A stretch of 54,184 nucleotides of DNA from a virus (IMGVR_UViG_3300017971_000339:1-54184); one strand, 5' to 3'; shown: positions 1 through 54,184, numbered from the stretch's first letter. Translations and numbers: made by a program. The notes: generated by a model not told the origin, from the sequence alone.

Positions 1-105
1 AAGTTGGGAATTATTGTAACTCCTAAAACGAAATCAATTTGGTATCCCCACAAGGAAAACGATGATGTAATGTCCATCGCTTTTGAGTTGGACGAGAGCG
101 CATGA
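1..105 (+). CDS. C-terminal end of an unidentified protein (cut by window edge)
   Basis: Frame 1 is open from the first base and encodes 34 residues ending in ELDESA before a TGA at 103-105. That stop overlaps the ATG of the glycosyltransferase (ATGA), so the two are translationally coupled and probably work in one pathway. In related phages, glycosyltransferases of this kind sit beside DNA-modification genes (TET/JBP dioxygenase, cytosine methylase, ParB-like proteins), so this may be one of them. The visible tail is too short to assign any family. Confidence 0.6.
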   Translation, partial: KLGIIVTPKTKSIWYPHKENDDVMSIAFELDESA

Positions 106-992
106 ATCTACCCAGATATCCGATTTATATTCCATCGAAGGGGCGCGCTAAGATGTGTTATACAGCGCGATTTTTGATAGATGACGATGTTCCATTTTTC
201 TTGGTAATCGAGGAGCAGGAGCACGAATCGTATGCTCGTATCTATGGTGATGAGCGCTTGTTGGTGCTACCATTCAGAGATAAGGGTTCTGTAATCCCTG
301 CGCGCAATTGGATCAAGGAACATGCTACGGAGCAGGGGTTTGAGCGTCATTGGCAGCTGGACGATAATATAAAACAGATTGATCGTCTGTATAAGGGCAA
401 GAAAATCAAAACAAATTCTGCAGCTGGATTCTGCTCAGTTGAAGATTTTACCGATCGATATAAAAATATTGCTATTTCTGGAATGAATTACTCGATGTTC
501 GCTTATTCTGGGTCAACGGTTGTTCCTCCGTTCTTTTTGAATTGTAGGGTATATTCCTGCAGCTTGATATTCAACTCTATTCCTAATCAATGGAGAGGGA
601 AATACAATGAGGATACTGATATCTGTTTGCAGGTTTTAGCTGATGGTTGGTGTACGGTGCTGATCAATGTTTTTTTGATACGAAAAATCCGTACCATGCA
701 GATGAAGGGCGGGAATACGGATGAGATTTACAAGGGTGATGGGCGATTGGAAATGGCGCGATCATTGGAAAGATTGTGGCCTGGGGTCGTAAAGACTGGA
801 CGCAGATTTCAGAGACCGCAACACGTGGTGCATGATGCGTGGCGAAAATTCGATACGCAACTAGAATTTAAAGATGAATTTGATCCTGAGAAAATCAAAG
901 AGCGCAACGAATACGGATTGAAATTAAAGCAAGTAGCCCCAGAAGTGCGCAGCGATTACCTAAAGAAGTTGCTCAAAGAAAAAGACGAATAA
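102..992 (+). CDS. TET-associated glycosyltransferase (TAGT-type) for DNA hypermodification
   Basis: Resembles the phage GT-A-like glycosyltransferases that add sugars to 5-hydroxymethylcytosine made in phage DNA by TET/JBP dioxygenases. Visible signatures are the N-terminal YIPSKGRA (nucleotide-sugar fold start, residues 8-15), IPARNWI followed by HWQLDDN (the acidic DDN takes the DxD metal-binding position, about 86-110), and NEDTDICLQVL with GWCTV (about 168-185), typical of the acceptor/catalytic half. At 296 residues it looks full length. It lies directly upstream of the terminase genes, a common position for this family, and is coupled to the preceding cut gene by ATGA. No TET dioxygenase or C5 methylase is visible, so they would have to lie left of the window. 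Family call is from motifs. The sugar and the target context are unknown. Confidence 0.8.
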   Translation: MNLPRYPIYIPSKGRAKMCYTARFLIDDDVPFFLVIEEQEHESYARIYGDERLLVLPFRDKGSVIPARNWIKEHATEQGFERHWQLDDNIKQIDRLYKGKKIKTNSAAGFCSVEDFTDRYKNIAISGMNYSMFAYSGSTVVPPFFLNCRVYSCSLIFNSIPNQWRGKYNEDTDICLQVLADGWCTVLINVFLIRKIRTMQMKGGNTDEIYKGDGRLEMARSLERLWPGVVKTGRRFQRPQHVVHDAWRKFDTQLEFKDEFDPEKIKERNEYGLKLKQVAPEVRSDYLKKLLKEKDE

Positions 993-1028
993 TTACCATG
1001 AGCATCGAAAATACCATGAGCAGGGAAA

Positions 1029-1775
1029 ATGCGTAAGAAAAAGCCTGAGAATTTTTCTCCCGTACCTGATTTTCCCAAAGACCATAAGCATTACGGCAAA
1101 CCTCGCTGTCAAGCATGGAACCCAAATTATGGCAGACAATGTTTAGGGCTTGCTCGCCCCAATGGGAAATGCCGTTCGCATAATGGGAGCGCTGCATCTG
1201 GTATTGCTGCTCCGAATTATAAGCATGGAAAATATGTTTCTAATTTACCCAAACGCTATTTATCTAATTTCAGGGCTGCGCAAGACAATCCGGATTATCT
1301 AAAGTTGCAGGATGATATACATCTTGTGGATGCTCGCCTAATGGAACTAACGGGAAGTATAGACGAGAAAAGCAGTTCATTGATATTCGATAAGCTAAGT
1401 GCGGAAGTATCGAAAATGGAGATGGCCCAAGCTGCTGTGGTGCGATCTCAGAATATAACAGACAAAGAAACCAGGGAGCGCATGAGAGCGAAAGCAAACG
1501 CAGATTATATCGATAGCGTTTCAGAACTTTCAAGATTGATTAAGCGGGGAGCAAAAGAGTGGTATATCTGGCATGACATTACTGATTTGATTGAAAAGCG
1601 CAGGCGCTTGGTAGAAACAGAGCGTAAGTTATTAGTGGATATGCAGAACCTAATCAGAATTGAGGATACTTTTGTGCGCTTTGATATTCTCATGGAGAGT
1701 ATAAGAAGGAATGTACCAGACCGCGATACAAGAGCCGCGATCCAGTCCGACTACAACGCAGCGGTTGGACGATAG
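1029..1775 (+). CDS. Candidate terminase small subunit with N-terminal zinc-finger-like motif
   Basis: A 248-residue protein immediately upstream of and overlapping the large terminase, the usual place for the DNA-recognition subunit of the packaging motor. Residues about 27-53 have a Cys-Cys-Cys-His pattern (CQAW...QCLG...CRSHNG) followed by a basic YKHGKYVSNLP segment, seen in many phage small-terminase-like proteins. The rest is predicted long helices (80-235), compatible with the oligomerising core of TerS. Start ATG follows GAGCAGGG. The call rests on position plus the Cys/His N-terminus. No direct homology could be tested, so it could be another DNA-binding accessory protein. Confidence 0.55.
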   Translation: MRKKKPENFSPVPDFPKDHKHYGKPRCQAWNPNYGRQCLGLARPNGKCRSHNGSAASGIAAPNYKHGKYVSNLPKRYLSNFRAAQDNPDYLKLQDDIHLVDARLMELTGSIDEKSSSLIFDKLSAEVSKMEMAQAAVVRSQNITDKETRERMRAKANADYIDSVSELSRLIKRGAKEWYIWHDITDLIEKRRRLVETERKLLVDMQNLIRIEDTFVRFDILMESIRRNVPDRDTRAAIQSDYNAAVGR

Positions 1776-3195
1776 AGTCAATGATGGATTTGGGCTAGAC
1801 GAAAAGCAGGGGATAGATTGGCCTAAGAATCATTTGATGGGATTGTGGGGAGATCCTGTTCCTTTTCATATGGCACAGGAAATCGCGATTTCAAGTCAAT
1901 CCAAAATTGTTGCGCTCATCGCAGGAACACAATCTGGTAAAACATCCTTTGGCCCCTGGTGGTTAGCAGATGAAATAGAGCGCACTTCTTCACCCAAAGG
2001 GAATAACGATTATATTGTAATTACTTCATCTTACGGATTGTTCTCGCTTAAGCTGCTTCCGGTAATGCGCGAGGTTTTCGAGGACATTCTGGATATCGGG
2101 CGTTATTGGGCGGTCAGTAAAGTAATTGAACTGAGAAATCCTTACACAGGATTATTTGAGGCCAGCAAAGCGTCAGATAAGATGTGGGGGCGAATCATTC
2201 TGAGATCCGCGAATGCTCTGGGAGCGCTGGAAAGTGCAACTGCGCGCGCTGCGTGGCTGGATGAGGCGGGGCAGGATGAGTTCACCCTGAGAGCGTACCA
2301 AGCGATCAAGCGCCGTTTGAGTTTGTTTCGGGGCAGGCAGCTATTCACCACCACCCTCTATAATTTGGGATGGGTGAAATCTCAAATCATTGACATTGCG
2401 TTGAAGGGTGGGAAACAGCAATACCATAAGATCGGTGATGCAGAATTGACGCATACCGAGAATGAGCAGAAAAGCATTACGCTCGTGCAATATGATTCCA
2501 TCTTGAATCCTGAGTTTTCTATTGAGGAATTCCAGGATGCGCAATCCACCATGGCAGATGATGAATTCAAGATGTTTTACAAGGGTGCGGTTGCGAAATT
2601 ACGTACCATTGTTTACGATTGTTTTGACAGCGAGAAACACGTGGTTCCTGCTTTCAAGATTCCCAGAGCATGGCCAAAAGGGTTTATTGGGATTGATCCT
2701 ATTGGCGTAAAGAATGCGGGGGTGTGGTTGGCGTTTGATCCTGAAAAGGGGCAGCTACATTTATATCGAGAATATGAAGATGATTTCGGAAAAACTACGC
2801 AGGGGCATGTAACCGAAATTCTCAAAGCAGCTGCAGAGGATGGCGAGATTTTACGCGTTATCGGTGGTGGACCATCTGAGCGTCAATCGCGCGTGGATTG
2901 GACGGGAGCAGGATTGCCAATGGGCGCTTGTCCGGTGACAGATGTTTGGGTTCAAATCCGCAAGGTTTACGCGCTGTTCAAAGAGGGAAGTTTGCTTGTA
3001 CATGATTCTTGTCCTCGCATAATTTCAGATCTCGGCGTGATGCGCAGGGAGAAAGATCGGCATGGAAACCTGACGGATAAAATCGAGGACAAGGATACCT
3101 GGCACTTGCTTGATGCGCTGCGGTATATCATTGGGTGGTTGAGTTTTTCAAATGAGGTTGAAGAAGTAGTGTATAATCGAGTCAACATTATGTGA
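1711..3195 (+). CDS. terL: Terminase large subunit (packaging ATPase-nuclease)
   Basis: DNA-packaging motor that translocates DNA into the prohead and cuts it. ATPase domain: adenine-motif region PVPFHMAQ (49-56), Walker A AGTQSGKTS (71-79), Walker B AAWLDEA (180-186), and a coupling motif TTTLYN (213-218). RNase H-like nuclease domain: Asp329 in GFIGIDP and Asp468 in WHLLDALRY are the likely metal-binding acids. Length 494 is normal. The ATG at 1711 overlaps the previous gene by 65 bp and has AAGGA almost touching it. TTG at 1768 (475 aa, 8-bp overlap) is an alternative start that keeps all motifs. Function is confident. The exact start is not. Confidence 0.95.
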   Translation: MYQTAIQEPRSSPTTTQRLDDRVNDGFGLDEKQGIDWPKNHLMGLWGDPVPFHMAQEIAISSQSKIVALIAGTQSGKTSFGPWWLADEIERTSSPKGNNDYIVITSSYGLFSLKLLPVMREVFEDILDIGRYWAVSKVIELRNPYTGLFEASKASDKMWGRIILRSANALGALESATARAAWLDEAGQDEFTLRAYQAIKRRLSLFRGRQLFTTTLYNLGWVKSQIIDIALKGGKQQYHKIGDAELTHTENEQKSITLVQYDSILNPEFSIEEFQDAQSTMADDEFKMFYKGAVAKLRTIVYDCFDSEKHVVPAFKIPRAWPKGFIGIDPIGVKNAGVWLAFDPEKGQLHLYREYEDDFGKTTQGHVTEILKAAAEDGEILRVIGGGPSERQSRVDWTGAGLPMGACPVTDVWVQIRKVYALFKEGSLLVHDSCPRIISDLGVMRREKDRHGNLTDKIEDKDTWHLLDALRYIIGWLSFSNEVEEVVYNRVNIM

Positions 3196-3207
3196 TAGGA
3201 GTTGATC

Positions 3208-3450
3208 ATGCCAGAACTAAACGAAACAAAAGGATTAGCGTATTCCATTGGAGCGATCAAAAAGATTTACGATTTTACGGATGAGCAGTTGGAGGAAATC
3301 TTGGGCGATTCGGTATTCGCTGCCATGATGCAAAACAACTATGGATTTGTCACTATCAAAGATATGATGAATCTTGCCGATGCTCTGGGATTGGTTTTTG
3401 TGATTAACTTTCAATCCCTGGATGTATACAATGCGGAACCGACTGAATAG
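3208..3450 (+). CDS. Small protein, possibly remnant XRE-type HTH
   Basis: 80 residues. ATG at 3208 is preceded by AGGAG (3197-3201) at ideal spacing, better than the in-frame TTG at 3202. The C-terminal part VTIKDMMNLADALGLVFVINF (split as VTIKDMMNL and ADALGLVFVINF) resembles the last helices and strand of Cro/XRE-type domains (pattern T-hydrophobic-LADALG-hydrophobic), but a clear recognition helix is not obvious. Sits between terL and the portal promoter. The TAG stop (3448-3450) forms part of that promoter's -35. Function unknown. Confidence 0.7.
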   Translation: MPELNETKGLAYSIGAIKKIYDFTDEQLEEILGDSVFAAMMQNNYGFVTIKDMMNLADALGLVFVINFQSLDVYNAEPTE

Positions 3451-3476
3451 ACATTGATCGAATTTTGATATATACT
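3448..3476 (+). promoter_or_regulatory. Sigma70-type promoter for the portal operon
   Basis: TAGACA (3448-3453), exactly 17 bp, then TATACT (3471-3476). Each hexamer is 5/6 to consensus. The -35 overlaps the stop codon of the preceding gene. Transcription would start near 3483, giving a roughly 54-nt leader to the portal start at 3537. Confidence 0.65.
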
Positions 3477-3536
3477 CTCAATGGTAGCACTAATAATTTG
3501 AGGTCTTTTTGCTAGGGAGCGAGGAGAAAAAGCAGG

Positions 3537-5294
3537 ATGAGTAGAATAAATAAATGGCTGGATGACAGAACTGGAAAGAGCGATTTACAAGCGCAGCTGG
3601 AACAGGAGCGCTCTGCGTTTGTGGAAGAACTCAAACGTTTGCAGGGAGCAGTCCAGTATCTTGTCGAGGACGCAGCATACGAAGCGCCCATGCCCATAGC
3701 ACCGGAGAACATGGTTTCCAATCTGCGAGAATTTGACAGCCAGCTTGTGAACGAGTTGATCGATCAAAAGAGGTGGGATGTAATCGGTGGATTGGGGTTA
3801 TCGGCATATGATCAAGGCGAGGCTGCGCGCGCTCGCTCGGTTGCTGATTCTCGCTTTCTAGCAATTTATTCACCGCTCGCAGAATGGGGGCTTTCTGTTT
3901 GGACGAATTATGGAATGGGTGATTCTGTGCGCATTACCGCGAACAATCCGGATGCTGATATTATATTCAACGAATTCTGGACGGCAGAGCGAAACGCAGA
4001 TGTGTTAGCAGATGATAAGTTGCAGTATCTTTCTCAGTTTACGCTGCAGGATGGGAATACATTCCTTGCTTTTTTTGCCGACAAAGAAGATGGCAGGGTA
4101 ACAGTTGAGGAAATCCCCGTAGACGAAATTTCGGAGATTGTTACGCATCCCCAGAGAAAAACAGAAAAGCTATTCTATAAGCGCACATTTGAAACCAAAG
4201 ATGGCAATAAAGAAGTGTATTATCCGGATTGGAAAGCGAAGTTTTCCGGTAGATTGGATGATAAGACCATCGCCAAAGTATTGCCAGAGAAAGCAGAGCG
4301 CGCAGATGAAAAGAAATACGATAACGAGATCTTGAATTCTGCCGAGGAAACACTAGGAACAGATGTGGTCGTGATGCACATCGCACATAATCGAAAAAAG
4401 CGCAATGATTTGTGGGGTTGGCCCCTCATGACAAGCGCATCTCCGTATGTCAAAGCACACAAGAAATTCCTGGAAGATCGATTAACTGTAGCTGCCAGCA
4501 AAGCGATGTACGTTCGGAATAAGCGGGTGAAGGGTGGATCTCGTGCAATAGATACGGTACGGAATACGATTCAATCTGCGATCTCATCCACGAATTTCAG
4601 GGATTCAAATCCCGCTGCAGCTGCCGGTTCGGTGGAGATCGATAACGAAGCGATTACAACCACCGAAAAACCCATGATGACTGGTGCGAGCGATGCCAAG
4701 AGCGATGGCGAGATGTTCTCCTGGATTGCGCTCCTGGGTTTGGGGATATTCCCTACAACCGCTGGCATGGATACGAGCAGATGGGCAACCGCTCTGCAGA
4801 TGGATAAAACGTTGTCGATGCAATGGGCGAGATACCGCACCTTCTGGTCAAGCAATTTTCAACGAATGGTAAAAATCGTATTAAGATTTGCAGAAATTTA
4901 CGGGGAGCAGGAATTCATAGATGAGAATGGGAATCCGGATTTGGGCGCGAACGTGAATATCGATACGCTTTCTCTGGTTGATTTTCCGGACGTTGTCAAA
5001 TCGCTTTCACAAGCGGTAAAGGATATGCTCGAACCCTATCTGGACAATGGAATTATCCCAGAGCAAACCGCGAAAGCGTTACTGAGAGAACTCTGGTTGA
5101 TCATGTTGCAAGCGCTCGGTTTACAAACCTCACGAGACATCGCTAGTGAGAGCGCCTTTGGCATTGATGTAGAGGAACTTGATATGCTGCCAAAGCTGCA
5201 CCGCACATTCTTGAAAATGGCACAACAAAAATTCAAAGAAGGCGATTTGACGGAGATTGCGGAATTTCTGACAGACGATTTTTCAGAGGAGTAA
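3537..5294 (+). CDS. Portal protein
   Basis: Dodecameric ring at the head vertex through which DNA is packaged and ejected. 585 residues, in the usual range. An N-terminal coiled-coil (about 15-45) precedes a typical portal core, including EEIPVDEISEIVTHP (about 195-209), a clip region with FYKRTFE, VVMHIAHNRKKRNDLWGWPLM (split: VVMHIAHNRK and KRNDLWGWPLM, about 278-298), and SPYVKAHKKFLEDR with helical crown segments after about 430. It comes directly after terL and before the MuF-like gene, standard gene order. The start follows a GAGCGAGGAG-rich ribosome site. Identification from order plus overall pattern. Confidence 0.85.
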   Translation: MSRINKWLDDRTGKSDLQAQLEQERSAFVEELKRLQGAVQYLVEDAAYEAPMPIAPENMVSNLREFDSQLVNELIDQKRWDVIGGLGLSAYDQGEAARARSVADSRFLAIYSPLAEWGLSVWTNYGMGDSVRITANNPDADIIFNEFWTAERNADVLADDKLQYLSQFTLQDGNTFLAFFADKEDGRVTVEEIPVDEISEIVTHPQRKTEKLFYKRTFETKDGNKEVYYPDWKAKFSGRLDDKTIAKVLPEKAERADEKKYDNEILNSAEETLGTDVVVMHIAHNRKKRNDLWGWPLMTSASPYVKAHKKFLEDRLTVAASKAMYVRNKRVKGGSRAIDTVRNTIQSAISSTNFRDSNPAAAAGSVEIDNEAITTTEKPMMTGASDAKSDGEMFSWIALLGLGIFPTTAGMDTSRWATALQMDKTLSMQWARYRTFWSSNFQRMVKIVLRFAEIYGEQEFIDENGNPDLGANVNIDTLSLVDFPDVVKSLSQAVKDMLEPYLDNGIIPEQTAKALLRELWLIMLQALGLQTSRDIASESAFGIDVEELDMLPKLHRTFLKMAQQKFKEGDLTEIAEFLTDDFSEE

Positions 5295-5297
5295 ATT

Positions 5298-5570
5298 ATG
5301 TTAAGAATGTTGAAATTAGAACAGAGCGATATCATTACACAGATGATTGGGAGAAATTTTTCTATTACACCGACAAATGAATTCCATATTATTTTGTCTA
5401 CCGATGCTGCTAGGGAACTTATAAATGATTTACAGAAACTTATGGACGAGAATAAATTCCTCGATTGTCAGGCGTGCGGAAAGGTTCTTGATATAAACAC
5501 AATGTATTCTATCGATGCTTGTAGTGAGAAATGTCAAAATATTATTTTCGAGAAACAAAGATCGGAGTAA
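5298..5570 (+). CDS. Small protein with C-terminal zinc-ribbon-like Cys pairs
   Basis: 90 residues, starting 3 bp after the portal stop with GAGGAG upstream. Residues 57-79 contain CQAC...CSEKC, two Cys-x2/3-Cys pairs consistent with one zinc site. The N-terminal half has FSITPTNEFHIILSTDAARELINDL, here split as FSITPTNEF and HIILSTDAARELINDL, a strand-helix unit. No known family recognised. Part of the run of small, tightly packed genes after the portal. Confidence 0.7.
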   Translation: MLRMLKLEQSDIITQMIGRNFSITPTNEFHIILSTDAARELINDLQKLMDENKFLDCQACGKVLDINTMYSIDACSEKCQNIIFEKQRSE

Positions 5571-5573
5571 ATC

Positions 5574-5768
5574 ATGGAATTGGTATATGCGTTTATCTGC
5601 GGTTCGTCAATTTTATTTGTGATTGCACTGACCGTTTATTTGCTCTCGATTACGCATCGAAATGCTGTCAGGGATTTGCGAGCGAGGGGTTGCATTTGTG
5701 AACTGAGTTTTGCTGGCCCTACTGTGGATCGTGATTGTCCGGTGCATGGAGCATGGGACGAAGGATGA
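5574..5768 (+). CDS. Small single-pass membrane protein with Cys/His tail
   Basis: 64 residues. A hydrophobic segment (about 3-27, VYAFICGSSILFVIALTVYLL) forms one membrane helix, followed by a basic stretch and a short tail with CIC and CPVHG that could bind metal. The stop TGA overlaps the ATG of the next tiny gene (ATGA). No recognised family. Confidence 0.65.
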   Translation: MELVYAFICGSSILFVIALTVYLLSITHRNAVRDLRARGCICELSFAGPTVDRDCPVHGAWDEG

Positions 5769-5875
5769 AAAGATTCCTGGCGATTTTCTTAGCGTATGGA
5801 TTGATTGTTTTTGTATTCCCCTGGCTGTTTCGTAGGCATGATATGAGCAGAGAAATTTTCGTAGAATTACGATGA
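5765..5875 (+). CDS. 36-residue membrane peptide
   Basis: A short ORF, MKRFLAIFLAYG... to ...EIFVELR, coupled to the previous gene by an ATGA overlap with AAGGATG context. Residues about 4-22 are strongly hydrophobic, one predicted transmembrane helix flanked by positive charges, so the C-terminal half probably faces the cytoplasm. Two adjacent single-pass proteins (this and the preceding gene) may work together at the membrane. Function unknown. Support is the translational coupling and the coherent membrane profile. Confidence 0.55.
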   Translation: MKRFLAIFLAYGLIVFVFPWLFRRHDMSREIFVELR

Positions 5876-5882
5876 GTGTAAA

Positions 5883-6086
5883 ATGAGCGGAAAAACATTG
5901 TGGTTAATGGGATATGTTTTAAATTGGCCGGAATGGGAATTCATGGGTATATTCTCTAGTAAAGAAAAAGCGGAGACTGCACTTTCTAGGGAAAATGAAT
6001 TTTATTGTCCAGTTGTATTGGATGAATTGGAATCCACGGAAGTACGAGATTTCGAGAATGTTGTTTGGTTTTCGGATAAAAAATGA
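5883..6086 (+). CDS. Small conserved-type phage protein (DUF7336-like)
   Basis: 67 residues with the layout of small phage proteins that read 'strand - GIFSSKEKAETAL helix - acidic strand': WEFMGIFSSKEKAETALSR (19 residues, about 18-36), then VVLDELE. I associate this with DUF7336-type proteins, whose role is unknown. The stop overlaps the start of the next gene (ATGAGCG). Confidence 0.6.
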   Translation: MSGKTLWLMGYVLNWPEWEFMGIFSSKEKAETALSRENEFYCPVVLDELESTEVRDFENVVWFSDKK

Positions 6087-6664
6087 GCGTAAAATCCTAT
6101 CAGTCAGATTTACATCAAATCATGCGCGGCTATTGGTCCGGTTTCTGGCCGCGCGATGTGTTCTTTGATTTGATGTATGCTGCGATTGATCGGGGCTTAT
6201 CAAGAGCATGGGCAAGCGGAGCAGCAAAGGTAGGGATAGCAAAAGATGAAATCTCAGGAGCAGAGCAAGCGTTGCTCTCCGCTGCGATCTTTTCAGAATA
6301 TGCGCGCATCCCTGGATTAGCTGCATTCATAGAACAGAATATGCGTAAGGATGGGGGCAAGCTGCAAACGGTATTGAATCGTGCATCTCTCTGGGTAAAC
6401 CGTTATCGAGATTTAGAAAACAGAGCAAAAGTTGAAGGAGAGAAAGACCCAAAATTGCGTTGGGTTTTAGGTCCCACGAAAACGCATTGCAATACGTGTG
6501 GCAAATTAGCAGGAAAGGTCAAGCGCGCGTCTTGGTGGCGGGATAATGTTATGCCACAACAACCACCCAATCCAGCCCTAGAATGCAAAGGATGGAAATG
6601 CGGTTGCGGATTGGAAAAAACAGACGAACCCATGAGCCGTGGTAGAATGCCAAATGTACCGTAA
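6083..6664 (+). CDS. MuF-like head morphogenesis / minor capsid protein
   Basis: Minor head protein that in many phages is mounted with the portal and helps prohead assembly or is co-injected. Helical N-terminus (1-120), then a C-terminal module WVLGPTKTHCNTCGKLAGK (128-146) with Cys136/Cys139 and a second set GWKCGCGL with Cys168/173/175, the pattern of MuF-type C-terminal domains where Cys residues bind metal. Only 193 residues, shorter than full-length MuF proteins, so it may be a compact variant. Position a few genes after the portal fits. Confidence 0.6.
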   Translation: MSVKSYQSDLHQIMRGYWSGFWPRDVFFDLMYAAIDRGLSRAWASGAAKVGIAKDEISGAEQALLSAAIFSEYARIPGLAAFIEQNMRKDGGKLQTVLNRASLWVNRYRDLENRAKVEGEKDPKLRWVLGPTKTHCNTCGKLAGKVKRASWWRDNVMPQQPPNPALECKGWKCGCGLEKTDEPMSRGRMPNVP

Positions 6665-6674
6665 GGAGTTAGAT

Positions 6675-6830
6675 ATGGAATTTATTCCTGGATTTTCGTA
6701 TAACGTAAAGGTTCACACCGAATCGGGAGAATATCAGTTCAATCTGATTAGCTGGAAGATTGCAACTATTCTGATTGCACTATGTGATGATGTTGGACTG
6801 GATTATGAGTGGGATTCGGTGGAAGTATGA
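6675..6830 (+). CDS. 51-residue hypothetical protein
   Basis: ATG at 6675 follows AAGGAG with good spacing. The longer frame start upstream would overlap the MuF-like gene and is less likely. Sequence alternates strands (YNVKVHTESGEYQFNLIS) and a short helix, compatible with a small beta-rich fold. Stop overlaps the start of the next gene by ATGA. No family recognised. Confidence 0.6.
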   Translation: MEFIPGFSYNVKVHTESGEYQFNLISWKIATILIALCDDVGLDYEWDSVEV

Positions 6831-7183
6831 GCGAAAAAAAAGTTGTTTATATTGCTGGCCCTTATCGCTCCAAAGACGGTATTTGGTATATAAAAGAGAA
6901 TATCAGAAAAGCAGAATTGGCTGCGTTGGAAGTCTGGAATTTTGGGGGCGTGGCGCTCTGCCCTCATAAGAATACTGCTTTCTTTGATGGTGCGGTGGGT
7001 ATTCCGGATGAAACATGGTTGCAGGGGGATCTCGAATTACTCTCGCGCTGTGATGCGGTTTACGCCATTGAAGGATGGGAACGGAGCGCAGGAGCAAGGG
7101 CAGAAGTGGAGTGCGCCCAAGAGTTAGAAATGCCAGTATATTTTTTTGTGCAACAAATTCATGAGTATTTAAAAAATGACTAA
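6827..7183 (+). CDS. DUF4406 / nucleoside 2-deoxyribosyltransferase-like protein
   Basis: 118 residues with the Rossmann-like pattern of the nucleoside deoxyribosyltransferase superfamily: VYIAGPYR at the N-terminus (7-14), NIRKAELAALEVW (24-36), ALCPHKN (42-48), GDLELLSRCDAVYAIEGWERSAGA (split: GDLELLSRCDAVYAIEG, WERSAGARAE). Enzymes of this fold cleave N-glycosidic bonds of deoxynucleosides. DUF4406 members are mostly uncharacterised and common in phages, so a role in nucleotide or modified-nucleotide metabolism is an inference. Start by ATGA coupling. Confidence 0.75.
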   Translation: MSEKKVVYIAGPYRSKDGIWYIKENIRKAELAALEVWNFGGVALCPHKNTAFFDGAVGIPDETWLQGDLELLSRCDAVYAIEGWERSAGARAEVECAQELEMPVYFFVQQIHEYLKND

Positions 7184-7454
7184 AGAGCAGCAAGAGCAAG
7201 ATGCGTTGACCCTCGCTGGAACACTAACACAAACGTATATTGAGGCGATTACGTGTATCATGACTTCATCTGATACGGAATCTATCAGGATACAAAACAA
7301 GATGCTGTTAGCAGTACGCGATGCTGATTTGGCGAAGGTGGACGCAATCGAAAAACGATTAGGTATCTCTCCAACGACAGCGGAGATTCGGCGATGGTAT
7401 AAAAACGAAAAGCGCTTGAATAATGGGGAAACCTGGATACGGGAGCGCAGTTGA
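7176..7454 (+). CDS. Hypothetical helical protein
   Basis: 92 residues, predicted all-helical, overlapping the previous stop by 8 bp. The C-terminal half (about 50-85) has KVDAIEKRLGISPTTAEIRR, which could be a helix-turn-helix-like unit, but the match is weak. Stop overlaps the start of the next gene (TGATGA). Unrecognised. Confidence 0.6.
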   Translation: MTKEQQEQDALTLAGTLTQTYIEAITCIMTSSDTESIRIQNKMLLAVRDADLAKVDAIEKRLGISPTTAEIRRWYKNEKRLNNGETWIRERS

Positions 7455-7669
7455 TGACTGATATAATTGAGCAGGATAAACCAAAAATGCTGCTGCATTT
7501 CAATAATGATTATTATAGGCGCAAAACGAGAACGGGAGACAAATCATATATTCCTGTAATCAAGGCAAACGGAGCGGACAGGATTACGCGTAAGAAGTGG
7601 TTCCGGACTGCACATGCAGCTTGTGAATATGCCAAGGAGGTCGTATCTCGATATAATCGGATGTTCTGA
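7454..7669 (+). CDS. 71-residue basic hypothetical protein
   Basis: ATG at 7454 overlaps the preceding TGA. Rich in Lys/Arg/Tyr (YYRRKTRTGDKSYIPVIKA), with a C-terminal helix AACEYAKEVVSRYN. Looks like a small nucleic-acid-binding or AP2-type-DNA-binding-like beta-beta-beta-helix layout (three strands then a helix), but this is only a fold guess. Confidence 0.6.
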   Translation: MTDIIEQDKPKMLLHFNNDYYRRKTRTGDKSYIPVIKANGADRITRKKWFRTAHAACEYAKEVVSRYNRMF

Positions 7670-7705
7670 GAGCGCTAATCAACAGGGAGCGAAGGACGAA
7701 CAACA

Positions 7706-8650
7706 ATGCAGAAAAAGAGAACGATTTTGTACGTTGAAAGCGATGATCATGGGGGCAATATTCGGGGGCTAATGTCGCCAGATACCCGACTCCCTGACGA
7801 TAACTTGATATTAGAACTGGCAAATGATGAGGATTTGAGTTTTACGGAAGCGGAATTGATGGTGATTAGCGATCCAAAGGAGTTTGATTATTGCTATCAT
7901 TCCCCAAAACTTAGATCATTCCAGCTATATCTCAATAAACTGAGGAACAGAAATCTTGAATGGCTAGTTGATTTATCTGCAGGTGATGAGATATTGTATC
8001 TTCATTTAGGTGATATTACGCAGGGGCAAAAATATGTTTCTGATTGGGTTACAACCAGGATTGGAGATCAATTCTTGATTGCACTCGCCAATCATCGCCC
8101 TATCATGGAATTACCAAATTTGAAAGCTGCGCGATATGTAGAGGGGACGAGTTCTCACGTGTTCGGAGATGGAACGAGTGGGGGCGTGGTTACTGCTCAA
8201 TTGAAAGCGGAATACCCAGAGATTGACGTAAAACCTATTCATCATGGATTGATTGAATATAATGGGCTGTTGATTGATTGCGCTCATCATGGCCCCGGGC
8301 CTGGATCTCGTAAGTGGTTAGAGGGGAATATTGCCAGCTATTATATACGGGATAGAATGATGAAAGACTTGCTGCGCGGTCGTAATCCTGCAGATTTGTT
8401 CCTGAGAGCGCACTTTCACACTTGGGCGCGCGCATTCTGGAATATTTCCATCGATGACAAAGATTATATATCTGAAATCTGTTTGATGCCTTCCATGTGT
8501 GGCTTGAATTGCTACGGCAGACAGGTTACAAAAAGCGTGGAGCAGATCACAAATGGAGCGCTGGCGTTCGAGATTTACGGGGACAAAATCCTGGATGTGC
8601 ATCGTTGGACAAAAACGCTTGATCTAAGAAACTACGAGGTAATAGCATGA
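7706..8650 (+). CDS. Calcineurin-like metallophosphoesterase
   Basis: Likely two-metal phosphoesterase (phosphodiesterase/phosphatase or nuclease). Motifs appear in family order: D13-x-H15 in SDDHGG, GD at 102-103 in LHLGDITQG, a G-T-S-S-H (147-151) in the place of GNHD/E, CAHHGPGPG (192-200), and the closing RAHFHTW with His236 and His238. Length 314. The region between motif 1 and GD contains an extra helical insert (35-95). It lies in the late rightward block among small genes, not beside replication genes, so a role in virion DNA processing or in disarming host nucleotide signals is speculative. Ribosome site GGGAGCGAAGG. Confidence 0.75.
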   Translation: MQKKRTILYVESDDHGGNIRGLMSPDTRLPDDNLILELANDEDLSFTEAELMVISDPKEFDYCYHSPKLRSFQLYLNKLRNRNLEWLVDLSAGDEILYLHLGDITQGQKYVSDWVTTRIGDQFLIALANHRPIMELPNLKAARYVEGTSSHVFGDGTSGGVVTAQLKAEYPEIDVKPIHHGLIEYNGLLIDCAHHGPGPGSRKWLEGNIASYYIRDRMMKDLLRGRNPADLFLRAHFHTWARAFWNISIDDKDYISEICLMPSMCGLNCYGRQVTKSVEQITNGALAFEIYGDKILDVHRWTKTLDLRNYEVIA

Positions 8651-8895
8651 GCGAACTTGATGCACTTGCAAGAGCAGCGTTAGATGAATTAAAAAAAGAT
8701 ATAGTCCAGCCCATACAACCAGGAGATTTGAGGGTAAGAGATATTGCGGAGAGTATCGGAATTGGGCGCTCGTCCGTGTATTCTCTTATGGCTAAAATGA
8801 TTGATTCTGGAACGTGGGAGAGCGAGATTGTCCGAGATCATAACGGAAATCAAGTAAGGGTATATCGAAAGGTGGTCAAAGATGCAAAAGGGTAG
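8647..8895 (+). CDS. Small winged helix-turn-helix protein
   Basis: 82 residues. DLRVRDIAESIGIGRSSVY (28-46) is a clear HTH with the recognition helix at GRSSVYSLMAKMID, followed by EIVRDHNGNQVRVYR, a beta-hairpin wing. Start is coupled to the phosphoesterase (ATGA). Likely DNA-binding, possibly a local late-gene regulator. Target unknown. Confidence 0.65.
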   Translation: MSELDALARAALDELKKDIVQPIQPGDLRVRDIAESIGIGRSSVYSLMAKMIDSGTWESEIVRDHNGNQVRVYRKVVKDAKG

Positions 8896-9949
8896 ACGTT
8901 ATTTGCTCTTGATTATAATTTTCTCGTTTCTCATTTTATTGTTTTCGATAACTACAATTATCATAAACAAGGATGGTGTGCGATTTGTGCTGCCTAGCGT
9001 ATCCGAATTGCACACAATATATATTCCCGTACTGTTGAAAAGCGATCAACAGTCGCCTTATGAAAAAAAGCCAATTCGAGGTGTTGAGGTTTATTCTCGC
9101 CCATTCTCGGAGTATGCCGAAAATTACAATGGATTGATCCTAAAATACACAATCCATTTTACGGATATTATTCCGGAACCACTCACCCAACCAAATTGGA
9201 CAAAACCGGACGGAATATTCCAGAATGATGATCGGCGCTATGGCGGGTTTCAGGGTTCACCATCCTGGATGAACGGGAATCAACCTACTTGCAAGCTGCC
9301 ATTACCTGAATTCTGGAATTTATGGGCAGCGATAGCAAAAGAAGCGGTTAGCAGATACGATCTTGATTATATGTCTGTCTGGGTGGAACCGGACGTTTAT
9401 TATATTGGAGCAGAATATTATTTTGGTTGCATTGGTTCTGATTATGCAAGCGGAGTAGAATATGCAGAGTTTTATAATTTTGTGTATTCTGCGATCAAGA
9501 GCGAGTATCCTGATTTGCAGATTTTAGCAGGAGAATTGGCTGATCCATCGCAAGCGTTTTTTCTTGGTTTCCTGGATACGGTTCACGAATTTGATGGGAT
9601 CTCATTTCATGGGTATACGTATTGCTCTGAATACAGCTATTTCGATATCAGTAATAAGATCGAATCGATTAAATCGCTAACGCAAGATAAACCTGTTTGG
9701 CTATCTGAAACATCCGTAATTACTTCTTTGAATGAGAACTCCATCTGCTATGAGAACTCCCCTGCTGTTGAGCAGCTGCAGGTTGAGCATTACAAGATCG
9801 TGGAGCAGGATAATAGATTGGATGGATTCTTGTGGTTTACGTTGAATGATTCTGGATGGCGTTATTCGTCCATGATGCGCAGGGATCGATTGAAACCCGT
9901 AGGATGCTATTATAATCAGATGAATGAATGTGCTGATTTTGCACCATAA
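8882..9949 (+). CDS. Membrane-anchored glycoside hydrolase, clan GH-A-like
   Basis: 355 residues. N-terminal basic start and hydrophobic segment (7-28) suggest a signal anchor. Residues 42-53 (ELHTIYIPVLLK) match the short motif I associate with Chloroflexota exported proteins. The remainder looks like a TIM barrel: SVWVEPDVYY places a candidate acid/base Glu169, SFHGYTY (241-247) is a barrel strand, and VWLSETSV gives a candidate nucleophile Glu276. This E-E spacing on strands 4 and 7 is typical of GH5/GH39-like retaining enzymes. Probably acts on host surface or sheath polysaccharide. Start overlaps the previous gene by 14 bp. Substrate and family number cannot be given from sequence alone. 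Confidence 0.6.
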   Translation: MQKGRRYLLLIIIFSFLILLFSITTIIINKDGVRFVLPSVSELHTIYIPVLLKSDQQSPYEKKPIRGVEVYSRPFSEYAENYNGLILKYTIHFTDIIPEPLTQPNWTKPDGIFQNDDRRYGGFQGSPSWMNGNQPTCKLPLPEFWNLWAAIAKEAVSRYDLDYMSVWVEPDVYYIGAEYYFGCIGSDYASGVEYAEFYNFVYSAIKSEYPDLQILAGELADPSQAFFLGFLDTVHEFDGISFHGYTYCSEYSYFDISNKIESIKSLTQDKPVWLSETSVITSLNENSICYENSPAVEQLQVEHYKIVEQDNRLDGFLWFTLNDSGWRYSSMMRRDRLKPVGCYYNQMNECADFAP

Positions 9950-9955
9950 TTCAAT

Positions 9956-10030
9956 CTAAGGCGATTCTGTGATTGATATATAGCAGAATATAGCATATAG
10001 CGTATAATCGCCTTAGAATCAATCTGGGCG
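9956..10030 (+). repeat. Boundary element copy A: 11-bp inverted repeat plus 25-bp conserved block
   Basis: CTAAGGCGATT (9956-9966) and its perfect complement AATCGCCTTAG (10006-10016) flank a 39-bp AT-rich spacer. The right arm begins a 25-bp block (10006-10030) repeated exactly at 38589-38613 (opposite strand) and with 22/25 identity at 17223-17247. Lies right after a stop codon and upstream of the 10042 promoter. Candidate operator or phage-specific transcription signal. Confidence 0.7.
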
Positions 10031-10041
10031 CTTCTGGTTGC

Positions 10042-10071
10042 TTGACAATGATTGCGGTTATCTGGTACACT
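10042..10071 (+). promoter_or_regulatory. Sigma70-type promoter upstream of the head genes
   Basis: TTGACA (10042-10047, perfect -35), 18 bp, TACACT (10066-10071, 4/6). Predicted start near 10078. It reads straight into the terminator at 10107-10140, so full-length transcription would need read-through or antitermination. Confidence 0.65.
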
Positions 10072-10106
10072 CCGATTAGTTGAATATTTGGCATACCGCA
10101 ATGGGA

Positions 10107-10140
10107 GGCCGTGAACAATTCTGTTCGCGGTCTTTTTTTT
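10107..10140 (+). terminator. Intrinsic terminator / attenuator in the leader of the head operon
   Basis: GGCCGTGAAC - AATTCT - GTTCGCGGTC followed by an unbroken run of Ts (10133-10140). Ten-base-pair stem (one G-U), six-nt loop. It sits only about 30 nt after the predicted start of the 10042 promoter and 19 nt before the next gene, so it may act as an attenuator as well as ending upstream transcripts. Confidence 0.8.
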
Positions 10141-10158
10141 GTTTCTGGGAGAAAATAA

Positions 10159-10635
10159 ATGTTACCAATTGCTTACCCCCATCCAACCGGACAAGCGAAT
10201 CCCATCACATTTCGTGCTGCAGCTGCTTTGGCTGCGCAGGGAGCGTGGGATGCGTCTCCAACTGAGATTCCGATTATCGCCTACGATTGGCTAACGTTAT
10301 ATTTCTCATACGATGAAGATGCAGATGCAACGGACGGTGCGGTTGATTGGTATCTCGAATATTCTCCCTATTCCATTGATCAAGTTGGTGTACAGAATTG
10401 GTTCCAGATGACGCTCTATGCAGCTGGCGTGATGGCTGCTGGCTCTGATATTCAATCGAATATACAGCGAGAATACATCACATATGCTGCTACCGATGCT
10501 GCGATTGAAGCATTCGTTTATGGTCCATTGCAGTTGGAGCGCACAATTGAGCGTATTCGTTTGGTGGCGCGTGAATCTGGTGATACGGATAATCCTGGAT
10601 TATTCCATGTGGTTGGCGTAGCAAACGGAGAATAA
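10159..10635 (+). CDS. Hypothetical virion-region protein
   Basis: 158 residues, Ala/Tyr/Asp rich with no Cys, no signal sequence. Segments such as WLTLYFSYDEDADATDGAVD (20 residues) and ERTIERIRLVARESGDTDNP look like beta-sandwich strands and loops, as in head-decoration or fibre-like proteins. It is the first gene after the terminator and precedes the protease and capsid genes, so a structural role is inferred from position only. Ribosome site GGGAGA. Confidence 0.6.
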   Translation: MLPIAYPHPTGQANPITFRAAAALAAQGAWDASPTEIPIIAYDWLTLYFSYDEDADATDGAVDWYLEYSPYSIDQVGVQNWFQMTLYAAGVMAAGSDIQSNIQREYITYAATDAAIEAFVYGPLQLERTIERIRLVARESGDTDNPGLFHVVGVANGE

Positions 10636-10638
10636 CGT

Positions 10639-11214
10639 ATGAAACCTACTAACCGGACATTCTTTGAATTATCAAAGATCGATAGTCTTGCCACTGAGGG
10701 GCTATTGGGAACAAGCAATTCCCTGGCATATCGTGTGCATGAGATCGAAAAACACATTCACAGTCGCGGCCGTTATTGGGGAGCGTTAGCTATACCAAGC
10801 GAAGTGAACGCAATCGAGGCGAATGTGGCTCGTCCATTTGCTGCTACCAGTGGAAACAATACCTGGGGCGCGGCGATTCCGATTTGTGGCACAGATGATG
10901 TTCCGGTTGTGGCTGGATTAGTTAAATTTGATGCTCATAGATTATTGATTACAGATTTAGATGACGACACATCACCGTGGCGAATCCGGTTTATTTACGG
11001 AACCGGAACGAGCGCAGATGCAATTGCTGCAGGGCAATGGTCAGAGGAAATGATTACAACATCTGCTGTTCCAGGAAATCGGGCAGGTGGTACTCCACTT
11101 GATTTTCAAATGCCACGCATTGATGTTGGGTCAAAATTATGGGCGCAAGTTTGGAATGATACCAACGGAGAAATCATGTCGTTCTTCTGGGGCGCTCATG
11201 GATACGCAGGGTAA
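10639..11214 (+). CDS. Hypothetical structural protein
   Basis: 191 residues. An N-terminal helical part (1-45) then a strand-rich domain with PFAATSGNNTWGAAIPICG and WRIRFIYGTGTSADA, and a closing KLWAQVWNDTNGEIMSFFWG. The pattern (strand pairs, Gly/Thr/Asn loops, aromatic-rich strands) suits a beta-sandwich head or fibre component. Starts 3 bp after the previous stop. No family recognised. Confidence 0.6.
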   Translation: MKPTNRTFFELSKIDSLATEGLLGTSNSLAYRVHEIEKHIHSRGRYWGALAIPSEVNAIEANVARPFAATSGNNTWGAAIPICGTDDVPVVAGLVKFDAHRLLITDLDDDTSPWRIRFIYGTGTSADAIAAGQWSEEMITTSAVPGNRAGGTPLDFQMPRIDVGSKLWAQVWNDTNGEIMSFFWGAHGYAG

Positions 11215-11218
11215 ATCG

Positions 11219-12694
11219 ATGCCTTATCTGAAAGTAAAACAGGGAAACAAGTGGTGCATCTACAAAGAGCAAGACGGCAAAAAAACCGGTGCGACTTTGG
11301 GTTGTCATCCAACCGAAGAAAAAGCGAATAAACAGATTGCTGCTCTGAATATAAACGTAAAGGAAATCATGAAACCTAAAAAACTTGATGAGGCCGTTGA
11401 TGAGATTGAAACCGAAGTTGAGGAAATGTATCCATCCTACGATGTGATTGATCGGGCGAATGTTCCCTGGGGTGCAATGAGTTTTGATGATGTAGCAGCT
11501 GCTCGAAAAGCATCTGAACTTATGGAGCGCCTAGAGGGACACACGAGCGTTTTCTACACGCTATTTTGGCGTATCTGGAACAATGATGATATTCCGGTGA
11601 GCGAAAAGGTTCCTGCCTGGGAAAGTCTGATGGCAGATTTTACATCTGCCTTTGACGCTGAGATTTCAACCGAGGAATCCGCAATGGCAGAACTGGAAGA
11701 TTTCGCAGAGAGCGATATGGGGTCCATCGTGCGCATTTCTGAGAGCGATAAACAGAACTCAGATGCGCGCTCTCCGCTTAAGATGGATATCGTGGTAATT
11801 CAACCAGGATGGGGAAACCCCAAAGATAACCATTATTACCCCGCTGAGGTGCTGCGCAGGGATGCGCACATATTCGAGGGTGCCAAAATGTATGCTACGG
11901 ATCATCGCCCAGAAGAAAAGAACGTGCGTACCGAAGTAGCTAAAGTGGAGCGCATTATTGGTTTCTCTGAGGATGGCGCTCCCATTGGGCGTGTGAAGGT
12001 TTGGAACCCTGATTTTGCCGAAGATATTCGGAACCGCGAGAAATTGGGAGAATTGGAAACCCTAAAGTGTTCTATTCTCGCCAAAGGGAAGGCAAAAAAG
12101 GGTCAGATTGACGGCAAGGATGCAAATATTGTCGAGGCGATCATTGCATCGAAATATACGAATGTCGATTTTGTAACAAACGCGGGTGCGGGTGGTCGCG
12201 CTCTGCGATTGGTTGAAAATGATGAGGAGGTTCAAATGGAAAAAGACGAAGATCTCGTTGAAGTAGATGAGATCGAAGAAAAAACCACCGAGGACGAAAT
12301 CCAGGAATCAGATGATGTGATCCTGGAAGAACAGGACGATGAAATTGCCGAAGATGAAACCGAAGTTATCGAGGATGAAACCGGAGATGATGAAGTTTCT
12401 GAGGGTGATGAGGACGAGCCGACTCATTTAGCCGAAACCGATGTTTTTGAGATCCTGGAAAAATCAAAATTACCAGAGCAAGCGCGCGAGCGAATTGCCA
12501 CTGGCAATTACCTATCAGAGGCTGAGTTGCAATCCGCAATTACAGCCGAAAAAGATTACATCAAAGCGCTGTTGGGTTCTGGCGAACCGCAGGATTTGGG
12601 CAATACTTCTGCAGCTGCAGAAAAGCCCCTTACTGACAAGGAAATCGCCGAAGATCATCAACGGCGCATCGATGCGATTATTTTTAGTGACTAA
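11219..12694 (+). CDS. Prohead maturation protease fused to an acidic scaffold
   Basis: 491 residues from the ATG at 11219. Three parts. Residues 1-50 (QGNKWCIYKEQDGKK...LGCHPTEEKANKQIAAL) match a short Cys-containing module often found in phage protease/scaffold genes. Residues about 185-335 resemble the assemblin-fold prohead protease: VIQPGWGNPKDNHYYPAEVL, MYATDHRP with candidate His229, and LETLKCSILAKG with candidate Ser285, ending in DFVTNAGAGGRAL. Residues 340-425 are almost wholly acidic, then a helical tail, as in scaffolds. Cuts scaffold and itself during head maturation. Starting further upstream is possible but would overlap the previous gene. Confidence 0.75.
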   Translation: MPYLKVKQGNKWCIYKEQDGKKTGATLGCHPTEEKANKQIAALNINVKEIMKPKKLDEAVDEIETEVEEMYPSYDVIDRANVPWGAMSFDDVAAARKASELMERLEGHTSVFYTLFWRIWNNDDIPVSEKVPAWESLMADFTSAFDAEISTEESAMAELEDFAESDMGSIVRISESDKQNSDARSPLKMDIVVIQPGWGNPKDNHYYPAEVLRRDAHIFEGAKMYATDHRPEEKNVRTEVAKVERIIGFSEDGAPIGRVKVWNPDFAEDIRNREKLGELETLKCSILAKGKAKKGQIDGKDANIVEAIIASKYTNVDFVTNAGAGGRALRLVENDEEVQMEKDEDLVEVDEIEEKTTEDEIQESDDVILEEQDDEIAEDETEVIEDETGDDEVSEGDEDEPTHLAETDVFEILEKSKLPEQARERIATGNYLSEAELQSAITAEKDYIKALLGSGEPQDLGNTSAAAEKPLTDKEIAEDHQRRIDAIIFSD

Positions 12695-12708
12695 GCAAGG
12701 AGGTTGCT

Positions 12709-13329
12709 ATGGTTGATGTGTTTTATGGTGATGTAGACTGGCAGGATACGAGCGGTCCATATGTCACCGTTCCAGTACATGAACAGGATATTTGGCCTGT
12801 GGCTGATAATTCCGGTTCTGGAACCAAAGATGGTATCTTTGACGCGAACGGCGATTACGATGGGGTGCATCCTGTCATTGCAATCGGAGGACGAACTGCT
12901 GCTGATGGTCGCCCTCTGAATATTACGGGGATTGTAGTGAGCGCCATTCCTGGGCTTACCACTTCTCTTGGGCGCGTGATTATCAACATTGCTGATGGTT
13001 TTATCATCAAAAATTATGTTGCTAATGTTCTCACCTATAGTGGTGGGGATGCGAACACGTTCGAGCAAGCCCCAGTTCCTGGACAACCCGTTTACGTGGA
13101 TGACTCAGATGATTTGGGAGAAGGTGTGACGCTATCACTTTCACCGCTCAATGATGCTGATGTCAAGAACCCACAAGCCGGGGTATTGTTCTACTGTCAA
13201 GACGAAATGGCTGATTCTGCGCAAGGTGGGCCGAATGCAACCTATTCGTTTGACACTTCATTGGCCAATGAATTAGTTGAGCAAGTATTCTGTGTCTTGC
13301 TGTTCAACGGTTCACGAGATCTTTCGTAG
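12709..13329 (+). CDS. Candidate head decoration protein
   Basis: 206 residues between protease-scaffold and capsid genes, the usual slot for a decoration/stabilisation protein. Strand-rich, with PLNITGIVVSAIPGLTTSLG and EQAPVPGQPVYVDDSDDLGEG, the latter a proline-valine pattern that recalls DUF2190-type capsid-associated proteins. Start preceded by AAGGAGG. Function inferred from order and composition. Confidence 0.55.
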   Translation: MVDVFYGDVDWQDTSGPYVTVPVHEQDIWPVADNSGSGTKDGIFDANGDYDGVHPVIAIGGRTAADGRPLNITGIVVSAIPGLTTSLGRVIINIADGFIIKNYVANVLTYSGGDANTFEQAPVPGQPVYVDDSDDLGEGVTLSLSPLNDADVKNPQAGVLFYCQDEMADSAQGGPNATYSFDTSLANELVEQVFCVLLFNGSRDLS

Positions 13330-13342
13330 GAGGATAGCAACT

Positions 13343-14485
13343 ATGCGTAGAATATTACAAAAACTAAACGCTATTCACCGCGAACGAATGACGACCGCGG
13401 CGTTAGCAAACCCAGAGATGAAGGAACATTACGCCAAACGCGCAAGCGATGGCAATGATATGTTCCGGATGCTCAACGAGGGCATGGATGGATTAAGCCA
13501 TCAGTTTGATCCTGCTCCCCTCCAGGAAGTTATGGTATCGGCAGATTTTACCTATACCATTCAAGAATTCGTTCAGCGTTTAGCGCTCGAAGGATACAAG
13601 ATGATGGAGTTCGATTGGACTCCATTAGTGAAACCGGATACGGTTCCGAATTATCTACAGGTGTATCGTTATCAACATCGTGGATCTCTGGATGACCTCG
13701 AATTGGTCGGCGAGAAAGAGCGCCCTCGTGCTGGCAGCAAGGGAGAAACCAAACGCACAAATCAGGTTTGGCGATGGGAGAAGGAATACGACTTCTCTCA
13801 TGAATTGCTCGTAAACGATGATCTTGGTTATTTCAAAGATCAAGCAATGTTGATGGGTGATTCTGCTCGCAGAACCCTCGCGAAATACGTTTCTCGATTC
13901 TACACCAACGCTGTTTCCATCGCTCGATTAGTTGCTCTGGGTGCGCTCTATTCTCAGAATGGGCGCTTGACGACTGCGCGTGTTTCAGAAGCGCGCATGG
14001 CCTTTGGTCAACGCGTGGATGATCGCGGAAATCCGATGGAAGTTGAGGCCGTTTATCTGGTCTATCATCGTGGATTGCATGATACCGTTATGCAGATTTT
14101 GCAAAGCACACAAGTTGCAGAACTTGCCACCAACGCCAAGAATGTGGTCAACTTCATTCCCATCAAAGACCCGTACATGACTGGAACCGCCCCGAATTTA
14201 CCCTGGTATATGTTCGCAGATTACAAGCGCAGCAACGTAATTCCGTTCATCTTGGGACGCAGGCAGGGAATGCCTGGGCCTATGATCTTGCGCCGACGCT
14301 CTGATATCGAGAGTGTTACATCCATGCTCGGTTCTGGTTCTCCTGTTGATCCAATCATGGGCGATTTTGAGACTGGAAATATCGTGCTCAAAGTATCCGA
14401 TGTTTGGGGTACTTACGTGGATGGAACGGAAGGAAACCTGTTCGATTATCGTGGAGCGTACTATTCATCTGGTACAGCTCCGTAA
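13343..14485 (+). CDS. Major capsid protein
   Basis: 380 residues from the ATG at 13343, which follows AGGAGGATAGCAACT. The longer frame from 13277 lacks a ribosome site and runs into the previous gene. Expected HK97-fold features: helical N-arm (1-45), an E-loop-like region VGEKERPRAGSKGETKR (about 122-138), the long spine helix after LVNDDLGYFKDQAMLMGDSARR (split: LVNDDLGYFKDQ, AMLMGDSARRTL), and P-domain strands EAVYLVYHRGLHD. The style is close to Mu gpT-like/HK97 capsid proteins. Position after protease and decoration genes supports it. Confidence 0.85.
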   Translation: MRRILQKLNAIHRERMTTAALANPEMKEHYAKRASDGNDMFRMLNEGMDGLSHQFDPAPLQEVMVSADFTYTIQEFVQRLALEGYKMMEFDWTPLVKPDTVPNYLQVYRYQHRGSLDDLELVGEKERPRAGSKGETKRTNQVWRWEKEYDFSHELLVNDDLGYFKDQAMLMGDSARRTLAKYVSRFYTNAVSIARLVALGALYSQNGRLTTARVSEARMAFGQRVDDRGNPMEVEAVYLVYHRGLHDTVMQILQSTQVAELATNAKNVVNFIPIKDPYMTGTAPNLPWYMFADYKRSNVIPFILGRRQGMPGPMILRRRSDIESVTSMLGSGSPVDPIMGDFETGNIVLKVSDVWGTYVDGTEGNLFDYRGAYYSSGTAP

Positions 14486-14518
14486 ATAAAACCATAGAAA
14501 AGTAAGGGAGCATTTCAA

Positions 14519-14929
14519 ATGGCTACAACGAATAAAGAACTTGCTGCGCAGATTGCGCAGCTGCAGGAACAAAATAGGGTGATGGCCCAGATGCTTGGGC
14601 TGTCACCCGAATCCGGAACTGTCAACGAGACAGAGCGAGCGGATTACATAGAGCATGGTTCCGATAAACATGCTGTATTTCTTGGATTGATTGAGGTCTT
14701 AGAGGCTGATATGGAAGATGCAAAACGCAACGATTATATCCTCTATGAATCGCCGGTGTCTGGTCGTACTTGGCGACTGGAGGATGAAATTTCGCCTTTC
14801 ATGGCATTTCCTAACCCCGATAAGATCGCTGCATTATATCTGAGACAAAAAGTATCATCTCTGGAAAGTGGCAAGCCCACAATTCCGGATGGTGCGCCTA
14901 CCCTGCTCATGCCTCAAAGCGGTTTCTAA
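14519..14929 (+). CDS. Hypothetical head/neck protein with N-terminal coiled coil
   Basis: 136 residues. Residues 4-24 (NKELAAQIAQLQEQNRVMAQM) form an amphipathic coiled coil. The rest contains a compact part ending in YLRQKVSSLESGKPTIP. Lies between capsid and beta-helix proteins. Ribosome site GGGAGC. May be an adaptor for the next two proteins, a guess from order only. Confidence 0.6.
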   Translation: MATTNKELAAQIAQLQEQNRVMAQMLGLSPESGTVNETERADYIEHGSDKHAVFLGLIEVLEADMEDAKRNDYILYESPVSGRTWRLEDEISPFMAFPNPDKIAALYLRQKVSSLESGKPTIPDGAPTLLMPQSGF

Positions 14930-14940
14930 GAGGAGGACTT

Positions 14941-15927
14941 ATGAACTTTCCATTAATTCGTCAACAGCCCTGGTATCCTGGTCAAATGGGTGTACCCGGG
15001 TCGGACGTTTCCAGAGGATTGCGTACACAGCCAAACGGAATCGTGCTATTCGTTGACGGAAACCATCCTAACGCAACTACAACTGCCGATGGAACTGATC
15101 CCAATAACCCGCTCTCCACAATTACCGCTGCGATGGCGAAATTGGTTGCTTTTCATGCGCTGTCAGAAGTTCAAGCCGAGGGCAGTACGATTGTGATTGC
15201 TCCTGGAACCTATACGGACTCAATTGCGATTGATCGCACAAGCTACCCGCCTGATTGTTCTATCATTGGATGCGGGAATTCCAAGTTTGATGTTGTCTGG
15301 GTTCCCGCTGCTGGTGATGCTCTTTCGATTGATCAAAGCGGTTGGTTGATCGATGGGATTCACTTCCAGCCTGCAGCCGATGGCGCAGGTGTAAAACTCA
15401 CCTGGAATGCCGGTGCAGGAGCAGAAGATACGATTATACAAAACTGCTTCTTTGATGGCAGATGGGGAACAGGTTTGTATGGTGTTGAATTTGAGGGTGC
15501 TCCTGCGAATTGTACAATCCAGGATTGCCGATTTGCTGAATTCGATACCGCGCAGCCTTGTATTACCATCACCGCAACTCCCACTGCAAGCCCCTATCAA
15601 ACGCACATTCTCAGGAACACATTCCAGGAGGCTGTGGAGTATATTACGATTGAGGCGGGTGGATTCAATGCCAGTATCATCGCAGGGAATCACTTTGTGC
15701 AAGCTACTGGCGATCTGGGAGCAACCACAACCTATATCAATCTTGGAACCGGATCTCTTGGATACAATCAAGTGGTCGGGAACTATTTTGATGGTGATTA
15801 CTCGAATACCGGTGGCTATACAGCTGAAACAAACGGGAACGACAATTGGGTCGGGAACTTTGCAGCTGATGTAGCCGAAGCAGAAGTTGGCGACAATGGA
15901 ATCACTGTTGCCGAACCTGCAGCTTAA
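14941..15927 (+). CDS. Right-handed beta-helix virion protein 1
   Basis: 328 residues. N-terminal anchor with WYPGQMGVPGSDVSRGLR (12-29), then FVDGNHPNATTTADGTDPNNP (about 37-57, split here as FVDGNHPNATT and TADGTDPNNP), the usual first turn of pectate-lyase-like parallel beta helices. Short repeats such as DTIIQNCFFDG, NCTIQDCRFAEF, THILRNTFQEA and SIIAGNHFVQA are stacked coils. No catalytic site can be assigned, so it may bind or cleave surface polysaccharide, as tailspike-like fibres do. Shares its first about 75 residues and overall layout with the next gene, a tandem duplicate. Confidence 0.75.
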   Translation: MNFPLIRQQPWYPGQMGVPGSDVSRGLRTQPNGIVLFVDGNHPNATTTADGTDPNNPLSTITAAMAKLVAFHALSEVQAEGSTIVIAPGTYTDSIAIDRTSYPPDCSIIGCGNSKFDVVWVPAAGDALSIDQSGWLIDGIHFQPAADGAGVKLTWNAGAGAEDTIIQNCFFDGRWGTGLYGVEFEGAPANCTIQDCRFAEFDTAQPCITITATPTASPYQTHILRNTFQEAVEYITIEAGGFNASIIAGNHFVQATGDLGATTTYINLGTGSLGYNQVVGNYFDGDYSNTGGYTAETNGNDNWVGNFAADVAEAEVGDNGITVAEPAA

Positions 15928-15998
15928 TTGATCGATGATTATTCTGGGGTTGCGTGGATGCTCTGCGCAACCCCAGAACAATCGAAAAGGAATATGTT

Positions 15999-16985
15999 AT
16001 GCCAGCCACAAATGTAAATTGGCCTAATCCACAAATCCAAGACTCAGGTTATCCTGGTCAATTTGGAGTCCCTGGTGCTGTTGCGGAATATGGATTACGG
16101 CAGAACACGCAGGGACAGGTGTTCTATGTTGATCCTAATCATGTGGACAATAACAATCTGCGCGATGGAACTGATCCAACTGCTCCATTGACTTCAGTTG
16201 CTACTGCTCTCACGAAATGCCAACCTTATCGCGGAGATGTAATCGCGGTGATGGCGAACAATTCCTGGCAGTATGGAAATTCTGCAGATGGGAACACGGT
16301 TGCAATTTCAGAAGAAGTAACCATTACGGTTCCTGGCGTAAAGATCGTGGGCGTTTGCCAATCTGGTCAAGGTGTATATTGGTATCCTGCGAGCAATGCA
16401 GGAACGTGTATTACGGTGGCAGCGATTGATGTGACCATTGAAGGTTTTTTCTTCTCAGAAGGGCCTACGTTTGCCGGATGTAATGCGATTGCTGCAGAAT
16501 GGGATGGAACTACATTGTTCGGCGAAAATCTCACGGTACGCAATTGCATTTTTGATGATACGGTTGATACTGCGATTGAACTGGATTACTCCTGGTATTG
16601 CAATATTCACGACAATCTGTTCTGGAAATGCGATGTGTACGGGATATCCTCGCCCGTTGCTGGCAGCGGAGTAGCTTTCTCCCTGATTGAAAACAACGTA
16701 TTCCATGATTGCGCAATTGCGATTTCGTTGCTCGGTGGATGCGATGATAACGTGATTTCTAATAACAAGATTTACAATTCGAGCGCCCAGGGTGCTGCTG
16801 CAGCTGCCAATGAAGGAATCAACACAACTGGCGGTGACAGGAACATGGTTGCTAACAATTATTTCTCCTGCTTACTTCCGGTTCCCGCAAATGGTGATTA
16901 TGACGATTTGAATACCGCAGCTGCTACCGATGCCTGGGTTGGAAATCACTGCATGAATGGATTGGCAATTACAAATCCCACCTAA
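15999..16985 (+). CDS. Right-handed beta-helix virion protein 2
   Basis: 328 residues from ATG 15999 (AAAGGAATATGTT upstream; the frame's earlier start at 15954 has no ribosome site). Paralogue of the preceding gene: DSGYPGQFGVPGAVAEYGLR, FYVDPNHVDNNNLRDGTDPT, then beta-helix coils NLTVRNCIFDD, NCIFDDTVDTAIE, SLIENNVFHDC, NVISNNKIYNS and RNMVANNYFSC. The N-terminus is conserved and the body has diverged, suggesting a common docking domain and different receptor-contacting surfaces. Function inferred. Confidence 0.75.
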   Translation: MPATNVNWPNPQIQDSGYPGQFGVPGAVAEYGLRQNTQGQVFYVDPNHVDNNNLRDGTDPTAPLTSVATALTKCQPYRGDVIAVMANNSWQYGNSADGNTVAISEEVTITVPGVKIVGVCQSGQGVYWYPASNAGTCITVAAIDVTIEGFFFSEGPTFAGCNAIAAEWDGTTLFGENLTVRNCIFDDTVDTAIELDYSWYCNIHDNLFWKCDVYGISSPVAGSGVAFSLIENNVFHDCAIAISLLGGCDDNVISNNKIYNSSAQGAAAAANEGINTTGGDRNMVANNYFSCLLPVPANGDYDDLNTAAATDAWVGNHCMNGLAITNPT

Positions 16986-16997
16986 AGGAACTGCAAT

Positions 16998-17177
16998 ATG
17001 AATGCTGTCAAAAGATTGATGATCAAAGGTGTTGATCAAGAAGTAGCCGAGAAGTTGGTAAAAAACGGATTGCTTACTCCACGCGCTATTCGGGAGAGTA
17101 CCCTTACCAACCTCAAAGATATTACCGAATTGAGCGCCACGAAAACAAGAAATCTTAGAGATAAATTTGCTGTTTAA
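16998..17177 (+). CDS. 59-residue protein with helix-hairpin-helix-like motif
   Basis: Short ORF starting ATG 16998 after AAGGAACTGCAAT. The sequence VDQEVAEKLVKNGLLTPRAI then LTNLKDITELSATKTRNL follows the helix-hairpin-helix-like plan found in NusA/RuvA C-termini and in some phage head-tail connector proteins. It comes just before the adaptor candidate, as small connector proteins often do. Ends 45 bp before boundary element copy B. Confidence 0.6.
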   Translation: MNAVKRLMIKGVDQEVAEKLVKNGLLTPRAIRESTLTNLKDITELSATKTRNLRDKFAV

Positions 17178-17222
17178 GCGCCTAAAAGCGCAATGCTATA
17201 TTATCTATCAAATACGACTTAG

Positions 17223-17247
17223 AATCGCCTTAGATTTGATCTGGGCG
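17223..17247 (+). repeat. Boundary element copy B (22/25 identity to copy A)
   Basis: 25-bp block beginning AATCGCCTTAGA and ending ATCTGGGCG, differing from copies A and C at three central positions. A second CTTAG lies 7-12 bp upstream (17216-17220). The CTAAGGCG left arm of copies A and C is not clearly present. It lies between a small connector gene and the neck gene starting at 17267, pointing into that gene. Confidence 0.65.
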
Positions 17248-17266
17248 CTGCAGGGAGCGTACCCGA

Positions 17267-17923
17267 ATGACTTGTACAACTCGATATGCAGAAGCGTGGG
17301 AATATGGGGCTTTCTTTTGCGTGGGGAATCTTCTTGCTGGCGTACATGGGGGCGCTGGCCCTGCAGATGCAGCTTTGTCAGATGCGGACGGAGATTTCAT
17401 CACGCGCGGCATTCGTCCGCTCATTGGTCAAGTTCTCTATAATCTTACACAAGCCACCAATGGATTAGTAACTGCCGTCACGGATACCACGATTACGGCG
17501 GTAGGTGTGACTTGGGATGCGCTCGATGAGTATCGAATTAGTACCATGAATGCCAGCGAATTGATTACCGCCGAACACTATCTGGATATTACCGCTGTTG
17601 ATATTACGATCGCTCTGCAATCTGTGGCAGCTTGTGACTGCAATTGGTGGCCGAACTTTTCTGGTTGGGCTAAAAAGATCAACATTATCGAGGCAGCGGT
17701 TTTGCACAAATGCCCCTGCGCATCCCCACAAATTGACGCTGCGCAACAGCAAATTCTGCTCCAATGGGCCGATGATCAATTGGAGCGTATTCGCATGATG
17801 GAATTTGACCCATGCTTGGGGCATACGGGAAAAGATTTTCCTGTCACTGGATGGGCAGAGCAAGCCACTACTCCGTTTGCAGCTGCAGATATTATTATCA
17901 ACTCTTTTTTGAAGGATGGATAA
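17267..17923 (+). CDS. Candidate head-tail adaptor
   Basis: 218 residues. Start follows GCAGGGAGCG. Central strands LVTAVTDTTITAVGVTWD, then a Cys-rich middle (CDCNWWPNFSGW at about 126-137, CPCASP) and helix AQQQILLQWADDQLERIRMM. Closing residues ...GWAEQATTPFAAADIIINSF. Position right after capsid-associated genes and before tail genes suggests a head-tail connector, but the family is not recognisable by eye. Confidence 0.55.
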   Translation: MTCTTRYAEAWEYGAFFCVGNLLAGVHGGAGPADAALSDADGDFITRGIRPLIGQVLYNLTQATNGLVTAVTDTTITAVGVTWDALDEYRISTMNASELITAEHYLDITAVDITIALQSVAACDCNWWPNFSGWAKKINIIEAAVLHKCPCASPQIDAAQQQILLQWADDQLERIRMMEFDPCLGHTGKDFPVTGWAEQATTPFAAADIIINSFLKDG

Positions 17924-18159
17924 TGGCTTGTACTGGATGTGGGAACGGGATCTCATCGCTGCAGCCTTCCAGGAAAAACGGGGGGCTGTATATCTTGCAA
18001 TATATCGGTGCTGCTCCTGCTGTGACCGTGTTGGGAACAAAGACAGGAACCGCATATTCATTCGGCACTGGAAAACTAGAGTTCTTCGTTGATTATCAGG
18101 ATATGACAGGATTATTAGCGGACGAGCAACACGGAATGGATCTCAGGATAAAACAGTGA
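17923..18159 (+). CDS. 78-residue hypothetical protein
   Basis: Start overlaps the previous stop (TAATG). Begins MACTGCGNGISS with a Cys-x2-Cys, followed by two strand pairs (LYILQYIGAAPAVTVLG, AYSFGTGKLEFFVD). Looks like a small beta barrel. Part of the neck gene cluster, role unknown. Confidence 0.6.
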   Translation: MACTGCGNGISSLQPSRKNGGLYILQYIGAAPAVTVLGTKTGTAYSFGTGKLEFFVDYQDMTGLLADEQHGMDLRIKQ

Positions 18160-18539
18160 CCGAGCAATTATTGGAACTTATTTGCATCTCTTTGGCCAGC
18201 GCCTTCTTGGCGAATCTCATTACATTGCAGAATGGGCCGATGATGATCTTTTCCGCGTTGCGAATGCTCGTGGGTAGCTGGACGGCAAAACGATCAAATC
18301 GAATATCTGGCTTAATTACTCATGGAGCGCTGCCTGAATATCGTATGAAATGGGAATTGCGCAAGAACAAGATATACAAAAGCATCGCAGAAATCTTCTC
18401 TTGCCCCTGGTGCTTGGGTCCCTGGATTGTATTTATTTTTGTGGCAATTTTTGCCAATGATCGATTGATATTTAATTGGCTTGTGGCGAGCGGTTTGTTA
18501 TATGTGTTTCTTGGAGTTATGAATGGGCGTTCTAAGTAG
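18156..18539 (+). CDS. DUF1360-like membrane protein
   Basis: 127 residues, GTG start at 18156 overlapping the previous TGA. Two or three membrane segments: about 5-24, 84-99 and 108-122. The FSCPWCLGPW motif (80-89) is the C-P-x-C-x-G-P/F-W signature I associate with DUF1360 phage membrane proteins of unknown function. Its neighbours are virion genes, so it may be a minor membrane component or involved in infection. Overlaps the next gene by 17 bp. Confidence 0.65.
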   Translation: MTEQLLELICISLASAFLANLITLQNGPMMIFSALRMLVGSWTAKRSNRISGLITHGALPEYRMKWELRKNKIYKSIAEIFSCPWCLGPWIVFIFVAIFANDRLIFNWLVASGLLYVFLGVMNGRSK

Positions 18540-20466
18540 CAAAAAATCTCCTGAATATCTGCAGCAAATCAGGAATCGTGTTCCGGAAACGCCATATGCG
18601 TTGCGGGATTCTTTTCTAACCCCGCGCTTACCAGGAGCGGTGAATGGAACCGCTGCAGAACCTGGGCCTGGAACTCGTACTGTAGTGGATACTGGGAATC
18701 TTTTGAGTATTACAGATGGATATGCGGTTTTACCTGCAACTGCTCTTTTGGGTGATCCTGCAATTAGGTACAACAGCAAGAGTAGAGAAGTTGGTGATAT
18801 TCTTATTTTCAGGGATGTGATTATTCGAACACTAAACGGCGGTATTTGTTATATTGGGTGGGACAATAATACGGTATCTGTTTTCTATGATTGTATCATT
18901 CCTTATTTCGGAGCATTTCATCCAGGCGAAGCAGGAGCAACAAACTTGTCATCTGACTTTTATGAATACACAATAAATTCGTCTTATGACTTAGCGATGC
19001 TATCAAGGCAAGCTGGATATTTTTGGTTTGTGAAAGACAACGATAATAAGTGGGAATTATGTTTCGTTTCTAATACTAGCAATATTTCGAGTTATTATCC
19101 TGGGCTTTCTAATCGATTAAATGTAACTTCATTTTTGTATAATGTTGGCGAAATCTCTATTCCCAAGAAACTTTGGCTCCCTGCTCCCCTACTCTCAGAC
19201 GGATTCGGAACGGTTCCGGATGTGATTGATTACGGCGGTGTAAATGATGGAACTCCAACCAGAGTCGGGTTCGGCGGGGATGCTCGCAAAGCATTTTTTG
19301 ATGGCACGAACTCTTTTGTAGATATCTACTCTGCAGATTTGAATAATAAATTTAACGGAAAAGAGTTTTCGTGCATTGTGCGAAGCAAAGTCTCTGATGT
19401 GGCTGTTTGGACTGATGGAACAACTAGATATTTGATTCGGTTTTTTGTAGATGCAAATAATAGTTTCTATATATCCAGAGTAGCTGCAAACAATCGTATT
19501 CAATTTATTTATGAGGCTAATGGGGTTGTGGCAACAATGAACGAAACTTCGTATGCTGGCGAAGTTGGTTGGTTTACTTCTGGCATTACAGGATCAGATA
19601 CAAACGATCAAGCTAGAGCATACAAGAATGGCGTTGAAATAGCAGCATCGCCAGCGGTAAACGCAGGTGTATGGACAGGAAATTTAACTTCGTCAGCCGT
19701 AGTTATTGGTGCTGGAACTACTGCTCCAATCAATGTTTGGGATGGCTGGCTCTCCGATGCGATTCTACTCTACGGCGTGGTAGCAACCCCCGCACAAATG
19801 GCAACCATGCACACTCATTTGGACGCGGGAACTCTTACCGAGCAAATCCTGGACGCTGAATTCGGCGTAAATAATTGGTCATGGTGGAAATTGAACGAAA
19901 GCTACCAGAGCGATGGATTGGGTCATGCCGAGGGGATAGCAGGAGGAATCGGTTCCGGTGGCGCAGGGCTGCAATGGGAGCAGCCTATTGGCGCATTTGA
20001 CATTAATTCATCTGATCAATTTGAATGTGATCTTATAGAAAATCCTGGTTGGGGTAATATTTCGATAGCAGTTGCGGAATGCAAAACGCAGGATGTTGTA
20101 ATTACATGCGATGGATGGGCAGCTTGCGGTCCATGTGCAAGATATTTAGATGAAGACAATCTTGTAATGTTATATAACAACGGTGCTGGAACGGTGGTTC
20201 TTCGCGAGATCGTTGGCGGTGCTATAAATGTATTATTAAGTGTTGCTGCAGTTTATGTTCCTGGTGGGAATTTGCGTCTGATTGTAGATGGACAAAACGT
20301 TAGAGCATATTACGAAGATGTTCTTATTGGAACAGCGGTAATTAATAGCACATTGAAAAGCACAAAGCATGGAGTATCTGCAATTGCAACTCCAACTAGA
20401 TGTGACAATCTCACCATCTACGCCCGAGGCACAAACGGCGAATACGAAATCTTGGAGAGTTTTTAA
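18523..20466 (+). CDS. LamG/concanavalin-like virion protein 1
   Basis: 647 residues, start after TTGGAGTTATGA. Conserved N-terminus (1-55: SSKKSPEYLQQIRNR, RLPGA.NGTAAEPGPGTRTVVDT) for docking. Two beta-sandwich-like halves follow. The first contains IPKKLWLPAPLLSDGFGTVP and DARKAFFDGTNSFVDIY, the second GWLSDAILLYGVVATPAQM (a LamG/pentraxin-like strand pattern) and WSWWKLNESY, ending LTIYARGTNGEYEILESF. Likely carbohydrate-binding receptor or decoration protein placed between head and tail genes. Paired with the next gene, with alternating near-identical and highly diverged blocks. Confidence 0.7.
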   Translation: MGVLSSKKSPEYLQQIRNRVPETPYALRDSFLTPRLPGAVNGTAAEPGPGTRTVVDTGNLLSITDGYAVLPATALLGDPAIRYNSKSREVGDILIFRDVIIRTLNGGICYIGWDNNTVSVFYDCIIPYFGAFHPGEAGATNLSSDFYEYTINSSYDLAMLSRQAGYFWFVKDNDNKWELCFVSNTSNISSYYPGLSNRLNVTSFLYNVGEISIPKKLWLPAPLLSDGFGTVPDVIDYGGVNDGTPTRVGFGGDARKAFFDGTNSFVDIYSADLNNKFNGKEFSCIVRSKVSDVAVWTDGTTRYLIRFFVDANNSFYISRVAANNRIQFIYEANGVVATMNETSYAGEVGWFTSGITGSDTNDQARAYKNGVEIAASPAVNAGVWTGNLTSSAVVIGAGTTAPINVWDGWLSDAILLYGVVATPAQMATMHTHLDAGTLTEQILDAEFGVNNWSWWKLNESYQSDGLGHAEGIAGGIGSGGAGLQWEQPIGAFDINSSDQFECDLIENPGWGNISIAVAECKTQDVVITCDGWAACGPCARYLDEDNLVMLYNNGAGTVVLREIVGGAINVLLSVAAVYVPGGNLRLIVDGQNVRAYYEDVLIGTAVINSTLKSTKHGVSAIATPTRCDNLTIYARGTNGEYEILESF

Positions 20467-20469
20467 AGC

Positions 20470-22386
20470 ATGGGAATTCTGACCAGTAAAAAATCCCCTG
20501 AATATCTGCAACAGATGCGAAATCGAAAACCGGATCTCGTTTATTCTTTGCGTGATGAATTCCTTACTCCCAGACTTCCAGGAGCGATCAACGGAACCGC
20601 TGCAGAACCTGGGCCTGGAACGCGTACGGTTGTGGATACTCTGAATTTGTTGGATATGGGGCGTGGTCGATTATCTGTACATGGATTGAACGCAGTTGGC
20701 GATCCTGGATTGTGGTACGGTTCGATATCTCGAAACCCTGGTGTAATTTTTAAAGCGATCACAAAACACATTTACGCTTTATCTAGTTGGATGATCGGAT
20801 TTGATACAAATCAAGCCGGAGCTATCAATGAATGTGCTTTTTGGTTATCTGGTGGAGTTTTTAGAATCAATGATGGAGCTGCAGGTGCTGCGTCAAGCGC
20901 AGTTTTTACTGCATCCACTAATATATCTTACGGTATTGTTTATGCTTTGCGAACGACTGGTGCTTTGTTTTTTTATAAAGACGGTGACACTAATTATAAA
21001 CTCGCTTGGATTGGATCATCAGGAGTAAATGTAACATTATATCCTGGTGCATCGTTTAACGGTTTACTGTCTGATATTTCCGAAATCTCAATTCCCAAAA
21101 AACTCTGGCTCCCTGCTCCCCTGCTCTCCGATGGATTCGGGACGGTTCCGGATGTGATTGATTACGGTGGTGTGAATGATGGAACGCCAACCAGAGTCGG
21201 GTTCGGCGGAGATGCTCGCAAAGCATTTTTCGATGGCACAAATTCTTTTGTGGATATCTACTCTGCAGATTTGAATAATAAATTTGATGGTGCGGAATGT
21301 TCCGCAATTGTGAGAGCGAGAAATGATTGGGCAGACGCGTCCGTAGATTATATGTTGAATTTGAGTGTTGGCGCATTCTCTGATGGTATTGGTATTTCAA
21401 AGTCAGGAGCAAACACAATTACATTCAATCGATGGGGTGGTGGTGTTACAGAATCAGTGGTAAAAGCTGCGGTTATTACAACATCTACTATGACATTGGG
21501 GCTTACTGTTTCCGAATTGGCAGATGAGTTTAAGGCATTTTACAATGGAGCACAAGAAGGGTTGACTCAAAATGCACTTGGTGTATTCGCAGGAAATCTA
21601 TCAAATCAAAGGTGTTATATCGGTGATAGATTTGTTGCACATTCTGCGCCTTATTTGGGCTGGCTCTCAGATGCAATTATTCTTTATGGCGTAGTGGCAA
21701 CCCCTGCTCAAATGTCAGATATTCATACTCATCTGGACGCGGGAACCATGACAGAATCATGGCTCAACAGCACTTTTGGGCCTGGAACATGGTCATGGTG
21801 GAAATTGAATGAAAGCTACGAGAGCGATGGGTTAGGTCATGCTGAGGGGATAGCAGGAGGGATTGGTTCCGGTGGCGCAGGGCTGCAATGGGAGCAGCCT
21901 ATTGGTTCATTTGACATTGTCTCTAATGCGCTGCATTGTTCATTTCTCGAATCAGAACCGCTTAGTGGAGCATTCCTTGCCATAACAATTAATGATATCA
22001 AAACTGCGGATGTAATTGTAACCTGTGAACCTCAAATCGCTTTATGTGGGTTGGCTTTAAGATATGTGGATAATGCTAATTATATAAGAGTATTCCACGA
22101 TGGGGGCAATGCTGTTTTACGACAATACATTGGTGGTGCACCCACTAATCTAATAAGTGCTGCAGCTGTATTTGGGGCGGGGCAAGAATTAAGGGCAATA
22201 CTGGAGGGTGCTACTGCGCGTCTTTATTACAATGATGTACTGATTGGAACTGCCGTGGTAGATAGTTCCTTGGTTGGCTCCACAAGACACGGTGCTTATG
22301 GAGGGGGGATAAATACTGCTGTCGATAATCTCACCATCTACGCCCGAGGCACAAATGGAGAATACGAAATCTTGGAGAGTTTTTAA
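20470..22386 (+). CDS. LamG/concanavalin-like virion protein 2
   Basis: 638 residues. Tandem paralogue of the preceding gene, 3 bp after its stop. Almost identical at DNA level over the N-terminus, the central block 21092-21286 (against 19171-19356) and the C-terminal blocks near 21809-21914 and 22329-22386. The regions between (about residues 56-200 and 280-400) are unrelated in detail. Same predicted beta-sandwich layout, so probably same attachment point with a different ligand. Its stop overlaps the next start (TAATG). Confidence 0.7.
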   Translation: MGILTSKKSPEYLQQMRNRKPDLVYSLRDEFLTPRLPGAINGTAAEPGPGTRTVVDTLNLLDMGRGRLSVHGLNAVGDPGLWYGSISRNPGVIFKAITKHIYALSSWMIGFDTNQAGAINECAFWLSGGVFRINDGAAGAASSAVFTASTNISYGIVYALRTTGALFFYKDGDTNYKLAWIGSSGVNVTLYPGASFNGLLSDISEISIPKKLWLPAPLLSDGFGTVPDVIDYGGVNDGTPTRVGFGGDARKAFFDGTNSFVDIYSADLNNKFDGAECSAIVRARNDWADASVDYMLNLSVGAFSDGIGISKSGANTITFNRWGGGVTESVVKAAVITTSTMTLGLTVSELADEFKAFYNGAQEGLTQNALGVFAGNLSNQRCYIGDRFVAHSAPYLGWLSDAIILYGVVATPAQMSDIHTHLDAGTMTESWLNSTFGPGTWSWWKLNESYESDGLGHAEGIAGGIGSGGAGLQWEQPIGSFDIVSNALHCSFLESEPLSGAFLAITINDIKTADVIVTCEPQIALCGLALRYVDNANYIRVFHDGGNAVLRQYIGGAPTNLISAAAVFGAGQELRAILEGATARLYYNDVLIGTAVVDSSLVGSTRHGAYGGGINTAVDNLTIYARGTNGEYEILESF

Positions 22387-22928
22387 TGTTAGCTTATGTA
22401 CTGATTAACAAATCGATTGCACAAGCAGCTGTGGATGCGCTGGATTACGATACGGGAGAGATTGTTACGGTTCCCATGCGTGACCCCATCTACGAAGAGC
22501 GCCCCATCCTGGACGAGAACGGGGAACCCACCGGAGAAACGCAGACCGTTTTTATCGGATGGGGAGAAGTCTACGAATTGGAAGTAGAAAAGCGCTCTGG
22601 TGGATACGCTCAAATTGGAAGATTAGGAAATTGGTTCTGTTTGCTAATGACAAGTTCTACGGCGAGATTGGCAACGATAGCAGAGCAGGCCGGCGATGAT
22701 CTCATTCCTTTGGTAACAATCCAGAATACCGAGGACGGTGATTTGCGCTGGAAGGTGCGCATTAGCACACAAAACGTTAGCAGAATCAATACGTGGTTAG
22801 AAAATCATGGATACCCAACGCTTCCAGGAACCTGGACATACGCTCAAATTGTGCGCGCTCTGATTGGCTTATTTGCAGGAGAGCAATTTGACATTAAAGA
22901 TTTTTCTATTTTAGCGAGCGAGGATTAA
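22386..22928 (+). CDS. Hypothetical protein of the neck/tail-completion cluster
   Basis: 180 residues beginning MLAYVLINKSIAQAAVDALD. Contains YEERPILDENGEPTGETQTV (a beta hairpin) and a C-terminal helical part WTYAQIVRALIGLFAGEQFD. Lies before the HK97 gp10-like gene where tail completion or head-closure genes often sit. Family not recognised. Start coupled to the previous gene. Confidence 0.6.
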   Translation: MLAYVLINKSIAQAAVDALDYDTGEIVTVPMRDPIYEERPILDENGEPTGETQTVFIGWGEVYELEVEKRSGGYAQIGRLGNWFCLLMTSSTARLATIAEQAGDDLIPLVTIQNTEDGDLRWKVRISTQNVSRINTWLENHGYPTLPGTWTYAQIVRALIGLFAGEQFDIKDFSILASED

Positions 22929-23432
22929 ATGGCGCTCATAGTCAAAGCACTCACGCCCAAGAAATTCAAGGATGATGTATTTCGCAAAGAGATCTTTATT
23001 ACTGCGAAAACTACGGCGCGTGATATTCGCAATGATTTTCAAAAGACGGTCAGCACCTGGGAGCGCAAACCTAAATTTGAAATGATCGTGGCGGTAGGTC
23101 CTAATTCCATTGATATTTATGTGGGAACAGACGATGAGATATACGGTTATGTAGATCGCGGCACAAAAGAGCATATTATTCAACCCAAGAAACCGGGTGG
23201 AGTATTAGCATTCAAATCTCAGTATAAACCCAAGACCATCCCGAACATGATCGGCTCGCGTTCCGGTGGTTCTTCTGGGAATACTGTGTTTGCATCCTGG
23301 GTGATACATCCAGGAACGAAAGCAAGAAATTTCGATAAGGTAATTCAGAAAAAATGGACTCCAATTTATAAGCGCAGGATGGAACAAGCGATTTCTCGTG
23401 CGAATAAAAAATCGGGCCATTCATACAATTAG
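22929..23432 (+). CDS. HK97 gp10-like tail completion protein
   Basis: 167 residues. YGYVDRGTKEHIIQPKKPGG (about 77-96) is the gp10-like hallmark (hydrophobic-E/D-x-G-T, then H-x-I-x-P), followed by LAFKSQYKPK and a closing WVIHPGTKARNFDKVI (HPG-x-x-A-R-x-F). This family joins the tail tube to the head-proximal end. It comes directly before the tail-tube genes, as usual. Confidence 0.75.
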   Translation: MALIVKALTPKKFKDDVFRKEIFITAKTTARDIRNDFQKTVSTWERKPKFEMIVAVGPNSIDIYVGTDDEIYGYVDRGTKEHIIQPKKPGGVLAFKSQYKPKTIPNMIGSRSGGSSGNTVFASWVIHPGTKARNFDKVIQKKWTPIYKRRMEQAISRANKKSGHSYN

Positions 23433-23447
23433 TGTAGGAGGTTCTTC

Positions 23448-24905
23448 ATGAGTGATAATTTCTTAGCAGGTGAAGGCGCAATTTTTGTTCAACCGGATGG
23501 AGCGAATACACAGCCCCGCTATTTGGGCTGTCATCAGTTATTGGGGATTGATGTTCCCAAAGGTGATGTCACGCTCTATTATTGCCCTGATCCATCTGCC
23601 CCAAACAAATTTGTGGTAGACAACTCTTCACAAGCTGCCCCTGGCCCCGTAACTTTCGATATCGAGATGAAAGTTGGGCGCACAGCGGATTGGCTTGAAA
23701 AGGTATCGTGTCCAGTTCCGGTTCATGTACTCATGAACAAATGTGGACGAAAAGACACCTTTGTTTTCGAGCGCGCTTATTCGCTCCCCGCAACATATAT
23801 TACGAGCGAATCAATTGCAAATCTGGCCGCGCGTACCCCTGATTCTCAGGATGAAGTTCTCAGTACCTTCTCGATGGCATCTGAGGCGATGTTTAAAGGG
23901 TTTGAGATGGTGGGGCAGCGAAAAGCAACCACCGAATCGCAAGCGCTCAACTGTATTGCGAGTTGCTCTGATCCTGCTTGTTCTGGCGATTGCGGAGATT
24001 CGAGTGATTTCTGCGATGTTCTGGTGATTGGATGCGAGGCAGCTGGCGGGTTGACCGCGAATGTTCTGCGCTCAACAGATCATGGAGCAAACTTTGCTGC
24101 TACTGCTGCTGATCCTTTCGCTGCAGACGAGAACATTATGAGCATTGTTTGTTTCCCTGTTGACAAGAATATAACTCGTATTCTATGTATTCGGGATGCT
24201 GATGTTGCCGATAATGCAGAGGTGGCGTATTCGGATGATAACGGCGCAACCTGGACAAACGCGGACATTGCTACTGCAAACAACGTGGGTGCTGTGGGAT
24301 TCCGCGCTCTATTCGCTTACGATCCTAGCAATATTTGGGCTGTTCTGGAAGGTGGCAACATTGGGTATTCGTCCGATGGTGGCGCAACCTGGACGCTGCA
24401 GGATGCTGGAACCGTAACTGCGAACGATTTGTACGGTGTGCATTTCATCGATGCAAATAATGGTTTCGCAGTTGGCGATACGGACACGATCATTCGAACC
24501 ATCGATGGTGGCGATACCTGGGATACGGTTACTGCTACCGGTGGCGGGAACGGATTGGTATCCGTTTGGATGATTGACCGCAATCGTATTTGGGTTGGTG
24601 ACGATGCAGGAGAACTGTATTACACAAATGATGCAGGGACAACCTGGGCACAGCGGACATATCCTGCAGGAGCAGCGGGTAGTGTTCTTGATGTTAGATT
24701 CATCAACGAACTTTATGGTTTCTTGATTGGCACCAGTTCAAGTGATGCAATCCTGCGCACAATTGACGGTGGCTATACATGGCAAACAATCACGATCACC
24801 GCTAACAGCGGATTGAATCAGCTTGTATTGTGTGGTGAGAATGAACTGTTTGGCGTTGGCGAAGTTGATGCTGCTACCGGAATGATTATTAAGGCATCGA
24901 ATTAG
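23448..24905 (+). CDS. Tail-tube protein with C-terminal Asp-box beta-propeller, copy 1
   Basis: 485 residues. The N-domain (1-about 180, LAGEGAIFVQPDGANTQP, FERAYSLPATYITSES) lies where the major tail protein is encoded and looks like a tube-fold domain. A Cys-rich linker (169-189) leads to a propeller with Asp-box repeats: STDHGANF 209-216, SDDNGATW 262-269, SSDGGATW 308-315, TIDGGDTW 351-358, TNDAGTTW 393-400 and TIDGGYTW 438-445. Such BNR/Ycf48-like propellers bind or cleave sugars in many proteins. Here they would stud the tail. Ribosome site TAGGAGG. Tube role inferred from order. Confidence 0.7.
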   Translation: MSDNFLAGEGAIFVQPDGANTQPRYLGCHQLLGIDVPKGDVTLYYCPDPSAPNKFVVDNSSQAAPGPVTFDIEMKVGRTADWLEKVSCPVPVHVLMNKCGRKDTFVFERAYSLPATYITSESIANLAARTPDSQDEVLSTFSMASEAMFKGFEMVGQRKATTESQALNCIASCSDPACSGDCGDSSDFCDVLVIGCEAAGGLTANVLRSTDHGANFAATAADPFAADENIMSIVCFPVDKNITRILCIRDADVADNAEVAYSDDNGATWTNADIATANNVGAVGFRALFAYDPSNIWAVLEGGNIGYSSDGGATWTLQDAGTVTANDLYGVHFIDANNGFAVGDTDTIIRTIDGGDTWDTVTATGGGNGLVSVWMIDRNRIWVGDDAGELYYTNDAGTTWAQRTYPAGAAGSVLDVRFINELYGFLIGTSSSDAILRTIDGGYTWQTITITANSGLNQLVLCGENELFGVGEVDAATGMIIKASN

Positions 24906-24932
24906 TCATTCGTGCCACTAGGAGGCATAACA

Positions 24933-26387
24933 ATGGCTAAGAGCTTTTTGGCGGGTGCGGGTGCTATCTGGGTTCAACCAGATGGCCCCAACTCGCAGCC
25001 TTATTTTCTGGGTTGTCACGCATTGGGAGATATTGAGCGCCCCAGAGGGGACGCTACTTTGGTATTCATTCCTGATGTGGAGCATCCTAACAACTTCATT
25101 CCACTAGATATCTATGCGTCTGGTGGCCCTGGCCCTGTTTCAACAACGATTGAATCAGTTATAAAATCTGCAGCTGATTGGCTGGAATCAGTCAATTGCC
25201 CAATGCCGATTTATATCAATCAGGTGCTATGTGGTCGTCAGGATGTATTCGATAATTGGGATCGTGCTTTCATTCTGGATAAGGCAATCGTGACGAGCGA
25301 ATCCTTGTCCGGAATGGTGATTATGTCAGCGGACGATCAAGATCGATCAATGCAGTCGTTTGATGTATCTGCTAAGTTGATGCACCGATTGTTCCCGCTT
25401 TCAACCGGATCTCAGAATATCATTAGTGTGGCTGGACAAACCGGATTGTCAGTAGCATTCTCTGGTTCAAGAAAATGTTATGGTCAATGCGGGAATGTGC
25501 ATTCTGCAAACCAAGATGGGTATCTTGGAGTTACCGGATTGATTGGATCTCCCACGAATCTGTATTACACAGATGATGGGGGTCTGGTCTGGTTCCCAAC
25601 TGCAACAAATCCATTCCAATCTCACGAGGATGTTTCTGGCGTGGTTGATGTTCAAATCGCGAAAAATTCGTATCGTGTAATTGTGACGCGTGGAACTCTG
25701 GATGGATTGAATCCCGCCGAGATTGCGTATTCAGATGATCGCGGAGCAACGTTTACGAATGTGAATGTGGGAGCGGTGAATGGTCAATATGCAATTGGAA
25801 CCGGACAACCGCTCTTTGCATGGAATGGATCAAATATCTGGCTTGTTACAACCGGTGGTTATATCTATTTCTCGAAGGATGCAGGTATTACCTGGACAGC
25901 ACAAGAAAGCGGAGCAACCACTACTCAAAATTTGCATTCGGTGTATTTCGTGGATGATAAGGTTGGTTTTGCGGTGGGCGATAATAACGCGATCCTGCGC
26001 ACAACCGATGGTGAGAATTGGAGCGCCCTAACGGGTCCAGCTGCAGAGAATTTGAGCATTGCACAAGCGGTGTTTGCGTTTGATCGCAATCGCATCTGGA
26101 TTGGATACGATTCTGGGAATCTCTATTTCTCGAATGATGGAGGTGATTCTTGGTTTGAGCGATCTTATCCTGGTTCTGGAACAGGCGAGATCCAGTCGAT
26201 TCAATTCTGCAACGAATATGTTGGTTATATCTCGCATATCTCTACCGGTGGTGCTACTGGAAGTTTATTCCGCACGATCAACGGTGGGTGGAGTTGGATA
26301 ACCCAATCTCTCCCATCCGGAACCGGAGCGCTGTATGATATTCACGTGACAAATTGCAACAATATCTATGTAGCAGGAGATTTGTAA
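24933..26387 (+). CDS. Tail-tube protein with C-terminal Asp-box beta-propeller, copy 2
   Basis: 484 residues from ATG 24933, chosen because AGGAGG (24920-24925) precedes it; a GTG at 24912 lies upstream of that site. Paralogue of the previous gene: LAGAGAIWVQPDGPNSQP, ADWLESVNCPMPIYI, RAFILDKAIVTSES, then Asp-boxes at 213-220, 267-274, 314-321, 358-364 (degenerate TTDGENW), 400-407 and 448-455. Two tube-type proteins in series suggest a mixed tail tube, or one tube protein and one terminator/adaptor with the same appendage. Confidence 0.7.
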   Translation: MAKSFLAGAGAIWVQPDGPNSQPYFLGCHALGDIERPRGDATLVFIPDVEHPNNFIPLDIYASGGPGPVSTTIESVIKSAADWLESVNCPMPIYINQVLCGRQDVFDNWDRAFILDKAIVTSESLSGMVIMSADDQDRSMQSFDVSAKLMHRLFPLSTGSQNIISVAGQTGLSVAFSGSRKCYGQCGNVHSANQDGYLGVTGLIGSPTNLYYTDDGGLVWFPTATNPFQSHEDVSGVVDVQIAKNSYRVIVTRGTLDGLNPAEIAYSDDRGATFTNVNVGAVNGQYAIGTGQPLFAWNGSNIWLVTTGGYIYFSKDAGITWTAQESGATTTQNLHSVYFVDDKVGFAVGDNNAILRTTDGENWSALTGPAAENLSIAQAVFAFDRNRIWIGYDSGNLYFSNDGGDSWFERSYPGSGTGEIQSIQFCNEYVGYISHISTGGATGSLFRTINGGWSWITQSLPSGTGALYDIHVTNCNNIYVAGDL

Positions 26388-26418
26388 GATTTTATCTGCA
26401 GGGAGTTTTTAGCAGCAT

Positions 26419-26480
26419 AGTCCGGACTGAGAGACAGTCACTGAGTAGGGTTCGCTCCCTGACCTACTTGGTGACTGCCT
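26419..26480 (+). ncRNA. Strong intergenic RNA hairpin before the tail chaperones
   Basis: A 10-bp palindrome AGTCCGGACT (26419-26428) is followed by an 18-bp stem: left arm 26432-26449, right arm 26463-26480, 15 Watson-Crick pairs, two G-U and one mismatch around a 13-nt loop that itself can pair GGG with CCC. No T-run follows, so it is not a simple terminator. It may protect or separate the very abundant tail-tube mRNA from the chaperone mRNA, like processing hairpins. Not a tRNA (no acceptor stem or anticodon arm). Confidence 0.6.
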
Positions 26481-26502
26481 CACATTTGCAAGGGAGCAAA
26501 TT

Positions 26503-27105
26503 ATGACGAAGAAAGAGAAAGCGCAAGAGCAAGAGCAAGAAGAACGGGAACCCATTTTTCATACAACTAGAATGGGTCATACAATTGAGATTTTACCTAT
26601 CCCTCCGTTTTTGATGGATAAAATCAACGCAAGTATAAAGTATCCGGAAATCCCCACCTACGAAGCAAAAACCGCAGCGGGTGAAATTGAGATTTTCCCG
26701 CACGATGAAACTACGCTCGAATCCGATGAGGATCGCAAAGCATGGGCAGCTTACCAGAGCGCTCTAACAGCAGCGAGCGAAGCGGAAAACGATATCATGA
26801 TGCGAACCATGATGTTAAAGGGAATTGACGTTAAATTGTCTGGTGATGCTTTCGAGAACTGGAAGGATGAGCAGGAATATCTGGGTTTAGAAATCCCAAC
26901 AAATAAATCTGCGCTAAAGGTTTATTACATTGAAACCGAAATACTTGGCAACAATCAGGATATCGCCGATATTATGACAAAAATTGTTGAGGCCAGCGGA
27001 GTATCTCAGGAGGTTGTCGCTAACGCGAAAGAAAAATTTCGGAGTGCAGTATCAGGGGAAACCCCTGAGTCAATTGAAGCTGAAACCAGGGAAATGGACG
27101 CATAA
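26503..27105 (+). CDS. Tail assembly chaperone, upstream frame (gpG-like)
   Basis: 200 residues, start after AAGGGAGCAAATT. Typical first chaperone frame: charged N-terminus (KEKAQEQEQEE), LPIPPFLMDKI, and a helical body ending EAETREMDA. Located between tail-tube and tape-measure genes. In most siphophages a fraction of ribosomes shift frame near its end to make a longer G-T protein that binds the tape measure. The next frame overlaps it by 122 bp. Confidence 0.8.
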   Translation: MTKKEKAQEQEQEEREPIFHTTRMGHTIEILPIPPFLMDKINASIKYPEIPTYEAKTAAGEIEIFPHDETTLESDEDRKAWAAYQSALTAASEAENDIMMRTMMLKGIDVKLSGDAFENWKDEQEYLGLEIPTNKSALKVYYIETEILGNNQDIADIMTKIVEASGVSQEVVANAKEKFRSAVSGETPESIEAETREMDA

Positions 27106-27319
27106 TCAGAGATTCACGGAACTGGAAGTATGCGAAAAATGGCAGATACGCCCCACTGAATTTTGGACGCAGTGGAATGAAGTTGACAAAGCATACGCTA
27201 TTGCGAAATTGCAAGCTAACGCAGAAATCGCAGCTTATGAAAATCAGGTTCACGAAGATGAAATGCGCAGAAAAAACAGACCGTCAAGCAATGCAGGTAG
27301 AAATTTCAAAAGGCGATAG
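26984..27319 (+). CDS. Tail assembly chaperone, downstream frame (gpT-like, by frameshift)
   Basis: Open frame of about 111 codons offset +1 (equivalently -2) from the upstream frame. The conserved-looking part starts beyond the upstream stop: FTELEVCEKWQIRPTEFWTQ then EVDKAYAIAKLQANAEIAAYE, the W-x2-P-x-E plus K-x-helix pattern of gpT domains. No convincing own ribosome site, so it is probably made as a G-T fusion. The stop TAG (27317-27319) directly abuts the tape-measure ATG. Confidence 0.75.
   Translation: MLRPAEYLRRLSLTRKKNFGVQYQGKPLSQLKLKPGKWTHNQRFTELEVCEKWQIRPTEFWTQWNEVDKAYAIAKLQANAEIAAYENQVHEDEMRRKNRPSSNAGRNFKRR
27055..27065 (+). promoter_or_regulatory. Candidate +1 frameshift slip site GGGG-AAA-CCC(C)
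   Basis: In the upstream frame the codon GGG (27055-27057) is followed by G, so its tRNA could re-pair perfectly one base forward. Reading then continues AAA CCC CTG into the gpT frame. GGGG-AAA-CCCC can also form a tight hairpin. No canonical -1 heptamer is present, consistent with the frame offset. Experimental location is unknown. Confidence 0.35.
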
Positions 27320-30136
27320 ATGGTAGAGAAAACAGGATTACAAGCAGTCTTTGAAACTAAAGAATTCCAGCAAGGACTGGAAATCTACAAAAAGGGTATG
27401 CAGGATGCGTTAAAGATAACCACCGAATCTACGGGTGGTATGTCAAGCGCGGGAAAAGAACTTGGCGGTATCATGGGAACCGGCGTATCTGGTGGCGCGG
27501 TGGCTGCTGGCGCTGCTCTGCTTGGCGTGGTCGCGATTGGAAAACAGGTAATTGAGGCATTCATGGGGATGGTCAGAGGGATAAAAGATTTTATTGGAGA
27601 ATCTATTAATCTCGCATCCCGTTGGGTTGAACTTGATATGGTTGCGCAACTCATGGGGCAGCGCGTAGGAATGACGACAGAAGAAGTCCACGCGCTAACC
27701 CAAGAATTGCAAGACGCTGGAATTAGAGCAGATGTAGCCAGCAAAGCGATTGCGCAATTCGTGCGTATGGAAATGTCGCCCGATTTGTCGCTTGCTCTTG
27801 GAAAGGTCGCGCAGGATTTGGCGGTGGTTTCAAAAGATGGCGCGGATTCATCTGAAACACTTGATCGTTTGATGCTCGGTATCCAGAGATTATCACCCCT
27901 TATTCTGCGTACCGCAGGAGTAAATGTTGATCTGCAGAATTCGTTCAAGGATTACGCCGCTACGCAAGGCATTGTCAATCGAGAATTGACGCAAGCGGAG
28001 AAACAACAAGCAGCCTATAATGCGGTACTGGAAGAGGGGGCAAAGGTTGCTGGCGCTTATGATATCGCAATGGAGAGCGCAGGAAAACAAATGCGTTCTC
28101 TTTCCGGACGAGAAATTCCCACTCTCAAAAATGCGATGGGCGCTCCATTCCAGGGTGCATTCCTGAATGTTGCCAAAGCTGCGAGAGAGGTAGTAAGTTC
28201 CTTCACCGAGGCGATTTCAGAAGGTGGCGCTCTGTATCCCATGATGGTTAGATTGGGAGCGATTGCGGACATTATCACCGAGGCATTAGCGAATCTTGCC
28301 ACAAATGGAACTAAGGCTGTAATTGCATTTCTGGGAAATCTATCATCCACCTTTGGCGATTCTGTTCAATCTGCGTTTGATTGGGGATTCGAGTTGGTTG
28401 TCAATTTTGCGCAAGGTATCATCGATGCAGCTGCCAGCGTATTGGTGCAAGCGATCAATTATTTGGGTAGTATCCTCGCTGGATGGCTTGCTCCTGGATC
28501 TCCTCCTAAAGTTGCCCCCGATATTATCAAATGGGGAGTTGGGGCAATGAATGAATACCTAAAGGGATTTACATCCGCTGATTTCGGGATACTAAAAAGT
28601 ATTCAATCCCCACTAAAAAGCGCCTTTGATCTGATGGTAAGCACCGGACAAAAAACACGCAAGCAAGCGAGCGAGGCATTCTTGGGTTTGACAGAAGATA
28701 TCGCCGAGGCGTTATCTGGCGGAGATGCTGGCGAGGGATTATTTAGTAAGATTGCATCACAAGCGGGGCAATTCGGGAATGAGATCGCCGATTTGGTACG
28801 AGATCAATTCGCTCTGGCAGGTGCTACGAATGAGGTTGCAGCTGCGCAGGAGCGCGTAAACGAAGCATTTGAAGATCAACAGAGAGCAGAACAATCTGTT
28901 AGAGATTTGACCAACGAATATAATCGCATGTTGCGAGCGGGTGCATCCGATGAAATGCTACAAGCGCAACTCGCACAAATCAACGCGTCTGAGGAGCAGG
29001 CGCTCATTGCAGCTGATCAAAAATCTGCAGCGGAGCAGGAACTTGCCGACAAACAGGAAATGCTGTCTGTTTTACAGGAGCAGGTAAAACTGCAAAGCGA
29101 ATTAGTAAAACAATTGCTAGATCTCGCTAAAATGGCAATTATCCCTGGGCAAACGATTCCTGGCGGTGCTGGCGGTGGCGTAGGAACAGAAACACCCGGT
29201 GGCGGTGGCGCGGGATTTGAGATTGATACAAGCTTGATATCTGACAAGATGAAAGAAGCAGTCGAGGCAGCGAAACGGGCGTTCCTTGAAAAATGGGAGG
29301 AGATGAAACGGATTGTCAAGGAAAAATTCAACGAAGCATTTGGACCTGCGATTGAAGAAGTCAAAGCAGCCTGGGGAGATTTTATTTCCGTTGCTAAACA
29401 ATTTTATGACGAGAAACTTGCTCCAACATTTGAGGCGATTCGCTTATGGGTTACGGAAACGCTCCCTGCTGCTTGGGCAGTATTTACCGCAAATCTAGCA
29501 GCGGTTTGGACATTCTTGAAAACTCTATTTGTGCCAGTATTGGAAGAACTTTGGGGAGCAATCAGTGATGTGTGGGAAATCTTGACGTTATCTCTAACTC
29601 CTGCATGGGATTTGTTTCATCAAACGATGGGATTGCTCTATTTGTTTATCAAGACATTTTTCTTAAAAAAATTGGGAGAAGTTGGAGAAAAGTTCGATGG
29701 ACTGGAATATTTAACAAATCTCTGGAAACTTGCAATCCTGGCGCTCAATGCGGGATTGTATTTGGTGAACGCGCAGCTGAAACGCTTTCGTGATTTCCTG
29801 GAAAAGATTAGAGATCTGATTCTGAATATGCCATCTTACAAGGATGTTACTAAACAATCTCCGGTTCCAATGGCAGAGGGATTAGCACTTGTCAATTCAC
29901 AGATGCGGGAATTCAGAAAAAATCTGGTAGGAACAAAGGTTGCTGTTGGAGAATTGAACGCAATGAATGTATCCAGCATGATCAATCCGCAAGTTGGTGG
30001 TACGTCCATGATTAGCCCATCCAGAACCAATGTGATGAATCTGCAGCAACAAAACAATATTCAATCGCCGATGGATTTAGCTACATTCCGCGCGATGTTT
30101 AATCAAGTTGTGCGTGAACAGTTTGCGGGAGTTTAG
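27320..30136 (+). CDS. Tape measure protein
   Basis: 938 residues, starting immediately after the chaperone stop. It sets tail length and is ejected with DNA. N-terminal FETKEFQQGLEIYKKGM, then a hydrophobic, glycine/alanine-rich region (about 50-95: GGAVAAGAALLGVVAIGKQV), long helices with QELQDAGIRADVASKAIAQF, a coiled coil (about 505-610), a Gly-rich hinge near 615-635, and hydrophobic helices near 700-830. Smaller than tape measures of long-tailed phages; if the usual roughly 1.5 A per residue rule holds, tail length would be near 140 nm (inference). Confidence 0.9.
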   Translation: MVEKTGLQAVFETKEFQQGLEIYKKGMQDALKITTESTGGMSSAGKELGGIMGTGVSGGAVAAGAALLGVVAIGKQVIEAFMGMVRGIKDFIGESINLASRWVELDMVAQLMGQRVGMTTEEVHALTQELQDAGIRADVASKAIAQFVRMEMSPDLSLALGKVAQDLAVVSKDGADSSETLDRLMLGIQRLSPLILRTAGVNVDLQNSFKDYAATQGIVNRELTQAEKQQAAYNAVLEEGAKVAGAYDIAMESAGKQMRSLSGREIPTLKNAMGAPFQGAFLNVAKAAREVVSSFTEAISEGGALYPMMVRLGAIADIITEALANLATNGTKAVIAFLGNLSSTFGDSVQSAFDWGFELVVNFAQGIIDAAASVLVQAINYLGSILAGWLAPGSPPKVAPDIIKWGVGAMNEYLKGFTSADFGILKSIQSPLKSAFDLMVSTGQKTRKQASEAFLGLTEDIAEALSGGDAGEGLFSKIASQAGQFGNEIADLVRDQFALAGATNEVAAAQERVNEAFEDQQRAEQSVRDLTNEYNRMLRAGASDEMLQAQLAQINASEEQALIAADQKSAAEQELADKQEMLSVLQEQVKLQSELVKQLLDLAKMAIIPGQTIPGGAGGGVGTETPGGGGAGFEIDTSLISDKMKEAVEAAKRAFLEKWEEMKRIVKEKFNEAFGPAIEEVKAAWGDFISVAKQFYDEKLAPTFEAIRLWVTETLPAAWAVFTANLAAVWTFLKTLFVPVLEELWGAISDVWEILTLSLTPAWDLFHQTMGLLYLFIKTFFLKKLGEVGEKFDGLEYLTNLWKLAILALNAGLYLVNAQLKRFRDFLEKIRDLILNMPSYKDVTKQSPVPMAEGLALVNSQMREFRKNLVGTKVAVGELNAMNVSSMINPQVGGTSMISPSRTNVMNLQQQNNIQSPMDLATFRAMFNQVVREQFAGV

Positions 30137-30139
30137 CGT

Positions 30140-32173
30140 ATGTGGTCAAAGCTGATTGTCACCGATGGAACAAAAACAGGAACAGTGGATTTGCTCCGAA
30201 TACTAAAAGAGTGGTTGCCAACATTGGCAGCTGCAAAAGAATCCGGATATTGGTCTGGTTCATCTTTCACGCAGGGTCGCCAACTTTATGACAAGCAATT
30301 TGAAAACGTTATCGATACTTTCATGCTGGATATTTCTACCGGAGAACAATCTGATACTATCGCTCTGGTGAACCTGCTCATCGAATTGCTTGACAAAGCG
30401 GTTTCCTATTGGACAACGGACGAGCAAACTGATCCTGTTTGGCTGGAAATGCGCCCCGAATGCCAGGATGAATCCCAATATGCAATTATCATGGAGTATT
30501 CTCTACCGCAAATTGACGAGATCTTTGCACCGCCATTCTCTGGTTCCGGTTTGCTTGAAGGCATATCTCTAATCATAGAACACGGATTGTGGTCAGAGAA
30601 TGAACCTACGAGCGCCACAGCGATAGAATTGAGTGGTGGTAATAGCTTGATTTCAGAAAGCACAGACCGCAAATCAGTGTGGTTATCGAATTATTACGAT
30701 GATTCCCCGCTAACACATATTTTCGTATATGATGCTTCTGGGGGAACTTATACAAATATCACTGGATTAAGTGGAGTGAATTTATTGCCTGCGGTTCCAG
30801 CTGCAGGTGATTTTCTGTACATTGGTGTACAGGATGATGGAACCAATTCTCCATTTGACAATATTGTTTTCAATATTGGAACCGCAGCCAGCGGATTAAC
30901 GCTAACTCCTGAATATTCTACTGCTGCTGGATGGGCTGCTCTTCCAGTTGCTGGATATGGTTTCAGGGATGATACGAGTTTATTTACGAATACCGGCAGA
31001 AATATTATTGTATTTGATCCTGTTGGCGGGGCAAATCCCTGGTCAAGTAGAGTTGTAAATGGTGTCACAGCATGGTGGATTCGATTTTGGGTACAGATTG
31101 CAGTCGCTCCTGTATGCCCAACGCAACAAACGGATGCGATTTATACCAACCAGAATTCATTCTTTGAATTAGCATCTGACCAGATCTCAGGAACATATCC
31201 TGCGCAAGCCAAAATAGAATTATGGCGTAGGGATAATTCTAATAGTTTCAATGCTGCATTCATTACGCAAGGAACACAGGTTGTGGCTGGATTGCGCTCT
31301 CTTGATCGTGGAGCAGGATTTCAAGCATTCTTGAATACCTATAATAATGCTACGCCTACGGGTGTATCCTGGACGAATGGCGGGGCAAGTGCAACTGTGA
31401 CGAATTTATATGCTCCCACTTACCGTTTTGTGCGTTGGTCGTCTGGTGGCGTAGTTGCTCGCCCTGGAACAGCAATCGGATACTGGACAATCTCTGATCC
31501 AACATCCAGAGCGTATACTGGAAAATATCGCGCATTCCTGAGAGTGACGCAACAAGGAACCTTGGGAGATATGGAGGTGCGTCTTGGGATTGGAGCGGGT
31601 GGATTTGGTTCAACATCTTATTTCACAGAATGGAAACGGTGTTCCACTACCGCAAATGTGGCGCTCTTTCAAACTTTCGATATGGGTATTGTAGATATTC
31701 CTGCGCCTAATCCTGCGATTGCAAATTATGCTTATGATGTTTTTATTTCCGTTTGGGGAACAGATGACGGTGGCGTTAGTAATATTCAAATATATGATTT
31801 GGTGCTCATCCCCATCGATGAATGCCCTTTTGATGCGCAGGTAGTAACTGCTACCCCACTGTTTGATTTATTCAATATAAACAATCTTTTGGTTCCGGAT
31901 AGCATTACATGGCCAAAGATGGATATTGCCACTCCGAATCTTTCTGAATTGCTAGATGGAACATCAAAAACATATCAAGCAAATTGGCAAACCAGAACTC
32001 CTGGCGAGATCTTCTGGCAGCATGGAAAAGATCAACGCTTATGGGTTCTTCTGCTATACAATTATAATTATTTGACTGGTGGCGAGGTTGAATATTCGGG
32101 CATCTTTCACTCTGCGATTACTGTTAGAGCATGGCGTAATCAACGCTATAAAATGCTGCGCGGAGAATTATGA
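30140..32173 (+). CDS. Tail-tip / distal-tail-type protein with carbohydrate-binding-like middle
   Basis: 677 residues, first gene after the tape measure where distal tail (Dit-like) proteins lie. N-terminus WSKLIVTDGTKTGTVDLLRI and the GYWSGSSFTQGRQL segment, with closing TYQANWQTRTPGEIF and YSGIFHSAITVRAW, look like Dit-type beta sandwiches. The middle (about 165-560) has Gly/Thr-rich strands such as TDRKSVWLSNYYDDSPLTH and WTISDPTSRAYTGKYRAFLR, which may be one or two inserted binding domains. Function inferred from order. Confidence 0.6.
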   Translation: MWSKLIVTDGTKTGTVDLLRILKEWLPTLAAAKESGYWSGSSFTQGRQLYDKQFENVIDTFMLDISTGEQSDTIALVNLLIELLDKAVSYWTTDEQTDPVWLEMRPECQDESQYAIIMEYSLPQIDEIFAPPFSGSGLLEGISLIIEHGLWSENEPTSATAIELSGGNSLISESTDRKSVWLSNYYDDSPLTHIFVYDASGGTYTNITGLSGVNLLPAVPAAGDFLYIGVQDDGTNSPFDNIVFNIGTAASGLTLTPEYSTAAGWAALPVAGYGFRDDTSLFTNTGRNIIVFDPVGGANPWSSRVVNGVTAWWIRFWVQIAVAPVCPTQQTDAIYTNQNSFFELASDQISGTYPAQAKIELWRRDNSNSFNAAFITQGTQVVAGLRSLDRGAGFQAFLNTYNNATPTGVSWTNGGASATVTNLYAPTYRFVRWSSGGVVARPGTAIGYWTISDPTSRAYTGKYRAFLRVTQQGTLGDMEVRLGIGAGGFGSTSYFTEWKRCSTTANVALFQTFDMGIVDIPAPNPAIANYAYDVFISVWGTDDGGVSNIQIYDLVLIPIDECPFDAQVVTATPLFDLFNINNLLVPDSITWPKMDIATPNLSELLDGTSKTYQANWQTRTPGEIFWQHGKDQRLWVLLLYNYNYLTGGEVEYSGIFHSAITVRAWRNQRYKMLRGEL

Positions 32174-33390
32174 GTCAAATAGGTAGCTTTTTCTCACAAA
32201 AGGGTATTTCTATTTCTGCGTTTGATCCTGCGATTGATCCTGCAGGAGGAACATATAACCCAACTTATCAACCGTTTGACAAATCTCTAACGCATAGATT
32301 GCAGAGTTATTCTCATGATAAGGATGCAGTATGGGGATATAAATCGATTAGCATTACAATTACGGGGGAATTATTAGGGTATCTTGACAAATGGTACGAT
32401 GAAGGTCTGGGAGTTCACGTTGAGGCATATGATCAATCGGGGCGCGTGATTGTTGCTGGATTTGTAAATCGAATTACACTAGAAAGCGGAACCATATCAG
32501 CAAGTCGCGGCCCATTGATTGATTTGTGTAATCGCTGCAGCGTGATTTATACACCCATCCTGGATGTTTCCGTTTCGCCTCCATTGACAGGAGCAGAGAA
32601 AAGCACAGTAATTGTAGACGATGATCCAAGTCAACAGAAATATGGAATCATAGAAAAGGTGCTTTCTGGTGGGCAGCTGCTAGATGATGGCACAACCGAT
32701 GAGGCAGAAGATTATCGAGATCGTTATATAGACGAAAATCGAGAACCAGGAACCGGAGACAAAACGCTTAGTTTTGGAAATTCCGGAAATGCTACTATTC
32801 AACTTGAAATCTTGGGATATTACGCTTGGCTTAATTTATATATTTATTCAACGATTGCTACCGGAACAACAACTATTTCTGCAAAAATGCAATCTGTTTT
32901 GGGTGCGGACCCTAACGGGATATTCAGCACAAACTATTCTGAGATTGAAACCAACAATCTGCTAACGATGGCTTATGATAACGATAATAGAACCGCACAA
33001 GCGATCATTGAACGCATGGTTGAGCGGGGAAATGACACGGACGATAGGCGCAGAATTTTTGGTATATTTGACAGACAGCGAGCAGTATATAAAACCATTC
33101 CGGATGAATTCGATTATCTGTATAAGGTTTCTAGCAGAGATCAAAAGATTCGGCGCTATGGAACAGGAGATGCGGGTGCTGTTGTTGAACCCTGGAATGT
33201 TGATGCGGGTAAATGGTTGTTTCTGGGTGATTGGTTGCCTGGAAGATTGACAAGCACAATCAACAAAAAAGATGATCCGCGCGCTATGTTCCTTGATAGC
33301 GTTTCTTATTCTGCTCCGTATGGATTATCGCTCAACGGAATCGGGATTAGTGAATTATCCCAATATTTAGCAAAACTTGGAGTTGGGTAA
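32170..33390 (+). CDS. Tail hub / tail-associated structural protein
   Basis: 406 residues, ATGA-coupled to the previous gene. SQIGSFFSQKGISISAFDPA then HRLQSYSHDKDAVWGYKSIS and ELLGYLDKWYDEGLGVHVEAY suggest the beta-barrel start of phage baseplate hub proteins, and NRTAQAIIERMVERGNDTDD, IFGIFDRQRAVYKTIP are typical of middle hub domains. No lysozyme or protease motif seen. Likely the tip hub connecting tube and receptor proteins. Confidence 0.55.
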   Translation: MSQIGSFFSQKGISISAFDPAIDPAGGTYNPTYQPFDKSLTHRLQSYSHDKDAVWGYKSISITITGELLGYLDKWYDEGLGVHVEAYDQSGRVIVAGFVNRITLESGTISASRGPLIDLCNRCSVIYTPILDVSVSPPLTGAEKSTVIVDDDPSQQKYGIIEKVLSGGQLLDDGTTDEAEDYRDRYIDENREPGTGDKTLSFGNSGNATIQLEILGYYAWLNLYIYSTIATGTTTISAKMQSVLGADPNGIFSTNYSEIETNNLLTMAYDNDNRTAQAIIERMVERGNDTDDRRRIFGIFDRQRAVYKTIPDEFDYLYKVSSRDQKIRRYGTGDAGAVVEPWNVDAGKWLFLGDWLPGRLTSTINKKDDPRAMFLDSVSYSAPYGLSLNGIGISELSQYLAKLGVG

Positions 33391-34188
33391 ATGACCAACA
33401 ATCAGAAGAACGATTCTATGATGCAACAAGTAGATTCTCAGTATCGGAGAACCTATGCTCCCAATTATGCTTGGGCAGATGTGATGGGCGCTTACACTAT
33501 GATTCCAGGATTGCGCGGTTTTTGGCCTATGTCAACGGTCGATTATCAGGGGAACGCATTTGATTTTTCAGAAATAAGTCAAACGTTGACCTACGCTGGA
33601 AATCCAACCTATAATTTGCAGGGGCTTGCACCTTATATTGATCTTGATGGAACCGGAGATTATCTGTTTAGAAACGATCGCGCAGATTTGGATATTCTAG
33701 GAACAGAAACATATATTGCTCCTGCTTTGCAGGGAATGACCGTTGGCGGGTGGTTCTATTTTGATGTTTTGGGCTCAGTTGATATTCTTATGGCGAAAAG
33801 CGATCTGGGCGCACAACAATCATTTTTATTGTCAAAAAGTGTGCTTGATGTGATTAGCTTTTCAACCTATGCTGCTGGTGGAGGTGGTGGGGCTGCTACT
33901 GTTGGAGCAAACACGGTAGCTGCAACGAACTGGTATTTCATCGTGGGTAGATTTGATACGACTGCAAATGAGATGGATTTATTTACAGATGATGCGATTG
34001 AAAATCTTGCTGCAGGTGTTCCTGCTGCTATTTTCAACTCTACCGCCCAATTTACAATTGGCGCATCTTCTGGCGGTACATTCCCATTGAATGGGCGCGC
34101 GACGCTTTGTTTCTATACTGCAGCTGCGCTCCCAACAAGTTATATTCTTTCTCTATTTCATATTAGCAGAGCATTATTCGGGAAATAA
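33391..34188 (+). CDS. LamG-domain tail-tip protein
   Basis: 265 residues starting 1 bp after the hub stop. N-terminal helical docking part (1-35). LRGFWPMSTVDYQGNAFDFS and IDLDGTGDYLFRNDRADLDI followed by MTVGGWFYFD and NWYFIVGRFD are the classic LamG/concanavalin-like jelly-roll strands (W-W-F, D-G-x-G-D-Y). Likely carbohydrate binding, the best receptor-binding candidate at the tail tip. Confidence 0.75.
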   Translation: MTNNQKNDSMMQQVDSQYRRTYAPNYAWADVMGAYTMIPGLRGFWPMSTVDYQGNAFDFSEISQTLTYAGNPTYNLQGLAPYIDLDGTGDYLFRNDRADLDILGTETYIAPALQGMTVGGWFYFDVLGSVDILMAKSDLGAQQSFLLSKSVLDVISFSTYAAGGGGGAATVGANTVAATNWYFIVGRFDTTANEMDLFTDDAIENLAAGVPAAIFNSTAQFTIGASSGGTFPLNGRATLCFYTAAALPTSYILSLFHISRALFGK

Positions 34189-34191
34189 AAA

Positions 34192-34497
34192 ATGACTAAC
34201 GGAACCGGATCAACAATAGACAGCATCGAAAAGATTTTAACGGGTGATGAACCTCTCCCAGAGAGAACAAGCAATACTTTGCTTTTGGCTGCAATTAGAG
34301 CAAATTATCAAGCGAATGTTTGTACTTCTGATTTGCTCCTGGAACAGAGAGACAATATAAACAATCTTAACACAGCACTTAAGCTGCAACAAAAACAAAT
34401 GGATGATATCGAAAAGAAATCAAACAGATTCGATTTCCTGATTACCCTGCTTGCTGGCGTAGCGTCCAGCTTAGGTTTTTATTTTGGTCAAAAATAA
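34192..34497 (+). CDS. XhlA-like coiled-coil membrane protein
   Basis: 101 residues. Central coiled coil (LEQRDNINNLNTALKLQQKQMDDIEKK, split: LEQRDNINNLNTALK, LQQKQMDDIEKK) then one C-terminal transmembrane helix FLITLLAGVASSLGFYFG (about 81-98), the architecture of XhlA/haemolysin-type holin partners and phage tail-tip-lysis bridges. Lies just before the lysis genes. Confidence 0.6.
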   Translation: MTNGTGSTIDSIEKILTGDEPLPERTSNTLLLAAIRANYQANVCTSDLLLEQRDNINNLNTALKLQQKQMDDIEKKSNRFDFLITLLAGVASSLGFYFGQK

Positions 34498-34502
34498 TTT
34501 TG

Positions 34503-34511
34503 TGGTATAAA
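34503..34511 (+). promoter_or_regulatory. Possible extended -10 promoter
   Basis: TG-G-TATAAA fits an extended -10; no good -35 17 bp upstream. About 27 bp before the 34538 start. Weak evidence. Confidence 0.25.
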
Positions 34512-34537
34512 TGTCAATGAAGTAAGGGAGCGTTGTC

Positions 34538-35176
34538 ATGAAGTTATCACGATCTGATTTTCTCAAATCAATGGGGGTTGTTGGATTTTCTGCTTTTTTT
34601 GGTGGCGATCAACCACCGGAACCCACCGAACACACCGTTTATCTTCCCGCCGTTTCTAATTGTGGTTCGAGCGATTATGCAAAATTGGTGGAATATGCGG
34701 TTCCATTTGGTCACATATCCCCTGGATTTACGTTTGTGGATTTTCCCTCATGCTCAAAATATATCTTGGAATGCACCGCTCGCATGAAATCAGAAATGGG
34801 CTGGATGCCCTGGATTCGATTCAACGATAACCGGAATTCTGTTTATCAGCAAGGGCAATTCCTAACCTGGGGTGATATAGATGCAATAGCAAACGACGAC
34901 AATTGTTTTGATCGTGTCTGGTTAGCTAATGTAATCCCACCAGATGATGATGATTTTCCGTATTCATTCAAGATGGAAGTGCAGAATATCGGAGAGATGT
35001 ATAAATGGTATTCTGTACGGGGAACCGCTGGAACTTCCACATCCAGGATAGTTGTATTTCAGATATCCGGTGTATTCAAGAGTATCAAACCGATTGAACA
35101 AATTGATCTAGGGATAAACTACCCAACCGGATTTTTCAATTCCGATTCCGTGGTTGCTCTGTATGGTGTGAAATGA
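34538..35176 (+). CDS. Exported protein with Tat-like leader
   Basis: 212 residues, ribosome site AAGGGAGCG. N-terminus MKLSRSDFLKSMGVVGFSAFF resembles a Tat signal (S-R-x-D-F-L-K, one Arg of the usual pair), then EHTVYLPAVSN (31-41), the exported-protein motif also seen in the 8882 hydrolase. The remainder is a compact domain with aromatic strands (WMPWIRFNDNRNSVYQQGQF) and an ISGVFKS segment. Not recognised. Because it precedes the endolysin it may be a surface or lysis accessory factor. Confidence 0.6.
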   Translation: MKLSRSDFLKSMGVVGFSAFFGGDQPPEPTEHTVYLPAVSNCGSSDYAKLVEYAVPFGHISPGFTFVDFPSCSKYILECTARMKSEMGWMPWIRFNDNRNSVYQQGQFLTWGDIDAIANDDNCFDRVWLANVIPPDDDDFPYSFKMEVQNIGEMYKWYSVRGTAGTSTSRIVVFQISGVFKSIKPIEQIDLGINYPTGFFNSDSVVALYGVK

Positions 35177-36210
35177 CAGAATTCGCGATTTCTCCTGCAG
35201 GAATTACTTATCCGCGCGTGAATATGCGCGATGAGTACGGCAGAGATCCGGTTCCTTACGAATCTCCACGTATCGTTGATCGGGTTATATCGATGCTCAT
35301 TCAAGCAACCGCAGCCAAAGAATCGTGGTTGCGGGGCATCGATCTGTCAAAATGGAATGGTGTTGTTGATTGGGGAGCAGTAGTTGAGCTGTATGATTTT
35401 GCTTTCATCAAAGCGTGTCAGGATAGAACGATAGATTCCCAATATGATCGTAATACTAATGAAGCTGCAAAGCGCAATTTTGATTTTGGGTTATATGCGT
35501 TTACTGATCCTCAGTATTCGAGCGGAGGAACGCAGGGTAAATTTTTTGCAGATTTGGTTGCGGGTAATCTATCGATGGTGATGGATGCTGAAAGAACGGG
35601 AGGTAAAACTGCTGCTCAATTAACCCTGTGGTATGAAGATTTCTATAACGAACTTGATTATGAATTACCAAAAAAGAAAAAGGATACTTATAATCGCTCA
35701 TCGTTCTGGAACCCGAATGTGTCGCGAGACAATCTCATCAAAGCGAATACGGGATTGTGGATTGCGCGTTATGCTGATTGGCTTGCTGGCCCCTGGGCAG
35801 ATGGGAAATATATCCCGTTAGATTGGGATGATTGGGTTCTCTGGCAGTATACGGATCGCGGCGATGGAAAAGCAATCGGAGAATCGTATGGACTAGATCT
35901 CAATTATTTTCAAGGTGATCGCACAGCATTCAATATTTACTACGGATTAGGGGATACTCCCCCACCAATAGAACCGCCAGGAGGAACAAATTTATGGGAA
36001 TTTGAAACGATAAGAAAAGTTAGGTATCGCACACAACCAGTTGTAAACCCTGCAACTGAGGTGGATTTTCTGTATGCTGGAAATCTAGTACAAGCAAAAG
36101 GAATTGTGGTTCCGAATGGATATGAGGCGTGGTTAGAGTTCGATATGAACGCAGAAACCTATTACACCGCGCTCATTCATTGGGGAACGCAATACCACAA
36201 ACCATTGTAA
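35173..36210 (+). CDS. Endolysin, GH25-type muramidase
   Basis: 345 residues, ATGA-coupled to the previous gene. Cuts the beta-1,4 bond between MurNAc and GlcNAc. GIDLSKWNG (55-63) supplies Asp57, FAFIKACQD follows, VMDAER has Asp138 and Glu140 (the catalytic D-x-E), and WIARYADWLAG, WVLWQYTDRGDG complete the GH25 pattern. A 54-residue N-terminal extension precedes the catalytic domain, unusual for the family. The C-terminal 70 residues (after PPPIEPPGG) look SH3-like, probably cell-wall binding. Followed by a holin candidate. Confidence 0.85.
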   Translation: MTEFAISPAGITYPRVNMRDEYGRDPVPYESPRIVDRVISMLIQATAAKESWLRGIDLSKWNGVVDWGAVVELYDFAFIKACQDRTIDSQYDRNTNEAAKRNFDFGLYAFTDPQYSSGGTQGKFFADLVAGNLSMVMDAERTGGKTAAQLTLWYEDFYNELDYELPKKKKDTYNRSSFWNPNVSRDNLIKANTGLWIARYADWLAGPWADGKYIPLDWDDWVLWQYTDRGDGKAIGESYGLDLNYFQGDRTAFNIYYGLGDTPPPIEPPGGTNLWEFETIRKVRYRTQPVVNPATEVDFLYAGNLVQAKGIVVPNGYEAWLEFDMNAETYYTALIHWGTQYHKPL

Positions 36211-36223
36211 GGAGTAAAGAATT

Positions 36224-36550
36224 ATGGAATTAACTGCACAACAAATTATGCTCATTGGTTTTATCGCCTCGCTGTTATCCGTAGGTGTAAAACTGTTCTC
36301 CGCTAAATTTGGCATAGAATTATCAAAGGCGTGGATGACCGCAATCGTTGCTGTAATCTCTATTGTGCTTGCGGTGCTTTTCAATCTACCCGCCCTGCCT
36401 GTTTATACTGATCCTATGCAATACGCTGCAGAATGGATTGCTCTAGCATCCGGATACGTTGGATTTGCTACGATTATATATAATATTCTTATTGATAAGG
36501 TTCTGGATAAACTCAAATTGACCTCAGAGCGTTTCTTGAAATTAGAATAA
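36224..36550 (+). CDS. Holin candidate with three membrane helices
   Basis: 108 residues. Hydrophobic segments at about 5-24, 35-53 and 66-88, short C-terminal charged tail. Small size, three-helix layout and location next to the endolysin are typical of class I holins, which form the lesion that lets endolysin reach the wall. Ribosome site AAGGAG. No direct family match was made. Confidence 0.7.
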   Translation: MELTAQQIMLIGFIASLLSVGVKLFSAKFGIELSKAWMTAIVAVISIVLAVLFNLPALPVYTDPMQYAAEWIALASGYVGFATIIYNILIDKVLDKLKLTSERFLKLE

Positions 36551-36573
36551 TAATAAGATCTCAAAGAATAAAA

Positions 36574-36602
36574 AATCCCCTCGAATTGAGGGGATTTTTT
36601 GT
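36574..36602 (+). terminator. Bidirectional terminator between late genes and the leftward cassette
   Basis: AATCCCCTC - GAATT - GAGGGGATT followed by TTTTTT on the + strand and preceded by A-run on the + strand (T-run on the other strand). It can end both the rightward late transcript and the leftward cassette transcript. Confidence 0.85.
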
Positions 36603-36625
36603 TTGATCATTTCTTTATTCTGAAT

Positions 36626-36862
36626 TTAAAATACTTGTTTGCCAAAAGAAATATCCGATTCATCATATGTCCCACCTTTGGAATTTCTGCGAAAACCAAA
36701 ACGTGTACCCTGTGACTGCGCATCGCCTATTTGTCGCTCTCCAATCTGTTCATCTGTTTCTGGTATATCAACAAGATCGGATAGGATGAAATACAAATCA
36801 ATTACGTCCTCAGATGACAGACTATCAATAACCCAATTTACTGCATTCCCTATAATGCCCAT
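36626..36862 (-). CDS. Hypothetical 78-residue protein, last gene of the leftward cassette
   Basis: Start after AGAGGAGCATAAG. The sequence MGIIGNAVNWVIDSL then acidic DLVDIPETDEQIGERQ and a polar tail. No membrane segment beyond a short amphipathic N-terminal helix. Unrecognised. Shares the cassette promoter at 39644-39672. Confidence 0.6.
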   Translation of the reverse strand: MGIIGNAVNWVIDSLSSEDVIDLYFILSDLVDIPETDEQIGERQIGDAQSQGTRFGFRRNSKGGTYDESDISFGKQVF

Positions 36863-36898
36863 CTTATGCTCCTCTATTAGTGTTGAACTTAGATTTAA

Positions 36899-36955
36899 AC
36901 AGTTATTTACTCTAGGGAATCAGTTCCCAGAATATACGCCATCTCCAATTCTGCG
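36899..36955 (+). repeat. 57-bp repeat, copy 1
   Basis: Near-identical to 37379-37434 (one indel and several substitutions), including the identical 20-mer AATCAGTTCCCAGAATATAC. It covers the 3' end of the acidic gene and its stop codon. Confidence 0.7.
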
Positions 36956-37344
36956 TTATCGTATGGACTCTCGGCCTGCGCTGCTTCCATGCGCTCCTCT
37001 GGAACTTCTATCATATCAGTGAATATAAAACCTAATCCGATTGATACTCTGTCAAGAATGCCAAGCGAACTCTGTCCAGATGGCGGTAAATTTTCGATCC
37101 TATCTTGAATGGATTCTCCTGGACGAGCATCCTCAGTAAAGGCTCCATCAAATCTCTCAAATATATCGAAAACATCGTTCAATTCTTCGTAATCTTCTGG
37201 CGCTATTTCGTGCACTCCCTCAAATCTGACTTCGTGTAATTCTTCGTAATCTTCATCGTCAATCTCAAATAATTCATCCTGACACTCTTCATCCGTATAG
37301 ATGGGTTCAAATCTGATCTCATGGAATTCTATTTCATCGCTCAT
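36907..37344 (-). CDS. Acidic hypothetical protein
   Basis: 145 residues from the ATG at 37344 (AGGAGA upstream, 12-nt spacing). A longer frame from a GTG at 37389 is possible. Very acidic, dominated by tandem DDEDYEELHEVRFEG and APEDYEELNDVFD units, two obvious degenerate repeats of ...I-x-x-E-D-Y-E-E-L... Ends YILGTDSLE. Probably a protein-protein adaptor or a DNA-mimic-like acidic protein, the latter being speculation. Its 3' end is duplicated at the 3' end of the next gene. Confidence 0.6.
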   Translation of the reverse strand: MSDEIEFHEIRFEPIYTDEECQDELFEIDDEDYEELHEVRFEGVHEIAPEDYEELNDVFDIFERFDGAFTEDARPGESIQDRIENLPPSGQSSLGILDRVSIGLGFIFTDMIEVPEERMEAAQAESPYDNAELEMAYILGTDSLE

Positions 37345-37378
37345 TTGTAATTTTTTCTCCTGTTGATTTTCGTTTTCA

Positions 37379-37434
37379 ACAGTTGTCACTCTAGGAAATC
37401 AGTTCCCAGAATATACACCCTCCCCAATTTTGCG
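37379..37434 (+). repeat. 57-bp repeat, copy 2
   Basis: Second copy of the repeat, covering the 3' end of the 390-residue membrane gene. There it is read in a different frame from copy 1 (ending YSGN rather than YILGTD-x-LE), so the DNA rather than the protein is what is shared, or one gene has suffered a frameshift near its end. Confidence 0.7.
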
Positions 37435-38571
37435 AACTGTTGACTGCTGTTCTGGACTGTTGGATAGTGTTGACTGTTGAAGGTACGTTTTTTGTAGATG
37501 GCTTGTCACTCTGGAAATGGGTGGGAAGTCACCATATTTTATCTCCTCTTGTAATTCCCTGAATGTTCCTTGATGCAAACGTGTAGCTTTCCCCTGCTGG
37601 CGAGGATTACAGCGTCCATAATTTGCAAGGATATCAACCGCTTGATCGCGCTCCGGTTGGGAGATTCCATCCTGCAATTTATCGAATCGTGGAACTTGAT
37701 TGTAATCCATGTGCTTATCGCCCATCATTTGAATCGCAGCGATTAATTTTAAAACGAGTTGTTTTTCTTTTTCCTTTTGTGCCATTATTCCAGAAACGGT
37801 GTTTGCCATTTGAGTGTAATCCATTTTCTTTTGGTTCTTCTGGTGCTGATCCTTTTTCCAGTCTATGTTCTGCTCTGCAGCTTTAGTTACTCGATACAAG
37901 AAAAACCAGAAGATGAGAACGCTAACCACAATTCCAATGGTGATTGCATAGGTTTTGATGGTTTCGATAAATTCATGATTGGATACATCAATGTCGTTCT
38001 TTTCATTCTGGGATTGAACCGCATCTGATTTGGCTTGCAATTCTAACGCCATCATTTCTTTTCCATGCTCAATTGTGGCAACCGCTTGTGTTTCTAACGC
38101 TCCCAGAGAAACCGCTGTTTGAGTATAGGAAACGGACTGTTGCTGCTCAATATCGTCAATCTCTTTTTGTGCTCTTTTTTGTGCAACCTGGATTTCCCAG
38201 TATTTCGCCTCGGATGTAGCGCTCGCTGCTAATCCACCCAAATAGGATTGCGTCTTTTCGAGCGCTTGGCTAGTTTTCTGGAAATCAGGAACAGACGCGG
38301 GTTTCTGGATATCTTCGCTCTTACTGCCTCCCTGTCCGATGCTGTCCGATGCTGCAGCTGCATTTCCAATATTCAAACGCAAGTTTTCCATGATTGCAGT
38401 TTGCTTGGCAGAATGATCGTTTGGTGCGTCTACGGGTCCAGCGTAAAGCGCCCATCCAATGATGGACAATAATAGCATTCCAAACAAAAAGAAGAAAATC
38501 CAAAAACCCGCCTTATTCTTTTTTTTGCGGTGCGCTCTAATTGCAGCCATTTCTTGCGGTGTTAGTTTCAT
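37399..38571 (-). CDS. Two-pass membrane protein with coiled coil
   Basis: 390 residues, taking ATG 38571 (MKLTPQEMAAIRAH) rather than TTG 38652, because the earlier part reads through the boundary element. Basic cytoplasmic start (9-20), membrane helix 22-44, an external region 45-206 with helical coiled coils (about 105-195, KRAQKEIDDIEQQQSVSY), membrane helix 207-228 and a cytoplasmic part 229-390. The last has RFDKLQDGISQPERDQAVDI and TFRELQEEIKYGDFPPISRV, possibly winged-helix-like. No obvious ribosome site at 38571, so the start is uncertain. Its C-terminus lies in a duplicated segment. Confidence 0.65.
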   Translation of the reverse strand: MKLTPQEMAAIRAHRKKKNKAGFWIFFFLFGMLLLSIIGWALYAGPVDAPNDHSAKQTAIMENLRLNIGNAAAASDSIGQGGSKSEDIQKPASVPDFQKTSQALEKTQSYLGGLAASATSEAKYWEIQVAQKRAQKEIDDIEQQQSVSYTQTAVSLGALETQAVATIEHGKEMMALELQAKSDAVQSQNEKNDIDVSNHEFIETIKTYAITIGIVVSVLIFWFFLYRVTKAAEQNIDWKKDQHQKNQKKMDYTQMANTVSGIMAQKEKEKQLVLKLIAAIQMMGDKHMDYNQVPRFDKLQDGISQPERDQAVDILANYGRCNPRQQGKATRLHQGTFRELQEEIKYGDFPPISRVTSHLQKTYLQQSTLSNSPEQQSTVRKIGEGVYSGN

Positions 38572-38588
38572 AATTTCGTTTTGTGGAT

Positions 38589-38662
38589 CGCCCAGATTGA
38601 TTCTAAGGCGATTCCTGGTGAGATTGGATTGCTGATATGGATAGAACCACAAAGCGCCTTAG
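38589..38662 (-). repeat. Boundary element copy C with inverted arms
   Basis: Minus-strand block 38613-38589 is identical over all 25 bp to copy A. CTAAGGCG (38603-38610 on +) and CGCCTTAG (38655-38662) form an 8-bp inverted repeat with a 44-bp spacer, the same layout as copy A. It sits directly after the stop of the upstream cassette gene and ends about 17 bp before the ATG at 38571. Confidence 0.7.
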
Positions 38663-38663
38663 A

Positions 38664-39347
38664 TTAGCCCTTTCCTTCACGGAGATATTCTTTCCATCTT
38701 GTGACTGTTCTGCCCGTTACTTCCGGAAACATGGTTTTTAGGGTTTCCCTGGAATGTCCATTCTGCAGCTGTGCTTTCATCTCTGGCGAAAGTTCGCGCC
38801 AATCACTGACAGAATAGATCGCGGTGCTGTCCAGTTCTGTCTTTTTTCTGTCCGCTGCTTTCCTGGATTTGCTGGATGCTTTTTTTGTACTAGATCTCGC
38901 ATTCTTGTTTTCTACCATGCTGATCGAATTATTCGTGGCAATCAGGAGCGCTCCTGAGAGGCTAAGTAAACTCAGGAATGCTATCGCCAGGGATTGAATG
39001 ACAGCGCTGCTCTCGTGCCAGTTGTGCGCCTCTAGTAGCACATTTGTAAGAATGATTGCTGTAAGATAGATCGTATAAGAAATCAGTGGTGGGTATTCGG
39101 ATACGTGATTTTTCTCATCCTTGTATCTGCGATTGAATTGTTTCGCTTTGTAATAGATGGATATCGAACCAATTCCGATTCCCTCTGCAGCTGCAGCGAT
39201 GAGCAGAGCGCCTACCCCATGCAAGCCCATGATTCTAGTAAGATTGATAAACAGAAAAATTGCGGGGATGATCGAAGCAACAAAAGGCGTAATGCTAACG
39301 ACTAATTCTGTTAGCGTTTTCTCAAAGAATTCTGTAATCTTATTCAT
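38664..39347 (-). CDS. Four-helix membrane protein with C-terminal helix-turn-helix
   Basis: 227 residues from ATG 39347, which overlaps the preceding gene's TAA. Membrane segments about 13-38, 42-66, 88-106 and 116-138; a Lys/Arg/Ser-rich linker (147-170); and a cytoplasmic HTH (182-223: SDWRELSPEMKAQL, ETLKTMFPEVTGRTVTRWKE). A membrane-tethered DNA-binding layout of this kind resembles, in general plan, the DUF2637/SpdB transfer proteins of actinobacteria, but I do not claim homology. Could sense the membrane state or anchor DNA to it. Confidence 0.7.
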   Translation of the reverse strand: MNKITEFFEKTLTELVVSITPFVASIIPAIFLFINLTRIMGLHGVGALLIAAAAEGIGIGSISIYYKAKQFNRRYKDEKNHVSEYPPLISYTIYLTAIILTNVLLEAHNWHESSAVIQSLAIAFLSLLSLSGALLIATNNSISMVENKNARSSTKKASSKSRKAADRKKTELDSTAIYSVSDWRELSPEMKAQLQNGHSRETLKTMFPEVTGRTVTRWKEYLREGKG

Positions 39348-39525
39348 CGTTGTACTTCTTTGAATTCGTGCGAAAATAAAAATAATGTTCAATCGCTCTA
39401 TGGATTGTTCCGGTAATATCATCTCCGTCTAGTTCCATGATGCGCTCAAATTTTCGGTTGACTACATCTGGTAAATTGACGGTTATTTTTCTGTGAGATT
39501 TCTTGCTTGTTGATTTGTTTGGCAT
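39340..39525 (-). CDS. Ribbon-helix-helix (Arc/CopG-like) regulator
   Basis: 61 residues. A basic arm (1-11), strand HRKITVNLPD (11-20), helix VVNRKFERIMEL, turn and helix ITGTIHRAIEHYFYF make a clean RHH. Such dimers bind DNA through paired strands at palindromic operators. First gene of the leftward cassette; the palindrome over its promoter (39633-39667) is the natural candidate target, giving autoregulation. Long structured leader precedes it and no strong Shine-Dalgarno is visible. Confidence 0.75.
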   Translation of the reverse strand: MPNKSTSKKSHRKITVNLPDVVNRKFERIMELDGDDITGTIHRAIEHYFYFRTNSKKYNDE

Positions 39526-39537
39526 AAGATACCCATT

Positions 39538-39623
39538 GCATCCTCGCAGCGAGTAGAATCAATCGGATGGGTAACATCGCCCCCGCGAATAATTATAGGG
39601 GTCGGTTTTCGCTGCGAGGATGC
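39538..39623 (-). promoter_or_regulatory. Leader with a perfect 15-bp inverted repeat
   Basis: GCATCCTCGCAGCGA (39538-39552) is exactly complementary to 39609-39623, enclosing 56 nt. In the cassette transcript (start near 39637) the arms would form a long stem only 12 nt upstream of the RHH start, with CCCC/GGGG pairing inside the loop. The spacer also holds TAGAATCAATC (39554-39564, + strand), the core of the boundary element. Could be a riboregulator, or a protein- or recombinase-binding site. Confidence 0.6.
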
Positions 39624-39632
39624 GTTAAGGAG

Positions 39633-39672
39633 ATAATAAGATAATATTATCGTTCTAATCTTATTATGTCAA
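39633..39672 (-). promoter_or_regulatory. Cassette promoter overlapped by a 10-bp inverted repeat operator
   Basis: On the minus strand TTGACA (39672-39667), 17 bp, TAATAT (39649-39644). ATAATAAGAT (39633-39642) and ATCTTATTAT (39658-39667) form a perfect inverted repeat straddling the promoter from -10 to -35, exactly where a repressor would block RNA polymerase. The nearby RHH protein is the simplest candidate binder. Confidence 0.65.
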
Positions 39673-39677
39673 GTAGC

Positions 39678-39712
39678 AAATAAAAAAGAGAGAGCGTCCA
39701 CGCTCTCTCTTT
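39678..39712 (-). terminator. Terminator of the leftward early operon
   Basis: AAAGAGAGAGCG - TCCA - CGCTCTCTCTTT, 12-bp stem (39685-39696 with 39701-39712), followed on the minus strand by a T-rich run (39687-39678). Ends transcripts that come through the 39733 gene, 5 bp before the cassette promoter -35. Confidence 0.85.
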
Positions 39713-39732
39713 GATCTTAGGTTAATTTGTGT

Positions 39733-40119
39733 TTATACGCTCTCTTTTGCCATTTCGTGTTCGAGCGAATTACGAAATTGTGTCCAGAGAACATCAAGGT
39801 CATTCTCAGGAATATTCTGGGCGCTCATTAGAAACCGGAACGCAGGTTCAATCATGTTGTAGTCAACGTAGTTCGCTCTGGCAATCTTCCGGTATCGCTC
39901 GGTGATCTCCTCAACTTGCGCTTGAATCTCTCCATTGACATATGCGATCAAATCGGCGGTAGCTTGATTCAAGTCAGCATCATCTGGAACATCCATCCAC
40001 GCCCCCGCTGTAACTTCATCGCTCATGTACTCGAATTTGCGAGAGATCAGTGCAGGATTGATTTTGCGTTTGCGCTCAATATGGATTGTTTTGGGTTGGA
40101 TCTCAATTTTATCTACCAT
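39733..40119 (-). CDS. Hypothetical protein, last gene of the leftward early operon
   Basis: 128 residues from ATG 40119, chosen for AGGAGGAGCAGG upstream. The in-frame start 30 bp earlier would overlap the neighbour more. Highly charged, largely helical (DLIAYVNGEIQAQVEEITER), with an N-terminal basic strand (KTIHIERKRK). Overlaps the upstream gene by 7 bp. Family unknown. Probably co-functional with the SSB-like gene two upstream. Confidence 0.65.
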   Translation of the reverse strand: MVDKIEIQPKTIHIERKRKINPALISRKFEYMSDEVTAGAWMDVPDDADLNQATADLIAYVNGEIQAQVEEITERYRKIARANYVDYNMIEPAFRFLMSAQNIPENDLDVLWTQFRNSLEHEMAKESV

Positions 40120-40553
40120 CCTGCTCCTCCTGATTTCGAGTATAACCATGCTTTTGTCAGCGATAGAACCGTTTCATGGTAGCACTTTTCCGCTTGCACT
40201 GCATTGAGTGAATCCTGCTCAATTTGAAGTTCTTCACGCGCGACCTTCACGCCGGTATCAAGTTCAACGGCCTGTTCTTCAAGTTGCTTGATTTGCGCAA
40301 CCTTCATTTTTTGATCAATGGTTCCGGTTTCATAAGCTGCGAGAATTGCAGCGGTTTTTGCTTTGCTCAATTTGCGCTCGGCGATGTTTACCGCTTTCTT
40401 GGCGAGATACTCCTGTTCAACTGCGAGTTCTGCAGCGAGCGCAAGTGCTATTGCTTGCGCGGGAACTGAGAAATCTTTTTCTTGCGCTTGCTTGATGTTC
40501 TCGATTATAGCCTTTAAGATTTCTTTTTCATGGTTAGTCTGTTTTTCTTCCAT
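40113..40553 (-). CDS. Coiled-coil hypothetical protein
   Basis: 146 residues (147 if the neighbouring ATG at 40556 is used). Long alanine-rich coiled coil (about 10-115: AQEKDFSVPAQAIALALAAE, EERKL-type heptads), closing with KAWLYSKSGGAGW. AGGAGTTGA ribosome site. Located between the SSB-like gene and the terminal gene. Likely oligomeric. No known family. Confidence 0.65.
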   Translation of the reverse strand: MEEKQTNHEKEILKAIIENIKQAQEKDFSVPAQAIALALAAELAVEQEYLAKKAVNIAERKLSKAKTAAILAAYETGTIDQKMKVAQIKQLEEQAVELDTGVKVAREELQIEQDSLNAVQAEKCYHETVLSLTKAWLYSKSGGAGW

Positions 40554-40580
40554 CATTCAACTCCTGATAATAGATTGAGA

Positions 40581-40598
40581 GCGGGGATTTCTCCCCGC
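40581..40598 (-). other. Small GC-rich intercistronic hairpin
   Basis: On the minus strand GCGGGGA-GAAA-TCCCCGC, a seven-pair stem capped by a GAAA tetraloop (GNRA class), without a T-run. Probably a stabilising or processing hairpin between the SSB-like gene and its downstream neighbour. Confidence 0.55.
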
Positions 40599-40616
40599 CC
40601 AATTAGTGATTATGGG

Positions 40617-41453
40617 TTAGAACGGGATCTCGTCATCCTGGATTGGATCGTTTTGCGGTGATTGCTGCTGGCGAGAATATCCACGATTTGATTTGCTTTG
40701 ATCTGCATTCTCAGGATGCAACCAATCCTCATCGTTATACCAATCGAGTGCCTCAACATTCAGTTGCGAGATGGTACGAGCGAGTTCATTCCCAATATAG
40801 GGGAGATTCGTAGCGTCCAGCCCATCCCGAATGAATAGCTGTGGATAGGTTTCCTTTCCGTGCGATCCTGCAAACTTGCTCACGTCACCAAATGTTCCGA
40901 TGGCGCAGTAGAAAAAATGAGCAGGGATTCCGGTATCGAATTTGCTGCAGAAATCCAGCCATTTCTCACGCGCTGTATTGAATTTCGAGGCTGTCCAGGA
41001 TTTCGTGGTTAGGATTGCAGGCGTTAGTGGTTCCAATCCATTCTTGGTTTTATTGGCAATATATACCAGGGTTTGTGATTGGCTCTTTCCATCTATCCAG
41101 CGAACCCGCCCACCAATTGGAGCGAATATCAGGAAACGCCAAGTGTAGATGTGATAAAACTCGTTGGGGATTGGAACGTAATTCTTGTCTTTTTTTGCGT
41201 GTGTTTCCTTGATTTCTGGAACTGGAATATCCAGTTTCTCGCAGAGCTTGTCCCAATCTGCGCAATCGATACCCCACCGCCCAAAATATTTGCTAGTGGG
41301 TTTTTGTTGCTCATCCAATGAATCTGGGTTCCCGTGTCGCCAGGAGATAAACGGCGCATCAAATGGCAGCTGTACCAAATTGCTTTGGTTTTCATTCTGG
41401 GTATACTCCTCATCTGCTAAAGATGAGTCAAAATTATATGGGTTGTCATTCAT
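40617..41453 (-). CDS. Single-stranded-DNA-binding-like protein with DDEIPF tail
   Basis: 278 residues. The last six residues DDEIPF match the acidic-tip-plus-IPF tail of bacterial SSB proteins, which recruits repair and replication enzymes. Before it lies a polar, disordered linker (SRQQQSPQNDPIQD). The body (30-230) is strand-rich (YTWRFLIFAPIGGRVRWIDG, QTLVYIANKTKNG), consistent with an OB-type fold. Located in the early operon with the SNF2 helicase. Fold assignment is inference; the tail is directly visible. Confidence 0.65.
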   Translation of the reverse strand: MNDNPYNFDSSLADEEYTQNENQSNLVQLPFDAPFISWRHGNPDSLDEQQKPTSKYFGRWGIDCADWDKLCEKLDIPVPEIKETHAKKDKNYVPIPNEFYHIYTWRFLIFAPIGGRVRWIDGKSQSQTLVYIANKTKNGLEPLTPAILTTKSWTASKFNTAREKWLDFCSKFDTGIPAHFFYCAIGTFGDVSKFAGSHGKETYPQLFIRDGLDATNLPYIGNELARTISQLNVEALDWYNDEDWLHPENADQSKSNRGYSRQQQSPQNDPIQDDEIPF

Positions 41454-41486
41454 TTGTAACTCCTTGAATTCTTTGTGTGTTTTGAA

Positions 41487-41951
41487 TTATTTACAGGAAA
41501 TATAAAAATCAATTAGATAGCGCATCTTGCGCGAATGATTTTTTCCTGGAACAGAGTCGAGAACTGCGCTCTGCTCCTCATTGATGTAAAAACCTCCTAG
41601 TTGGCGTGGATAATTCCCATCTTGCGCAGCTGTAAAATCTGGTTGCTGCTCTGCATGGGTTGAATAGAAATCAATCAGGAATCGGATTTTCTCAGAATAG
41701 AAAGTGAGTCCGGTTTCTGAGATTACATCTGCTTGATCTTGCGATACACGGAATCCATTTTTCAGGATGGGATACGTTGGGGGCATGGTGATTTCCTGCG
41801 CATCCTTGCCGAGATCTTGTTCCACTTGCTTTATGATTGCGCTAACCCGCTGTTTTGATACTCCGAATCGCTCCCCAATCTTGGAGAATGAGGGGCGATT
41901 TGGATCAATTGCAGCTTGATAGATTTGCATAGTCTTTTTTGTAATGCTCAT
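41487..41951 (-). CDS. HTH protein with a duplicated domain
   Basis: 154 residues. N-terminal HTH (about 21-45: SFSKIGERFGVSKQRVSAII). Two similar units follow: NGFRVSQDQADVISETGLTF then SEKIRFLIDFYS, and GGFYINEEQSAVLDSVPG then SRKMRYLIDFYI. Both read hydrophobic strand, short helix, then basic-R-Y/F-LIDFY. Probably a DNA-binding regulator of the early operon. Stop overlaps nothing, start overlaps the previous gene's end. Confidence 0.65.
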   Translation of the reverse strand: MSITKKTMQIYQAAIDPNRPSFSKIGERFGVSKQRVSAIIKQVEQDLGKDAQEITMPPTYPILKNGFRVSQDQADVISETGLTFYSEKIRFLIDFYSTHAEQQPDFTAAQDGNYPRQLGGFYINEEQSAVLDSVPGKNHSRKMRYLIDFYISCK

Positions 41952-42361
41952 TTGTTCTCCATTTCCCAGAGATGCGGGAATTCTGCTTGTACCTGCTCTA
42001 ATTTTGTGTATCCTGTTTTAGCGATTAATTCGCTAATAACCTGCTTGTCGTTGATCGCGCCGCGCTTTGAAAATGCAGCGATATTTTTTATCGTAACCCA
42101 TCGCCGAAAATTTCTTGCTTTGAGCGCATTTAATTCTGCTTGGCTCAACGCTAATTTTAGCAGCTGCGCAAGCATTTCGCGATCCAGTTGATTCTGCTCA
42201 TTCAATGAATTTAAAATGCAGCTTTGAGCGATCAATTCCGCTTTTTCTGATCCTAATAATTCGATGAGTTTATTCGTCGCGATCTTTGCATCCCATTCTG
42301 CGTTGCGGGTGCGTGCATGGGGGTCGTTGATTTGCTGGTTGGGATTTCGATTTGCTTTCAT
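41948..42361 (-). CDS. Hypothetical protein
   Basis: 137 residues, directly downstream of the 42395-42423 promoter, AAGGAGTTGAATT ribosome site. Basic N-terminus and helical body (ATNKLIELLGSEKAELIAQS) ending with HLWEMENK. First gene of this transcription unit. No recognised family. Confidence 0.65.
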   Translation of the reverse strand: MKANRNPNQQINDPHARTRNAEWDAKIATNKLIELLGSEKAELIAQSCILNSLNEQNQLDREMLAQLLKLALSQAELNALKARNFRRWVTIKNIAAFSKRGAINDKQVISELIAKTGYTKLEQVQAEFPHLWEMENK

Positions 42362-42394
42362 AATTCAACTCCTTTTGATTAATGATCTGCGATA

Positions 42395-42423
42395 ATCTTA
42401 TCACATTGTAGAATATGTGTCAA
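42395..42423 (-). promoter_or_regulatory. Early-type promoter P-left 2
   Basis: Minus strand TTGACA (42423-42418), 17 bp, TAAGAT (42400-42395). Spacer TATTCTACAAT-x-TGA and the downstream bases through GCAGATCA match the promoter at 45135-45163. Drives the genes from 42361 down to 39733. Confidence 0.75.
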
Positions 42424-42428
42424 TAGAA

Positions 42429-42671
42429 TTATGATGATTTCTCAGGATAATTCCAGACTACAAATCGGTGTGATCTCTTATTGAGAAATGCGGAAACAGC
42501 AATTTGTCCATGATCGAATATTGTTAGATAGCAATATTGAGATCTTTTCCCTGCTCCACTAATTTTACCCCCTCTGATAACATGACCAACTAATATTAGA
42601 ATTTCATTGAAATCAAGTTCTGTTCTGTTTTCTATGATAATTTTTTTGTCTTGCTCTTGCTGCTCGTCCAT
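42429..42671 (-). CDS. Small hypothetical protein
   Basis: 80 residues, ribosome site AAGGAGTAGAAA, 3 bp after the helicase stop. Sequence has EILILVGHVIRGGKISGAGK and QYCYLTIFDHGQIAVSAFLN, a compact strand-rich fold. No recognised family. Ends just 5 bp before the P-left 2 -35. Confidence 0.65.
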   Translation of the reverse strand: MDEQQEQDKKIIIENRTELDFNEILILVGHVIRGGKISGAGKRSQYCYLTIFDHGQIAVSAFLNKRSHRFVVWNYPEKSS

Positions 42672-42674
42672 TTT

Positions 42675-44894
42675 CTACTCCTTGATGGTTTCTCGAATAT
42701 CTTCTGTTTTCGATTTGATGATCTTGCTCAATTCTCCCAGAATGGAGAACTGTTGAGTTACGTTTTGTCCATCCAATGTTTGATGGGCTATTTTTGCTTT
42801 TTGTTCTAATAGGGAAATAATGTGTTCATCGATGGTATTTTCTGCAGCTAAGTGCCACGCTGTTACCGTTTCGGTTTGCCCGATGCGGTGAACTCGATCA
42901 ATTGCTTGTTCGATATCGTCCGGTGTCCAGGGGAACTCCATAATCGCGACATTGCTGGCAGCGGTAAGCGTAATGGCAACTCCTGCAGCTTGCATGTTTC
43001 CTACGAATAAGCGAATGCGTGAGTTGTTCTGGAATTCATCGATAGCATTCTGCCGTTTCTTGTCGCTCATCCCGCCCCTGATCATTACCGCTTGATCTGA
43101 GAAAGCAGCGAAAAGCGCTCCTGTAATTTCTCGATGGGTTGCAAATACTACCAACTTTTCTCCGCTTTGCAGGAATTCTCTAATCCATTCGATGGTTGCT
43201 GGAAGTTTCCCGCGCGCAGCTGCTTGTTTAGCTTTTTCGATAGCAGCGAGGTGTTCTGTTCCGGTCGTATTCGCTGCAACGTTGATATATTCTTCGTATG
43301 CTGCGCGCTCGCTCTCTGAGAATTCTAAAACGATAGTTGCTCTCATTTTCTCAGGTAGTTCGCTCATAACTTCGCGCTTGGTTCTGCGCGTAACCCAGGG
43401 CTTGATTTTCTCATGAAGTTCGTCAAGGTTTCGAGCTGCTCCCAATCCATAACCCCGCGCGAATGAATTATAGCGAGTGGCAAATTGGAACCAGTTACCC
43501 CAGGATGCTGGATCGATGGCATTCAAATGGGTGAATAATTCCATTGGTCGATTCCGGATGGGCGTTCCGGTCATTGGGATGTATGCTTTGGCAATTTTTG
43601 CCAATCCTACCATTTCTGAATTTTTTGGATCTCCCACAATCGCTTTAGTGCGCTGTGCTTTGGGGTTCTTGATTTTATGCGCCTCATCTACGATGAGCGC
43701 TTTAGGTTCAATCTCTGCGAGCACAGGATACCAATATGAGAGAATATGGTAATTGATAATCAGGATAGTAGCATCTTTGATCAAGTTGATATCAGGTTTC
43801 TGCCCCTGCAGGATTTGTACCACTTCTGGATTTGTCATAAATTTTTTGATTTCTCTTGACCAATTTATTTTCGCTGCAGCTGGAACCACGATAATTGCGG
43901 GGCGCAACTCTGGGTGCAGCTGCAGATACCCAAGTGCTTGGGCTGTTTTTCCTAATCCCATCTTATCGGTGATGAAATGTCGTCCACCAGAGCGCTCAAT
44001 ATTTTCAACTCCTGCTCGTTGAAATGGGAAGAGGCTTGTTCGCATCCCGGGTACATCGAAATCGGTAGATGCTGCTCTGCTGGCATTTTTCGCAACTTCA
44101 ATCTTTTGCAATTCGGCGTTGAAATCCTGCGTGAAATGGCAATCTGCGAATAATTCCCTTACTCTCTCAATTTCTGTGAGCGGGCTTTCCCAGGGTTTAC
44201 CAGTTATATTGCTATTCCATTTGCGTTCTAATTTATCGATGCGGGTTCTATAATCGGTTCCCTTTGCGATGGCCATTCCAAAATAATAGCGTATTTTTCC
44301 ATCCTCAACTGTAATTTTTGGCTTGCTCGCATTATTGGTGACGGTTACTTTGTGATTTGGATCTCGTTCGATCTTATCAACCAAATCGAGAAAAGCAGGA
44401 GCATATTTCCAATCTGGGCGACCCCCGAATAGCTGCTGTACTTTGAGCGCATCGCTCGCGTTGGCAATCCAGGGTAAATCTTTGATGTTAGGGTCCCATC
44501 TGCGAAATGATAGTTCGTCCAGCTTTGCGCGATCTGCGGTGCTTGGCTTGCCCCCGAATACTATCAGGATTTGACCTCCATCCAATGAGATATATTTGGT
44601 TTTCCCGTTGCTGGATTTTTTGCTCTGCTCAAATTGGGCTGCGTCAAATGGGGGAATCTCGAATGGAATTTGGCGCTTATAGAAAGTTGCCATTTTCCAA
44701 GCTGCTTTGAATTGATTGGGGGTCAAATCGCCTTTGGTTTGAATCCATTGGGCCATGCTCTTGCCGAAAGCGGTATCAAATGAATTGAACCCCGCGTCGT
44801 CTTTTTTGGATGCCCCATCGCAATTTGCAGCAAGAATCAAAATTGCATCCTGAACTTGCTCTTGAACCTCTTTAAGATTGATTTTCTTATTCAT
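42675..44894 (-). CDS. SNF2-family DNA helicase/translocase with duplicated N-terminal module
   Basis: 739 residues. ATP-driven dsDNA translocase. C-terminal motor shows DKMGLGKT (310-317, motif I), DEAHKIKN (403-410, motif II), TGTPIRNR (442-449, motif III) and the C-lobe ...AASNVAIMEFPWTPDDIEQA...DRVHRIGQ (645-673). The N-terminus has two similar modules: 97-157 (K-Y-I-S-L-D-G...FRRWDPNIKDLPW) and 191-252 (K-P-K-I-T-V...ERKWNSNITGKPW), each ending in a short helix ahead of V-x-x-L-F. They recall the HARP-like DNA-binding modules of SMARCAL1-type proteins. Likely processes stalled or recombining phage DNA. Confidence 0.8.
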   Translation of the reverse strand: MNKKINLKEVQEQVQDAILILAANCDGASKKDDAGFNSFDTAFGKSMAQWIQTKGDLTPNQFKAAWKMATFYKRQIPFEIPPFDAAQFEQSKKSSNGKTKYISLDGGQILIVFGGKPSTADRAKLDELSFRRWDPNIKDLPWIANASDALKVQQLFGGRPDWKYAPAFLDLVDKIERDPNHKVTVTNNASKPKITVEDGKIRYYFGMAIAKGTDYRTRIDKLERKWNSNITGKPWESPLTEIERVRELFADCHFTQDFNAELQKIEVAKNASRAASTDFDVPGMRTSLFPFQRAGVENIERSGGRHFITDKMGLGKTAQALGYLQLHPELRPAIIVVPAAAKINWSREIKKFMTNPEVVQILQGQKPDINLIKDATILIINYHILSYWYPVLAEIEPKALIVDEAHKIKNPKAQRTKAIVGDPKNSEMVGLAKIAKAYIPMTGTPIRNRPMELFTHLNAIDPASWGNWFQFATRYNSFARGYGLGAARNLDELHEKIKPWVTRRTKREVMSELPEKMRATIVLEFSESERAAYEEYINVAANTTGTEHLAAIEKAKQAAARGKLPATIEWIREFLQSGEKLVVFATHREITGALFAAFSDQAVMIRGGMSDKKRQNAIDEFQNNSRIRLFVGNMQAAGVAITLTAASNVAIMEFPWTPDDIEQAIDRVHRIGQTETVTAWHLAAENTIDEHIISLLEQKAKIAHQTLDGQNVTQQFSILGELSKIIKSKTEDIRETIKE

Positions 44895-45102
44895 TTTTCA
44901 CCCAGATTGAACCCTCGTGAGAAATCTCTACCCCATTCCGTCCGATTCTTTTCCATTCAAGTTCAATTCTCCATTGACCATGAATATAGCGAGCATCAAC
45001 CGCTTTCAAGCTGTGAGATCTGGTTCCGAACCAAATATCCCCACGCAAATTTTGCTGATTGCCTTCTTCTAATGCTTTTTGAATCGCTTGCTCTTTATTC
45101 AT
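44887..45102 (-). CDS. 71-residue hypothetical protein, first in leftward early operon
   Basis: ATG 45102 after AAGGAGTTCGGAA (the frame's earlier start lacks a site). Strand-rich: KGQWRIELEWKRIG-like segment YIHGQWRIELEWKRIGRNGV, ending GSIWVKNE. Overlaps the helicase start by 8 bp. Role unknown; co-regulated with the helicase. Confidence 0.65.
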   Translation of the reverse strand: MNKEQAIQKALEEGNQQNLRGDIWFGTRSHSLKAVDARYIHGQWRIELEWKRIGRNGVEISHEGSIWVKNE

Positions 45103-45134
45103 TTCCGAACTCCTTATTAAGTTGATCTGCTCCA

Positions 45135-45163
45135 ATCTTATCAGATTGTAGAATACCTGTCAA
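45135..45163 (-). promoter_or_regulatory. Early-type promoter P-left 1
   Basis: Minus strand TTGACA (45163-45158), 17 bp, TAAGAT (45140-45135), continuing TGGAGCAGATCA. A second TTGACA starts 17 bp upstream (45180-45175) without a matching -10. Drives the helicase operon. Confidence 0.8.
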
Positions 45164-45194
45164 TAGATTAGATGTGTCAATAACGGAATCCATA

Positions 45195-45223
45195 TTGACA
45201 GAAAAATGGTTGTCGGCTAAGAT
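45195..45223 (+). promoter_or_regulatory. Early-type promoter P-right
   Basis: TTGACA (45195-45200), 17 bp, TAAGAT (45218-45223), then TGGAGCGCGAG. It is divergent from P-left 1; the two -35 boxes are 31 bp apart. Predicted start near 45230, giving a leader of about 150 nt before the initiator gene. Confidence 0.8.
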
Positions 45224-45265
45224 TGGAGCGCGAGAGTTAATACCGTTTCTAATTGAATATTTTCT

Positions 45266-45366
45266 AAAACCCGTTTTACTCTGGGGCTTTTTGCCCCACT
45301 GTCATGGTATTTTCTCTCGCAAAGACTACACCTGGGCAGGCCTCAGAATAAAGCGGGTTTTCTTTT
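45266..45366 (+). ncRNA. Structured leader RNA with terminator-like 3' end (attenuator candidate)
   Basis: An 18-nt left arm 45266-45283 pairs with 45344-45361 (16 Watson-Crick, one G-U, one mismatch) around a 60-nt interior. Inside is a GGGGC-TTTTT-GCCCC hairpin (45283-45297). The right arm ends in GCGGG followed by TTTTCTTTT (45358-45366), as in intrinsic terminators. The next start codon is 11 bp further. Probably a switch controlling early rightward read-through. Confidence 0.6.
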
Positions 45367-45377
45367 AAGGATAAGGA

Positions 45378-46244
45378 ATGAATAAAATCGAAGGATTTAC
45401 ACCGGTATCTGATCATCTCATTGACGAATTCGATTTATTGACCGCAGTTATATACGGAAAAATTTGGCGTTATTGGGATGCTTACGGGAAATGCTCTGCA
45501 GCCAATAAGCGATTAGCCGATGAACTGGATATTTCTGCGAGAACTGTAGTCCGAAAGTGCAAGCTATTAGAAAGCGGTGGATATATTGAAAAATTGAGAG
45601 CGGGGAAATCTGCAGGAAAGCCAAATATCTGGGTTCCAACTGGCAAGATCGCATACAGAACTATCATAAAAGAAACCATCGATGGTGTGACAGAGAGTCC
45701 TACCCCTATGACTCAGAGTCACAGGGGGTGTGACACAGAGTCCCACAAAGATACTACTATAGAAAGAGATATAGAAATCTTTTCATCTGCTGGCGCAGAT
45801 AACGGGGAGTTTGATCCTTTTGCAGGTTTGAGTTTTGGCAGTAATGGGAATGGGAAACCGAAAACCGAAAAACAGAAAACCGAATATGTCCGGAATATGG
45901 AGTTACTAGAAAGCGCTTTTTCAGCTGCGCGTGGGTGCGCTCTCCCAGATTGGGAGCGAGATCCAAAAGGGAGCAACAAGCGGTGGAGAATGCCACTTGC
46001 AAGAATGTGGCGTAAAGCGGAGCAGGATACACAATTTGTCAAGCGGGGAATTTACGAAATCACCAAACAATTTATATCGGATAATATGACTTTCGATGCG
46101 CCTGATCAAATTGAGAAAACGTTTGGTTCGTGGATGATTGACCAAAAAAATGGAAATGGACACGGAGTAGATGTTCCTGCAGCTGTGATTGTTGCTCCTG
46201 CAGAAGATAAACGCAAAAATATATTAGAATTACAAAGGAGTTGA
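45378..46244 (+). CDS. Replication initiator-type winged-helix protein
   Basis: 288 residues. N-terminal wHTH (about 40-90: NKRLADELDISARTVVRKCK, LESGGYIEKLRAGK). A linker with Ser/Thr/His-rich T-E-S-P and Q-S-H-R-G repeats (104-126). The C-terminal half (about 175-265) is helical, with WRMPLARMWRKAEQDTQF, reminiscent of the DnaD/phage O-type initiators or helicase loaders that recruit DnaB. The DnaB helicase lies shortly downstream. AAGGATAAGGA ribosome site. Confidence 0.65.
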   Translation: MNKIEGFTPVSDHLIDEFDLLTAVIYGKIWRYWDAYGKCSAANKRLADELDISARTVVRKCKLLESGGYIEKLRAGKSAGKPNIWVPTGKIAYRTIIKETIDGVTESPTPMTQSHRGCDTESHKDTTIERDIEIFSSAGADNGEFDPFAGLSFGSNGNGKPKTEKQKTEYVRNMELLESAFSAARGCALPDWERDPKGSNKRWRMPLARMWRKAEQDTQFVKRGIYEITKQFISDNMTFDAPDQIEKTFGSWMIDQKNGNGHGVDVPAAVIVAPAEDKRKNILELQRS

Positions 46245-46246
46245 TC

Positions 46247-46405
46247 ATGGGTATCATAAAAGGTTTTTTGTTGCTCATCTGTACGCTTATTTTTGGAGCA
46301 TCCTTGATTTTGATTTGCGCTCCACAGATTCAAGGTGGATGGGGAATCGGGATGATTGGAATAGTAGCATCCTGCATTGCTGGCGGGATTGTTGCAAAAC
46401 TATAA
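46247..46405 (+). CDS. 52-residue two-pass membrane peptide
   Basis: ATG 46247 follows AAAGGAGTTGATC, the operon's standard site. Hydrophobic segments about 6-24 and 33-49 separated by a short CAPQIQGG turn. It lies between the initiator and DnaB genes. Function unknown. The coding potential is supported by its strong ribosome site and exact fit between genes. Confidence 0.6.
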   Translation: MGIIKGFLLLICTLIFGASLILICAPQIQGGWGIGMIGIVASCIAGGIVAKL

Positions 46406-46431
46406 TAGATCGATTTATAAGGAGTTGAAAA

Positions 46432-47823
46432 ATGGAACCGCAAACTGTACCGCATTCTATTGAGAGCGAGGAGAGTTTAATTGGATCGCTGCTCATTGCA
46501 CCGGAATTGCTGCGCGAGATTCGGGCGATCATCCAACCGGAGCAACTATTCATCCATCGTTACCGCTGGATTTATCAAGCGATTATAAATCTGGCAGATA
46601 AGAGAATGAGCATTGATGTTCTTACCATATCAAATGAACTTGGAGCGCTGAATCAACTGGAAGAGATCGGGGGTATATCTGAATTGACTCGCCTCATGGG
46701 ATATGTACCAAGCGCTCTTCACGCAGAGAGTTATGCGCAGATTATCAACGGAGATTTTGTTCGCCGACAAATGATCGAATACGCAAATAATATCGTAAAA
46801 ATGGCATACGGAGAGCAATACGCACTTGATAAAATACAGGAGCGCTCCTGGAAGTTGCTACAAGATGTTTTTTCTGGGATTGCTGATAATCAATCTGGCA
46901 TATATGCTGCAGCTGCAGCGGACAAGCAATACGAACGCATGGAGAAAATAGCCAACGGAGCTGATCCTGGAATACCCACCGGATTGAAAGACCTTGATTA
47001 TCTGTTGAACGGGGGAGCGCGTGGAGGAGATCTGGTTTTAATTGCTGGCCGGCCAGGAATGGGAAAAACCGCGCTTATGCTGGATTTCTTCAAGTATGCG
47101 GTATCCAACAATAATAACGAAAAATACGATGTGTTCTTTTCCCTGGAAATGCCTAATGAGCAACTAACAGACAGATTGGTTGCGAAGGATGGAATCAACT
47201 CCAACAATATTCGGCGGGGGTTATTGGAAGATATAGAGCATCCAATATATACAAATGCTCTGGACACTATTTCTAAACAGAAATTTATCTTGGATGATAC
47301 GCCAGGATTGACTCCTGCGCAGCTGCGTTCTAAGTTGTCAAAGATTGCAGCGAAACATCCACTAGGAAATGTGTACGTGGATTATATCCAGTTGATGGAA
47401 GCGGGAATCAAATCCGATAATCGCGTGAGTGAGGTATCCTATATTTCCAGGCAGCTGAAACTCATCGCCAGGGAATTCGGGATTATTCTATATGCAGGAG
47501 CGCAATTATCGAGAAAATGCGAGGAACGATCTAATAAGCGTCCCCTGCTTGCTGATCTGCGCGAGAGTGGATCATTGGAGCAAGACGCGGATATTGTAAT
47601 CTTCGTTTATCGCCCCGAACTTTATTACGACAAACCTGAATATCAGAATCTAGCAGAATTGATTGTGGGCAAGCATCGCAACGGATCAATCGGAACCGTA
47701 TCAACCATATTCCGTAAAAACTTTATGCGCTTTGAGAATGCGGATGTCAGAACGGTTGATTTGAACGCAGAACCTATCAAGCCCATCGATGACGATAAGA
47801 TGCTGCGAGAGATTGCAATCTGA
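46432..47823 (+). CDS. dnaB: Replicative DNA helicase, DnaB family
   Basis: 463 residues. Unwinds DNA ahead of the fork as a hexamer. N-terminal domain (8-110: SIESEESLIGSLLIAPELL), linker, RecA-like motor with Walker A GRPGMGKT (206-213), FSLEM (about 235-239), Walker B VYVDYIQLME (about 314-323) and ESGSLEQDAD (about 379-388), with GKHRNG near the C-terminus. Length and motifs are full. No primase is visible, so it probably cooperates with the host primase. AAGGAGTTGAAAA ribosome site. Confidence 0.95.
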   Translation: MEPQTVPHSIESEESLIGSLLIAPELLREIRAIIQPEQLFIHRYRWIYQAIINLADKRMSIDVLTISNELGALNQLEEIGGISELTRLMGYVPSALHAESYAQIINGDFVRRQMIEYANNIVKMAYGEQYALDKIQERSWKLLQDVFSGIADNQSGIYAAAAADKQYERMEKIANGADPGIPTGLKDLDYLLNGGARGGDLVLIAGRPGMGKTALMLDFFKYAVSNNNNEKYDVFFSLEMPNEQLTDRLVAKDGINSNNIRRGLLEDIEHPIYTNALDTISKQKFILDDTPGLTPAQLRSKLSKIAAKHPLGNVYVDYIQLMEAGIKSDNRVSEVSYISRQLKLIAREFGIILYAGAQLSRKCEERSNKRPLLADLRESGSLEQDADIVIFVYRPELYYDKPEYQNLAELIVGKHRNGSIGTVSTIFRKNFMRFENADVRTVDLNAEPIKPIDDDKMLREIAI

Positions 47824-48518
47824 TGTGGACTTATTACGGGAGCAAGGCAAGTATTGTGAAATTCTACCCCGCGCCAAAATACGATAAGATTATCGAACCA
47901 TTTGCAGGAACAGCGCGTTATGCGTTGCGATATTTCGAGCGGGATGTTCTTCTGGTTGACAAATACGATGTGATTGTAAAAATTTGGAAATGGTTACAGG
48001 AATGCTCTACAAATGATATTGAGCGGTTGCCTCATTTCTTGGACCCTGGTAAATCGCTTGACGATTTTACATTTGATTGTGATGAGGCAAAATGGTTGAT
48101 GGGTTTTTTGATTGGATTCGGAATGGAGCGCCCCCGCTTGACCGCTGGCGTAGTCAGGATGAGAGCGCGACCGAACCACATTAATTATTCGTTGAACCGT
48201 ATCTCTGCAAATCTTCACAAGATTAGACACTGGAAAATTATACAGGGATGCTATACTGAAATTGAAAATCAGGATGCAACGTGGTTCATTGATCCACCTT
48301 ATCAGCATGGAGGGGAGTACTACAAAGAGAGCGATATAAATTATCCTGCGCTTGCAAATTGGTGTAGATCTCGTTCCGGTCAAGTTATGGTTTGTGAGAA
48401 TGACAAAGCGGATTGGATGGAATTTGAATTCCTTAAATCTCATAAGACTGCAACGGGAATTCAACGTGATATGCTGTGGAGCAACGAACCATTTGACAAG
48501 CAGCTGCATATGTTCTAG
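47823..48518 (+). CDS. D12-class adenine DNA methyltransferase (Dam-like)
   Basis: 231 residues, ATG overlapping the DnaB stop (TGATG). Methylates adenine N6 using SAM. WTYYGSK (2-8) is the D12 start motif, EPFAGTARYAL (25-35) the SAM-binding F-x-G-x-G-type loop, and DPPY (157-160) the catalytic motif. About 50 residues shorter than E. coli Dam, mainly in the target-recognition part. It may protect phage DNA or time replication. Target sequence unknown, though GATC is common in the window. Confidence 0.85.
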   Translation: MWTYYGSKASIVKFYPAPKYDKIIEPFAGTARYALRYFERDVLLVDKYDVIVKIWKWLQECSTNDIERLPHFLDPGKSLDDFTFDCDEAKWLMGFLIGFGMERPRLTAGVVRMRARPNHINYSLNRISANLHKIRHWKIIQGCYTEIENQDATWFIDPPYQHGGEYYKESDINYPALANWCRSRSGQVMVCENDKADWMEFEFLKSHKTATGIQRDMLWSNEPFDKQLHMF

Positions 48519-48521
48519 GGA

Positions 48522-48565
48522 TTGGCAATAATTGCCAAAGTCTATTGACGAATATATGATATAAT
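48522..48565 (+). promoter_or_regulatory. Palindrome TTGGCAAT-A-ATTGCCAA with extended -10 promoter
   Basis: TTGGCAAT (48522-48529), A, ATTGCCAA (48531-48538) is a perfect 8-bp palindrome. TG-A-TATAAT (48557-48565) is a consensus extended -10. No -35 at 17 bp, so an activator binding the palindrome or the extended -10 alone would be needed. Precedes the ASCH gene. Confidence 0.55.
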
Positions 48566-48585
48566 CAGTAGCAAGGAGTTGAAAA

Positions 48586-49194
48586 ATGATAGACGAAAAA
48601 CCAATATTATTCTCAGGGGAAATGATACGAGCGATCCTGGAAGGGCGCAAGACACAAACGCGGCGCGTTGTAAATCCACAACCGGAATTTGCAGAATCAA
48701 TGGCGAATCCAGAAGATTTGATTTTCAAATGGAATTCTAAGTTTTGGGTTAAAAAATCTGTTGTTATAAATCGATGCCCCTATGGTTCCATTGGTGATCA
48801 ATTGTGGGTGCGGGAAACGTGGCATACAGAAAAACGCTTTGATCGCATCCCGCCAATCAGCCTTCCAAGAGATGCAAAGATTTTGTATCGTACAACTTTC
48901 AAATCAGAAATTGACGATGCTGAATTCGGGAAAAGTCGCCCAAGTATCTTTATGCCTCGCTGGGCCAGCAGGATTGATCTACGCATAACGGGATTGCGAT
49001 TGGAGCGATTGCAAGAGATTACGACTCAAGATATTTTTTCGGAGGGGTGCAAGATAACGCAACGTGACGGTGGTTACCGCGATTGGATTGCGCTCTGGGA
49101 TTCGATCAACGGAAAAATGCGTAAGAATGGAGTGGATATTTCCTGGGCTGCTAATCCCTGGGTATGGGTAATTGAATTCGAGAGAATCCCATGA
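48586..49194 (+). CDS. ASCH-domain-type phage protein
   Basis: 202 residues. KPILFSGEMIRAILEGRKTQ then TRRVV is the typical N-terminus of phage ASCH-like 'morphogenetic' proteins (PUA-like fold), and GDQLWVRETWH and SIFMPRWASRIDLRITGLRL are the conserved strands, closing ANPWVWVIEFERI. ASCH domains bind RNA or modified nucleotides; some hydrolyse acetylated cytidine. In a phage with modified cytosines it may read or edit them, a speculation. AAGGAGTTGAAAA ribosome site. Confidence 0.75.
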   Translation: MIDEKPILFSGEMIRAILEGRKTQTRRVVNPQPEFAESMANPEDLIFKWNSKFWVKKSVVINRCPYGSIGDQLWVRETWHTEKRFDRIPPISLPRDAKILYRTTFKSEIDDAEFGKSRPSIFMPRWASRIDLRITGLRLERLQEITTQDIFSEGCKITQRDGGYRDWIALWDSINGKMRKNGVDISWAANPWVWVIEFERIP

Positions 49195-49463
49195 TAGACG
49201 AAATTAACGTAGTAATATCCTGCTCCCCAGATGCGCAGATTGGAGAAAAATATAATTTACATATTGCTCCTGATCGTAAATATCGTATGTGGGAGCATCC
49301 AGAATTGATTGTTTTGAATGGGTTCGCGAGTGCCTTTGATGCGTGGATATTCTGCGCTGCTCATTTTGGAATTTGCGCATCTCATCAAAACGGATGTTCT
49401 GCAGAATGGACGTACAAGAATCCAAAGAATGAGCAGCAACCGCAGCAAATGAAATTGATTTAA
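49191..49463 (+). CDS. Hypothetical protein
   Basis: 90 residues, overlaps the previous stop (ATGA). Two parts: IGEKYNLHIAPDRKYRMWEH and DAWIFCAAHFGICASHQNGC with three Cys and His. No family recognised. Confidence 0.6.
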   Translation: MIDEINVVISCSPDAQIGEKYNLHIAPDRKYRMWEHPELIVLNGFASAFDAWIFCAAHFGICASHQNGCSAEWTYKNPKNEQQPQQMKLI

Positions 49464-49474
49464 GGAGTTGAAAA

Positions 49475-50278
49475 ATGACGAAAATTATCAAGCGAAAAAT
49501 CGCTACTCCACTAAGTATTCGTAACCGAGCGCAGGAATACGCCGCGCGCCCCGAACCGCAAGAGATTTCAAAGGGGCGCAGAGGAGCAACGATTGGGAAT
49601 CTCACCAATGGGGTCAAGCGCGCTCTGTTCTCGAATACTATGAGCAAGCACGATAAAATAAAATTAACCAAAGAGCAGCGGGAATCTATCGATGGGCATT
49701 GCCGATTGGTGGTGTCTTGGTTATTTCTTGATCCTGCAGATATGTTCGTGCCTACATCCAGAACTGTATTGACTCCTCAACAGATTCATGCTCTGGGTAG
49801 ATGGAACAGCGAATATAAGGGCGAATATCCGGATGGTCAATGGGTTGAGCGCTCATCATATTTGGATGAGTTGCAATGGGTTCTATATTGGGCTGGATTA
49901 GCTTATAAGCGCACTGTTGAATCTACTATGATGGGAGATGAATTGACGTTCGGTGAGATCCTGGAACAATACAAGATCGAAACGATTGCAGGGGAGAACG
50001 AACCGGATCATTGGGAGTTGACGACTAATGCGATCCTTGCAGGAGAAGTCAAACCCGAATATCCTGATAAGGTTGAATTGCCAGATGGTGCGGTTTGGTG
50101 CGAATGGTGCGGGGAGTATCCCTCATCCCCTGGAACTGCTTGTAAATCTTGTGTTGCTCTGGGAGCGCCTGAGAGCGCTCAAATCTCAGAAAATGATATG
50201 ACAATCAGGGATGCGCCAAAATCGCCACAGGCTGCTAGTAAGCGCGCTGCAGATGCTTTTGCTGGATTATTCGATTAG
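49475..50278 (+). CDS. Hypothetical replication-region protein with zinc ribbon
   Basis: 267 residues. Basic N-terminus (KIIKRKIATPLSIRNR), a helical middle (SYLDELQWVLYWAGLAYKRT) and a zinc-ribbon-like CEWCGEYPSSPGTACKSC (about 210-227). AAGGAGTTGAAAA ribosome site. Probably acts on DNA, inferred from zinc ribbon and operon, but no family identified. Confidence 0.6.
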   Translation: MTKIIKRKIATPLSIRNRAQEYAARPEPQEISKGRRGATIGNLTNGVKRALFSNTMSKHDKIKLTKEQRESIDGHCRLVVSWLFLDPADMFVPTSRTVLTPQQIHALGRWNSEYKGEYPDGQWVERSSYLDELQWVLYWAGLAYKRTVESTMMGDELTFGEILEQYKIETIAGENEPDHWELTTNAILAGEVKPEYPDKVELPDGAVWCEWCGEYPSSPGTACKSCVALGAPESAQISENDMTIRDAPKSPQAASKRAADAFAGLFD

Positions 50279-50298
50279 GCATATAGGAACAGTTACAC

Positions 50299-50562
50299 AT
50301 GAAAATGAAAATGTTTACGAATAGAGAATTCTTAGCGAAATTTGCGGTAGTGAGATATTGGAAGGTTGGGCATTGCAAAAATCCTACTGTTAGGACTGGA
50401 TATCATAGAGCAGGAATTGTTCCTTCTCTTGATATTGTTTCTCCTCCTGGACGTGATCAGCGGTTCCTGGAAATGTGCATCGATTGCGGTGAAGTTTTCG
50501 CCGAGAATATTTGGTTAGATGGAGAGAATCCCAAAAGGAGTTTGATCAATGGCAGAGAATAG
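50299..50562 (+). CDS. Hypothetical protein with CxxC
   Basis: 87 residues, CIDCGEVFAENIW in the C-terminal half and a single Cys near residue 26, enough for a partial metal site. Overlaps the next gene by 14 bp. The start has only a weak AGGA. Confidence 0.55.
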   Translation: MKMKMFTNREFLAKFAVVRYWKVGHCKNPTVRTGYHRAGIVPSLDIVSPPGRDQRFLEMCIDCGEVFAENIWLDGENPKRSLINGRE

Positions 50563-51442
50563 TAAAATCGAATGGACGGATCATACATTTAATCCCTGGG
50601 TTGGTTGTCAAAAGGTTTCTGCAGGATGCGCAAATTGTTATGCTGAAACGCAGATGACTCGCAAACCCAGATGGTCAAATTGTTGGGGTCCACCAGAATT
50701 GACACAGCGATTGAAAACATCCGATTCATATTGGAAACAACCTCTCAAATGGAACCGTCAAGCTGCAGAGAGTGAAATGCGACCAAAGGTGTTCTGCGCA
50801 TCCTTAGCAGATGTGTTCGAGGACAATCCGGATTTATCAGGATGGCGTATTGAGTTATTCAATCTGATTGAACAGACCCCAAATTTAGATTGGTTGATCC
50901 TTACCAAGCGCCCTGAGAATATTCGGGAATTGTGGCCAGGGAGATTTTTTTATATGTTCCAGCTACAGAACATTTGGTTGGGAACTAGCATAGAGACTGA
51001 AACGCAGATGTGGCGACTGAAATATTTAATGCATAATCAGGATTTAGCAGCGAAAACGTTTATTTCCTTTGAACCGCTTTTGGGTAAGATTCCATTATCT
51101 GATTATTGGTTTGCAAGTCCATCGTCGATTCCTGATTGGGTAATTGTTGGAGGGGAGAGCGGGAACAATGCTCGCCCATTCAGGCTGCTTGGTGAATGGG
51201 TGAATCGTATTCGGATAGATTGTCAAAATTATGATGTGCCATTTTTCTTTAAACAGTGGGGTGAATGGATGCCTTATTATACGGTGCAAGCCAAGCATTT
51301 CTATTCTGGACAGGGGAATCCAGAACATTATGTGAATTGTTCTTGCGCGGTTGGAATTGACGGATATGGAGCGATCAAACTCGGCAAAAAGTGTGCAGGG
51401 AAAACACTGTTTGGTAAAACATACTTAGAGTTTCCAGTTTAG
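50549..51442 (+). CDS. DUF5131 (phage Gp37/Gp68) protein
   Basis: 297 residues with a very recognisable N-terminus: IEWTDHTFNPWVGCQKVSAG then CANCYAE, giving a C-x6-C-x2-C motif (Cys20, Cys27, Cys30) of the radical-SAM type seen in this family. Further conserved-looking pieces include KVFCASLADVFEDNPDL, DWLILTKRPENIRELWP, IWLGTSIETETQ, FISFEPLLGKI and WVIVGGESG. Members are common in phages and prophages. The reaction is unknown; a modified-base role is sometimes proposed. Start after AAGGAG. Confidence 0.85.
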   Translation: MAENSKIEWTDHTFNPWVGCQKVSAGCANCYAETQMTRKPRWSNCWGPPELTQRLKTSDSYWKQPLKWNRQAAESEMRPKVFCASLADVFEDNPDLSGWRIELFNLIEQTPNLDWLILTKRPENIRELWPGRFFYMFQLQNIWLGTSIETETQMWRLKYLMHNQDLAAKTFISFEPLLGKIPLSDYWFASPSSIPDWVIVGGESGNNARPFRLLGEWVNRIRIDCQNYDVPFFFKQWGEWMPYYTVQAKHFYSGQGNPEHYVNCSCAVGIDGYGAIKLGKKCAGKTLFGKTYLEFPV

Positions 51443-51464
51443 CATAGATGAAATAAGATGACGC

Positions 51465-51764
51465 ATGAATAAAAACGAATTAGTTGATGGTAAATATTAC
51501 TTGATTACAGATGATAATGTTCCACAAGTCGGCCAATACAATCACGGACGGAAACTCTTCGAGTATGTTGAAAACTGGAATGATTGTATCTATCTTCGTA
51601 GTGTAAATAAAATCATTCCCCTATCCACAGCGCTTCGCGCCAACGAACTGCAAGCCGAGAATGAGCAGCTGCGAACGGCATTGAAACAAATCATGGTGTA
51701 TCAACATCCATCTATGGAGCCCGTTCGCATTGCAAAATCAGCTTTGAAAGTGAGTGACGCATGA
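51465..51764 (+). CDS. Hypothetical protein with C-terminal coiled coil
   Basis: 99 residues. ELVDGKYYLITDDNVPQVGQ and GRKLFEYVENWND are strand-rich; ANELQAENEQLRTALKQIM (59-77) is a leucine-zipper-like coiled coil. Overlaps the next tiny gene (ATGA). Confidence 0.6.
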   Translation: MNKNELVDGKYYLITDDNVPQVGQYNHGRKLFEYVENWNDCIYLRSVNKIIPLSTALRANELQAENEQLRTALKQIMVYQHPSMEPVRIAKSALKVSDA

Positions 51765-51844
51765 AACGTATATTTTTTGGAATTCTGGTAATCGCGATCT
51801 GCATCGCTATTCTATTGATATTTTCAGGAGTTGTAACGCTATGA
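51761..51844 (+). CDS. 27-residue membrane peptide
   Basis: MKRIFFGILVIAICIAILLI then FSGVVTL, one hydrophobic helix almost its whole length. ATGA-coupled both to the preceding and to the following gene, which supports real translation despite the length. Function unknown. Confidence 0.45.
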   Translation: MKRIFFGILVIAICIAILLIFSGVVTL

Positions 51845-52056
51845 TTATGCTTTTTGTAGATGAGCAGGGAACCGATATTCCGGTGGTGATTGTGGAGCAG
51901 ATTGACGAACATAAGGTTAAGGTCAAATCAAAGATCGGACATCCTTTTGGCTGTGTTCCTGTTCCTGGAAAAATTGTGCATCGCTGTACGAAGAATTTCA
52001 AGATTGTTGAACGTGATGAAATCAAGGAGTTACGATGGCAAAACAAGAGCAAGTAA
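51841..52056 (+). CDS. 71-residue hypothetical protein
   Basis: ATG 51841 overlaps the previous TGA. MLFVDEQGTDIPVVIVEQID, KVKVKSKIGHPFGCVPVPGK, a small beta-barrel-like (SH3-like) layout. Overlaps the RecU-like gene by 22 bp. Unrecognised. Confidence 0.55.
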   Translation: MIMLFVDEQGTDIPVVIVEQIDEHKVKVKSKIGHPFGCVPVPGKIVHRCTKNFKIVERDEIKELRWQNKSK

Positions 52057-52517
52057 TTGGGGCTGCAGGAGAGCAACACGCCGAGAACCATCTAAGGATG
52101 CTAGGTTTTGAGATGATCGAAAAGATTGGTACGCCGGTGCGCTTGGTTCAGCTGCCTGGATATGCTGCTAAAGCGTTGAATCGAGCGCGCTATTCTCCAA
52201 AAGGAATCTTTCGGGTAATCTTTGGGGAGAAGGTGTCAGGAGATCGCAGGGCGCTCGTGGGGCGCTCTGGGCGCTCTGTACTGATCGAAACTAAGACAAT
52301 CCTAGATAGAAATCTACGGTACTCAGATTTGCGCTCTCATCAACCTGGGCGATTGCAACGCCACCATGAATTAGGTGGGGTATCTCTGATAACGTGGGTG
52401 CATTCCAGCGGGATTTACGCTCTGCAATGGCCCATCCCCAATTTTGGGTCCAGAAAATCAATTACCCCAGAGAGCGCACGAGATCTACAAATAAAAGATA
52501 TAAAGGAGTTGAAATGA
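52035..52517 (+). CDS. RecU-like Holliday junction resolvase / PD-(D/E)XK nuclease
   Basis: 160 residues. GAAGEQHAENHLRMLGFEMI gives the N-terminal conserved Glu13. GDRRALVGRSGRSVLIETKT contains Asp70 and the Glu85-x-Lys87 catalytic motif (E-T-K), followed by LRSHQPGRLQRHHELGGVSL, the helix and motif typical of RecU-type resolvases, and TWVHSSGIYALQWPI. Likely resolves recombination intermediates before packaging. AAGGAGTTACG ribosome site. Confidence 0.75.
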   Translation: MAKQEQVIGAAGEQHAENHLRMLGFEMIEKIGTPVRLVQLPGYAAKALNRARYSPKGIFRVIFGEKVSGDRRALVGRSGRSVLIETKTILDRNLRYSDLRSHQPGRLQRHHELGGVSLITWVHSSGIYALQWPIPNFGSRKSITPESARDLQIKDIKELK

Positions 52518-52933
52518 TGGTTTCTGTGGAAACAGGAAAAGGAAAAGACAATAAAAGCGGTTCTGCTAATCGCTCTCTAAAGCGTGGTCATCGTCAGAAT
52601 CGCAATATGCAGGATGCAATCACGGATGCGGTAAATAATAAGCTGCGATTCGATTTCAAAGATCAAGTCAATCTATGTGAATTGATACGCGAGAAATACA
52701 AAGCGCAGCGAGGCGAAATCAACCACCTGATTCGGCGAGCGATGCGCAGGAAATTGTACGATTGGTTAGTGGATGATCTGCAGAGCAGCATTAGTATTGT
52801 TGATCCTGGATTTCTCAGGATTGCCCAGATAACAGACGATCTTTTTCCTGGATACGTTTCGAGAAAAGTTCTCGGTCAATACTGTTCCAGAATTACACAG
52901 AGAAATAAGGAGTTAGCAAATGAGCAAGATTAG
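52514..52933 (+). CDS. Basic hypothetical protein (possible DNA-binding)
   Basis: 139 residues from ATG 52514 (AAGGAGTTGAA upstream); the second ATG at 52517 is equally possible. Basic N-terminus (KRGHRQNRNMQDAITDAVNN), then helical body (QRGEINHLIRRAMRRKLYDW) and a closing SRKVLGQYCSRITQ. Overlaps the next gene by 14 bp. Likely nucleic-acid-binding, inferred from charge. Confidence 0.6.
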   Translation: MMVSVETGKGKDNKSGSANRSLKRGHRQNRNMQDAITDAVNNKLRFDFKDQVNLCELIREKYKAQRGEINHLIRRAMRRKLYDWLVDDLQSSISIVDPGFLRIAQITDDLFPGYVSRKVLGQYCSRITQRNKELANEQD

Positions 52934-53681
52934 CCGAACCGAATTATTTGAGCAGGTGTTTGGGCTGGAATTCTGCGATGAAATTGAACAAATTGGTTCG
53001 CAGTATTCGGAGCATTGCTGGCAGATCGGCGATAAGGTAGCCGATGCGCTCGCTCATCTGCAGATGATCAAGAGTGTAATTATTCGTGGGGATTCAAATC
53101 CTGCTAATGCAGCGTATATTCTCGCGATGGGATCAATGGATGTGTATCGGCAACTCTCGCTCCGTTTCGGGATCGCAGAACGGACACTCAGGGATTACCA
53201 TTCGATTGCAGTTTACTATTCGCAGGATGAGCGTGGGCGCTTTGAGGTGCTACCTTTTGCGCATTTCCGGTTTGCAAAAAGCTGTGGAGCAGATTTATCA
53301 ACCAAGATTTTAGAGTTGTCCCTTGCTGCGATGGATGGGAACGGTGGACGACCACCTTCGGTTGCGTGGCTGGAAGTGAACTTGCATCGTGTAACGGGCG
53401 ATCCTGGAATCGTTGATGATGTGGCAGCTACGCAGGATTTGAGTTCTGCAGCTGCAGAATTGACTTCGAGTGATTTCCAGGATGATGAGCAGAGAACCTT
53501 ACCAAGTCCGGTGTTCTATTTTCTGGGATCTCTAAAAAACTTCATGCTGCGCTTAAAACTTCAAATAGAAAAAGCAGAATTGCCTGAGAATATCAGATAC
53601 AAGATTGATTCCATCATTGAATTATCGGAAGAACTCGCCGATGAGTTAATGGTAGAGATTGACACGGAGCGCGAGAACTGA
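52920..53681 (+). CDS. Hypothetical protein, last in rightward early operon
   Basis: 253 residues. Helical throughout; QLSLRFGIAERTLRDYHSIA (79-98) resembles a DNA-binding HTH. A Ser/Ala-rich linker (165-195) precedes a C-terminal helical part (SLKNFMLRLKLQIEKAELPE). Possibly a regulator or plasmid-partition-like HTH protein; not assigned. Confidence 0.65.
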   Translation: MSKISRTELFEQVFGLEFCDEIEQIGSQYSEHCWQIGDKVADALAHLQMIKSVIIRGDSNPANAAYILAMGSMDVYRQLSLRFGIAERTLRDYHSIAVYYSQDERGRFEVLPFAHFRFAKSCGADLSTKILELSLAAMDGNGGRPPSVAWLEVNLHRVTGDPGIVDDVAATQDLSSAAAELTSSDFQDDEQRTLPSPVFYFLGSLKNFMLRLKLQIEKAELPENIRYKIDSIIELSEELADELMVEIDTEREN

Positions 53682-53752
53682 TAAACTAAAGATTGAAATT
53701 CGCTGTTATCAAACAGCACTTTTCAACTCCTTTGAGGCTTGATCTCCTCGCG

Positions 53753-53784
53753 AAAAATCCCCTGACTAATTCAGGGGATTTTTT
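53753..53784 (+). terminator. Bidirectional terminator of the rightward early operon
   Basis: AAAAATCCCCTGA - CTAAT - TCAGGGGATTTTT, a 13-bp stem with T-runs on both strands. Separates the early operon from the convergent gene at 53805. Similar in sequence (ATCCCCT/AGGGGAT) to the terminator at 36574. Confidence 0.85.
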
Positions 53785-53804
53785 GATTTTGATGGATGGT
53801 GGAT

Positions 53805-54014
53805 TTATTGATATTCTGAGAATGAGCGCCCCAGAAATGTTTTCCCGACTGGTTCTCCGGTTTCCTTATTAACGTAGATGAAATCGGATGTACCCAGGTG
53901 CTGGATACGATATTTCGAGTGGGTGGCTTGCGCTCCCTTGCGCCCAATTTCTCGCATATGCTCTTTTCCGTATTTCTGGACTACTGCATTACCGCCGTTG
54001 CTCTTTGGTGACAT
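53805..54014 (-). CDS. KGG-type small protein
   Basis: 69 residues, ribosome site AAGGAGTTATAAA. GNAVVQKYGKEHMREIGRKG resembles the stress-induced KGG/YciG-like pattern (G-x-x-G-x-x-x-G). The C-terminal half has strands (FIYVNKETGEPVGKTFLGRS). Leftward gene convergent with the early operon. Role unknown. Confidence 0.6.
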   Translation of the reverse strand: MSPKSNGGNAVVQKYGKEHMREIGRKGAQATHSKYRIQHLGTSDFIYVNKETGEPVGKTFLGRSFSEYQ

Positions 54015-54025
54015 TTTATAACTCC

Positions 54026-54184
54026 TTATTTAACTAAAACCGCTTCAATCCAAACTGTATAGAAACTGGATTTCGATAATAAATCAAGCATATATTCGTC
54101 TGCTTTTTCATTCGGAACGATATGAAAATTCGTTCCCAGAGTGCCGAATGCTGCTCCGATAATTGCATGATCTTTTTGCGTTTC
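54026..54184 (-). CDS. C-terminal end of an unidentified protein (cut by window edge)
   Basis: The minus strand is open from the window edge to the TAA at 54028-54026; 52 residues are visible, with AIIGAAFGTLGTNFHIVPNE and YTVWIEAVLVK. Ends just before the start of the KGG-type gene, so the two form one leftward unit. The family cannot be named from this part. Confidence 0.6.
   Translation of the reverse strand, partial: ETQKDHAIIGAAFGTLGTNFHIVPNEKADEYMLDLLSKSSFYTVWIEAVLVK

Follow-up and report, generated by a model that had tools for sequence, protein, structure and literature searches.

A family of predicted membrane proteins with helix-turn-helix tails common to phages and integrative elements of Chloroflexota

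Introduction

What function is served by a self-contained group of phage genes lying between the lysis module on one side and the replication module on the other? The window, that is, the whole stretch of DNA analysed here (54,184 nucleotides), is a tailed-phage contig of 54 kb from a virus collection. Five minus-strand ORFs, A to E, occupy positions 36626-39672, all of them intact with start and stop codons. They are flanked by a holin and a GH25 endolysin on one side and by an SNF2 helicase and DnaD/DnaB-like replication genes on the other. An earlier note, made from the sequence alone, had described this region as an autonomous leftward cassette between the two modules, with its own promoter and terminators at both ends, and had suggested superinfection exclusion, defence or host takeover as its function. 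The layout is borne out by the present analysis; the function is reconsidered below in the light of the relatives of gene B.

Organisation of the cassette

The anatomy claimed for genes A to C is upheld: a putative ribbon-helix-helix (RHH) regulator, a four-pass transmembrane (TM) protein with a cytoplasmic helix-turn-helix (HTH), and a two-pass coiled-coil protein. Gene A (39340-39525, minus strand, 61 aa) encodes a putative Arc-like RHH protein, the probable regulator of the operon, which matches the PHROG Arc-like repressor weakly (E 0.03) and nothing in Pfam. It overlaps gene B by 8 bp, which suggests a single operon. Gene B (38664-39347, minus strand, 227 aa) encodes four TM helices, a basic linker and a C-terminal HTH; hydropathy gives four hydrophobic segments in B and two in C. 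The coiled-coil protein encoded by gene C (37399-38571, minus strand, 390 aa) consists, judging by hydropathy and charge, of an N-terminal-side TM helix, a mostly helical extracytoplasmic segment of ~160 aa, a second TM helix and a basic cytoplasmic tail. The charge pattern predicts both ends of B and of C to be cytoplasmic. Sequence composition agrees with the small acidic proteins claimed for the remaining genes, D (36907-37344, minus strand, 145 aa) being very acidic with a net charge of -38 and E (36626-36862, minus strand, 78 aa) acidic.

Searches of A to E against Pfam, PHROGs, NCBIfam and PADLOC gave no convincing family match, gene B having no model in any of the four. Comparison with virion, replication and defence families gave no match either, in keeping with the earlier statement that no morphogenesis or replication family is visible. 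No homologue of D was found in Pfam or PHROGs, and none was detectable for E. Gene C has no detectable homologue: among 396 Anaerolineae genomes the best hit to its query (P0001) had an E value of 0.002, and no coherent family emerged. Queries P0001 and P0002 retrieved nothing from viral contigs or from phages, and P0002 nothing from plasmids or genome contigs. The cassette region used as a DNA query found no match in the phage collection, and a terminase scan recovered only a second, near-identical copy of the same virus, which ends at window position 35946, short of the cassette.

A 47-nt repeat is shared by the 3' ends of D (36909-36955) and C (37388-37434), where it is read in different frames; it indicates a putative tandem duplication. 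Gene E, in turn, has a short motif in common with the C-terminal part of D. Because of these two likenesses, the C-D-E end of the cassette probably grew by duplication.

A sigma-70-like promoter (TTGACA-17-TAATAT, 39672-39644, minus strand) matches the consensus at 10 of 12 positions. Strong hairpin/T-run terminators stand at both ends: one on the upstream side of the promoter (39685-39712, minus strand), between the cassette and the replication operon, and a bidirectional one on both strands between the holin and gene E (36566-36604). The operator-like palindrome expected from the earlier note was found as an inverted repeat with 10-bp arms overlapping the promoter, ATAATAAGAT-N15-ATCTTATTAT (39633-39667), though it is only modestly unusual, its inner 8-bp part occurring in 43 of 2000 shuffles. 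A far stronger repeat, absent from that note, lies in the leader 5' of gene A: a perfect 15-bp inverted repeat with a 56-nt loop (39538-39623), matched in none of 2000 dinucleotide shuffles and with an RNA fold z of -4.0. Between B and C lies a 25-bp intergenic element, AATCGCCTTAGAATCAATCTGGGCG (38589-38613, minus strand), identical to 10006-10030 on the plus strand and present with three changes at 17217-17241, also on the plus strand. All three copies stand 5' of a gene in the sense orientation, and among the loci fetched the element is confined to this virus. The 11-mer TAGAATCAATC from this element also occurs inside the leader inverted repeat.

The B protein family

Protein B belongs to a family, assembled here from sequence, with a predicted architecture in which four hydrophobic helices are followed by a charged linker and by an HTH at the C-terminus. 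A single-sequence search with B gave E values of 2e-13, 1e-9 and 2e-9 in three Anaerolineae genomes. When the window protein is left out, a profile built from 14 relatives recovers window B at E 5e-28 and no other ORF of the window (next ORF 0.14). Family profiles match 8 of 396 genomes of the class (Anaerolineae) and 3 of 400 of the phylum. The family occupies about ten loci of Chloroflexota genomes, one genome having three copies, and at least four phage-like contigs besides the window, of which three are clearly phages. No relatives of B were found in annotated phage and plasmid collections. Coverage of whole genomes outside Chloroflexota was limited to one pattern scan, that of the genome contigs, which retrieved nothing.

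The four phage-like contigs all match window B in blastp (1e-15 to 1e-5) and contain no homologues of the window's virion genes, except for a single pair of tail genes with a weak match. A profile detected TerL in two of these four viral contigs, and in a third (L131) it was recognised by eye. The distribution of B, together with a terminase homologue, 39% identical, in a Caldilineaceae genome, suggests that the host of the phage is probably a member of Chloroflexota.

An HTH-like C-terminal segment is recognisable in 14 of 15 family members, the one in G246 being doubtful by eye, and a charged or coiled linker separates this tail from a hydrophobic part of about four segments. Of ten tails that were scanned, most match Pfam HTH_23 or other HTH families; the tail of window B reaches Pfam HTH families only through its relatives. 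The alignment of window B with the phage protein of G748 extends over the TM part as well as the HTH tail. AlphaFold models have low confidence (pLDDT 58 and 57), the HTH being the best-predicted region of the B model, with three helices at pLDDT 76-80. A fold search from this low-confidence model returned chance helical matches only. Degraded copies of B occur as well (L153 and L173): one in G209 contains a stop codon and one in G028 (C873) is truncated, both beside serine recombinases.

Neighbours of B relatives

In integrative elements, the context of the B family places it in a module with FtsK-type translocases, recombinases and replication proteins. Several neighbours, including holin, RecT, DnaD and the L169 integrase, were named by eye, and others by profile searches. 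FtsK adjoins B in four loci (L119, L150, L152 and L170), and a recombinase or integrase lies near B in L119, L121, L150, L153, L168, L169 and L172. L119 contains two FtsK-like ATPases, B and a serine recombinase overlapping B; the element it belongs to, in G136, carries replication genes, and none of its ten proteins scanned has a virion match. The order is RHH, B, FtsK, two-TM coiled-coil protein and serine recombinase in L150, and RHH, B, FtsK and two-TM protein in L152. In both, the RHH/HicB gene lies directly upstream of the B homologue, as in the phage, and the RHH neighbours of B relatives match HicB/RHH_1 in profile searches. Other loci combine B with a C-like protein and FtsK (L170), with a two-TM protein, a weaker AAA ATPase with two TMs and a tyrosine integrase (L169), or with a replication gene and a two-TM protein (L151). 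A C-like protein, B and a serine recombinase make up L172; a C-like protein, two small membrane proteins and B make up L171; and L121 has a tyrosine integrase, B, Prim-Pol and Rep. An ORF adjoining the G136 element (L119, 509-2623) appears by eye to be prokaryotic Argonaute-like.

Among the viral contigs, B lies between RecT/DnaD-like genes and holin/endolysin in L130, overlaps a two-TM protein near DnaD/DnaB in L131, and is found near replication or recombination genes in L167 and L168. A profile check found no FtsK in the B-bearing viral contigs, and in three of these four contigs no obvious C-like protein adjoins B. These contexts define the recurring partners of B as DNA-handling proteins, an RHH gene and two-TM membrane proteins. 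Conservation is seen for B itself, for the RHH-B pair and for B with a two-TM protein; the five-gene set as a whole does not recur.

The window phage holds the RHH-B part of the module together with the two-pass coiled-coil protein C and no translocase. FtsK (PF01580) is absent from the window, and the tyrosine and serine recombinases of B relatives, used as queries, found no integrase there. Proteins with C-like architecture adjoin B in L150, L170, L171 and L172. Comparison of C with these neighbours gave no significant sequence similarity: local BLAST gave E values of 0.004-0.03 over low-complexity coiled coil, among eight sequences and with composition uncorrected. A likeness between the tails of C and the L172 protein, seen by eye, was not borne out by alignment.

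Discussion

The B family represents previously undescribed membrane proteins with a DNA-binding-type tail, common to phages and integrative elements, and is defined by its architecture and its recurring neighbours. The recurrence of B beside FtsK, recombinase and replication genes points to the handling of the element's own DNA, and the probable role of the cassette is in DNA handling at the membrane, not in defence against other phages. The reading we favour, with belief and doubt about evenly balanced, is that mobile DNA is tethered or organised at the membrane by B in concert with C, and that A controls the operon. B would sit in the cytoplasmic membrane and might bind phage DNA via its cytoplasmic HTH. 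B and C may form a membrane assembly, and this assembly would tether phage DNA at the envelope, serving replication, segregation or passage between the cells of a filament. A would repress the cassette's own promoter. By analogy, such tethering would work like that of SpdB2 and DUF2637 of Streptomyces elements and of p16.7 of phi29.

SpdB2 of the Streptomyces plasmid pSVH1 is reported to be an integral protein of the membrane that forms oligomers, binds dsDNA and interacts with the FtsK-type transfer protein TraB (PMC4170104). It is likened to B, both being membrane proteins, by its published description and not by sequence alignment; B has a discrete HTH and its phage is without TraB, unlike the SpdB2 system. 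DUF2637 (PF10935) shares with B the four TM helices, the linker and a C-terminal HTH-like tail, seen by eye in L193, L138 and L139. Streptomyces plasmid gene order runs FtsK, DUF2637, SpdD, Rep, integrase, and in a Streptomyces genome FtsK adjoins DUF2637 twice. Like the B relatives of L119, L150, L152 and L170, DUF2637 genes thus adjoin an FtsK/TraB-type translocase, which the window phage lacks. DUF2637 of Streptomyces plasmids and of actinomycete integrative conjugative elements of the FtsK/SpoIIIE type (AICEs) belongs to another phylum than B, whereas B is found in phages too. An identity of B with DUF2637 was rejected, since PF10935 misses window B and hhalign gives P values of 0.17 and 0.019 with a probability below 3%.

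In phi29, the membrane protein p16.7 is reported to anchor replication to the membrane and to have a DNA-binding part in the cytoplasm (PMC4974454). It shares these features with B as proposed here and, likened by description alone, would be the closest precedent among phages for the organisation of DNA by a membrane anchor. It has a single TM segment, and its DNA-binding domain is unlike that of B.

AICE modules comprise an integrase, Rep or Prim-Pol, and FtsK (PMC3218068). The Chloroflexota B loci are AICE-like in combining an integrase (tyrosine or serine), Rep or Prim-Pol/DnaB, and FtsK, as known from their genes alone; they differ in lying outside Actinobacteria, and the window phage itself has neither FtsK nor integrase. 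By analogy, these loci appear to resemble the tra-spd region of actinomycete FtsK-type conjugative elements. This suggests that FtsK-type integrative elements, known mainly from Actinobacteria, may be matched by equivalents in Chloroflexota, with a membrane component that phages have as well. A more speculative extension, which we consider unlikely, is that the AICE-like elements of Chloroflexota move dsDNA between cells, perhaps along filaments, via FtsK and a 4TM-HTH/two-TM assembly, and that phages adopted the membrane components for anchoring their DNA at the septa of multicellular filaments or passing it across them. A role of the B family in filamentous bacteria, be it in replication, segregation or spread, can now be tested directly.

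An HTH on a membrane protein fits a membrane-bound transcription regulator equally as well as a tether, and such a regulator is the strongest rival to tethering, though we regard it as rather unlikely. B, and perhaps C, would then be a one-component regulator in the membrane sensing the state of the envelope or of infection, with the HTH of B controlling phage or element genes and A and B regulating the cassette. The HTH tails across the family, the RHH partner, the cassette's own promoter with its inverted repeats and the B/C 25-bp element common to two further intergenic regions of the phage are all consistent with regulation. B, however, has no sensor domain besides the TM bundle, and what recurs next to it are FtsK, recombinase and replication genes, not a single conserved set of regulated genes.

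The superinfection-exclusion, defence or host-takeover role of the earlier note, with the cassette as a moron, gains no positive support here and is quite unlikely. Autonomous transcription and small membrane proteins would suit such a role, the acidic D could be a DNA mimic, and C, D and E are unconserved accessory genes, but PADLOC has no match for A to E. The occurrence of B in several phage-like contigs that are divergent in other respects, and in transfer and maintenance modules of elements, in the company of translocases, recombinases and replication genes, looks more like a core DNA function than a dispensable defence gene. Very unlikely is a reading of the cassette as a non-functional remnant, captured recently from the transfer operon (RHH-B-FtsK-C) of an integrative element, that has lost FtsK: the L150 order RHH-B-FtsK-C-like-recombinase against RHH-B-C in the phage, the lack of FtsK in the phage and the degraded B copies elsewhere (G209, G028 C873) would allow it, but all five frames are intact, promoter and terminators are kept, and four other phage-like contigs retain B without FtsK.

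Elsewhere in the phage, two adjacent genes of ~640 aa each at 18523-22386 form a tandem duplication, with DNA identity of 75-95% over stretches. The gene at 102-992 matches a TET-associated glycosyltransferase (TAGT, E 5e-45), and this match suggests that the phage DNA is hypermodified.
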